Source of the DNA: an uncultured Microbacterium sp.
GTDB taxonomy: Bacteria > Actinomycetota > Actinomycetes > Actinomycetales > Microbacteriaceae
NCBI GenBank assembly: GCA_913774845.1
Contig: CAJYJO010000038.1
Location: 1 to 41,423, forward strand
DNA: 41,423 nt
Direction: 5' to 3'
The translations under genes were made by a program, and so were the position numbers. The notes beneath the pieces are model-generated. The model saw nothing but the letters and a program-made list of their open reading frames with translations. It made no database searches and was not told where the DNA came from. Shown one piece after another: positions 1 through 41,423 of this stretch. Each line of letters begins with the position of its first letter. Positions within the stretch are counted from its first letter, which is position 1.

Positions 1-1
1 C

Positions 2-127
2 GCCTTCCAGGAGTTCGTGAACACCATGTTCACCGACGGCGGTTCCACCTGGGAGGCCATCTTCGAGAAGAACCTCGGCGCCTCGGGCGTCAAGGGCCAG
101 CAGCCGGCGGTCGACCCCGTCAGCTGA
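2..127 (+). CDS. 3' end of a glutamate/polar amino acid ABC transporter substrate-binding protein (partial)
   Basis: Only the last 41 codons are in the window; the frame is open from base 2 and stops at 125-127. The tail reads like the final helix and flexible C-terminus of a periplasmic-type (in Gram-positives lipid-anchored) solute-binding protein of the glutamate/glutamine class, including FTDGGSTWEAIFEKNL. The next two genes are the matching polar amino acid permeases, which fixes the assignment (GluB of a GluABCD-like system). The signal peptide, lipobox and ligand site lie outside the window, so substrate specificity cannot be read here. Confidence 0.75.
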   Translation, partial: AFQEFVNTMFTDGGSTWEAIFEKNLGASGVKGQQPAVDPVS

Positions 128-204
128 CGCCCCGGTGCGGGCGGCGCCGACCGCGCCGCCCGCACCACTCGAACAGCAGGACGAGAAAGAACGGACAGCG
201 TACG

Positions 205-855
205 GTGAACCAGATCTTCGACTACCCCGATCTGTGGGCGCAGGCCCTCTGGGGGACCGTCGTGCTCTTCGTGGGCGGCGGCCTGATCGCGCTCGTGCTC
301 GGCTTCATCGTGGCGGCCATGCGGGTGTCGCCCGTCCCGATCGCTCGCGCGGTCGGCGCGGTGTACGTCAACTGGATCCGCAACACTCCGCTGACGCTCG
401 TGCTGTTCTTCTTCGCGTTCTGCGTGCCGCTGCTGATCGACGTCCCGCGCGGGAGCTTCCTTCTGCTCGCGGTGTGCGGCCTCGGCATCTACACCGCGAC
501 CTACGTGGCCGAGACGCTGCGCTCGGGCATCAACACGGTGCCGGTCGGTCAGGCTGAGGCAGCTCGTGCCCTCGGGCTCGGCTTCGGCCAGGTGATGACC
601 CTCGTGGTCCTGCCCCAGGCGACCCGCTCGGTGATCCCGCCGATGATGAGCGTCTTCATCGCGCTTCTCAAGAACACCACCGTCGCGGCGGGTTTCTCCG
701 TCGTCAACCTCGGCAACATCCGGGCGACGATGAGTGAGAACGGCGAGAACCAGCTCGTCACCATCCTCCTCGTGATGGCGGTCTTCGTCATCCTGGTGCT
801 GCTGCTCGCGGCGCTGCAGAACGCCGCCGAGAAGAAGTGGAAGGTCGTCCGATGA
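205..855 (+). CDS. gluC: Polar amino acid (glutamate-type) ABC transporter permease, first subunit
   Basis: A 216-residue inner-membrane permease of the His/Glu/Gln/Arg type. It carries the family's N-terminal segment (ALWGTVVLFVGGGLIALVLG), the conserved WIRNTPL stretch near residue 55, and the cytoplasmic EAA loop (GQAEAARALGLGFGQVM, about residues 113-130) that contacts the ATPase. The family usually has five membrane spans in about 215-230 residues, so this is full length. The start is GTG at 205, placed by homology because only a weak purine-rich stretch precedes it. It follows the binding protein by 77 bp, and its stop overlaps the start of the second permease (ATGA), as expected for translationally coupled heterodimeric permeases. 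Glutamate as substrate is inferred from resemblance to corynebacterial GluC. Confidence 0.85.
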   Translation: MNQIFDYPDLWAQALWGTVVLFVGGGLIALVLGFIVAAMRVSPVPIARAVGAVYVNWIRNTPLTLVLFFFAFCVPLLIDVPRGSFLLLAVCGLGIYTATYVAETLRSGINTVPVGQAEAARALGLGFGQVMTLVVLPQATRSVIPPMMSVFIALLKNTTVAAGFSVVNLGNIRATMSENGENQLVTILLVMAVFVILVLLLAALQNAAEKKWKVVR

Positions 856-1775
856 GCTCCTCCGTCCTGTACGACGTCCCGGGCCCCCGCGCGCAGCTGC
901 GCAACCGCATCCTCGGCGTCGTCACGCTCCTCATCGTCGCCGCGATCATCGGCTTCGTCGTCTGGCGCTTCATCGACACGGGCCAGTTCTCCGCGGCCAA
1001 GTGGAACGTCTTCACCTACAGTGCGATCTGGGAGCGCTTCGGCGAGGCGACCCTCGCGACGCTCGCGGCCTTCGCCGTCGCGGCCGTCGGCGCCCTCATC
1101 CTCGGCTTCGTCCTCGCGATCGGCCGGATGTCCGACCACACGTGGGTGCGCCTCCCCGTCGGCTGGGTCGTCGAGATCCTCCGCGCCGTCCCCGTGCTCG
1201 TCTTCATGCTGTTGCTGTACTACGGCCTCCCGGTCATCGGCATCCGGATGCCGTCCTACTGGGCCGTGGTCATCGCGCTGATCCTCTACAACGGCTCCGT
1301 GCTGTCCGAGGTCATCCGCGCGGGCGTCGAGGCCCTGCCGCGCGGTCAGAGCGAAGCCGGGTACGCGATCGGTCTGCGCAAGTCGGGCGTGATGCGCCTG
1401 ATCCTGCTGCCGCAGGCGATCCGCGCGATGCTGCCGGTGATCATCGCGCAGCTCGTGGTCACACTGAAGGACACCGCGCTCGGCTTCATCATCACGTACC
1501 CCGAACTGCTGTACTTCGCGCGCCTGCTCGGCTCGAACGGCGAGTACGGCTCGCCGCTCGTCCCCGCCGCGATGATCGCCAGCGTGATCTACGTGGCGAT
1601 GTGCCTCGCCCTGTCGTACACCGCGCACCGTGTCGAGCTCGGCCTGCGCCGCTCGCCCAAGGGCGGCAACGTCGCACCCGCGGAGCCCGCGGGTCAGGCC
1701 GGCACCGACACCGAGCTGATCGTCGCCCAGCGCGGGCTCGGCAAGTACAACGCCGGGAGCGGCGGCGGAATCTGA
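852..1775 (+). CDS. gluD: Polar amino acid (glutamate-type) ABC transporter permease, second subunit
   Basis: A 307-residue permease pairing with the upstream one to form the transmembrane channel. ATG at 852 overlaps the preceding stop (ATGA) and has GGAAGG seven bases upstream, so it is preferred over the in-frame GTG at 837. The N-terminus has a first membrane helix (about residues 20-40) before the conserved permease core (ATLATLAAFAVAAVGALILG). The EAA loop is GQSEAGYAIGLRKSGVM and the helix LPQAIRAMLPVIIAQLV is typical of the family. The C-terminal ~40 residues after the last helix are a charged, poorly conserved tail, as in GluD. The gene is the last of the transporter operon and is followed at once by a strong hairpin. 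Confidence 0.85.
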   Translation: MSSSVLYDVPGPRAQLRNRILGVVTLLIVAAIIGFVVWRFIDTGQFSAAKWNVFTYSAIWERFGEATLATLAAFAVAAVGALILGFVLAIGRMSDHTWVRLPVGWVVEILRAVPVLVFMLLLYYGLPVIGIRMPSYWAVVIALILYNGSVLSEVIRAGVEALPRGQSEAGYAIGLRKSGVMRLILLPQAIRAMLPVIIAQLVVTLKDTALGFIITYPELLYFARLLGSNGEYGSPLVPAAMIASVIYVAMCLALSYTAHRVELGLRRSPKGGNVAPAEPAGQAGTDTELIVAQRGLGKYNAGSGGGI

Positions 1776-1781
1776 GGAGTC

Positions 1782-1819
1782 CTACCGACGGGCGGGGGAG
1801 TGTCCCCGCCCGTCGGTAG
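1782..1819 (+). terminator. Perfect 16-bp hairpin terminating the transporter operon
   Basis: Arms 1782-1797 and 1804-1819 are perfectly complementary (CTACCGACGGGCGGGG and its reverse complement) around a 6-nt loop. It lies 6 bp after the permease stop. There is no T-tract, which is common in high-GC actinobacteria. Its last three bases are the first three of the -10 hexamer proposed for pheS. Confidence 0.75.
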
Positions 1820-1830
1820 ACTCTCATCTC
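1817..1830 (+). promoter_or_regulatory. Putative pheST promoter -10 element, near-leaderless start
   Basis: TAGACT at 1817-1822 sits 8 nt before the GTG start of pheS, so transcription would begin at or one or two bases from the start codon. No Shine-Dalgarno sequence is visible in the 11 bases between the hairpin and the GTG. A convincing -35 is not seen because that position falls inside the hairpin arm. Confidence 0.5.
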
Positions 1831-2871
1831 GTGTCCGACGCACCCGAGATCACCCCCGAGGCCGTCGCCTCCGCCGTCGATGAGGCTCTCGCCGCCATCG
1901 CCGCCGCCGCGACCACGGCCGAGCTCAAGTCCGCCCGTTCCGCGCACACGGGGGAGCAGTCCTCCCTCGCCCAGCTGAACGCCCAGATGCGCCACGTCGC
2001 CCCCGACCAGAAGGCCGCGTTCGGAAAGCTCGTCGGGCAGGCCCGCGGGCAGGTCAACCAGGCGCTGGCCGCTCGCGAGGCCGAGTTGGCCGAGGCCGAG
2101 ACGGCCGCGCAGCTCGAGGCCGAGCGCGTCGACGTCACGGCGCTTCCGCAGCGCGCGCGCGTCGGGGCGCGGCATCCGATCTCGCTCCTGCAGGAGCAGG
2201 TGTCCGACATCTTCGTCGGCATGGGATGGGAGATCGCCGAGGGCCCCGAGCTCGAGCACGAGTGGTTCAACTTCGACGCGCTCAACTTCGACGTCGACCA
2301 CCCCGCGCGTCAGATGCAGGACACGTTCTTCGTCGACCCGGTCGCGCGCCACCTCGTGCTGCGCACGCACACCAGCCCCGTGCAGGTGCGGTCGATGCTC
2401 GAGCGCGACCTGCCGATCTACGTGCTCTGCCCCGGCCGGGTGTACCGCACCGACGAGTTCGACGCGACGCACCTGCCGGTGTTCACGCAGTTCGAGGGCC
2501 TCGTCATCGACAAGAACATCACGATGGCCCACCTCAAGGGCACGCTCGACCACGCCGCGCGCGTGCTGTTCGGTCCTGAAGCCAAGACGCGCTTCCGCGC
2601 GAACTTCTTCCCGTTCACCGAGCCGAGCGCCGAGCTCGATCTGTGGCACCCCACCTTCAAGGGCGGGGCGCGCTGGATCGAGTGGGGCGGCTGCGGCATG
2701 GTGAACCCCAACGTCCTGCGGGCCGCCGGCATCGACCCCGAGGAGTACTCGGGCTTCGCGTTCGGGATGGGCATCGAGCGCACGCTCATGTTCCGCAGCG
2801 ACGTTCAAGACATGCGCGACATGGCCGAGGGCGATGTCCGCTTCAGCGAGCAGTTCGGAATGGTGGTCTGA
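1831..2871 (+). CDS. pheS: Phenylalanine--tRNA ligase alpha subunit
   Basis: A class II aminoacyl-tRNA synthetase catalytic subunit; in the alpha2-beta2 enzyme it activates phenylalanine with ATP and charges tRNA-Phe. Length (346 residues) matches the family. The N-terminal ~85 residues form the tRNA-binding coiled coil. The catalytic core contains the motif-2 region (VYRTDEFDATHLPVFTQFEG), FFPFTEPSAEL near residue 255, and motif 3 as GFAFGMGIERTLM, all well conserved. The start is GTG at 1831, supported by the leaderless-type -10 just upstream. TGA and the ATG of pheT share one base (TGATG), so the two subunits are translationally coupled. No T-box or leader peptide is seen upstream. Confidence 0.97.
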   Translation: MSDAPEITPEAVASAVDEALAAIAAAATTAELKSARSAHTGEQSSLAQLNAQMRHVAPDQKAAFGKLVGQARGQVNQALAAREAELAEAETAAQLEAERVDVTALPQRARVGARHPISLLQEQVSDIFVGMGWEIAEGPELEHEWFNFDALNFDVDHPARQMQDTFFVDPVARHLVLRTHTSPVQVRSMLERDLPIYVLCPGRVYRTDEFDATHLPVFTQFEGLVIDKNITMAHLKGTLDHAARVLFGPEAKTRFRANFFPFTEPSAELDLWHPTFKGGARWIEWGGCGMVNPNVLRAAGIDPEEYSGFAFGMGIERTLMFRSDVQDMRDMAEGDVRFSEQFGMVV

Positions 2872-5381
2872 TGCGCGTCCCGCTCTCCTGGTTGCGCGAG
2901 TACGTCGACGTGCCCGCCGGCGCCACGCCCGAGGACGTCCTCGCCGCGCTGGTGTCGGTCGGCTTCGAAGAAGAAGACGTGCACCGCTTCGAGCTGTCCG
3001 GCCCCATCGTGGTCGGCGAGGTGAAGGAGTTCACTCCGGAGCCGCAGTCCAACGGCAAGACCATCCGCTGGTGCCAGGTCGACGTCGGAGCCGAGAACGG
3101 GGGAGTGCGCGGCATCGTCTGCGGCGCCGGCAACTTCTTCGAGGGCGACAAGGTCGTGGTGACCCTGCCCGGCTCGGTGCTCCCCGGCCCCTTCCCGATC
3201 GCCGCGCGCAAGACCTACGGACACGTCTCCGACGGCATGATCGCCTCGGCGAAGGAACTCGGTCTCGGCAGCGAGCACGGCGGCATCCTGCGTCTGGTCG
3301 ATCTGGGGATCGACGCGCCGATCGGAACGGATGCCATCGCGCTCCTGGGTCTCGACGACATCGCCGTCGAGATCAACGTCACGCCCGACCGCGGCTACGC
3401 CCTGTCGCTGCGCGGAGTGGCCCGCGAGTACTCGCACGCGACCGGGGCCGACTTCCGCGACCCGGGTCTCGGTCACGCCGAGGCCGCGGCACGCACGCCC
3501 TCGGGCTTCCCGGTCACGGTCGCCGACCAGGCGCCCATCCGCGGCCGCCACGGGGCGACCGAGTTCGTCGCACGCATCGTGCGCGACGTCGATCCCTCGA
3601 GGCCGACGCCGCCCTGGATGATCACGCGGCTGTCGCTGGCCGGCATCCGCTCGCTGGGCGTGCTCATCGACATCACCAACTACGTCATGCTCGAGCTCGG
3701 CCAGCCGATCCACGGCTACGACCTCGATCGCCTGCAGGGCGGCATCACCGTGCGCCGCGCCGAGGCGGGCGAGAAGCTCGAGACCCTCGACGGCCAGGTG
3801 CGCACCCTCAGCGCCGAAGATCTGCTGATCACCGACGAGTCGGGTCCGATCGGCCTCGCGGGCGTCATGGGCGGCGGGCCGACCGAGATGAGCGACGCCA
3901 CCCGCAACGTCCTCATCGAGGCCGCGACCTTCGACCAGGTGTCGATCGCCCGCACGGCGCGTCGGCACAAGCTGCCGTCCGAGGCGTCGCGCCGGTTCGA
4001 GCGCGGTGTCGACCCGCTCGTGCCGTACGTGGCCGCCGAGCGCGTCGCGTCGCTGATGGTCGAGCTCGCCGGCGGCACTCTCGACACCGAACTCGGGGGA
4101 GCGCTCGGCGCGCCTTACCGCCGTGACCCGATCGTCCTTCCCGCGGGCTTCGTGTCGGGTCTCATCGGCGTCGAGTACACCGACGACGAGATCGTGTCGG
4201 CCCTGCGTCTCATCGGCTGCACGGTCGACGAGGGCGACGGCGGCTGGTCGGTGACCGCCCCCTCGTGGCGCCACGACCTCTCCGACAAGTGGACCCTCGC
4301 CGAAGAGGTCGCGCGCATCGAGGGGTACGACCGCATCCCCTCGGTGCTACCCACGCCCCCATCCGGTCGCGGGTTCACCTCCGCTCAGCAGGGTCGCCGC
4401 CGCGTGGCGAACGCCCTGGCCTCGGCCGGCTTCGTCGAGACGCCGTCGTTCCCCTTCACCACCGAGGAGCAGAACGCGCTGCACGGCTCGCCGTCGGGCG
4501 AGAAGCTCCCGAGCGTGAAGCTCGCGAACCCGCTCGACGGTCTCGCGCCCTTCCTCCGCCGCTCGCTGATCCCGGCACTGCTGCAGGTCGCGCACCGCAA
4601 CGTCTCGCGCGGGATCGTCGACCTCGCGCTGTTCGAGGCCGGCACGGTCTTCCTCCCCAAGCCCGGCGTGCAGTACGGCACCCCGTCGGTGCCGCCGCTC
4701 GCCGTCCGTCCCGACGCCGCGACGCTCACCGCGCTCGACGCCTCGATCCCGCCGCAGCGCCGTCATGTCGCCGTGCTGCTGACGGGGCACACCGTCGCCA
4801 AGCAGCCGGGGCAGCCGGCCGTCGCCGCCGATCTCGCCGACGCCGTCGATGCGGTGCGCGTCCTCGCCGCCGCCGCGGGACTCGACATCGAGCTCGTCCA
4901 GGCGCAGCGCGCGGCGCTGCACCCGGGCCGCACCGCTCGCGTCCTCGCCTCGGGCACCGACATCGGCTACGTGGGGGAGCTCCTGCCCGCCGTCTCGGCC
5001 GAGGCCGACCTCCCCGGTCGTGTGCTCGTCGCGGAGCTCGACCTCGACGCGATGCTCGAGCTGGCGCAGTCGCGCGTGGTCGCGGCATCCCTCTCGGGGT
5101 TCCCGGCGGCCACGCAGGACGTCTCGCTCACCGTGCCCCGCGACACCGCCGCCGGTGACGTGCGTCGCGCGCTCATCGAGGGCGGGTCGCCCCTGCTGGA
5201 GGGGGCGCGCCTGGTCGACGACTACCGCGGGTCGGGGCTCGCCGAGGGTGTCAAGAGCCTGACGTTCGCCCTGCGCTTCCGCGCCGACGACCGTACCCTG
5301 ACCGCGGCCGAGGCGACGGATGCCAAGCTCGCCGGCGTCGCTGTGGCCGCTGAACGCTTCGGCGCGGCGATCCGCGACTGA
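2871..5381 (+). CDS. pheT: Phenylalanine--tRNA ligase beta subunit
   Basis: An 836-residue beta subunit that binds tRNA-Phe, structures the active site with PheS and edits mischarged Tyr-tRNA. The ATG at 2871 shares one base with the pheS stop and gives the canonical start MRVPLSWLREYVD; a longer open frame upstream lies inside pheS and is not used. Domains in order: an N-terminal EMAP/OB-like tRNA-binding domain (about 40-150), the B3/B4 editing region (about 200-400, including EINVTPDRGYALSLRG), the B5 domain, an inactive synthetase-like core, and a C-terminal ferredoxin-fold anticodon-binding domain (about 740-836, containing PAATQDVSLTVP). Length fits actinobacterial PheT. A hairpin terminator follows 12 bp after the stop. 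Confidence 0.97.
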   Translation: MRVPLSWLREYVDVPAGATPEDVLAALVSVGFEEEDVHRFELSGPIVVGEVKEFTPEPQSNGKTIRWCQVDVGAENGGVRGIVCGAGNFFEGDKVVVTLPGSVLPGPFPIAARKTYGHVSDGMIASAKELGLGSEHGGILRLVDLGIDAPIGTDAIALLGLDDIAVEINVTPDRGYALSLRGVAREYSHATGADFRDPGLGHAEAAARTPSGFPVTVADQAPIRGRHGATEFVARIVRDVDPSRPTPPWMITRLSLAGIRSLGVLIDITNYVMLELGQPIHGYDLDRLQGGITVRRAEAGEKLETLDGQVRTLSAEDLLITDESGPIGLAGVMGGGPTEMSDATRNVLIEAATFDQVSIARTARRHKLPSEASRRFERGVDPLVPYVAAERVASLMVELAGGTLDTELGGALGAPYRRDPIVLPAGFVSGLIGVEYTDDEIVSALRLIGCTVDEGDGGWSVTAPSWRHDLSDKWTLAEEVARIEGYDRIPSVLPTPPSGRGFTSAQQGRRRVANALASAGFVETPSFPFTTEEQNALHGSPSGEKLPSVKLANPLDGLAPFLRRSLIPALLQVAHRNVSRGIVDLALFEAGTVFLPKPGVQYGTPSVPPLAVRPDAATLTALDASIPPQRRHVAVLLTGHTVAKQPGQPAVAADLADAVDAVRVLAAAAGLDIELVQAQRAALHPGRTARVLASGTDIGYVGELLPAVSAEADLPGRVLVAELDLDAMLELAQSRVVAASLSGFPAATQDVSLTVPRDTAAGDVRRALIEGGSPLLEGARLVDDYRGSGLAEGVKSLTFALRFRADDRTLTAAEATDAKLAGVAVAAERFGAAIRD

Positions 5382-5393
5382 CCTGCGACCCCA

Positions 5394-5427
5394 GAAGCGC
5401 CGCGCGGCCTCGGCCGCGCGGCGCTTC
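5394..5427 (+). terminator. Rho-independent terminator after pheT
   Basis: A perfect GC-rich palindrome. Arms 5394-5409 and 5412-5427 are 16 nt each, forming a 15-bp stem with a tetraloop, and it begins 12 bp after the pheT stop. A pyrimidine-rich CTCGTCTCC follows rather than a run of T, typical for this GC content. Confidence 0.8.
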
Positions 5428-5512
5428 CTCGTCTCCGTGGCCGTCGCTCACGTCGTCTGCCGAATTGGGGGCGGCTGGACGACGCTCCGATGCGACGGGT
5501 GGGGGCGGAGAA

Positions 5513-5565
5513 CTGCCCTCATCGCCGGTAAGGGGGCAGTCGGAAGTGCCCGGCGATGAGGGCAG
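5513..5565 (+). repeat. Long inverted repeat (16-bp arms, 21-nt loop) in the pheT-argC gap
   Basis: CTGCCCTCATCGCCGG at 5513-5528 is perfectly repeated in inverse at 5550-5565. The loop holds a second small stem option (GGGCA/TGCCC), so alternative folds are possible. No gene reads through it convincingly. It may be a second terminator, a processed RNA structure or a protein-binding site; the sequence does not decide. Confidence 0.55.
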
Positions 5566-5587
5566 GACACCGAGCATACGCGAAATT

Positions 5588-5607
5588 TGTCCCCCATTTG
5601 GGGGACA
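5588..5607. promoter_or_regulatory. 20-bp palindrome, candidate operator upstream of the arg leader
   Basis: TGTCCCCCA-TT-TGGGGGACA: two perfect 9-bp arms around a 2-bp centre. A third half-site GGGGGAC repeats at 5611-5617. The shape (C-run, AT centre, G-run) resembles sites of LuxR-type response regulators, but no regulator can be named. It lies about 70 bp upstream of the -10 of the arginine leader transcript and could act on that promoter. Confidence 0.5.
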
Positions 5608-5655
5608 TGCGGGGGACAGGCTGCAGACTTCCGGGAAAGACACCCGGACGGCGAT

Positions 5656-5691
5656 TTGCCCCCTCGCCGTCGCGGCCGATACCCTCGCCAC
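5656..5691 (+). promoter_or_regulatory. Promoter of the arginine leader ORF
   Basis: TTGCCC (5656-5661), an 18-bp spacer and TACCCT (5680-5685) form one of the best vegetative promoter matches in the window. The leader ORF ATG follows after exactly 6 nt, which puts the transcription start on the start codon: a leaderless transcript. The same TACCCT-6-start layout occurs at tyrS. Confidence 0.7.
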
Positions 5692-5787
5692 ATGTCGTCG
5701 ATCACCGTTCGCACCGAGGCGCTCTTCGTGAGCACCGGTGACGAGCGTCGACGTCGGGTCGCGCGCCGATTCTCGGCGACCTCGTAA
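5692..5787 (+). CDS. Arginine-rich leader peptide upstream of argC
   Basis: A 31-codon ORF beginning MSSITVR and containing GDERRRRVARRF. Seven of 31 residues are arginine, six of them within eight codons (residues 19-22 and 25-26), using CGT, CGA and CGG as well as CGC although nearby genes favour CGC. It ends with TAA at 5785-5787, 81 bp before argC. It has its own promoter and probably a leaderless start. By analogy with classical amino acid leader peptides, ribosome stalling at the Arg run when charged tRNA-Arg is scarce would alter folding of the following RNA and let transcription reach argC. The function is inferred from position, composition and structure; the peptide itself need not be functional. 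Confidence 0.7.
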   Translation: MSSITVRTEALFVSTGDERRRRVARRFSATS

Positions 5788-5853
5788 CCCGCCATCGGTC
5801 GGGCATACGGGCGTCGCCGCCCCGGTTCATGCTGAATCAGCACCAGCCCCGAC
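5740..5853 (+). promoter_or_regulatory. Putative arginine attenuator: competing RNA stems
   Basis: Several stems overlap. CGCCGA/TCGGCG (5764-5769 with 5773-5778) lies in the end of the leader ORF. GTCGGGC (5798-5804) can pair with GCCCCGAC (5846-5853), with one bulge, enclosing GGGCG/CGCCC (5809-5822) and TGCTG/CAGCA (5830-5842). The Arg-codon segment GTCGGG (5753-5758) can compete for the same 3' partner. Mutually exclusive pairing that includes the control codons is the hallmark of attenuation. No T-run follows, so the terminator could be weak or the control could be on translation. TTCATGCTGAATCAGCA (5826-5842) also weakly resembles an ArgR half-site. Confidence 0.5.
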
Positions 5854-5856
5854 TCG

Positions 5857-5868
5857 TAAGGTAGATGT
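5857..5868 (+). promoter_or_regulatory. Possible second argC promoter -10 or RBS
   Basis: TAAGGT (5857-5862) ends 6 nt before the argC ATG, so it could be a -10 for a leaderless argC transcript. The same bases contain AAGG seven nt from the ATG and could instead be the ribosome-binding site of a transcript from the leader promoter. The sequence does not decide. Confidence 0.4.
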
Positions 5869-6918
5869 ATGACCCTCTCGGTCGCCGTTTCCGGCGCTTC
5901 CGGCTACGCGGGTGGCGAGATCCTCCGCCTCCTCGCCGACCATCCCGACATCGAGGTCCGCACGGTCACCGCGCACTCCAGTGCGGGACAGCCCCTCGTC
6001 GCCCATCAGCCGCACCTGCGCTCGCTCGGCCATCTCGAGTTGCAGCCGACCACGCCCGAGGTGCTCGCCGGGCACGACGTGGTGTTCCTCGCGCTGCCCC
6101 ACGGTCAGTCGGCGCAGTACACCGACGCGCTCGCCGACACCCCGCTCGTGATCGACGCCGGTGCCGACCACCGCCTCACCTCGCCCGAGGACTGGGCGGC
6201 CTTCTACGGCGGGCCGCACCCCGACCCGTGGGCCTACGGTGTCCCCGAGCTGCCCGTCGTCGGCGGGAAGCAGCGCGGTGCCCTCGCCGGCGCGAAGCGC
6301 ATCGCCGCCCCCGGCTGCAATGCGTCGACCGTCGCGCTCTCCCTCGTCCCCGGCGTCGCCGCGGGCGTGATCGACCCGTCCGACATCGTCTCGGTGCTTG
6401 CCGTGGGCCCGAGCGGCGCCGGCAAAGCGGCCAAGACCAATCTCCTCGCGAGCGAGATCCTCGGTTCGGCCAACCCGTATGCCGTCGGCGGGACGCACCG
6501 GCACATCCCCGAGATCCGGCAGGCGCTCGTCGCCGCCGGAGCGCCGGGCGACGGCATCCGGCTCTCCTTCACCCCCGTGCTGGTCCCGATGGCCCGCGGC
6601 ATCCTGGCCACCTCGTCGGCCCCGATCCGCGAGGGGGCGAGGGATGCCGAGATCCGCGACGCGTGGGAAGCGGCGTACGCCGACGAGCCCTTCGTCGAGC
6701 TGCTGCCCGCGGGCGTCTTCCCGCGCACGGCTGACGTGCTCGGTGCCAACGTGGCCTCCCTTGGTCTGGCGATCGACCGCGCGGCGAACCGCGTGACCGT
6801 CGTCGCCGCCGTCGACAATCTCGTCAAGGGCACCGCCGGCGCTGCCATCCAGTCCATGAACCTCGCGTTGGGCCTCCCCGAGGCCACCGCCCTTCCCGTG
6901 AACGGAGTCGCCCCGTGA
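5869..6918 (+). CDS. argC: N-acetyl-gamma-glutamyl-phosphate reductase
   Basis: Catalyses the NADPH-dependent reduction of N-acetyl-glutamyl-5-phosphate to the semialdehyde, third step of arginine synthesis. It is 349 residues, the usual length. The N-terminal Rossmann motif is [15 protein letters not shown] (residues 8-22). The catalytic cysteine is C150 in APGCNAS, and the conserved histidine is in [10 protein letters not shown] (H212). The dimerisation and C-terminal part ends in [17 protein letters not shown], a family signature. The start ATG follows the attenuator region. Its stop overlaps the GTG of argJ (GTGA), the first of a series of 4-bp overlaps that couple argC, argJ, argB, argD and argF. 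Confidence 0.97.
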
Positions 6919-8072
6919 GCGTGACCGCCCCCGCCGGATTCGAAGCGGCCGGAGTCGCCGTCGGCCTGAAGTCCAGCGGAGCACGCGACGTCGCCGTCGT
7001 CGTGAACCGCGGTCCGCTCAAGGTCGGCGCCGCCGTCTTCACCTCCAACCGCGCGAAGGCCAACCCGATCCTGTGGTCGGAGCAGGTCGTGAAAGACGGC
7101 GTCATCGAGGCCGTCGTGCTCAACTCGGGCGGGGCGAACTGCTTCACCGGCTCGTTCGGCTTCCAGACGACGCACCAGACCGCCGAGCGGGCCGCCGAGC
7201 TGCTCGGGGTCGGCGCCGGCGACGTCGTCGTGTGCTCGACGGGCCTGATCGGCACGGGCGACGAGGTGTTCCGCGCCAAGGTGCTGCAGGGCGTCGACGA
7301 GGGCGTGGCCGCACTGTCGGCCGACGGCGGCGAGAACGCCTCCCTGGCGATCATGACCACCGACTCCAAGCCCAAGCGTGCCGTGCACGTCGGCGACGGC
7401 TGGTCGATCGGCGGCATGGCGAAGGGCGCCGGCATGCTGGCTCCGGGCCTGGCCACGATGCTCGTGGTGCTCACCACCGACGTCCTGCTCGACGCGGCCG
7501 AGGCCGACGCCGCTCTCCGCGCCGCGACGCGGGTGAGCTTCGATCGCCTCGACTCCGACGGCTGCATGTCGACCAACGACCAGGTCACGCTCCTCGCGAG
7601 CGGTGCCAGCGGCAAGACGGTGGATGCCGACGCGTTCGCCGCCGCCCTCGTCGCGGTGTGCGACGATCTCGCCGCGCAGCTGCAGGGGGATGCCGAGGGC
7701 GCGAGCCACGACATCACGATCCGGGTGGTGAACGCCGCGTCCGAGGAGGACGCCGTCGAGGTGGGTCGCTCGGTCGCCCGCAACAACCTCTTCAAAGCCG
7801 CGATCTTCGGCAACGACCCCAACTGGGGCCGTGTGCTCGCCGCGATCGGCACGACCGACGCCGCTTTCGACCCCTTCGACGTGGACGTGTGGATGAACGG
7901 GGTGCGCGTGTGCACGGCCGGCGGGCCCGACCGCCCGCGCGAAGACGTGGATCTCACCCCGCGCGCCACCGACCTCGTCATCGATCTGAGGGTCGGCGAC
8001 GCCACCGCGACGATCCGCACCAACGACCTCACGCACGACTACGTCCACGAGAACAGCGCCTACTCCTCATGA
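6915..8072 (+). CDS. argJ: Bifunctional ornithine acetyltransferase / N-acetylglutamate synthase
   Basis: Transfers acetyl from N-acetylornithine to glutamate, recycling the acetyl group; many members also use acetyl-CoA. The 385-residue precursor cleaves itself between Ala180 and Thr181 in [11 protein letters not shown], and the KGAGML segment just before it is intact, so autoprocessing should occur. The C-terminus keeps the highly conserved [17 protein letters not shown] block. The start is GTG at 6915 overlapping the argC stop. Because ArgJ recycles acetyl, the pathway here is the cyclic one and argE is not needed. Confidence 0.97.
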
Positions 8073-8967
8073 CCCACGTCGACCTCCAAGACACCGACCC
8101 CGCCGAAGCCAGCGAGCGGGCGATCACCCTCGTCGAATCGCTGCCTTGGGTGCGCAAGTACCGCGACCAGGTCGTGGTGGTCAAGTACGGCGGCAACGCG
8201 ATGGTCAGCGACGAGCTGCAGGACGCCTTCGCCGCCGACATCGCCTACCTCCGCTACGTGGGCGTCAAGCCCGTCGTGGTGCACGGCGGCGGCCCGCAGA
8301 TCTCGTCGATGCTGAACCGCCTCGATATCCCGAGCGAGTTCCGCGGCGGCTACCGCGTCACCTCGACCGAGGCGATCGGCGTCGTTCGCATGGTGCTCAC
8401 CGGGCAGATCAACCCGCAGCTCGTGGCCAAGGTCAACGCGCACGGGCCGCTGGCCACGGGCCTGAGCGGAGAGGACGCGGGGCTCTTCGGGGGCCGGCGT
8501 CGCGGCGTCGTCGTCGACGGCGTCGAGCACGATCTCGGCCGCGTGGGCGACGTCGTCACGGTCGACCCGCAGCCCGTCCTCGACCACCTGGCAGCCGGCC
8601 GCGTGCCGATCGTGTCGAGCATCGCTCCCGACCTCGACCATCCCGGCACCTCGTTGAACGTGAACGCGGATGCCGCGGCGGCGGCCCTCGCGACGGCGCT
8701 CAACGCCAAGAAGCTCGTCGTGCTCACCGACGTGCCGGGCCTCTACGCCGACTGGCCCAACCGCGACTCGCTCGTCTCCCACCTGACCTCGACGGAACTG
8801 CGGGCGATGCTGCCGCGGCTGGAGTCGGGGATGATCCCGAAGATGCAGGCGTGCCTCGACGCCGTCGACGGGGGAGTGCCCACCGCGGCCATCATCGACG
8901 GACGAGTGCCGCACTCGGTGCTCGTCGAACTGTTCACCAGCAAGGGAATCGGAACGGAGGTGGTCGC

Positions 8968-8971
<4 letters not shown>
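8069..8971 (+). CDS. argB: Acetylglutamate kinase
   Basis: Phosphorylates N-acetylglutamate, the committed and usually arginine-inhibited step. It has 300 residues from ATG 8069, which overlaps the argJ stop (ATGA); the longer open frame upstream lies in argJ. The amino acid kinase fold is clear: [11 protein letters not shown] with the catalytic lysine near residue 35, the substrate-binding VVHGGGPQI, and the nucleotide-binding [12 protein letters not shown] and [11 protein letters not shown]. The N-terminal extension (residues 1-28, including [13 protein letters not shown]) is the type found in arginine-sensitive hexameric kinases, so end-product feedback is likely. Confidence 0.97.
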
Positions 8972-13744
<4,773 letters not shown>

Positions 13745-14392
13745 ATGACCATCGCGGTGATCGCTGACATCGTCGCCTCTCGGCAGTTGGCCGACCGGGC
13801 CGGCGCCCAACGCGTCATCGCCGAGGCCGTGCAGAGGGTCGAACACGACCTGCCCGTCGCAACGGCCCCCCTCACGGCCGTCGTCGGCGACGAGCTGCAG
13901 GGCGAGTACGCGTCGCTCACCGACGCGCTCGCCTCCCTTCTGCTGCTGCGCCTCGCGCTGCCCGACGACGTCGACTGCCGCTTCGGCATCGGCGTGGGCG
14001 ACACGCGCCCGATCGAGCTCGACGGACGCACACTGCCCGAGGGGCCGGCGTGGTGGGCCGCCCGCGACGCGATCGAGCACGTCGAACGGCTGCAACAGCG
14101 CGCCGCGCCGCTCGCGCGCACCGGGATCCGGCTCGCCGAGGGGCAGGATGCCAGCATGTCCGAGGCAGTCGCTCTCGCCGCCGCCTACGCGCTCAGCCGT
14201 GACCAGCTCGTCTCGGCGATGAGCGAGCGCACGCGACGGCTGACCTACGGCCGGTGCATCGGCCTGACGCAGCGCGAGCTGGCCGACGCGGAGGGCGTCA
14301 GCCAGTCCGCGGTGTCGCAGGCCCTGGCCGCGGGCGGCTCCGCGGCGGTCATCGAGGGCTTCGACGTGCTCGCGGCGAAGGCGCGCGCATGA
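13745..14392 (+). CDS. SatD-like protein with C-terminal helix-turn-helix
   Basis: 215 residues. The N-terminal half starts MTIAVIADIVASRQLADR and continues AVVGDELQGEY, resembling the SatD family, named after the stress-related sat operon of streptococci; the biochemical role of that family is not settled. The C-terminal ~50 residues (LTQRELADAEGVSQSAVSQAL, about 178-198) read as a DNA-binding HTH, suggesting autoregulation at the palindromic promoter. ATG 13745 is leaderless by position. The stop overlaps the next gene (ATGA), so it is paired with a membrane protein, which is a recurrent arrangement for SatD-like genes. Family call moderately sure, function unknown. Confidence 0.7.
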   Translation: MTIAVIADIVASRQLADRAGAQRVIAEAVQRVEHDLPVATAPLTAVVGDELQGEYASLTDALASLLLLRLALPDDVDCRFGIGVGDTRPIELDGRTLPEGPAWWAARDAIEHVERLQQRAAPLARTGIRLAEGQDASMSEAVALAAAYALSRDQLVSAMSERTRRLTYGRCIGLTQRELADAEGVSQSAVSQALAAGGSAAVIEGFDVLAAKARA

Positions 14393-15096
14393 TCGCCGCG
14401 GGACTCCTTCTGCTCGCGGTCGGTGCGGTCGACCTGCTGCGGCAGATGATCCGCACGCGCCGCGTCCTCGTCTTCGCGGTCGCGGCCGTGCTGTTGATCG
14501 TGGTCTCCGCGGGTCTCGACGCCCTCGTCGCCGGCATCCTCGCCGTCGCGGTCGGTGCGATCTGGATGTGGGTCGTCCCCGAGAACGGTCCCGCCCGCGC
14601 CGGGCTCTGGCCCGTGGCCCTGCTCGGGCTCGCGGCGGCGGCGTGCGTGGTCGTCGCTCCGGGGCGCGAGCGGCCGGGACTCTTCGGACAGCTGTGGGCC
14701 TCCTACCGACCGGGGGAGGCGGTGTCGATCGACGTGGCGGTGCTCGTGATCGGCTGCCTGGTGTTCCTGCTCGAGTCCGGCAACGCCGTCGTGCGCATCG
14801 CCCTGCGCTCCGAGATGGGCGATGGCACGGTCGACACCGACGCGGCGCCCACCCTGAAGGGCGGCCGTCTCATCGGGCCGCTCGAGCGCATCCTCGTCTT
14901 CGTGCTCACGCTCAGCGCGGCCTACACGCTCCTGGCCGCGGTCCTCGCCGCGAAGGGCATCGTGCGCTTCCCCGAGATCTCGCGCGACCGCGACGACGGC
15001 AACCGGGCCGAGTACTTCCTCATCGGCAGCCTCGTCAGCTGGGTGACGTCGCTGGCGGCGGCCTTCCTGGTGTGGTGGGGCATCCGCGCCGGGTGA
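14389..15096 (+). CDS. Membrane protein encoded with the SatD-like gene
   Basis: 235 residues from ATG 14389 (ATGA overlap with the previous stop). Six or so hydrophobic segments: about 1-18, 24-40, 43-60, 70-86, 117-133, then a soluble stretch (LRSEMGDGTVDTDAAPTLKG) and two more near 165-185 and 212-232. The segment GGRLIGPLERILVFVLTL followed by AAKGIVRFPEI and EYFLIGSLVSW looks conserved. It resembles the small membrane proteins that accompany SatD in other bacteria, some annotated DUF3307, but I cannot confirm the family. It probably forms a membrane complex with, or is controlled by, the SatD-like protein. Confidence 0.65.
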   Translation: MIAAGLLLLAVGAVDLLRQMIRTRRVLVFAVAAVLLIVVSAGLDALVAGILAVAVGAIWMWVVPENGPARAGLWPVALLGLAAAACVVVAPGRERPGLFGQLWASYRPGEAVSIDVAVLVIGCLVFLLESGNAVVRIALRSEMGDGTVDTDAAPTLKGGRLIGPLERILVFVLTLSAAYTLLAAVLAAKGIVRFPEISRDRDDGNRAEYFLIGSLVSWVTSLAAAFLVWWGIRAG

Positions 15097-15173
15097 GGTG
15101 CGCGGCGTCCCGCGGGAGCGGAGATCGTGGCGACGTCGGGGCGGCGGCATCCGGGGTCGGAACGGCCCGCTGG

Positions 15174-15185
15174 TACCCTGATCCG
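15174..15185 (+). promoter_or_regulatory. Leaderless promoter -10 of tyrS
   Basis: TACCCT at 15174-15179, then 6 nt, then the GTG of tyrS. Hexamer and spacing are the same as at the arginine leader ORF. No Shine-Dalgarno sequence and no T-box or leader peptide is seen. Confidence 0.5.
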
Positions 15186-16499
15186 GTGTCTGCCTCCACC
15201 GACGCGGCGCCCGTGAGCGCCCTCGCCCCCGCCAACGACCCGACCTTCGACAACGTCTGGGACGAGCTGGTGTATCGCGGACTCGTGCACGTCTCGACCG
15301 ACCAGGGCGAGCTGCGCGACCTCCTCGGCGCAGACCCCATCACCTTCTACTGCGGCTTCGACCCGACCGCGCCGAGCCTGCACCTGGGCAACCTCGTGCA
15401 GCTGCTCACGATGCGTCGCCTGCAGCTGGCCGGTCACCACCCGCTCGGACTCGTCGGCGGATCGACCGGTCTCGTCGGCGATCCGCGCCCCACCGCGGAG
15501 CGCACGCTCAACGCGCGCGAGACCGTCGAGGAGTGGGTGGGCAAGCTCCGACTCCAGGTCGAGCGCTTCCTCGACTTCGAGGGCGAGAACCCCGCGCGCA
15601 TCGTCAACAACCTCGACTGGACCGCGCCGCTCAGCGCGATCGACTTCCTCCGCGACATCGGCAAGTACTTCCGCGTCGGCACGATGCTGAAGAAAGACGC
15701 CGTCAGCGCGCGCCTGAACTCCGAGGCCGGGATCAGCTACACCGAGTTCAGCTACCAGATCCTGCAGGGCCTCGACTACCTCGAGCTGCACCGCCAGTAC
15801 GGCTGCGTGCTGCAGACCGGCGGCAGTGACCAGTGGGGCAACCTCACCAGCGGCACCGACCTCGTGCGCAAGGTCGAGGGAACGTCCGTCCACGCGATCG
15901 GCACGCCGCTCATCACCAACAGCGACGGCACGAAGTTCGGCAAGAGCGAGGGCAACGCCATCTGGCTGGATGCCGACATGTGCAGCCCGTGGGTCATGTA
16001 CCAGTTCTGGCTCAACACCGACGACCGCGACGTGATCGAGCGCCTCAAGGTGTTCACGTTCCTCACGCGCGCCGAGATCGAGGAGTACGAGGCCCTGGTC
16101 GAGGCGGAGCCGTTCCGCCGCGCCGCGCAGAAGCGCCTCGCGCGCGAGGTGCTGACGACCGTGCACGGCGCCGAGGCGGCCGAGGCCGTGATCGCCGCGA
16201 CCGAGGCGCTCTTCGGTCAGGGCGATGTGACCGCGCTCGATGCAGCCGTGCTGCGCAGCGCCCTCGAGGAGCTGCCGCACGCGACGGTGCCCGCGCGGTC
16301 GAGCGTCGTCGAGGCGCTCACCGCCACGGGCCTGTGCGCGAGCCTCAGCGAGGCGCGCCGCGCGATCACGCAGGGCGGCGTCTCGCTCGACGGAGAGAAG
16401 GTCACGAGCGACGAGGCGGTCGTCGAGGGCACGCTCCCCGGCGGTGTCTCGGTGCTGCGCCGCGGCAAGAAGACGCTCGCGGGGCTGTTCCTCAGCTGA
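15186..16499 (+). CDS. tyrS: Tyrosine--tRNA ligase
   Basis: Class I synthetase, 437 residues, charging tRNA-Tyr. The HIGH equivalent is HLGN in PSLHLGNLVQLL (about residue 62), the KMSKS equivalent is KFGKS in DGTKFGKSEGNAIWLD, and an S4 RNA-binding domain occupies the last ~70 residues (ARRAITQGGVSLDGEKV). The start is GTG at 15186, set by the leaderless -10; the first ~22 residues (SASTDAAPVSALAPA) are a low-complexity extension compared with other TyrS. DUF4184 follows after 1 bp. Confidence 0.96.
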   Translation: MSASTDAAPVSALAPANDPTFDNVWDELVYRGLVHVSTDQGELRDLLGADPITFYCGFDPTAPSLHLGNLVQLLTMRRLQLAGHHPLGLVGGSTGLVGDPRPTAERTLNARETVEEWVGKLRLQVERFLDFEGENPARIVNNLDWTAPLSAIDFLRDIGKYFRVGTMLKKDAVSARLNSEAGISYTEFSYQILQGLDYLELHRQYGCVLQTGGSDQWGNLTSGTDLVRKVEGTSVHAIGTPLITNSDGTKFGKSEGNAIWLDADMCSPWVMYQFWLNTDDRDVIERLKVFTFLTRAEIEEYEALVEAEPFRRAAQKRLAREVLTTVHGAEAAEAVIAATEALFGQGDVTALDAAVLRSALEELPHATVPARSSVVEALTATGLCASLSEARRAITQGGVSLDGEKVTSDEAVVEGTLPGGVSVLRRGKKTLAGLFLS

Positions 16500-16500
16500 T

Positions 16501-17301
16501 ATGCCGTTCACGCCGAGCCATGCCGTCGTCGCGCTGCCCTTCCTGCGCACGCGGCTGATTCCGGCGGGCGTCGCGATCGGGGCGATGACCCCCGATCTGC
16601 CGCTCTTCGTGCGCGGAATGTGGCCCGGCTACGGTCTCACGCACGATCTCGCGTGGCTGCCGGTCACGGTCGTGGTCGCCTTCGTCCTGCTGCTGGTGTG
16701 GCGATGCGTGCTCCGACCCGCGACCCGGGAACTCGTGCCGCGCCCGATCGCGGAGCGCCTGCCGGCGGAGTGGGACGCCGGTGCCCGCGCGGCGGCGCGT
16801 GAGAGCGTCGGCGGGGGTGTCGCCGGCATCCTGTGGCTCGTCCTCTCGCTCGCGCTGGGGGTGGCCTCGCACATCGCGTGGGACCTGTTCACCCACGAAG
16901 GGCGGGTGGGCGAGCAGCTGTTCCCCGTACTCGCGGGGCAGTGGGGCCCGTTCACCGGCGCGAAGTGGCTGCAGCACGCCTCGAGCGCATTCGGGCTGCT
17001 CGTGCTCGCGATCTTCGCGACCGTGTGGCTGTCGCGGCGCGCGGCCCGGCCGGTGCGGAGGGTGATCCCGGATGCCGCCCGCTGGGCGTGGTGGTTCTCG
17101 CTCCCGGTCGCGCTGGTCGGCGCGTCGGTCCTCGCGATCGCGGTCGAGGGCGGGTTCGACGCGGACTGGACGCCCACCCACCTGATCTACGGCGTGCTGA
17201 CGAAGGTCGCCGCCGTCTGGGCGGCCCTGACGCTCGCGCTGGCGCTGTTCGTGCAGGCTCGGCGCCCGTGGGCCGCGACCCGCAAGCCGGTATCTCGCTG
17301 A
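16501..17301 (+). CDS. DUF4184 family membrane protein
   Basis: 266 residues beginning MPFTPSHAVVALPFLR, the diagnostic N-terminus of DUF4184 proteins. The segment GVASHIAWDLFTHEGR holds a conserved HxxxDxxxH-like arrangement reminiscent of metal-dependent membrane hydrolases, but no activity is established for the family. Six predicted membrane spans. Its ATG is 1 bp after the tyrS stop, so it is cotranscribed. The following 207-bp gap has an imperfect inverted repeat (17364-17409, GTCAGC/GCTGAC core) that may be its terminator. Confidence 0.85.
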   Translation: MPFTPSHAVVALPFLRTRLIPAGVAIGAMTPDLPLFVRGMWPGYGLTHDLAWLPVTVVVAFVLLLVWRCVLRPATRELVPRPIAERLPAEWDAGARAAARESVGGGVAGILWLVLSLALGVASHIAWDLFTHEGRVGEQLFPVLAGQWGPFTGAKWLQHASSAFGLLVLAIFATVWLSRRAARPVRRVIPDAARWAWWFSLPVALVGASVLAIAVEGGFDADWTPTHLIYGVLTKVAAVWAALTLALALFVQARRPWAATRKPVSR

Positions 17302-17492
17302 CGCGCTGGTCGCCCACGGCTCGGCGATCGGGCGGTCCTCGTGCCTGCGCGGGGTCGGTGATTCGCGCAAAGTCAGCAGGGGAGGGCGCTTTCGCGCTGA
17401 CGTCGTGCGGATCGCGGAGGTTATGCGGCGGACGGATGCAAGCGAGCCGGCGCCGGCCCGCGGGTCACACGGGCGCGGCGACGGTCGACGGC

Positions 17493-17508
17493 TAGACTCG
17501 ACGACGTT
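17493..17508 (+). promoter_or_regulatory. Putative promoter -10 of the parA-scpAB operon
   Basis: TAGACT at 17493-17498, 10 nt before the parA ATG, giving a predicted leader of only 3-4 nt. The hexamer is the same as the one before pheS. No clear -35 was found. Confidence 0.4.
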
Positions 17509-18411
17509 ATGACGAAGGCGGGAGACTCGGTGTCGGCGAGCACGAAGGGCAGTAAGACGGGCGCAGACGAGGTCATCCTCGGACCCACCGGTCGCCCCTA
17601 CCAGGGGTTTCCCACCCCGAAGCCGCTCGACAGTCACGGCCCCGCCCGCATCATCGCCCTCTGCAACCAGAAGGGCGGCGTCGGCAAGACGACGACCACG
17701 ATCAACCTCGCGGCCTCGCTCGCCGGCTACGGCCGCCGCGTGCTCGCGATCGACTTCGACCCGCAGGGGGCGCTGTCGGCGGGTCTCGGCATCCAGACCC
17801 ATGACGTGCCGACCATCTACGACCTGCTGCTCGATACCAAGCGCGACCCGCACGAGGTCATCGTGCAGACGCGCGTCGAGGGTCTCGACGTGCTCCCGGC
17901 CAACATCGACCTCTCGGCCGCCGAGGTGCACCTCGTCAACGAGGTCGCGCGCGAGACGATCCTCGCGCGGGTGCTGCGCAAGGTCGCGGCCGACTACGAC
18001 GTCATCCTCATCGACTGCCAGCCCTCGCTGGGCCTGCTCACGGTGAACGCGCTGACGGCGGCGCACGGGGTGCTGATCCCGCTCGAGTGCGAGTTCTTCG
18101 CGCTGCGCGGTGTCGCGCTGCTGGTCGAGACGATCGACAAGGTGCGCGACCGCCTCAACCCCGCGATCGAGCTCGACGGCGTCCTCGCCACGATGTACGA
18201 CCCCCGCACGCTGCACTCGCGCGAGGTGCTCGAGCGCGTGGTCGAGGCGTTCGGCGACGACGTGCTCGAGACGGTCATCGGCCGCACGGTGAAGTTCCCG
18301 GATGCCTCGGTCTCGGGCATGCCGATCACGGAGTTCGCGCCCGAGCACGCCGCCGCCCAGGCCTACCTGCGGCTGGCGCGGGAGCTGGTCGCCCGTGGCG
18401 CCGTCGCCTGA
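17509..18411 (+). CDS. parA: ParA/Soj-type ATPase associated with scpAB
   Basis: 300 residues. The deviant Walker A box is CNQKGGVGKTTTTINLA (about 49-65), Walker A' is AIDFDPQGALS and Walker B is VILIDCQPSLG. It belongs to the actinobacterial ParA paralogue group encoded directly before scpA/scpB rather than with parB. These dimeric ATPases bind DNA non-specifically and are presumed to help place or load the condensin. The N-terminal ~45 residues are a disordered extension. ATG 17509 is used; an in-frame GTG at 17530 is possible. scpA starts 17 bp inside its 3' end. Confidence 0.92.
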   Translation: MTKAGDSVSASTKGSKTGADEVILGPTGRPYQGFPTPKPLDSHGPARIIALCNQKGGVGKTTTTINLAASLAGYGRRVLAIDFDPQGALSAGLGIQTHDVPTIYDLLLDTKRDPHEVIVQTRVEGLDVLPANIDLSAAEVHLVNEVARETILARVLRKVAADYDVILIDCQPSLGLLTVNALTAAHGVLIPLECEFFALRGVALLVETIDKVRDRLNPAIELDGVLATMYDPRTLHSREVLERVVEAFGDDVLETVIGRTVKFPDASVSGMPITEFAPEHAAAQAYLRLARELVARGAVA

Positions 18412-19450
18412 CGAGCCCCTCGACGCCGTCGCCCTCGCGTCGGCCCCCGAGCCCGAGCCCGCGACCGAGATCTCCGAGCCCGCGACCGAGGTCCCTGAGC
18501 CTGTCGAAGGGACCGGGACCGCAGCGACCGGTGGCTTCGACAGGCTCAGCCACCTCCGGATTGAATCCCCGGTGAGCGACGACGTCGACGGGCTCGCTTC
18601 TGGCGCAACCGAGGTCCCTGAGCCCTCGACCGAGGTCCCTGAGCCTGTCGAAGGGACCGGAACCGACTTCCCGGGCTTCCGCGTCACGCTCCCCGTCTTC
18701 GACGGACCCTTCGATCTGCTGCTCACCCTCATCTCGCGCGCCGAGCTCGACATCACCGAGGTCGCCCTGAGCCGCGTGACCGACGAGTTCATCGCCTACC
18801 TCCGGGCGATGGGGCCGGAGGGCGATCTCGACGAGGCGAGCGAGTTCCTCGTCGTCGCCGCGACTCTGCTCGACATGAAGATCGCGGGGCTCCTGCCGCA
18901 GGGCGAGCTCGTGGATGCCGAGTCGGTGGCGCTCCTCGAAGCGCGCGACCTGCTGTTCGCGCGTCTGCTGCAGTACCGCGCGTTCAAGGAGGTGTCAGCG
19001 TGGTTCGCCCGCTGCCTCCAGCGCGAGGACCGGCGCCACACCCGGAACGTGCGGCTCGACGAGAAGTACCGCAGCGCGGTGCCCGAGCTGAAGTGGACGC
19101 TGAGCGCCGACGACTTCGCGGCGCTCGCGGTCGTGGCCTTCACCCCGAAGCAGATCCCCACCGTCGGCCTCGACCACCTGCACGCGCCGCTCGTGAGCAT
19201 CCGCGAGCAGGCCGCGATCGTCGTGACGCTCCTGCGCTCGGCGGGCACCCTGAACTTCCGCGACCTCGTCGCCGGCGTCACCGAGACCGGCGTCGTCGTC
19301 GCGCGGTTCCTCTCGATCCTCGAGCTGTACCGCCACGCGGCGCTGTCGTTCGAGCAGCTCGAACCGCTGGGCGAGCTGACCCTGCGCTGGACCGCGGAGC
19401 GGTGGTCGGAAGAGAACCTCGCCGCCCTGGGAGCCGATTATGACCGCTGA
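18395..19450 (+). CDS. scpA: Segregation and condensation protein A, with repeat-derived N-terminal extension
   Basis: The kleisin subunit that bridges SMC heads in bacterial condensin. GTG 18395, with GGGAG 10 nt upstream, overlaps parA by 17 bp and gives 351 residues. The conserved ScpA domain starts only near residue 94 (FRVTLPVFDGPFDLLLTLI) and runs to the C-terminal winged helix (FLSILELYRHAALSFEQ). The ~90 residues before it are Pro/Glu/Thr-rich and contain TEVPEPVEGTGT twice (31-42 and 79-90), encoded by identical copies of a palindromic repeat, plus an inverted copy. ScpA in other bacteria starts near the conserved domain, so the extension is an insertion-driven addition. A start closer to the domain cannot be excluded. 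Confidence 0.93.
   Translation: MAPSPDEPLDAVALASAPEPEPATEISEPATEVPEPVEGTGTAATGGFDRLSHLRIESPVSDDVDGLASGATEVPEPSTEVPEPVEGTGTDFPGFRVTLPVFDGPFDLLLTLISRAELDITEVALSRVTDEFIAYLRAMGPEGDLDEASEFLVVAATLLDMKIAGLLPQGELVDAESVALLEARDLLFARLLQYRAFKEVSAWFARCLQREDRRHTRNVRLDEKYRSAVPELKWTLSADDFAALAVVAFTPKQIPTVGLDHLHAPLVSIREQAAIVVTLLRSAGTLNFRDLVAGVTETGVVVARFLSILELYRHAALSFEQLEPLGELTLRWTAERWSEENLAALGADYDR
18484..18516 (+). repeat. REP-like palindromic element, copy 1, inside scpA
   Basis: A 33-bp sequence with the core GGTCCCTGAGCCTGTCGAAG flanked by GGTCCC/GGGACC arms that can form a hairpin. It is identical base for base to 18628-18660 and encodes TEVPEPVEGTG in frame. The core TGAGCCTGTCGAA matches a dispersed palindromic repeat I recognise from many actinobacterial genomes. 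Confidence 0.8.
18530..18554 (-). repeat. REP-like palindromic element, inverted copy, inside scpA
   Basis: GGTGGC/GCCACC arms enclose TTCGACAGGCTCA, the reverse complement of the core in the two direct copies. Copies 1 and 2 in opposite orientation 14 bp apart form a head-to-head pair, the usual arrangement of mobile REP pairs. Confidence 0.75.
18628..18660 (+). repeat. REP-like palindromic element, copy 3, inside scpA
   Basis: Identical over 33 bp to 18484-18516 and in the same reading frame (144 bp, 48 codons apart). A truncated copy (ACCGAGGTCCCTGAGCC) precedes it at about 18608-18624, indicating local duplication. Confidence 0.8.
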
Positions 19451-20075
19451 CAGCACCGAGACCGCGCCGGGCACCGTGCCCGCGCAGGCCCCGATCCCGG
19501 CTCCGCGCCCGAGCGATCCGGCATCCGTCGCCCGACGCCTCGAGGCGATCCTGCTCGTGGTCGACGAACCGCAGAGCCTCGTGAGCCTCGCCGCCGCGGT
19601 GGCCGCTCCCGTACCGGCCGTGCGGCAGGCGGTCGAGGCGCTCGTCGCCGACTACGACGGCGAGACCGGGGGACCGGTCCGCGGCTTCGAACTGCGCGAG
19701 GTCGGTGGCGGGTGGCGCCTGTACGTGCGCGAGGAGTACGACGACGTCGTCGGCGAATTCGTCAACACCCAGGCGCCCTCGCGGCTGTCGCAGGCGGCGC
19801 TGGAGACCCTGGCCGTCATCGCGTACAAGCAGCCCGTGACGCGGGGGCAGGTGGCATCCATCCGCGCGGTGAACGTCGACTCTGTCGTGCGCACGTTGCT
19901 CGCCCGCGGGCTCATCACGGAGGTCTTCACCGACTCCGACACGGGCGCGATCCACTACGGGACCACCGACCAGCTGCTGGTCCACCTCGGCATCAACTCG
20001 CTCGACGAGCTGCCGCACATCTCGCCGTTGCTCGACGACGGCTCGGACGGATTCGACGGAGAGGTCTTGACATGA
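19440..20075 (+). CDS. scpB: Segregation and condensation protein B
   Basis: 211 residues with two winged-helix domains that dimerise and bind the ScpA linker. Conserved features are RRLEAILLVVDEPQSL at the start of the first domain, and ALETLAVIAYKQPVTRGQVASIRAVN followed by LLARGLITEV in the second, the ScpB signature. ATG 19440 overlaps scpA by 11 bp, and the stop overlaps rluB (ATGA). The first ~28 residues are an Ala/Pro-rich extension. Confidence 0.95.
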   Translation: MTADSTETAPGTVPAQAPIPAPRPSDPASVARRLEAILLVVDEPQSLVSLAAAVAAPVPAVRQAVEALVADYDGETGGPVRGFELREVGGGWRLYVREEYDDVVGEFVNTQAPSRLSQAALETLAVIAYKQPVTRGQVASIRAVNVDSVVRTLLARGLITEVFTDSDTGAIHYGTTDQLLVHLGINSLDELPHISPLLDDGSDGFDGEVLT

Positions 20076-20824
20076 GCGAAGAGGGCGTCCGCCTGCAGAA
20101 AGTCCTTGCGAACGCGGGTGTGGCCTCGCGCCGCGTCTCCGAGGAGATGATCGTCGCGGGACGCGTGCGCGTGAACGGCGTCGTCGTGACCGAGCTCGGC
20201 TCGCGCATCGACCCCGAGGTCGACCTCGTCGACGTCGACGGCACGGCGATCCAGCTCGACGCGTCGAAGCGCTACGTCATCCTGAACAAGCCCACCGGGG
20301 TCGTCAGCTCGATGAGCGACGACCGAGGGCGTCCCGACCTGCGTCGTTACACGAAGGACTGGGACGAGCGCCTGTTCAACGTCGGACGATTGGATGCCGA
20401 CACCTCGGGCCTTCTCGTCCTCACCAACGACGGCGACCTCGCCCACGTGCTCGCGCATCCTTCGTTCGGGGTGACCAAGGTGTACATCGCCAAGGTCGAA
20501 GGGCAGGTTCTTCCGCAGACGATCCAGCGCCTCATCAAGGGCGTCGAGCTCGAAGACGGGCGGATCGCGGCCGACAAGGCGCGGCTGCTCGACTCCTCGC
20601 GCGGCGAGAGTCTGGTGGAGCTGACGCTGCACTCGGGCAAGAACCGGATCGTGCGCCGCATGATGGCCGAGGTCGGTCACCCGGTGGTGGAGCTGGTCCG
20701 GCGGCAGTTCGGGCCGCTGCACCTGGGAACTCTCCCGGTGGGCAAGGCTCGCGAGTTGACTACAGTAGAACGCGGTGCCCTGCTCACGCTGTCTCGTCGA
20801 GACGGCGACGCTCCCGCGGAGTGA
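20072..20824 (+). CDS. rluB: Ribosomal large subunit pseudouridine synthase B-type
   Basis: 250 residues. The N-terminal S4 domain (VRLQKVLANAGVASRR to about residue 65) is followed by the RsuA/RluB catalytic domain with GRLDADTSGLL, in which D108 is the catalytic aspartate; the C-terminal part includes SGKNRIVRRM. In E. coli the family modifies U2605 of 23S rRNA; the exact site here is inferred from homology. ATG 20072 overlaps the scpB stop, with GGAGAGG seven bases upstream. The scpA-scpB-rluB order is conserved in Gram-positives. Confidence 0.95.
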   Translation: MSEEGVRLQKVLANAGVASRRVSEEMIVAGRVRVNGVVVTELGSRIDPEVDLVDVDGTAIQLDASKRYVILNKPTGVVSSMSDDRGRPDLRRYTKDWDERLFNVGRLDADTSGLLVLTNDGDLAHVLAHPSFGVTKVYIAKVEGQVLPQTIQRLIKGVELEDGRIAADKARLLDSSRGESLVELTLHSGKNRIVRRMMAEVGHPVVELVRRQFGPLHLGTLPVGKARELTTVERGALLTLSRRDGDAPAE

Positions 20825-20876
20825 GCCTCCGGGGCGTCTTGCGGTGCGAGCGGCGCCGCCCAGGGCAGGAGACCCG

Positions 20877-22010
20877 ATGAGCGAAGTCAAGGCAACGTCC
20901 GCGCGCGCGGCCGGACCTTTGGCGACCCGCACGAGCGGCACGGTCCGCGTCGTCGGTTCGGGCCTTCTCGGCGCCAGCATCGGCCACGCCCTCTCCGCCG
21001 CGGGCGTCGACGTCGTGCTCGTCGACGCCTCGCCCTCTCAGCTGCGTCTCGCGATCGACTACGGCGCCGGCCGGGCCGAGCGCCCCGACGACCGCCCGTC
21101 GCTCATCGTGGTGGCCGTGCCGCCCGACGTCACCGCCGACGTGGTCCAGCGCGAGCTCGAAGCGTTCCCGGATGCCGTCGTCACCGACGTCGCGAGCGTC
21201 AAGCTCGAGCCGGTGCGCACCCTGCGCGAGCGCGGCGTCGACCTCACCCACTACATCGGCTCGCACCCCATGGCCGGCCGCGAGCGCGGGGGAGCGATCT
21301 CGGCCCGCGCCGACATCTTCGTCGGTCGACCGTGGGTTGTGTGCCGGGATGCCGAGACCTCGGCCCACGATCTGTCCCTCGTCGAGGGGCTCGCTCTCGA
21401 TCTCGGGGCGACGCTCATCGAGATGACGCCCGAGGAGCACGACGAGTCCGTCGCGCTGATGTCGCACGTGCCCCAGCTCGTGGCGAGCCTCCTCGCGGGT
21501 CGTTTCGTCGAGGCGCCCGACGGCTCCCTGCGTCTCGCGGGGCAGGGCGTGCGCGACACGACGCGCATCGCGGCATCCGCTCCGGAGCTCTGGGTGCAGA
21601 TCCTCGGCGCGAACGCCGCCCCGGTGGTCGAGGTGCTCGACCAGCTCGCCGCCGACCTCTCCGACGTCGCCGAGGCGCTGCGCGACCCCGACGTGCCCGG
21701 GGCGCGGCGCGCGGTCGCCGACACGATCCGCCGCGGCAACGAGGGCGTGGAGCGCCTCCCCGGCAAGCACGGCCAGAACCGCCGCTTCGATACCTTCGTC
21801 GTCATGGTCGACGACACCTCCGGCCAGCTGGGTCGCCTCTTCGGCGAGCTCGGCGACCTCGACGTTAACGTCGAAGACCTACGCCTCGAGCACTCGCCCG
21901 GAGCCCCGTTCGGCCTGGCCGAGATCAGCGTCGTCCCCGACGCCGTCCGCCGGGCCGTCGACGGGCTCCAGCAGCGGGGTTGGCGGATTGCGAGCACCAC
22001 CCATGACTGA
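20877..22010 (+). CDS. tyrA: Prephenate dehydrogenase with ACT domain
   Basis: Oxidative decarboxylation of prephenate to 4-hydroxyphenylpyruvate in tyrosine synthesis. 377 residues from ATG 20877, which has AGGAG five bases upstream. The N-terminal NAD-binding motif is [15 protein letters not shown] (about 24-38); [13 protein letters not shown] carries the conserved catalytic histidine region; [16 protein letters not shown] is typical. A C-terminal ACT domain (about 303-377, [20 protein letters not shown]) suggests feedback control by tyrosine or another amino acid. cmk starts 8 bp inside its end, an order common in actinobacteria. Confidence 0.93.
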
Positions 22011-22728
22011 GTCCACCCCCTCCCTGACCACGGCGCCCGCGGGCACCGCCGCGCCGGTCGTCGTCGCGATCGACGGTCCCGCCGGCAGCGGCAAGTCGAG
22101 CGTGTCGAAGGCCGCCGCGGGCCGCCTCGGCTACGGCTTCCTCGACACGGGGGCCGCCTACCGCGCCCTCGCCTGGCACGCCCTCGAGCACGGGGCCGAC
22201 ACCTCCGACGCCACCGCGGTGCTGGAGGTCTTCGGCGACTTCGACTACGCGATCTCGCTCGACCCGGCCGATCGCTGGGTGCGTGTGGGCGGTGTCGACG
22301 TCACCGCGGAGATCCGGGAGCCCCGGGTCACCGACGCCGTCAGCGGGGTGGCCCGCGTCGGCGCCGTGCGGCACGCGGTGAACGAGCTGTTCCGCCGCCT
22401 CGTGGCATCCGCGTCACTCACCGGTGTCGTGGTCGAGGGTCGCGACATCACCACGGTGGTGTTTCCCGACGCGCCCGTGCGCATCCTGCTCACCGCGGCG
22501 CCCGAGGTGCGCGCCGCGCGGCGCAGCGCCGAACTGACCGACCAGGACGCCGCCAAGGTCGCCGCCGCGCTGCACAAGCGCGACGCGGCCGATTCCACGG
22601 TCGTCGACTTCCTCACCGCCGCCGAAGGCGTCGAGGTCGTCGACTCGACCCACCTCGATTTCGAACAGACCGTCGACGCCGTGCTGAGCGTCGTCGACTC
22701 CACGATGGGAGCCCGCGATGGGCGTTGA
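22003..22728 (+). CDS. cmk: Cytidylate kinase
   Basis: Phosphorylates CMP and dCMP with ATP. 241 residues from ATG 22003, which overlaps tyrA by 8 bp; the in-frame ATG at 21988 is less likely. The P-loop is [16 protein letters not shown] (residues 25-40), followed by [13 protein letters not shown] at the nucleotide site, [15 protein letters not shown], and the lid region RAARRSAEL. The N-terminal ~20 residues are a Thr/Pro/Ala-rich extension. It overlaps der by 11 bp. Confidence 0.96.
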
Positions 22729-24241
22729 AGACGAGTACGAAGGCGGGCCCGACCAGCTCGCCGAGAAGATGGAGAACCTCGACGAGGTGCTCGCCGAGCA
22801 GCGGGCCGAAGCGCTGCGCGCGGGGCTGGAGGACTTCGACCTCGATGAGGACGACGCCCAGCTGCTGGCGGGTCTCGCCTCGGGCGAGGGTGCGATCGAG
22901 TTCCTGCCGGCGCTGCCGGTCGTCGCGATCGTCGGCCGCCCGAACGTGGGCAAGTCCGCGCTGGTAAACCGTATCCTCGGCCGCCGCGAGGCCGTCGTCG
23001 AGGACACCCCGGGCGTCACCCGCGACCGCGTCACCTACAAGGCCGAGTGGCTCGACCGCCGCTTCTCGCTCGTCGACACCGGCGGCTGGGAGCCCGACGC
23101 GAAGGGCATCGACCGCTCGGTCGCCGCCCAGGCGGAGGTCGCGATCGACCTCGCCGACGTCGTGTTCTTCGTGGTGGATGCCACGGTGGGAGCGACCTCG
23201 ACCGACGAGCACGTCGTGAAGCTGCTGCGCAAGAGCAAGAAGCCCGTCTTCCTCATCGCCAACAAGGTGGACGACGCCCGCCAGGAGCCCGAGGCCACGG
23301 CCCTGTGGAACCTCGGTCTGGGTGAACCGCACCCGGTTTCCGCCATCCACGGCCGCGGCGTGGCCGACCTGCTCGACGAGCTCATGAAGGTGCTGCCCGA
23401 CGTGTCGGCGGTCGCGAAGTACGAGATCGGCGGACCGCGCCGCGTCGCGATCCTCGGTCGCCCGAACGTCGGCAAGTCGTCGCTGCTGAACAAGGCCGCG
23501 GGCGAGGAACGCGTCGTCGTGAACGAGCTCGCGGGCACCACCCGCGACCCCGTCGACGAGGTCGTCGAGCTCGGCGGCAAACTGTGGACGCTCGTCGACA
23601 CCGCCGGCATCCGTCGTCGTGTGCACTTGTCGCAGGGCGCCGACTTCTACGCGTCGCTGCGCACCTCGACGGCGCTGGAGAAGTCCGAGGTCGCCGTCGT
23701 CGTGCTCGACGTGTCGCAGCCGATCAGCGTGCAGGACCTCAACATCATCGACCTCGTGCTCGAGTCGGGTCGTGCGCTCGTGCTGGCGTTCAACAAGTGG
23801 GATCGCCTCAACGACGACGACATGGAGAACCAGGACCGTCGCCGCTACCTGGAGCGCGAGATCGAGCAGGACCTCGCGCACGTCGCATGGGCCCCCCGCG
23901 TGAACATCTCGGCCCGCACCGGACGTCACCTCGACAAGCTCGTGCCGGCTCTCGAGCAGGCGCTCGAATCATGGGACACCCGCATCCCCACCGGCAAGTT
24001 CAACGCGTTCCTGTCGGAGCTCGTCGCCGAGCACCCGCATCCGCTCCGCGGCGGGAAGCAGCCCCGCATCCTGTTCGGCACGCAGGCGGCGACGCGTCCG
24101 CCGACCTTCGTGCTGTTCACGACCGGGTTCCTCGACCCGGGCTACCGCCGGTTCATCCAGCGGCGCCTGCGCGAGATCTACGGCTTCGAGGGCACACCCA
24201 TCGTGCTGAACATGCGCATCCGCGAGAAGCGCCAGCGCTGA
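22718..24241 (+). CDS. der: Ribosome biogenesis GTPase Der (EngA)
   Basis: 507 residues with two tandem GTPase domains and a C-terminal KH-like domain, needed for 50S subunit assembly. G1 boxes are GRPNVGKS at 73-80 and 247-254; G3 boxes VDTGGW and [10 protein letters not shown]4 boxes NKVD and NKWD. The C-terminal KH-like part ends with the family tail [12 protein letters not shown] ~65-residue acidic N-terminal extension ([18 protein letters not shown]) precedes the first GTPase, as in many actinobacterial Der proteins. GGGAG lies six bases before ATG 22718. The operon ends here with a strong terminator. Confidence 0.97.
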
Positions 24242-24247
24242 GGCAGA

Positions 24248-24291
24248 GCACGAACGCCCCGATCCCCGCGTGAGGGTCGGGGCGTTCGTGC
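24248..24291 (+). terminator. Terminator after der
   Basis: 15-bp perfect stem: arms 24248-24262 (GCACGAACGCCCCGA) and 24277-24291, extended by CCC/GGG past a one-base bulge. It lies 6 bp after the der stop. A near-identical stem follows the next gene at 24879-24912. Confidence 0.8.
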
Positions 24292-24370
24292 GTGGTGGTG
24301 GCGCGGCAGCACGACGTCGGACATCGAAACATTCCTGCGGGAAGCGCTGCGGTATCGGTACAGTGCTGTC

Positions 24371-24392
24371 GCGCCGACGGTCCCGTCGGCGC
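24371..24392. promoter_or_regulatory. 22-bp palindrome at the predicted start of DUF805 gene 1
   Basis: GCGCCGACGG-TC-CCGTCGGCGC: perfect 10-bp arms with a 2-bp centre. It begins 6 bp after a possible -10 TACAGT (24359-24364), so it would cover the transcription start or form a 5' hairpin. Either an operator or an mRNA-stabilising structure. Confidence 0.5.
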
Positions 24393-24422
24393 CTCATCTC
24401 GTCACGTGTCAGGGGGACACAC

Positions 24423-24869
24423 ATGTCGAATACGAACACTCGCGCCGCACTCGAGCAGCCGTACTACGGCGCACCGATCGGCGCTGCCGTGCAGCGCTTC
24501 TTCAAGAAGTACGCCACCTTCACCGGGCGGGCCAGCCGCAGCGAGTACTGGTGGTGGGTCCTGGTGAACGCCGTGGTGCTGGCGGTGCTCGGAACGCTCG
24601 CGCTGGTCACCGGAGGCGGGGGCGGGGTCGACGAGTACGGCGCGCCCGCCGGACCCTCCGGACTGGGCGTGGTCTTCCTCGTCCTCTACGTCGTCTGGGG
24701 ACTCGCCACCCTCGTACCCGGCATCGCCCTCGTGGTGCGCCGCCTGCACGACACCAACAAGAGCGGCTTCTGGATCTTCATCGGTCTGGTGCCGTTCGTC
24801 GGCAGTCTCATCCTGCTCGTCTTCATGCTGCTGCCGCCCGTGCCGGAGGGCGCGCGCTTCGACGCCTGA
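24423..24869 (+). CDS. DUF805 family membrane protein, copy 1
   Basis: 148 residues with four hydrophobic segments after a short N-terminal region. Family marks are GRASRSEYWWWVLVN (about 37-51), VVRRLHDTNKSGFW (about 106-119) and the end VPEGARFDA. ATG 24423 has AGGGGG six bases upstream, a good ribosome-binding site, unlike the leaderless genes around. DUF805 proteins are small integral membrane proteins of unknown function. The gene is monocistronic, lying between two look-alike terminators, and a paralogue follows. Confidence 0.88.
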   Translation: MSNTNTRAALEQPYYGAPIGAAVQRFFKKYATFTGRASRSEYWWWVLVNAVVLAVLGTLALVTGGGGGVDEYGAPAGPSGLGVVFLVLYVVWGLATLVPGIALVVRRLHDTNKSGFWIFIGLVPFVGSLILLVFMLLPPVPEGARFDA

Positions 24870-24878
24870 GGGTTCACT

Positions 24879-24912
24879 GAACGCCCCGACTCCTGCGGGG
24901 GTCGGGGCGTTC
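24879..24912 (+). terminator. Terminator after DUF805 copy 1
   Basis: GAACGCCCCGAC (24879-24890) pairs with 24901-24912 around a 10-nt loop that can extend the stem by a few pairs. The stem sequence is shared with the terminator after der. Confidence 0.75.
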
Positions 24913-24923
24913 GTGCGTGCTCC

Positions 24924-24932
24924 TGTGGATAA
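24924..24932 (-). other. Perfect DnaA box
   Basis: TTATCCACA on the minus strand, an exact match to the bacterial DnaA consensus, between the terminator and the second DUF805 gene. A single box outside an origin; it may titrate DnaA or be chance. Confidence 0.4.
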
Positions 24933-25018
24933 CTTTCGAGGCGCGTGACGAGTTCTGCGTAGAGTTCCGGCACACGCGTCTGGCCCTTGACAGGCGACCC
25001 GCCGTCGGAAGGACCTCG

Positions 25019-25453
25019 ATGACCCCCACGCGTTTCGCACACCCGCGCGCCCTTCCGCTTCCCGGTGCATCCCCACGCTCGGCGATCGCCCGGGCCGCGC
25101 GAAAGAGCGCTGAGCTCAGCGGTCGCGCGAGCCGGAGCGAGTACTGGTGGTGGATTCTGCCCGTCACCGTCGTGCACGTGGCGCTGCTGGCTCCGGCGCT
25201 CGCGGCGATCGAGGCGCCGACGGCCGCCGCGACGGGCACTGAGCTCGCCGTGCCGATGCTCCTCGACGGACTGTGGCTGATTCTCACCCTCGTTCCCACT
25301 CTCAGCGTCACGGTGCGCCGGCTGCACGATACGAACCGATCCGCGGTCTTCCTCCTGCTCGCGGTGGTCCCACTGGGCCCGTTCTTCCTCGCCGTGCTTC
25401 TGGCGATGCCGTCTGACCCGCGCGGCGCGCGATTCGACGCCGGCCCCGTGTGA
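25019..25453 (+). CDS. DUF805 family membrane protein, copy 2
   Basis: 144 residues. It shares GRASRSEYWWW, VRRLHDTN and the terminal RGARFDA with the first copy, so the two arose by tandem duplication; the hydrophobic cores differ strongly (the second lacks the Gly-rich loop), so the duplication is old. The N-terminus is basic (TPTRFAHPRALPLPG). ATG 25019 is preceded by GGAAGGA with a 5-nt spacing. Function unknown. Confidence 0.85.
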   Translation: MTPTRFAHPRALPLPGASPRSAIARAARKSAELSGRASRSEYWWWILPVTVVHVALLAPALAAIEAPTAAATGTELAVPMLLDGLWLILTLVPTLSVTVRRLHDTNRSAVFLLLAVVPLGPFFLAVLLAMPSDPRGARFDAGPV

Positions 25454-25499
25454 CGTTCGACGGAGCCGCCACCGCTCGGCTGTGCCAGGCTTGGACGCG

Positions 25500-26402
25500 A
25501 TGACGATCGAACCTCCCGCCCCCGGTGAACCGCGGCGCCCGCACGGACCCCGCGATCCCGGCGACGCCTGGGTCGTCGCGCCCACCGGCGAGAAGTACTG
25601 GGGTCGATTCGGGGCGGCGGGGCTGCTCGCCCTCGACCCGCTGCGCGGTGTGCTGCTGCAGCACCGTGTCGCCTGGAGCCACTTCGGCGACACCTGGGCC
25701 CTGCCCGGCGGTGCGCGGCACGAGGGCGAATCCGCCCGCGACGGCGCGCTGCGCGAATCGGGCGAGGAGGCGGGCGTCCCGGCGGATGCCGTGCGGGCGC
25801 GGTTCGAGAGCGTGCTCGACCTCGGTATCTGGTCCTACTGCACGCTCGTGGCCGATGTCACGACTCCCTTCGAGCCGGTGATCAGCGACCCCGAGAGCGT
25901 CGCCCTCGAGTGGGTGCCGGTCGACCGTGTCGATGCGTTGCCGCTGCACCCCGGGTTCGCGGCATCCTGGCCTGCCCTGCGTGCCGCACTGTCGACCCGG
26001 CCCGCGCTCGTCGTCGACGTGGCGAACGTCATGGGCTCGGTGCCCGACGGCTGGTGGAAGGATCGTGCGGGTGCGGCCGAGCGGCTCTTGTCCCAGTTGG
26101 CGTCGCTCGACGCGGCGGGCGTGGATGCCGAGCTCCTCGGCCTCTCCGCCACGCGCTGGTTCCCGTCGATCACCGCGGTGCTGGAGGGCCAGGCGCGGTC
26201 CGCGAGATCGGTGGGACGAGCGGTCGAGGTGCGTCGTGCCGACGGCGAGGGAGACGACGAGATCGTGGCCGTCGCCCGGGCGCTCGTCGCGACCCACCGG
26301 CCCGTCATCGTCGTGACGAGCGATCGCGCGCTGACGCGCCGCGTCGAGGAGCTCGGCGCCGTGTCGCACGGCTCACGCTGGTTGCTGGATCAGCTGGGCT
26401 GA
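25500..26402 (+). CDS. NUDIX hydrolase fused to a PIN/NYN-like domain
   Basis: 300 residues. The N-terminal NUDIX domain (about 20-160) has a complete NUDIX box, G-x5-E-x7-RE-xx-EE-x-GV, running from GARHEGESARDGALRE to EEAGV; the preceding TWALPGG is typical. The C-terminal part (about 165-300) opens ALVVDVANVMGS, continues PDGWWKDRAGAA and ends VIVVTSDRALTRRVEELGA. That is the Asp-rich layout of a YacP/NYN (PIN-like) nuclease domain, with D and N in the first strand and SDR in the last. Such domains occur as separate proteins in related bacteria. Substrate unknown; a nucleotide or RNA-linked role is plausible. The -10-like CAGGCT ends 7 nt before the ATG. Confidence 0.8.
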   Translation: MTIEPPAPGEPRRPHGPRDPGDAWVVAPTGEKYWGRFGAAGLLALDPLRGVLLQHRVAWSHFGDTWALPGGARHEGESARDGALRESGEEAGVPADAVRARFESVLDLGIWSYCTLVADVTTPFEPVISDPESVALEWVPVDRVDALPLHPGFAASWPALRAALSTRPALVVDVANVMGSVPDGWWKDRAGAAERLLSQLASLDAAGVDAELLGLSATRWFPSITAVLEGQARSARSVGRAVEVRRADGEGDDEIVAVARALVATHRPVIVVTSDRALTRRVEELGAVSHGSRWLLDQLG

Positions 26403-26485
26403 CCGGCGACGGCGGCACCGCGCTCGGGCGCGGCCATCCGCACGACCTCGGGGCCCGCGCCGCAAAGCGGATCCGCGCCCTCGGG

Positions 26486-26869
26486 TCAGTCGACCTCGCG
26501 GCCCCGCAGCTTCTCGATCTCGCGGCGGTCGCGTTTGGTGGGGCGCCCGGCGCCGCGGTCGCGGACGGGCACGAACGGCATACTCTCCTTCGGCGGCGGC
26601 GGGGGAGTGCGGTCGTCGACCGACTCGGCGACCAGCGCTGCGCCGACACGCTTCGCGATGGTCTTCTTGACGACGAGGATCCGGTCGAAGCCCTGGATCC
26701 GCACGCGCAGCTCGTCGCCCGGTCGCACCGGTTGCGCGGCTTTCACGCGCTCCCCGTTGACGCGCACGTGGCCCGCACGGCAGGCGGTGGTGGCCGCCGA
26801 GCGGGTCTTGTAGATCCGCACCGCCCACAGCCACGCATCGACGCGAGCGGTGGTGGTGGCATCCGTCAT
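26486..26869 (-). CDS. S4-domain RNA-binding protein (Hsp15-like)
   Basis: 127 residues. An S4 domain spans about 8-65 (RVDAWLWAVRIYKTRSAAT, then AGHVRVNGERVK), followed by a basic/Pro-rich tail with PTKRDRREIEKLRG, as in Hsp15-type proteins that recognise stalled 50S subunits with attached nascent chains. GAAGGA lies six bases upstream of the ATG, and TACCAT further up is a possible -10. It converges on the NUDIX gene with an 83-bp gap in which I see no clear terminator. Confidence 0.88.
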   Translation of the reverse strand: MTDATTTARVDAWLWAVRIYKTRSAATTACRAGHVRVNGERVKAAQPVRPGDELRVRIQGFDRILVVKKTIAKRVGAALVAESVDDRTPPPPPKESMPFVPVRDRGAGRPTKRDRREIEKLRGREVD

Positions 26870-26911
26870 GTCAGGTCCTTCGTCGGCGAACCTCCATGGT
26901 AGATCGGGCCG

Positions 26912-27490
26912 TCAGCCCCGGAGCGTCAGCGAGACGAGGGCGCGGTCGGGCTTCGGCCGGTGGACGACGTCGAAGCCGGCCTCTTCGAACATCGGCACCG
27001 TTCCGCGGTACAGCTGGTTCGCGGAGCGTTTCGTGACCGCGGGGTCGAGGGGATACGCCTCGACGACACGGGCGCCGCCGTCGCGGGCGGCGGAGACCGC
27101 GGCATCCAGGAGCCTCTTCATCAGGCCCTGGCCCCGGTGCGCCTTCCGCACGACGAAGCACGAGACCGACCAGACGTCGCCGGCGTCGAGCGGCTCGCGC
27201 GTTGCGGTGGTGACGTCCCGAGTGCGCAGGAGCCGCGCCTGATCGACGCGGGGTCCCACGCGCACCCAGCCCGCGGGCTCGCCGTCGACGTAGGCGATGA
27301 GACCGGGGGCACGATCACCGTGCATCTCGGCGTGGAAGCGCCGCGTGAGCTCGTCGCGCGACGTCTTCTCGAACTCGGCGTTGGTCAGCAGCCACCACTG
27401 GCATTGGCAGCCCGGTCCGTCGCCGCTGTCGAGCGCGGTCTCGGCGTCATCGAAGCGGTCGCCGGTGGCGGGCAGGATCTCGATCGTCAT
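26912..27490 (-). CDS. GNAT family N-acetyltransferase
   Basis: 192 residues from the ATG at 27490 (start MTIEILPAT). The acetyl-CoA binding motif A is VRKAHRGQGLMKRLLDAAV, followed by the GNAT beta-bulge region (VVEAYPLDP) and a C-terminal FEEAGFDVVHR. An unusual GPGCQCQWW cluster near residue 25 occurs in a subgroup of actinobacterial GNATs. Substrate unknown. The start is supported by an ideal leaderless promoter; a longer open frame continues upstream to 27694 across the tRNA gene and is rejected. Confidence 0.88.
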   Translation of the reverse strand: MTIEILPATGDRFDDAETALDSGDGPGCQCQWWLLTNAEFEKTSRDELTRRFHAEMHGDRAPGLIAYVDGEPAGWVRVGPRVDQARLLRTRDVTTATREPLDAGDVWSVSCFVVRKAHRGQGLMKRLLDAAVSAARDGGARVVEAYPLDPAVTKRSANQLYRGTVPMFEEAGFDVVHRPKPDRALVSLTLRG

Positions 27491-27526
27491 GACGCGACGG
27501 TAGCGACAGCGTCCGACACCGCTCAA
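27491..27526 (-). promoter_or_regulatory. Leaderless promoter of the GNAT gene
   Basis: Read on the minus strand: TTGAGC (27526-27521), 18-bp spacer, TACCGT (27502-27497), then 6 nt to the ATG. Same geometry as the arginine leader promoter. Confidence 0.65.
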
Positions 27527-27635
27527 TCCCTTCCGCGCACGCCCGACGCCGGCCGCGCACACGCCCGGGGTGGGGGTCGGTTCGCGGGGCGGCCGGGGAG
27601 GGGCTAATATAGGGGAGTTGCCCGCTCGCGGGCGA

Positions 27636-27709
<74 letters not shown>

Positions 27710-27713
27710 CAGA

Positions 27714-27749
27714 AAAGCCCTGACAAGACGGCAGTTTTGTCAGGGCTTT
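27714..27749 (+). terminator. Terminator after tRNA-Pro
   Basis: AAAGCCCTGACAA (27714-27726) pairs perfectly with TTGTCAGGGCTTT (27737-27749). This stem ends in T residues and is the most classical intrinsic terminator in the window. Confidence 0.85.
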
Positions 27750-27766
27750 GTCGTTCTTTCAAATCG

Positions 27767-27881
27767 GGTTCTCTGGTGCCCTTGTGGTCCCCTTGCCCGG
27801 CGAGGCTTACCGCTCAATCCTGTGGGGGGAGAGCTGACGCCGCAGATCTGTGGATAAGGGGACCGAAAGGGGACCAGAACC
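27767..27881. repeat. Nested inverted and direct repeats after tRNA-Pro
   Basis: GGTTCT (27767-27772) and GGTCCCCTT (27786-27794) are mirrored by two direct copies of AAGGGGACC (27856-27864 and 27867-27875) and by AGAACC (27876-27881). The layout resembles arm-type sites or remnants next to a tRNA attachment site. No integrase gene is present. Confidence 0.4.
27849..27857 (-). other. Second perfect DnaA box
   Basis: TTATCCACA on the minus strand, within the repeat cluster downstream of tRNA-Pro, 2.9 kb from the first exact match. Significance unclear. Confidence 0.35.
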
Positions 27882-28073
27882 ACATGGGTTCGCGTTCGAG
27901 AAGCGAGGTGTCGTTCGTCGGGGTAGAGGTCAGCCGTACGCCGCCTCCATTGAGGCGTCCCGGACGATCTCTGTTCAAACTGACCACGAAGAGATCGACG
28001 GACCGAAATCGCTTGAGTCGACTCGATCAGATCGAGAGCGCCTCAGGTCCCGCGGCGTCGGCAGCGTGGGGGT

Positions 28074-28757
28074 TCAGATGCTCAGCAGCCGGTTCGTAAG
28101 TTCGTGCAGCACGGTGTCGCCGCCCGTGCCCTGTCGTTCGATGAGTTCAGCCTGCAGGCCGGCCCCGATCGCGCCGTCGATGTCGATGCGTGAATCGTCC
28201 CCGACGTACAGCACCGTTCTCGGATCAAGTCGAAGAAGCCGGCAGGCAATGGCGAACGCGTCAGCCGCAGGCTTGGCGCACTCAATCTCTTCCGACACGA
28301 CAATCGCATCGAACAGCGTATCGAGACCAGTCTTTTCGAGCTTGCGACGTTGCAATTCGGAAGCGCCGTTCGTGAGGAGGCCTATCCGGAACTGTCGGCG
28401 CAGACGCGCAACCGAGCCGAGCACATCGCGATAGAGATTCCAACTGCGTTCGTAATGTTCGAGATATCGACCGTAGTGGGCGATCAACTCTTCGTGTTCT
28501 GCTGTCGGCGGCCCGTCAGTCGCAGCGGATAGGAACTCCTGCATTCGATAGGCGCGCGTGGTTGACATTGTGACGCCGCGCTGCGGTGTTGGCGGGAACT
28601 TTCTCTCTGCAGCTGACCAGTGCTGCATGTTGGTGCTGTTGGGATCGATCGCCATCTCGGCCGCCCAACTGATGAAAGCTTGCTTCGCTGCCGCCTCATG
28701 GTCCAGCAGAGTGTTGTCGAGGTCAAAGAGAATCCCGCAAATCGCGCTCATCATCAT
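28074..28757 (-). CDS. HAD-superfamily phosphatase (last gene of the NeuB-like operon)
   Basis: 227 residues. HAD motifs in order: I, FDLDNTLLD (D12, D14); II, LLTNG; III, the lysine in CAKPAADAF; IV, YVGDDSRIDIDGA. The long helical cap after motif I is of the type found in N-acylneuraminate-9-phosphatases, beta-phosphoglucomutases and general sugar phosphatases. Operon context with a NeuB-like synthase suggests it dephosphorylates the keto-sugar product or its precursor; a role as phosphatase for an AvrD-derived signal is equally possible. Three ATGs in a row (28757, 28754, 28751) make the exact start uncertain; the first overlaps the stop of the aldolase gene. Confidence 0.85.
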   Translation of the reverse strand: MMMSAICGILFDLDNTLLDHEAAAKQAFISWAAEMAIDPNSTNMQHWSAAERKFPPTPQRGVTMSTTRAYRMQEFLSAATDGPPTAEHEELIAHYGRYLEHYERSWNLYRDVLGSVARLRRQFRIGLLTNGASELQRRKLEKTGLDTLFDAIVVSEEIECAKPAADAFAIACRLLRLDPRTVLYVGDDSRIDIDGAIGAGLQAELIERQGTGGDTVLHELTNRLLSI

Positions 28758-29644
28758 TGCTGATCGAGCAACGGGAAGATGTCGTGGACTATCTCATTTC
28801 GTTGTTGAGTGGTAAGAGGAATCAGCGGGGTTCTTACTCGATCGCTGTCTATGATCCCTTGATTTGCGAGAACGAACTTGAACTTGGCGATGAATCCTGT
28901 CTTCGGTACGGATAGGAACATGGTCACAGGAGCCAGTCTGAGTGCTATCCGATACGCTTCCTCGGTCTGGCCACTATCAAAGGCGAGATGAAGCGCCGTG
29001 ATTTCGGGCGGGAGAATGTTTCCGATCGCCGTGGCCGACCCCCTCCCTCCGGCCCGCAGACCCTGGAGCAGCATCATGTCCTCGCCGACGATGGTCGTCA
29101 CTTGCGGAGCGGCTTGACGGTATGTATCGAAGAGCGACGGGTCTGCGGTAGCGATCTTGGCGTAGCGAACGTTTGAGGCGGTCGCTGCGGTCTGCCGCAG
29201 GACCTCAGGACTCATGCGAATTCCGTTCGACCCGTCGTACAGCATCACATCGCACTCGGTTGACGCGGCTATGGCGGTGTAGTGGGCCACCTGCGCGTCG
29301 GAACTGGTGTCGAAGTAGATGGGAGGGATCACCATCACGCAGTCCGCGCCAGCTGCTTGTGCTTCCGCGGTGAGCGCGATGCTTTCTGCTGTGCCGTCGC
29401 TGCCTACACCGACCGTGACAGGGACCCGGCCGGCAACATGAGCGGTCCCCGCGTGAATGATCCGGACTCGCTCCTCATGAGTGAGTGCGAAGAACTCCCC
29501 GGTTGAGCCGAGGAGGATGACACCACGCGCCCCGCCCGCGATGACGTGATCGATAAGTCGCGCGAGGGAGCGCTCGTCAACGTCGCCGTAGTCATCGAAC
29601 GGAGTGACAAGGAGGGTGTTAGCACCCGCGAGGTCGAGAGTCAT
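28754..29644 (-). CDS. DapA/NanA-family aldolase (dihydrodipicolinate synthase-like)
   Basis: 296 residues, a class I pyruvate aldolase TIM barrel. Key residues are seen: GSTGE (46-50), Y136 in DVMLYDGSN, and K163 in YAKIAT as the Schiff-base lysine. The usual KEASGD after the lysine is replaced by KIATADPS, which argues against a true DapA. Members include N-acetylneuraminate lyase, KDG aldolase and others. In this operon it may make or break a keto acid from pyruvate and an aldehyde or sugar. The start ATG 29644 overlaps the stop of the MFS gene (ATGA); the much longer open frame upstream is not used. Confidence 0.88.
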   Translation of the reverse strand: MTLDLAGANTLLVTPFDDYGDVDERSLARLIDHVIAGGARGVILLGSTGEFFALTHEERVRIIHAGTAHVAGRVPVTVGVGSDGTAESIALTAEAQAAGADCVMVIPPIYFDTSSDAQVAHYTAIAASTECDVMLYDGSNGIRMSPEVLRQTAATASNVRYAKIATADPSLFDTYRQAAPQVTTIVGEDMMLLQGLRAGGRGSATAIGNILPPEITALHLAFDSGQTEEAYRIALRLAPVTMFLSVPKTGFIAKFKFVLANQGIIDSDRVRTPLIPLTTQQRNEIVHDIFPLLDQQ

Positions 29645-30792
29645 GAGACGGCCCTTCTTTTGTCGGTACGTATCCAGGGGAGGAAGACCAGGCTGACCAG
29701 GGACACGCCTGCCATCGTCAGGAGTGCGACTGCGAAGCTTGCGTCGATCTGGAAGCCAGCCACCCACGTCAGTGCGGCCGTCGCCAGTCCCATCGCAAGC
29801 GACGCGTAGAGGCCTTGCGCGGCCGCCTGGAGGTCGAGGTCGACTCGGTCGCGGACGTAGATTGCGAAGGCGATCTGGGTTGTCGCGTAGGAGCCTGCGT
29901 GCAGGAGTTGTGAGGCGGCGAGAACCTCCCAGTTCCCGGCGACGGCAAGGGTGGCCCAGCGCAGAGCAGCGGCTATAGCGCCGATGGCGAAGAGGGCCCG
30001 GTAACCCAGGCCTTCGAAACGAGCCCGTGCGAGTGTGAATAGTGCGAACTCGCTCAGCGGGGCGAGAACGAGGAGGAATGGCACGGCCGCGGGAGTGACT
30101 ATCTCGCTGAACCGGATGGCTCCGAAGCTGTAGTACGCGGCGTGGGATCCCTGTACAAGCATGGCGATCAGCAGGCACGCCAGGAATACTCGGTCTCGGG
30201 CTAGGGCCGCGAATCCGTGTGTTCCGGAGCCACGAATCGCGAGCGCGTCGGGCGCCGTGGGCTGGACAAAGCCCGCGAGCGCCATGAGCAGACATGCCCC
30301 GATGAGCACGTACACGAGGACGCCAGCGCCGAGGGTTGAGGTGAACCATCCCGCCGCGAGGGTTCCCGCCATGAATCCTGCTGATCCGAAGGACCGCGTA
30401 GGGCCGTATGGCAGCAGTCCCTGTCGGGCGGCCGTCGTCGCGAGGGTCTCGTTCAGAGGAAGCATGATCGGGTAGATCAGCCCAAAGATCACGGAGACGA
30501 CGACAAGCGTCGGGAAGCCCGCGACGAACACGTAAGGTACTGCTGCTGCGGTGAGCAGCCATGGTACGACCCTGCTCAGGCGAAGCAACGTCGCATGCCG
30601 GTTTAGCGCGGGATAGATGAGCGCCACAGTGACAGCTCGCGACATGAGCGAGCACGCGACCGCGCTGCCGATCTCAATGGCGGAGAAACCTCGATTCGCC
30701 AGCCACAGTCCCCAGTACGACTGGAACACGGCCCAGCTGACAAAGAATGTGAAGAACCTCGTCGACACCCAGGATCGGACGTTCAGCGTCAC
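29641..30792 (-). CDS. MFS transporter
   Basis: 383 residues with about twelve membrane helices. The N-terminal FFVSWAVFQSYWGLWLANRGFS resembles the MFS_1-like/HcaT sugar and aromatic acid transporter subgroup, while LLPYGPTRSFGSAGFMAGTLA is the conserved loop after helix 4. The direction of transport cannot be read from sequence. In this operon it could export the product or take up a precursor. It overlaps both neighbours by 4 bp. Confidence 0.85.
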   Translation of the reverse strand: MTLNVRSWVSTRFFTFFVSWAVFQSYWGLWLANRGFSAIEIGSAVACSLMSRAVTVALIYPALNRHATLLRLSRVVPWLLTAAAVPYVFVAGFPTLVVVSVIFGLIYPIMLPLNETLATTAARQGLLPYGPTRSFGSAGFMAGTLAAGWFTSTLGAGVLVYVLIGACLLMALAGFVQPTAPDALAIRGSGTHGFAALARDRVFLACLLIAMLVQGSHAAYYSFGAIRFSEIVTPAAVPFLLVLAPLSEFALFTLARARFEGLGYRALFAIGAIAAALRWATLAVAGNWEVLAASQLLHAGSYATTQIAFAIYVRDRVDLDLQAAAQGLYASLAMGLATAALTWVAGFQIDASFAVALLTMAGVSLVSLVFLPWIRTDKRRAVS

Positions 30793-31574
30793 GGCGCGAA
30801 CTCCTCCAACCTCGCGACGAGCGCTTCATTCGTTGTCTCGTCCGGATACAACTCGGCGATCCGTGCCGGCTGCTCGCCCGCGTTTACCAGAACTCCTGAG
30901 TTGTGAAGTTCGCTTGTCACCTCCTTCACACACGTCTCGATTCCAAGCGCCAGAGACCCGAGTGGTTCCGCCCCGCTTTCGAGGACCATCTTTGTCGGGA
31001 GGCGGGTACCCGGATGAATCGCGTTGACCGCCACGGATCTGCTTGCCCACCTTCTCGAGAACACCTCCGTGACGATCAGGCTGAGCGCCTTCGACTGCCG
31101 GTAGGCGTTCTCGCGGGACCACGCGTTGCAGAGTTGCAGATCGTTCGCATCTACAAGTTGTTGGTTGGTCGAGGCAAGGTTCACGACACGCCCACCGTGG
31201 CCGATCATCTTCACGAGACCCTTCATGAGGAAGAGTGGCGCGAGCACGTTCACCGCCAGGCGTGACTCGATGCCATCCTCCGTCACCTTCCTCACGGCGT
31301 CTGGTGGACCATATCCGAGCGCAGCATTGTTCACGAGGACGTCGATCCGATCCGTCTCGCTCCAAACCTGAGCGATCAGATCTGAAAGCTCGCGCCGCGA
31401 TTCCAAGTTCGCTGCTACGGTCCGCGCACCCCCGTCGGCTAGTGACCGACCTTGCTCAGCGGACCGCACGTGGGCGATGACCGTCCATCCCCGGTCCAGA
31501 AGCGCGCGGCACACGCCGCTGCCCACGCCTCCAGCCGCGCCCGTAACCAGGGCGACCCGCCCGGAACCCGTCAC
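30789..31574 (-). CDS. SDR-family oxidoreductase
   Basis: 261 residues, classical short-chain dehydrogenase/reductase. The cofactor motif is TGAAGGVGSGV (residues 11-21), followed by NNAALG, a catalytic serine in NLASTNQ and YRQSK with the catalytic Tyr and Lys. The absence of an acidic residue at the end of strand 2 (AHVRSAEQG, with Arg) suggests NADPH preference. In gamma-butyrolactone synthesis an SDR reduces the side-chain ketone; in sugar pathways SDRs act on keto sugars. Both readings are possible here. ATGA overlaps with the genes on each side. Confidence 0.87.
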   Translation of the reverse strand: MTGSGRVALVTGAAGGVGSGVCRALLDRGWTVIAHVRSAEQGRSLADGGARTVAANLESRRELSDLIAQVWSETDRIDVLVNNAALGYGPPDAVRKVTEDGIESRLAVNVLAPLFLMKGLVKMIGHGGRVVNLASTNQQLVDANDLQLCNAWSRENAYRQSKALSLIVTEVFSRRWASRSVAVNAIHPGTRLPTKMVLESGAEPLGSLALGIETCVKEVTSELHNSGVLVNAGEQPARIAELYPDETTNEALVARLEEFAP

Positions 31575-32632
31575 AGTTGTGCGTCGACGAGATCAGAAGG
31601 CTTCAGCACGTGCTCATCCTCAACATCACGACTCAGCCGGGCCCCCAGAACGAGTTCGAGAGCCGACGGCCTGATACCCGACCGGCCGGAGGTCTTCGCA
31701 GCGATCATCTCTCGTCCCACGATCGTGCCGGCCGGATGGCTGCCGAGCACGACCAGAGTCTTCGCCATCTTCTCCAATGCGGGGGCTTCTTGCGGGATCT
31801 GCCGCTTCACAGGTGATCCAAGTGCTTGGCAGGCTGTCGCGAGGTCTTCCACCATCGCTTGCATCTCGGCTGGAGTCTGCGAGAAGTGATGGTCGCTCCC
31901 GGGGGCCCCTTTGTCGAGGGTGAAGTGTCGCTCGATGATCCGCGCGCCCAGTGAAAAAGCCGCCACCGGCACCACGTCCAGCACATCGTGTCCTGAGTAC
32001 CCGATGACGGTGCTCGGGAACATCTGGCGATAGGTGTCGATCACTCGCAGGTTCAACTGCTGTGCTTGTGCGGGATATGTCGCCGTGCACTGCAGAAGCG
32101 CGAAGTTGGCGGCGACACTCTCCAAAGCGCTCACTGCGCCGACGACGTCGGAGAGGTTCGCTCCGCCGGTGCTGACGATGACAGGTATTCCCGTTGCCCC
32201 GGCTGCTTTCAGCAAAGGGGTGTTTGTCAGGTCGCCTGACGCGATCTTGATCGCGGGGAGCTCGAGGCTCATGATGAACTCCAGGCTCGTTTCGTCGAAG
32301 GCCGTGGTGAAGAAATCGATCCCGATCCTCGAGGCGAATTCCTGAAGCTCACGATATTCGGCGTCGCCGAACTCCAACGCCTCGCGGTGCTCACCGTAGG
32401 TCGAACCGTAGCTGTTTCGCCCGCTATACGGCTTGTCGAACATCTCCCTCGTGAAGAGGGCCCGATTATCTCGCTTCTGCAACTTGACGGCGGAGGCGCC
32501 CGCCGCGGCAGCGGCGGAGAACAGCGCTTTGGCCTCCTCCAGATCGCCGCCGTGGTTGTGGCCAATCTCGGCGATCACGTAAGCCGCCGACGAGTCTGAA
32601 ATCTCAGCTCTTCCGATTTTAAGAGTGCGCAT
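31571..32632 (-). CDS. NeuB-like synthase (PEP-dependent C9/C8 keto-sugar acid synthase) with SAF domain
   Basis: 353 residues, first gene of the operon. The TIM-barrel part has IAEIGHNHGGDLEEAK (20-35), KLQKRDN, KIASGDLTN, STGGAN and a C-terminal barrel block IERHFTLDKGAPGSDHHFS with metal-binding histidines. The SAF antifreeze-like domain covers about 285-345 (GTIVGREMIAAKTSG then GIRPSALELVLG). The usual HC of the HCTxxYP segment is QC here. Known members condense PEP with ManNAc, a 6-deoxy-diaminohexose or ManNAc-6-P. No NeuA or NeuC homologue is nearby, so the product is probably not destined for a glycan by the standard route. GGAGGAAAG directly precedes the ATG. Confidence 0.92.
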   Translation of the reverse strand: MRTLKIGRAEISDSSAAYVIAEIGHNHGGDLEEAKALFSAAAAAGASAVKLQKRDNRALFTREMFDKPYSGRNSYGSTYGEHREALEFGDAEYRELQEFASRIGIDFFTTAFDETSLEFIMSLELPAIKIASGDLTNTPLLKAAGATGIPVIVSTGGANLSDVVGAVSALESVAANFALLQCTATYPAQAQQLNLRVIDTYRQMFPSTVIGYSGHDVLDVVPVAAFSLGARIIERHFTLDKGAPGSDHHFSQTPAEMQAMVEDLATACQALGSPVKRQIPQEAPALEKMAKTLVVLGSHPAGTIVGREMIAAKTSGRSGIRPSALELVLGARLSRDVEDEHVLKPSDLVDAQL

Positions 32633-32842
32633 CTTTCCTCCGTTGCGGCTACTTCCGAGGTATTGACAGATTGAAGGCGCGGGAATGTCTAGCCCCGTCT
32701 GGTGAAGGAAATCGCCCTCTCGCAGAGGTGGTCCTTCCGCTCTTTCCGCTTCTTCGTCGCCTGTCGGCTCCGCTCCTGAGTGCAGTCACGGCGACACGTA
32801 GGCATCTGGTTGCGAGGACATCCGTAGGTTCCGTGCCACTCC

Positions 32843-32879
32843 TCACACTTTTAGACACTTACATCTAAGTCACGTGTGA
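32843..32879. promoter_or_regulatory. Nested dyad in the long gap upstream of the NeuB-like operon: candidate operator/promoter
   Basis: Outer arms TCACAC (32843-32848) and GTGTGA (32874-32879) surround inner arms TTAGA (32851-32855) and TCTAA (32864-32868). The block is AT-rich in a GC-rich setting and about 210 bp upstream of the synthase start. Size and symmetry suit a TetR-family dimer, and the TetR gene lies immediately upstream. On the minus strand the block also offers AT-rich -10-like sequences. The rest of the 548-bp gap shows no gene. Confidence 0.5.
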
Positions 32880-32915
32880 TCGGAGGCTAGCATCGTCCAT
32901 CGCGAGCGCGCAACG

Positions 32916-33095
32916 ATCCGGATGTGCCCAAGGGCGAACGGGGTCGGGTGGGTCGTGCGCGCAACCGCCGGCGCCCTTAAAGCGGGGGTCGACTGTCGTC
33001 CGCTGTGTCCTTGGCGGCAGTGCTCATCCGGATCGCTCCGTGCGGCGCGTCCCGGTTCCACGGCTAAGTGAACTCACAGATGGAACTATCCGGAT
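32916..33095. repeat. Three copies of the palindrome ATCCGGAT
   Basis: ATCCGGAT occurs at 32916-32923, 33026-33033 and 33088-33095 within 180 bp of non-coding DNA between the TetR gene and the NeuB-like operon. The outer two are flanked by CAACGAT in opposite orientation. Possibly regulator half-sites. Confidence 0.4.
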
Positions 33096-33180
33096 TCGTG
33101 CAACGATGAGTCAAGTTCCCACTCGCGAAGGGCTAGCTGACATGCACGCAACCCCGGCCGTCCATCATTACGCGCGACCG

Positions 33181-33819
33181 TCAGAAAGGTGGATGCGCAA
33201 TGAGGCCTGGTAAGAGATATGTCCACATCCGCTCGAGCTGCTTTTCGAGGGACTGCATCGAGCCGGTCTCCCGAGCGACGATGTACACGCCAATGGCGGC
33301 TTGCACGACCACGATTGCAGCCTCACGCACATCAAGATCTCGCCGAACCGTCCCGTCGGCGATTCCCTGACCAAGAAACCCTCGGACGAAGCTATGCCAA
33401 ACCTCGTATGCACTGCTTCCTGGGGTGCCCCCATGAACCTCAGGTGTGATGCGCATGGCCGCCCGCGCTCGGACGTCGTCGCGGAGCACGAGCGCGGCCC
33501 TTCGCATCATCTCTTTCATGGCGTCGATGCCAGTAAGCCCGACGCTGTTGACATCTACAACGATGTCCGGCCATATCTCGTGCTTCTGAGCGATGAGCTC
33601 TCTTGCCATCGAATCTTTGGTCGCGAAGTGGTAGTGGACCGCCCCGCGAGTCGCTCCGGCACCATCGATGATCCGCTGGATCTGTGCGCCCGCTACGCCG
33701 TGAGCCTCGAATTCTCTGGCGGCGGCGTCAAGAATCCGTTCACGAGCATCCTCGCCTCGGACGTTGGTGCGACGCTTCCTTCCGTGCCCGGGTGGTTGCG
33801 CACCTATCGTGTCCGCCAT
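33181..33819 (-). CDS. TetR-family regulator, gamma-butyrolactone-receptor (ArpA/ScbR) type
   Basis: 212 residues from ATG 33819. The N-terminal HTH (ERILDAAAREFEAHGVAGAQ, then GATRGAVHYHFATKD) is closest in style to ArpA/ScbR autoregulator receptors, whose hallmark is G-A-T-x-G-A-x-Y-x-HF. The ligand domain follows to residue 212. Upstream in-frame starts at 33846 and 33867 would run into the avrD-like gene; 33819 fits the HTH spacing and has GGGGAG three bases upstream, somewhat close. It is divergent from the AvrD-family gene and codirectional with the NeuB-like operon. As a receptor it would repress until the AvrD-derived ligand accumulates; that pairing is inference. Confidence 0.82.
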   Translation of the reverse strand: MADTIGAQPPGHGRKRRTNVRGEDARERILDAAAREFEAHGVAGAQIQRIIDGAGATRGAVHYHFATKDSMARELIAQKHEIWPDIVVDVNSVGLTGIDAMKEMMRRAALVLRDDVRARAAMRITPEVHGGTPGSSAYEVWHSFVRGFLGQGIADGTVRRDLDVREAAIVVVQAAIGVYIVARETGSMQSLEKQLERMWTYLLPGLIAHPPF

Positions 33820-33822
33820 TGT

Positions 33823-33839
33823 CTCCCCGCACGGCGGAG
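33823..33839. promoter_or_regulatory. Imperfect palindrome supplying ribosome-binding sites on both strands
   Basis: CTCCCCGCACGGCGGAG lies between the divergent starts of the TetR (33819) and AvrD-family (33845) genes. GGAG at 33836-33839 is the AvrD ribosome-binding site on the plus strand; its mirror reads GGGGAG before the TetR ATG on the minus strand. Promoters must therefore lie inside the opposing genes and the two mRNAs overlap. Confidence 0.6.
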
Positions 33840-33844
33840 CACTC

Positions 33845-34816
33845 ATGCCCAGTGACACCGCTCGCATCTTCGATTCCTTCGACGAAGCTCTCGGCCCCGG
33901 CGAAGGCCGCTTCTTCGGCTCTCGCTATCGTAGCGTCACCCACCGGCTCTCGGACGTGAGAGCCGTCGGTGCGCTCGGAACGCGAGTCGAAGCTCTCGGG
34001 CAGGTCGAGCTGGGTGGTGGATGGTCCGTCAAGACCACCGTCCCCGCCGAGACACCGCATCTATCGACGATGGATATGCTCCGATTTTCCGCGACTCTCG
34101 CGGAGATCGACCTGGCCTGCCGAGTTGGACTTCGTTCGCACGAGCTGGCGGCCGCGTGGGTGAGCCAGTTCTCGTTGACAGCGGGCTCGGCTCCGGTACT
34201 CGATCTTGCGCGCATAGTGATGAGCGCAACGGTTGTCTCTGTCGATGAGGAAGCCGGCACGGCTGTCAGCACACGGTACGAGGCTCGTTTTGGTCTGGCG
34301 AAAGCGTCGATTACCGTACGTCACCCCTCAGGCAATGGTCGGCGGAAGGCCTCTGACATTGGTGACGTGGGAAGTGTTCTCAGCGATGACGCTCATCGCC
34401 TCTATGGAGGTGCCCACGGCGAGTCCAGTCATGACGTCCGCCGGATCCGATACGACCGCGACCTCTCACGCTTGGACTTCGACGTGACGGTGCTGGCACC
34501 ACAAGGGCTTGCCGGTCTCGAGAGCGCGCATTTCCCCTCTGCGTCTTTGATCGATGTCCTTGCTATCGGTGGGCAGGCAGCGCAAATCGTCACTTACATG
34601 CTCGATGACGTCGACCGAGATCGGTCGAGCCCGTTTTGGCTTCGTCGGATCTCATTCTCGGCACCCTTCGCTCAGAGACCGACCCGATCGACTGGCACTC
34701 TTCACACGAAGAGAAGCGCCCTGGTAACGCGGGGTCGCCATGTCTGGCGAACCGCCGAGTTTGCCCTCGAGTTAGCGGACGTGAGCGTGGATGCGTCGGT
34801 TGCCCACCTGCTTTGA
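33845..34816 (+). CDS. AvrD-family protein (putative acyl-ketose signal synthase)
   Basis: 323 residues; Pseudomonas syringae AvrD is about 311. Matching blocks from memory of the family: RFFGSRYRSVTHRLSDVR (22-39), GWSVKTTV then TPHLSTMDMLRFS (H72, D76), WVSQFSLTAGSAP, and in the second half RLYGG (185), SASLIDVLAIGGQAAQIV and SPFWLRRISFSA. The halves repeat the order FG/YG, His, S-x-x-D, suggesting a double hot-dog fold like the butyrolactone synthase AfsA. AvrD makes syringolides from a beta-ketoacyl chain and a pentulose. ATG 33845 is supported by GGAG at 5 nt and leaves only 25 bp to the divergent TetR start. GC content is lower than the core genes, consistent with acquisition. Confidence 0.83.
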   Translation: MPSDTARIFDSFDEALGPGEGRFFGSRYRSVTHRLSDVRAVGALGTRVEALGQVELGGGWSVKTTVPAETPHLSTMDMLRFSATLAEIDLACRVGLRSHELAAAWVSQFSLTAGSAPVLDLARIVMSATVVSVDEEAGTAVSTRYEARFGLAKASITVRHPSGNGRRKASDIGDVGSVLSDDAHRLYGGAHGESSHDVRRIRYDRDLSRLDFDVTVLAPQGLAGLESAHFPSASLIDVLAIGGQAAQIVTYMLDDVDRDRSSPFWLRRISFSAPFAQRPTRSTGTLHTKRSALVTRGRHVWRTAEFALELADVSVDASVAHLL

Positions 34817-34970
34817 TCAACAGAGAAAATAGGATTTCCCAAGTCCGCCCGTAGGCTCCATGCCCTCTGCGCGCAACCTCGCGATATCTGAGACGAGCAG
34901 CTTGTCCCCCCGAACTGCCTTGCTCACTTTGTCGCGCCTGCCGCATCCCGGCCTTAGCGCCCGCGCCGAC
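34817..34970 (-). pseudogene. Decayed C-terminal fragment of a serine resolvase/invertase
   Basis: One minus-strand frame reads GRRDKVSKAVRGDKLL, VSDIARLRAEGMEPTG and then degenerates (GLGKSYFLC) to a stop at 34819-34817. RLRAEGMxPTxIAKxLxIGRxSVYR is the C-terminal HTH of Tn3-type resolvases; the last helix is scrambled here and no catalytic N-terminal domain remains. It converges tail to tail on the AvrD gene and is cut off by the IS element. The call rests on a short match. Confidence 0.4.
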
Positions 34971-35004
34971 CTCCGCCTGGCGCTGCGAAGGGGCGCGACA
35001 GTCG

Positions 35005-35979
35005 CTAGGTGTACTGACCTCGACCGTTGTTGATTCGGTCGATGAGGGTCTGGCCTGCGATGCCGAGGTGGGCTCTATCTAGGTTGTAGTGGTCGAGCCA
35101 TGTTGGCAAGGCGTCCGCGCGGGCGGTGTTCGAGGTCCATGCCCGGGCGTAGGCCCACTCCGCCGCCAGGGTGCGGTTGAGGCGTTCGACTTTGCCGTTG
35201 GTCCAGGGGCAGTGCGGGCGGATGAACTTCTGAGTGATGCCGTGCGCGTCGATCACGGCGTGGAATGCTGCGGAGTGTCGGTAGGCGAACGCGTTGTCGC
35301 TGATGACACGTTCGACCCTGACGCCGAGGGTCGCATAGAACGCGATGGCGCGTTCGAGTACCCCTGCAGCGGTGGCGCCTTTCTCGTCATCGTGGATCTC
35401 CGCGTAGACCACTCGGGAGTGGTCATCGATCACGGTGTGGACGTAGTCGTAGCCGAGGCCCCGCTTGTGTGCGGGGCGTGATCCGCGGCCATGCGCGCGC
35501 CATCCGCCCCCGTCAGGGATTCGGCCGAGTTTCTTCACATCGACGTGGATCAAGGACCCGGGATAGTCGTGCTCGTAGCGGTTCGCGCTGCGGCGCGTCG
35601 CGCGGATCACCGTCCCGGTCACGGGGTCCAGGTCCCGCAGAAGAGGGACGCGGTGACGGCGCAACACGCGACCGACCGTCGAGGCCTGCATGCCGAGCTT
35701 GGACGCGATGAACACCGGGCCACGACGCGTGAGCTCCCGCATGATCCTCACGCGGGTCTCCACGCACGGCCCGGTCCTGGCCGGGTGCGAGCGGGCGATG
35801 CTGGAACGATCGATCAGACCCGCCGCGCCGTGCTCCTGGAACCGTCGCCACCACCGCCACGCCGTTGTCCGCGAGACACCCATCTCGGAAGCGACATGCG
35901 CCACCGCGCGCCCCGATTCGATGCGCTGGACCATGATCAACCGGCCGGCCGGAGCCAGCCGGGCATTACCGTGAGACAC
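35005..35979 (-). CDS. IS481-family transposase
   Basis: 324 residues. The N-terminal HTH (VSRTTAWRWWRRFQEHG) is followed by a second HTH and a DDE catalytic domain: first Asp in LIHVDVKKLG, second Asp in RVISDNAFAY, Glu in NGKVERLNRTL. The start is GTG at 35979 with GGAGG six bases upstream. The reading frame passes through the terminal repeat and its TAG stop (35007-35005) lies in the flanking CTAG target duplication, so the element depends on its target for translation termination. Full length, no frameshift. Confidence 0.93.
   Translation of the reverse strand: MSHGNARLAPAGRLIMVQRIESGRAVAHVASEMGVSRTTAWRWWRRFQEHGAAGLIDRSSIARSHPARTGPCVETRVRIMRELTRRGPVFIASKLGMQASTVGRVLRRHRVPLLRDLDPVTGTVIRATRRSANRYEHDYPGSLIHVDVKKLGRIPDGGGWRAHGRGSRPAHKRGLGYDYVHTVIDDHSRVVYAEIHDDEKGATAAGVLERAIAFYATLGVRVERVISDNAFAYRHSAAFHAVIDAHGITQKFIRPHCPWTNGKVERLNRTLAAEWAYARAWTSNTARADALPTWLDHYNLDRAHLGIAGQTLIDRINNGRGQYT
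35010..35033 (+). repeat. Left terminal inverted repeat of the IS481-family element
   Basis: TGTACTGACCTCGACCGTTG and four further bases. It matches the right repeat at 20 of 24 positions, with TGTACTGACC and CGTTGTTGA identical. Confidence 0.85.
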
Positions 35980-36048
35980 GAGAGACCTCCGTGTGTTCGA
36001 GCTGAAGAACTAGACAGCTCCAACTCGACCCCGGAGGTCTCTCCTACG

Positions 36049-36072
36049 TCAACAACGATCCGGGTCAGTACA
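36049..36072 (-). repeat. Right terminal inverted repeat of the IS481-family element
   Basis: Reads TGTACTGACCCGGATCGTTG plus TTGA on the minus strand, mirroring the left end. CTAG follows one base outside. Confidence 0.85.
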
Positions 36073-36073
36073 T

Positions 36074-36880
36074 CTAGACGTGCACGGGGCAGTTCTGGTC
36101 ACCACGGGCGTGGGAGCGGCCGTCGCCGCCGTCGCCACGGGCAGTGAGGACGGCTGGACCGCTGCATCAACACTCCTGTGCGCTGCTGCCGGGGTCGTGC
36201 TCCTGACCGCCTTCGTCATCGTCGAGCAGCGGACAGCGCACCCGATCATGCCCCTGCGGCTGTTCCGCGTGCGCAGTCTCGTCGGAGCGAACGTGTTCGG
36301 CTTCTTCCTGTCTGCGGGACAACTTGCCGCGTTCTACTTCTGCTCGATCTACATTCAGCAGGTCTGGGGGATCGAGCCCGCCCTCGCGGGGGTGCTGTTC
36401 CTGCCGTTCTCCCTCTTCGTGGTCGTCGGTATCGCGATCGCGCAGCGCCTCGCGGCCCGGGTCGGTATGCGCACGGCGCTCCTCGTCCACGGTATCGTCG
36501 GCGCTGCCGGGCTCGGCTGGTTCTCGCTCATGCCCGCGGAAATCGCGTTCTGGCAGGGGATCGCCGGGCCCTCCCTGTTCGCAGCCGTCGGCATCGGAGG
36601 GGCCTTCATGCTGCTCGGGTCGGCCGGCACCTCCGGCGTCGTGCCGCACGACGCCGGCATCGCCTCGGGGGTGCTCAACAGCTCACGCCAGCTGGGCGGC
36701 ACGATCGGACTCGCCGCCCTGGTCGCCGTGGCCACCGCAACGACCGGTGCGGCGGCGGCGACCCCCGTCGACGCGCTCGCCCAGGGCTATCGCGCCGGGC
36801 TCGGATACGGCGCGGTGCTGCTAGCGATCGGAGCAGTCGCCGCGTTCGCGATCGTGCCGCGCTCCGCTCGGGTCGACTGA
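36074..36880 (+). pseudogene. DHA2-type MFS drug transporter, 5' truncated at the IS element
   Basis: The open frame begins at the IS boundary (LDVHGAVLVTTGVGAA) and contains only the C-terminal eight or so helices of a 14-helix EmrB/QacA-type transporter, with the inter-domain loop (RTAHPIMPLRLFRVRS) and a normal C-terminus (PRSARVD). The N-terminal ~200 residues with motifs A and C are missing, and the DNA left of the IS does not encode them. Insertion plus deletion at the island edge explains this. A GTG at 36080 could start a 266-residue fragment, but transport activity is unlikely. Confidence 0.8.
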
Positions 36881-36922
36881 CACACGAGGCAGGCAAGGAG
36901 CCCGTGCGCCCGATCGATGAGC

Positions 36923-37657
36923 TCAGACGACCCCGGAGGTGCCGAGCAAGAGGCCGATGGCGAAGGTGGCCGCCAGCGCGAGCGCCCCGCCCGCCACGAT
37001 GCGGACCACGGGGCGCAGGGCCGGACTGCCACCGATGCGTGCGCTGATGAAGCCCGTGGCGGCCAGGGCGAGAAGGACCGCGCCGAAGGTGACCGGGACG
37101 CGTATCTCGGGCGGGGGCAGCAGGATGGCGAGCAGGGGAAGGAGGGCTCCGAGAAAGAAGGCGAGCGCGGAGGCACCGGCGGCGGCGAACGGGCTCGCGA
37201 CTCCCTCCTCGTCGAGTCCCAGTTCCGCTTCCAGGTGCGCGGTCAGGGCGTCGCTCGCCGTGAGTTCGCGCGCGACCTGGTGAGCGGTCTGCGGCGAGAG
37301 ACCGCGGGCTCGGTAGAGCTCGGCGAGTTCTTCGAGCTCACCCTCGGGGTCTTCCTCGAGCTCCGCACGTTCTTTCGCGATGAGGGCGCGTTGGCTGTCG
37401 GTCTGGCTGCTGACCGAGACGTACTCGCCGAGCGCCATGGAGATGGCACCTCCCACCAGGCCCGCGACGCCCGCGGCGAGGATGGGAGCGGTCGCGGTGG
37501 TCGCTCCGGCGACGCCGACGACGAGGGCGGCGACGGAGACGATCCCGTCATTGGCGCCGAGGACTCCTGCTCGCAGCCAATTGAGCCGTCCGGTGATGGC
37601 GGTGTTGTGAGGTTCGGGGCGGAGATCGGACGGAGGAAGAGAAGACCCGGTGGGCAT
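36923..37657 (-). CDS. VIT1/CCC1-family transporter
   Basis: 244 residues from ATG 37657 (an ATG at 37666 is the alternative). The conserved block NWLRAGVLGANDGIVSVAALVVGVAGA (about 25-51) opens the first helices; GGAISMALGEYVSVSSQTDS is the metal-binding helix 2 region; a cytoplasmic acidic/helical segment (RAELEEDPEGELEELAELYR) precedes the last three helices. Plant and yeast relatives move iron or manganese into vacuoles; the bacterial members are less studied and are presumed divalent metal/proton antiporters. It converges with the truncated MFS gene. Confidence 0.88.
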   Translation of the reverse strand: MPTGSSLPPSDLRPEPHNTAITGRLNWLRAGVLGANDGIVSVAALVVGVAGATTATAPILAAGVAGLVGGAISMALGEYVSVSSQTDSQRALIAKERAELEEDPEGELEELAELYRARGLSPQTAHQVARELTASDALTAHLEAELGLDEEGVASPFAAAGASALAFFLGALLPLLAILLPPPEIRVPVTFGAVLLALAATGFISARIGGSPALRPVVRIVAGGALALAATFAIGLLLGTSGVV

Positions 37658-37813
37658 GAGACACATGCAAGCACCGTTCGGGCTGTAAGGCCAGGCCGCT
37701 CCATCCTCTGGCTTCACCCCTCACCGTCACCGCGGCCTGGCTCATATGAAGTCGTAACCATCTCGGGGCGCAAGATGGTCCCCGGTGCGGCTCTCCGGTG
37801 GTTTGCTGAGCGC

Positions 37814-38305
37814 ATGTGGCAGATCGCGGGCCTTCCCGCACATCCTCTCCTCGTGCACGCCGTCGTCGTGCTCGTCCCGCTCGCAGCTCTCATGGTGGTG
37901 GTGGGGTCCGTCTGGCCGGCGGCGCGGAGGAGGCTGGGGGTTCTCACCCCTCTCGTCGCGGCCGTCGCGCTCGTGTTCGTCCCCCTCGCGAAAGAGGCTG
38001 GGGAGGCTCTCGAACGCCAGGTGCCGGAGTCCGCTCTGCTGGAAGCGCACACAGAGCTCGGTGATCAGCTCCTGCCGTGGGCGGTCGGGTTGTTCCTCGT
38101 GGCAGCTGCGCAGTGGGTGTGGTTCCGTCACCGCGCGCGGAGATCGGCCGATGAGGGGCGCGGGGGCCGCGCGCGAGTGGGTTCCCTCGTTCTTGCGGTG
38201 GTGGCGGTCGCGGTCGCGGTCGGCACCACGGTCTCCGTCGTCCAGGTCGGTGACAGCGGGGCCCGCGCGGTCTGGCAGGGAGAGGCCGGAACCGGAGGGC
38301 AGTGA
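37814..38305 (+). CDS. DUF2231 membrane protein
   Basis: 163 residues with four membrane helices. The opening MWQIAGLPAHPLLVHAVVVLVPLAAL carries the family motif G-L-P-x-HP-L-x-VH. The later HTELGDQLLPWAVGLFL corresponds to the second conserved histidine region, possibly heme-binding as suggested for relatives. ATG 37814 is chosen because the family starts a few residues before this motif; an in-frame ATG at 37775 with GGGG six bases upstream is an alternative. Divergent from the VIT1-like gene. Confidence 0.8.
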   Translation: MWQIAGLPAHPLLVHAVVVLVPLAALMVVVGSVWPAARRRLGVLTPLVAAVALVFVPLAKEAGEALERQVPESALLEAHTELGDQLLPWAVGLFLVAAAQWVWFRHRARRSADEGRGGRARVGSLVLAVVAVAVAVGTTVSVVQVGDSGARAVWQGEAGTGGQ

Positions 38306-38425
38306 TCCGTCACGCGTGGTGACCGGCCGGCGGATTCCGTTCCCTCGAGCGATCGGCCCGAGGTGCGTCGGCGGGCCCACGGCGTCGCCAGCGAGGTCTT
38401 CCGTCGTCTCCGCCCGGCGCGCCGT

Positions 38426-38800
38426 TCACGGCGTCGGTGCGTACTCCGGACAGAGATGGATGCCGCTGAGCACCACGACCGCACTCGCCTCGGGGCTCGA
38501 GAGCGCACCGCCCTGCATCGAATCGAAGACCTCCTTCGGGGTGAGGCCGTCGTCGAACGCCGCGCAGACGGCGTGGCCGAGGTCCAGCCAGAGCTGCACG
38601 GACGACAGGTCGGTCTTCGGGAGCTGCTTGCGCAACTCGGCGAGGTAGGCGGATTCCTGCGCGAACGTCTCACGGGCGGCTGCATCGGCGTCGGGCGTCG
38701 CGGTCGTCTTCGACGGCGACGGGCCGATCGGGAAGGCGCCGCACGCGGTCAGGCTCCCGGCTACCAGCAACACGGCCGCGACCGCGGCCATCTTCTTCAT
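38426..38800 (-). CDS. DUF732-like lipoprotein
   Basis: 124 residues. The signal peptide [20 protein letters not shown] has a lipobox LTAC, so the protein is probably lipid-anchored at Cys20. The mature part has the DUF732 layout: [13 protein letters not shown], then [14 protein letters not shown] and a terminal LCPEYAPTP, with two cysteines likely forming a disulfide. Function unknown. The start at 38800 is preferred over 38845 because it gives the signal peptide directly and has a leaderless -10 at 6 nt. The 120-bp gap to the convergent DUF2231 gene shows no clear hairpin. Confidence 0.85.
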
Positions 38801-38812
38801 GGGCTGAGCGTA
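38801..38812 (-). promoter_or_regulatory. Leaderless promoter -10 of the lipoprotein gene
   Basis: TACGCT (minus strand, 38812-38807) ends 6 nt before the ATG. No -35 of TTG type is seen. Confidence 0.5.
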
Positions 38813-38922
38813 GGACACCGCACTCGCGCGGGGGAGGGGGAACACCCCCGTGCGGCGTCGACGCGAGCCCGGTGTCCCGGCGTCCCGGACATCGGCATCC
38901 GGGGTACGATCGCGGCCCCACG

Positions 38923-38934
38923 GATAATGACGGC
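38923..38934 (+). promoter_or_regulatory. Leaderless promoter -10 of the YnfA-like gene
   Basis: GATAAT at 38923-38928 ends 6 nt before the ATG. A second -10-like TACGAT lies at 38905-38910. Confidence 0.45.
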
Positions 38935-39279
38935 ATGACCACCGCGCGAATCGTCGTCCTCTTCGCCCTTGCGGCGATCGCCGAGATCGGCGGAGCCTGG
39001 TTGATCTGGCAGGCGGTGCGCGAGAACCGGGGGTGGTGGCGGGGACTGCTCGGCATCCTGGCTCTGGGGGCGTACGGGTTCGTGGCGGCGCTGCAGCCCG
39101 ATGCGCATTTCGGTCGCGTGCTGGCGGCCTACGGCGGCGTCTTCGTGGCGGGGTCGCTCGCGTGGGGGATCGTGGTCGACGGCTTCCGGCCCACGGTATG
39201 GGACTACGTCGGGACGGGGGTGGCCCTCGTCGGAGCGGGCATCATCATCCTCGCCCCGTCAATGGCGCAGACTGAGTGA
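38935..39279 (+). CDS. YnfA/UPF0060-family small membrane protein
   Basis: 114 residues with four transmembrane helices. The start [21 protein letters not shown] with a glutamate in helix 1, and [22 protein letters not shown], are typical of UPF0060 (YnfA), distantly related to small multidrug resistance transporters. Transport function is not proven for the family. ATG 38935 is supported by the leaderless -10 and by the family start. The gene is divergent from the lipoprotein gene. Confidence 0.88.
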
Positions 39280-39289
39280 GGGGTGCGCG

Positions 39290-39302
39290 TACGCTGACGG
39301 TC
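39290..39302 (+). promoter_or_regulatory. Leaderless promoter -10 of the small coiled-coil gene
   Basis: TACGCT at 39290-39295, 7 nt before ATG 39303, only 10 bp after the stop of the previous gene. It indicates separate transcription despite the short gap. Confidence 0.45.
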
Positions 39303-39512
39303 ATGACGAACGTCCCCGGAGACATCAACCGGCTGCGTGCCGTGACGGAGAGAATCGATGCGGACAACCCGTTGAAAGTGCCGTTCACCTTCAACCAGGG
39401 GCACATCAGTCCGCGGCTCGAGCGTCTCGAGGCGAAGCTGTCCTACATGGTCGAGTACATCGCCTACCTCGAGCAGCGGATCGAAAGGCTAGAGGAGCGA
39501 GTAGTTAGCTAG
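39303..39512 (+). CDS. Small coiled-coil protein, unknown function
   Basis: 69 residues. The C-terminal ~35 residues (SPRLERLEAKLSYMVEYIAY, then LEQRIERLEERV) show heptad spacing of Leu/Ile with charged flanks, a strong coiled-coil prediction. No membrane segment or signal. The N-terminal half (VPGDINRLRAVTERIDADN) is helical. I do not recognise a named family. Base composition and leaderless start match the surrounding core genes. Confidence 0.7.
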   Translation: MTNVPGDINRLRAVTERIDADNPLKVPFTFNQGHISPRLERLEAKLSYMVEYIAYLEQRIERLEERVVS

Positions 39513-39575
39513 GCGTACTTTTCCTTGTCTGTCAACCGCCACCCGTCGAGGGGTCGGGGCAAGGACACTCGTTCC

Positions 39576-39683
39576 ATGAAGAACGACACCACGCCTCACG
39601 AGGGCCTCGCCGACGACTTCGCCGAATCCGACTCCGCACGCCCCTTCGGGTCGTACCTGTCGCTGATCAACGGCGGAAGCTGA
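39576..39683 (+). CDS. Possible 35-residue peptide
   Basis: ATG 39576 to TGA 39683. It starts MKNDTTPHEGLADDF, is acidic in the first half and ends SYLSLINGGS. AAGGA lies ten bases upstream, a little far. The length, acidic leader-like front half and Gly-Gly-Ser end recall a peptide precursor, but no maturation gene is near, so this is only a candidate. The 235 bp after it (39684-39918) hold nothing I recognise. Confidence 0.4.
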   Translation: MKNDTTPHEGLADDFAESDSARPFGSYLSLINGGS

Positions 39684-39918
39684 TCGTCCCGAGCCTCTCC
39701 GTGAGGTTCGCCACCGCATGGTCGGATGCCGTGTGCATCCGGCCCTGCGTCGTTCTCCGGCCGTGCACGTGCCGGTGCGTCGTGGTGCGGACGGACCGTG
39801 AATCGGGCCGTGCTCAGCGGTTGATCGCCGCTGCCTCGAGTGGTCGGCGCGCTCGCCGCCGTGAGCCGGTTGCGCGCCGCGCACCGTCCATTCTCGTGGC
39901 GTCGAGCGGCCGGATGCC

Positions 39919-40314
39919 ATGATCCGGCCGACGATCGAGATCGACGGATCGGCGGTGCACGGCATCCCCTCGCTCTATGCCGAGCTCGATCGGGTGTTCA
40001 TGCCGGACGAGGAGTGGAGGTTGGGGGAGAGCCTCGACGCACTCGACGACCTGCTGTACGGCGGATTCGGCGTGCTGCACGGCACGGACGGGGCCCGCGT
40101 CGTGTGGCGCGACGCGGAGCACTCGCGCGCTGCGCTGGACGTCGAGACGACACGCGCGTACTATCGCGCGAAGCTCGACCGACCCGACGTGTACGCGGCG
40201 GCGCCGGCGCAGCGTGCGCTCGAGGCGCTGGATCGCGGGGAGGGCGAGACGTACTTCGACCTCGTGCTGCGGGTGTTCCGGGGGCACGCCGAGATCGAGC
40301 TGGTCCTCAGCTGA
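39919..40314 (+). CDS. Barstar-like ribonuclease inhibitor, orphan
   Basis: 131 residues. It aligns by eye with barstar: IEIDGSAVHGIPSLYAEL at the start, GESLDALDDLLYGGFG in place of GENLDALWDCLTGW, and the final strand IELVLS matching ITIILS. Both barnase-contact aspartates (barstar D35 and D39) are kept as D40 and D44; the tryptophan between them is Asp here. Barstars neutralise intracellular or imported barnase-type RNases. No RNase or polymorphic toxin gene is adjacent, so it may protect against toxins of competitors. ATG 39919 lies in GGATGCCATG and no good ribosome-binding site is visible. Confidence 0.82.
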   Translation: MIRPTIEIDGSAVHGIPSLYAELDRVFMPDEEWRLGESLDALDDLLYGGFGVLHGTDGARVVWRDAEHSRAALDVETTRAYYRAKLDRPDVYAAAPAQRALEALDRGEGETYFDLVLRVFRGHAEIELVLS

Positions 40315-40329
40315 GGTCGTCGGTGGGGC

Positions 40330-40446
40330 GAGGGCGCGTTGAGGTGATGGGTGGCCCCGGCGGCTCTTGGTGGGTTCGGCGTGAGGGCGGGGCGTGCTGA
40401 GGTGGAGGGTGGCCCCGGCGGCTCTCGGTGGGTTCGGCGCGAGGGC
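40330..40446 (+). repeat. Two imperfect tandem copies of a ~58-bp sequence
   Basis: GGGTGGCCCCGGCGGCTCT begins at 40349 and recurs at 40407, followed in both by (T/C)GGTGGGTTCGGCG(T/C)GAGGGCG. The repeat is 3' of the barstar-like gene and not obviously coding. The rest of the 273-bp gap to the next gene shows only the promoter of that gene. Confidence 0.7.
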
Positions 40447-40575
40447 GTCGATCGACCCTTCGGTGCGAGAGAGCGAAGGTTCGCGTCCCGCCTCACGGCT
40501 CCTCCCCAGGAGACTGTTCTTTCACGTTGTCCCCATATCGCGCCCCCGCCCGGCATCGATGTCGGAGGTCATCGC

Positions 40576-40587
40576 TAGCATGCACAC
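40576..40587 (+). promoter_or_regulatory. Leaderless promoter -10 of the DUF222 gene
   Basis: TAGCAT at 40576-40581 ends 6 nt before ATG 40588. No Shine-Dalgarno sequence is present. Confidence 0.5.
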
Positions 40588-41423
40588 ATGATCTCCGATT
40601 CCCCTTCCAGCGGCCGGTCCGACCCGCTCGCGGCGGTACTGTGCGAGGTCCTCGACGCGGATGCCGCGCTCTCGGCCGCCGAGGCCCGTAAGACCCGGGC
40701 GCTGGCCCGGGCGGGTCGTCTCGCGCTCGAGGTCATGGCCGGTCAGCGGGCCTCGTCCCGGGCGGCGGAGATAGCGCTTCGGGAGGTCGCGTCGGAGATC
40801 GCCGCCGCGGAGTGCCTGTCGGATCGGTCGGTGCAGGCGCAGATCGTGAAGGCGCTGGCTCTTGTGGATCATTTCCCGGCGACGGTCGACGCATGGGAGG
40901 CGGGAGCACTCTCCCGGGCCCATGTGCAGGCGATCATGGATGCCGGCACCCCGGTGCCCGTCGACAAGCGTGCAGAGTTCGACGTGCTCGCCGTCGCCAC
41001 GGCGGAGGGGTTGAGCCCGGGGCGGCTGCGGGCACGGTTGGCGACGTTGGCGGAGCGGTTGCAGCCGACGACGATCACGGAACGGCATCAACGCGGGCGT
41101 GAGCAGCGCTGTGTCCGGGTGGTGCGGGGTGAGAACGGGATGTCGGATCTCATCGCGACGCTTCCGACGGTGTTGGCGGTGGGGATCTACGACCGGTTGA
41201 CGCAGCAGTCGCGGGCGCTGATCGATGCGCGGGATGAGCCCGGTTCGCCGGTCTCGGCGGGCGCCGAGGGGACGTCGTCGTCCGGTTCGGGGCGGCCGGT
41301 CGTCAGCGGGGCCGCGTTCGGGATCGACCGCGTCGGTGACGGTTCCGAGGAGTGGCTCGAACGTGAGCTTCTCGGCGCTGTCGATGGGCAGGCGCGCGCC
41401 GCGGTCGCCGCCGCCACCCCAGG
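40588..41423 (+). CDS. DUF222 / 13E12-type protein, 5' part (runs off the window)
   Basis: The frame is open from ATG 40588 to the window end (278 codons). The helical region with ARKTRALARAGRLALEVMAG, then ALALVDHFPATVDAWEAGAL and LSRAHVQAIMDAG, is the DUF222 domain of the mycobacterial 13E12 repeat family. In full-length members an HNH nuclease domain follows at the C-terminus, so this is probably an HNH endonuclease-type protein whose catalytic part is beyond the window. These genes are often multicopy in Microbacteriaceae and are suspected mobile or repeat-family genes; their role is unknown. Confidence 0.85.
   Translation, partial: MISDSPSSGRSDPLAAVLCEVLDADAALSAAEARKTRALARAGRLALEVMAGQRASSRAAEIALREVASEIAAAECLSDRSVQAQIVKALALVDHFPATVDAWEAGALSRAHVQAIMDAGTPVPVDKRAEFDVLAVATAEGLSPGRLRARLATLAERLQPTTITERHQRGREQRCVRVVRGENGMSDLIATLPTVLAVGIYDRLTQQSRALIDARDEPGSPVSAGAEGTSSSGSGRPVVSGAAFGIDRVGDGSEEWLERELLGAVDGQARAAVAAATP

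What the first reader, a model, noticed from the sequence alone, without database searches (positions are those of the whole stretch)
33181..34816. AvrD-family gene divergent from a butyrolactone-receptor-type TetR gene
An AvrD-like protein with conserved blocks in both halves is encoded back to back with an ArpA/ScbR-type TetR regulator, 25 bp between start codons. The layout mirrors afsA-like synthase / receptor pairs of Streptomyces, but with AvrD as presumed synthase. This would be a syringolide-like quorum or host signal in a Microbacterium-like bacterium. Seen: motifs and layout. Known: AvrD makes acyl-ketose syringolides; ArpA-type TetRs bind butyrolactones. Inferred: that the two are a synthase-receptor pair.
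Basis: partly seen in the sequence, partly recalled or inferred. Interest (0 to 1): 0.87.

Follow-up and report, generated by a model that had tools for sequence, protein, structure and literature searches.

The report
AvrD paired with a hormone-receptor-type repressor
An actinobacterium carries, back to back, a gene related to the enzyme that makes syringolides and a gene for a hormone-sensing type of repressor, and comparison with related genomes suggests that together they form a small-molecule signalling system with an unexpected kind of signal-making enzyme.

Summary
Window 33845-34816(+) encodes a full-length AvrD protein (PF05655, E 2e-54); 33181-33819(-) encodes a TetR close to autoregulator receptors. 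Start codons are 25 bp apart.

The synthase-receptor reading, a guess in stage one, gains comparative support. An ScbR-like TetR lies beside AvrD in 17 of 20 Microbacteriaceae loci (13 of 13 in the window's genus), in three orientations, and the two proteins co-diverge more than RpoB explains. In 21 AvrD loci outside the family it is absent; 18 have ketosynthase III and/or acyl-carrier genes instead. Of 26 other strong ScbR-like receptors in the genus, 14 sit beside AfsA, the classical synthase, and AvrD pairs and AfsA pairs share two subfamilies of reductases. So AvrD seems to occupy AfsA's seat in butyrolactone-type cassettes. AvrD models as a double hot-dog fold.

Limits: nothing biochemical; the window's own pair has no dedicated reductase; no operator palindrome was found; signal and targets are unknown. 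A 2020 paper knows only AfsA- and Aco-type synthases; AvrD would be a third.

The parts
33845..34816 (+). AvrD-family protein, 323 aa (presumed signal synthase)
   Evidence: PF05655 E 2.2e-54 full length; conserved columns; model pLDDT 87, pTM 0.88
33938..34327 (+). first hot-dog half of AvrD (residues 32-161, holds conserved His72 and Asp77)
   Evidence: secondary structure of the model; TesB and dehydratase matches; conserved columns
34427..34810 (+). second hot-dog half of AvrD (residues 195-322, holds Gln244, Gln247, Asp254, Arg258, Trp265, Arg267)
33181..33819 (-). ScbR/MmfR-like TetR regulator, 212 aa (presumed receptor and repressor)
   Evidence: NF041196 136 bits; PDB relatives 6srn, CprB, AvaR1; tree
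33595..33735 (-). helix-turn-helix domain of the TetR (residues 29-75), intact
   Evidence: TetR_N 45.6 bits
33397..33399 (-). codon of Trp141, aligned with CprB Trp127; invariant in the 18 receptors of A1
   Evidence: that this Trp belongs to the ligand pocket of ArpA/CprB is recalled
33820..33844 (.). 25-bp gap between the two start codons; promoters probably overlap coding sequence; no palindrome found

Best explanation
The pair is a minimal autoregulator (bacterial hormone) module. AvrD, a double hot-dog enzyme, condenses a beta-ketoacyl thioester drawn from fatty-acid synthesis with a ketose to give a butenolide- or acyl-ketose-type small molecule. At sufficient concentration this binds the C-terminal pocket of the neighbouring ScbR/MmfR-like TetR, which lets go of DNA and derepresses avrD, itself and perhaps other genes. 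Shown here: families, anatomy, predicted fold, conserved adjacency, co-divergence, AvrD in the place of AfsA beside the same receptor family and the same reductase subfamilies. Inferred: the reaction and substrates (from AvrD and MmyD), ligand binding, the direction of regulation, the targets.
For: Adjacent ScbR-like TetR in 17 of 20 Microbacteriaceae AvrD loci, 13 of 13 in the genus, the 17 all matching NF041196 at E<=1e-5; 8 tandem, 5 convergent, 4 divergent, so the link survives rearrangement. On an assumed 4 such TetRs per 3400 genes, chance adjacency is about 0.24% per locus. AvrD and TetR distances correlate at r 0.78, 0.73 after taking out RpoB for 16 of 17 pairs. Of 32 strong ScbR-like hits (>=130 bits) in 295 genus genomes, 14 lie beside AfsA, 6 beside AvrD, 1 has AfsA 6 kb off, 11 neither. 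In 34 genomes chosen for a strong ScbR or an AvrD, all 13 SDR hits >=200 bits lie at AvrD pairs (5) or AfsA pairs (8), and all 10 NAD-epimerase-like hits >=77 bits lie at AvrD pairs (6) or AfsA loci (4). Short-chain dehydrogenase and NAD-epimerase are the GblD and GblE enzyme types of butyrolactone clusters (PMC5735094, passages). avrD alone makes syringolides in E. coli (PMC3879358, passages). AvrD labels on the receptor tree need 5 changes, at least 3 forced.
Against: No biochemistry. The window's pair has neither reductase; its genome has no AfsA and, for the cassette SDR, only generic hits (<=94 bits). No operator-like palindrome. The TetR scores below the NF041196 naming cut-off. The window's AvrD is unplaced near biosynthetic AvrDs (32% to L092), while its TetR groups with those of L053/L054, so this pair may be a separate pairing. 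Three Microbacteriaceae AvrD loci (L048, L049, L052) lack the TetR. Two Nocardia loci (L090, L095) have a TetR of another kind beside AvrD (33-36 bits to the receptor profile), so a TetR neighbour alone is no proof. AvrD and AfsA show no detectable sequence kinship.
Confidence: 0.72

Rival explanations
1. AvrD makes a secreted natural product (antibiotic- or elicitor-like butenolide or furan); the TetR only controls its production, in response to the product or to another cue, with no signalling role.
For: In 18 of 21 loci opened outside Microbacteriaceae AvrD has KAS III and/or ACP genes near it, and mmyD is needed for methylenomycin (PMC12593393, passages). The window's AvrD lies near these in the tree.
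Against: No KAS III near any of 20 Microbacteriaceae AvrDs and only one weak, distant ACP hit; the partner is a receptor-family TetR in 17 of 20, and the accessory reductases are those of AfsA-type loci.
Confidence: 0.16
2. The TetR listens to a foreign butyrolactone (eavesdropping) and AvrD is an output gene under its control.
For: The window's genome shows one strong ScbR-like receptor and no AfsA; the layout fits repression of avrD by the TetR.
Against: Co-divergence of TetR and AvrD and AvrD in the place of AfsA with shared reductases point to a cognate ligand.
Confidence: 0.08
3. A passenger pair on a genomic island, decayed or silent in this host.
For: Low-GC stretch between tRNA-Pro and an IS481 element; no dedicated reductase.
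Against: Both ORFs intact, conserved AvrD residues and the receptor Trp kept.
Confidence: 0.04

Closest known systems
AfsA/ArpA-type (ScbA/ScbR, GblA/GblR) gamma-butyrolactone systems
   Same: Receptor family; adjacency of synthase and receptor; GblD-type SDR or GblE-type NAD-epimerase beside 11 of the 17 AvrD pairs; hot-dog fold (for AfsA by its Pfam name, recalled)
   Different: Synthase is AvrD (PF05655), with no detectable sequence similarity to AfsA (PF03756) by hhalign; the window's own pair lacks the reductase
Aco/ArpA-type avenolide systems
   Same: ArpA-type receptor with a non-AfsA synthase
   Different: Aco is an acyl-CoA oxidase-type enzyme (PMC7670052, passages); none among the eight window proteins scanned, the pair and six neighbours
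Syringolide synthesis by AvrD of Pseudomonas syringae
   Same: Same enzyme family; a single enzyme suffices in E. coli (PMC3879358, passages)
   Different: About 25% identity; HrpL-controlled there; its neighbourhood was not opened here
Methylenomycin cluster (mmyD with mmfL/mmfR/mmyR)
   Same: AvrD homologue and an ScbR-like TetR occur in one system; the window TetR's best PDB relative, 6srn/7ky1, differs by eye at one position from the L033 TetR of a methylenomycin-type plasmid over the stretch printed
   Different: There AvrD makes the antibiotic and mmfL, mmfH and mmfP the hormone (PMC12593393, passages); AvrD has KAS III and ACP neighbours and lies about 9 kb from the TetR

Membership tests
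AvrD (PF05655) | Full-length profile match over the curated cut-off | tested here: met
   185.5 bits vs 25, positions 2-330 of 331
AvrD (PF05655) | Condensation of a beta-ketoacyl thioester with a ketose | not testable with these tools
   stated for AvrD, proposed for MmyD
ScbR/ArpA-type autoregulator receptor | TetR helix-turn-helix domain | tested here: met
   TetR_N 45.6 bits
ScbR/ArpA-type autoregulator receptor | NCBIfam NF041196 equivalog cut-off (150 bits) | tested here: not met
   136.2 bits; background TetRs of the genus about 75, other AvrD partners from 181 down to 79 or lower; hence called ScbR-like, not ScbR
ScbR/ArpA-type autoregulator receptor | Conserved ligand-pocket Trp (CprB Trp127; role recalled) | tested here: met
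   Trp141; invariant in 18 of 18
ScbR/ArpA-type autoregulator receptor | Binds a butyrolactone, butenolide or furan | not testable with these tools
   none
AfsA/ArpA butyrolactone system | AfsA (PF03756) synthase | tested here: not met
   0 hits in G000; the AvrD hits only PF05655
AfsA/ArpA butyrolactone system | GblD- or GblE-type reductase beside the pair | tested here: not met
   absent for the window; present beside 11 of 17 AvrD pairs
Aco/ArpA avenolide system | Acyl-CoA oxidase (Aco) beside the receptor | tested here: not met
   none among the eight window proteins scanned, the pair and six neighbours
Syringolide/methylenomycin-type AvrD cluster | KAS III and/or ACP genes near avrD | tested here: not met
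   none in the window by phmmer with a Streptomyces KAS III and ACP
Hot-dog fold | Two beta-beta-alpha-beta-beta-beta-beta halves | tested here: met

The most novel reading that the evidence does not exclude
AvrD is a third class of autoregulator synthase in Actinomycetota: syringolide-like acyl-ketose or butenolide molecules serve as quorum signals read by ArpA-type TetRs, synthases of unrelated sequence (AfsA and AvrD) having been exchanged repeatedly beside the same receptors and reductases; in one clade the receptor has lost its DNA-binding domain and works through a second TetR.
Probability: 0.5. Interest if true: 0.9.

Novelty: new variant of a known kind. Interest (0 to 1): 0.78.

Why it matters
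[quoted passage not shown] If AvrD makes the ligand of its neighbouring receptor, a third synthase type exists, a plant-elicitor enzyme family gains a bacterial signalling role, and the 17 two- or three-gene loci seen here become ready-made test cases. The AfsA cassettes in sister genomes give matched controls.

Tried and rejected
Operator search: no palindrome beyond shuffles around the 25-bp gap, in the TetR-NeuB gap or downstream of AvrD. In one search, 13 regions from the window and relatives were each held against 60 single-base shuffles; only one, upstream of AvrD in L042, was matched by as few as 1 of 60, and its near twin L043 showed nothing like it. One sigma-70-like site was found in 32600-35050, minus strand 33114-33085 (0.4 expected).

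Window SDR as the AvrD reductase: rejected. It scores 42-63 bits against the cassette SDRs and belongs to a five-gene NeuB-SDR-MFS-DHDPS-HAD operon that recurs, without TetR or AvrD in the 17-18 kb fetched, in L149 and L150.

NeuB operon as a regular partner of AvrD: rejected (no recurrence among the 20 loci); it could still be a local target.

Dropped rows and limits of the counts. L055 (G454, 22 bits, below the cut-off, no AvrD ORF found) is left out of all counts; the second copy of the G502 locus (L027, same coordinates on another contig, genome with 9% contamination) is counted once. G239 had no RpoB hit, so one search uses 16 of 17 pairs. Of 16 plasmid records with AvrD I opened 4; the 11 Pseudomonas records and a second S. 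anthocyanicus record were not opened, so '0 of 21' does not cover Pseudomonas. The 21 outside loci were scored with a receptor profile built from the AvrD-linked TetRs (A1), not with NF041196; one of the 17 named loci (L094) is only 3.2 kb long. L038 and L040 are cut short on one side of AvrD. In the genome searches only part of the first-look candidates were scored (10 a genome, 5-7). Reductases were sought only in 34 genomes chosen because they hold a strong ScbR or an AvrD, so their rarity elsewhere is not shown. A phylum sample (396 genomes) found no AvrD beyond the window's own although Streptomyces and Nocardia hold it: not a census. The first genome-contig scan with P0001 alone confirmed no relative. 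The SDR tree is poorly resolved with very long outgroup branches; I do not lean on it. The structure alignment used 16 of the 17 named loci (L094 left out).

Literature. Searches with AvrD or syringolide and on butyrolactone systems with Microbacterium or Microbacteriaceae among the terms listed no paper that by title or abstract proposes AvrD as an autoregulator synthase; one search listed 20 of 1,382. Passages were read in PMC12593393, PMC11195616, PMC3879358, PMC4748050, PMC5735094 and PMC7670052; all others were seen as listings only. Subscription papers are not held.

Full report
The thing itself. Window 33845-34816 (+) encodes a 323-residue protein that matches PF05655 (AvrD) over its whole length, 185.5 bits, E 2.2e-54, and no other Pfam family at E<=1. 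It is the one AvrD match in the genome. Window 33181-33819 (-) encodes a 212-residue TetR with an intact helix-turn-helix (45.6 bits). Its best NCBIfam match is the ScbR autoregulator-receptor family at 136.2 bits, under the naming cut-off of 150. Its best PDB relatives are 6srn/7ky1 (deposited as a TetR; MmfR by recall) and CprB, with a gamma-butyrolactone receptor and AvaR1 close behind. Trp141 aligns with CprB Trp127 and is invariant in 18 of 18 receptors compared; that this residue lines the ligand pocket is recalled. The start codons are 25 bp apart, so promoters probably overlap coding sequence. No operator palindrome was found.

Neighbours of AvrD. AvrD matches occur in 13 of 295 genomes of the window's genus and in 9 of 398 of a family sample, window included, 8 of them over the cut-off. 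I fetched the surroundings of 20 loci; one (L055, under the cut-off) showed no AvrD ORF, which leaves 19 plus the window. An ScbR-like TetR lies directly beside AvrD in 17 of these 20: 13 of 13 in the genus, 4 of 7 in other genera; the 17 all match NF041196 at E<=1e-5. Orientation varies: 8 tandem, 5 convergent, 4 divergent (window, L037, L053, L054). Outside the family I opened 4 of 16 plasmid records and 17 named genome loci, from Nocardia, Streptomyces, Kitasatospora, Saccharothrix, Actinokineospora, Amycolatopsis and Arthrobacter. Of these 21, none has an ScbR-like TetR beside AvrD, though two Nocardia loci (L090, L095) have a TetR of another kind there (33-36 bits to my receptor profile, against 188-260 for the AvrD-linked ones it was built from); 18 of 21 have KAS III and/or an ACP gene near AvrD. 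No KAS III occurs near any of the 20 Microbacteriaceae AvrDs, and the only ACP hit is a weak one 6 kb off in L042. Fisher p is 7.5e-9 each way; the loci are not independent, so this is only a guide. Pseudomonas neighbourhoods were not opened.

Co-divergence. For the 17 pairs, TetR and AvrD distance matrices correlate at r 0.78 (0.65 without two near-twins). With RpoB distances taken out, for the 16 pairs with an RpoB hit, the partial correlation is 0.73 (0.55 without the near-twins), while each correlates with RpoB at only 0.33-0.36.

AvrD takes the seat of AfsA. In 295 genus genomes, with 10 candidates a genome scored, there are 32 ScbR-like hits of 130 bits or more, in 22 genomes. AfsA was sought in those 22 and in 12 further AvrD genomes. 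Of the 32, 14 lie beside AfsA (confirmed in L123-L136), 6 beside AvrD, 1 has AfsA about 6 kb away, and 11 have neither, one of these (L085) with a partial AfsA-like ORF 226 bp away. The SDR beside five AvrD pairs (L039, L040, L041, L046, L047) is of one subfamily with the SDR beside eight AfsA pairs: all 13 hits of 200 bits or more in the 34 genomes are at such loci, the next being 188 bits at an unchecked place in G244 and then 123. The NAD-epimerase-like enzyme beside six other AvrD pairs (L036, L037, L042, L043, L050, L051) is related to the one at four AfsA loci: the ten best hits are all at such loci, the next 54 bits. These 34 genomes were chosen because they hold a strong ScbR or an AvrD; others were not searched for the reductases. 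Kitasatospora L098 and L100 show a related epimerase beside AfsA and ScbR (64-71 bits). Short-chain dehydrogenase and NAD-epimerase are the types called GblD and GblE in butyrolactone clusters, GblE's homologue JadW2 being essential for butyrolactone synthesis (PMC5735094, passages). Two further pairs (L053, L054) have a luciferase-like oxidoreductase. Four pairs (window, L038, L044, L045) have none of these.

Trees. On the receptor tree of 46 proteins the AvrD label needs 5 changes, at least 3 forced by well supported branches; AvrD against AfsA alone needs 4. The window's TetR groups with those of L053 and L054 (99/90) and, more loosely, with an AfsA-linked TetR (L131) and the methylenomycin-type TetR (95/88). 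On the AvrD tree the pair label needs 2 changes and one origin is not ruled out; the window's AvrD is a long branch in an unresolved region near the biosynthetic AvrDs. So AvrD lineages seem to have been joined to receptors of several kinds, and the window's pair may be a joining of its own.

Degenerate receptors. In the tandem clade (L038-L041, L045-L047) five of seven AvrD-linked receptors have no detectable helix-turn-helix and one only a trace (16 bits), yet all keep the pocket Trp; a second, divergent TetR (TetR_C_11) lies upstream of AvrD in six by Pfam and in L046 by a weak profile hit.

How it probably works. avrD alone makes syringolides in E. coli (PMC3879358, passage), and MmyD, an AvrD homologue, is proposed to join acetoacetyl-ACP to a pentulose (PMC12593393, passages). 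So AvrD with host fatty-acid and sugar intermediates could make a signal by itself, which fits the window's two-gene module without reductase. The signal would bind the TetR and relieve repression. The binding, the signal and the targets are inference.

Setting. The pair lies on a low-GC stretch (about 0.58-0.65 against about 0.70) between tRNA-Pro(GGG) at 27636-27710 and an IS481 element at 35005-35979, together with a five-gene operon (NeuB-like, SDR, MFS, DHDPS-like, HAD) that recurs elsewhere without AvrD or TetR beside it. The genus is not named by any search; Microbacterium is an inference (a Microbacteriaceae-sized group with hundreds of species, IS481 nearest to a Microbacterium plasmid at 83%).

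What is known. A 2020 paper lists only AfsA-like and Aco-like autoregulator synthases (PMC7670052, passage); a 2016 review saw no evidence of quorum sensing in Microbacterium (PMC4748050, passage). My searches listed no paper that by title or abstract proposes AvrD as such a synthase; subscription literature was not searchable. The finding is therefore best called a new variant of ArpA-type autoregulator systems.

Noticed in passing
window 27636-35979: Low-GC stretch between tRNA-Pro(GGG) and an IS481 element; the MFS gene at 36080-36880 next to the IS looks 5'-truncated. Probable genomic island.
   Followed up: partly
window 28074-32632; L149, L150: Tight five-gene operon (NeuB-like synthase, SDR, MFS, DHDPS/NAL-like aldolase, HAD) conserved at 48-76% identity in two sister genomes without TetR or AvrD beside it; may make an unusual sugar acid.
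   Followed up: partly
L038, L040, L041, L045, L046, L047: AvrD-linked ScbR-like proteins with no or only a trace of helix-turn-helix but a kept pocket Trp, with a second TetR divergent upstream of AvrD.
   Followed up: partly
L123-L126, L135, L136 (genome G272): One genome of the genus carries six separate AfsA-ScbR loci.
   Followed up: no
L098, L100 (Kitasatospora aureofaciens): AvrD-KAS III-ACP cluster with an AfsA-ScbR-NAD-epimerase cassette a few kb away, reminiscent of the methylenomycin arrangement.
   Followed up: no
L090, L091, L093-L096 and L032 (Nocardia): AvrD directly downstream of a KAS III-like gene in Nocardia; L090 and L095 also have a convergent TetR of another kind.
   Followed up: no
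L076-L086: Eleven strong ScbR-like receptors without a full AfsA or AvrD neighbour; L085 has a 136-aa AfsA-like remnant close by.
   Followed up: partly
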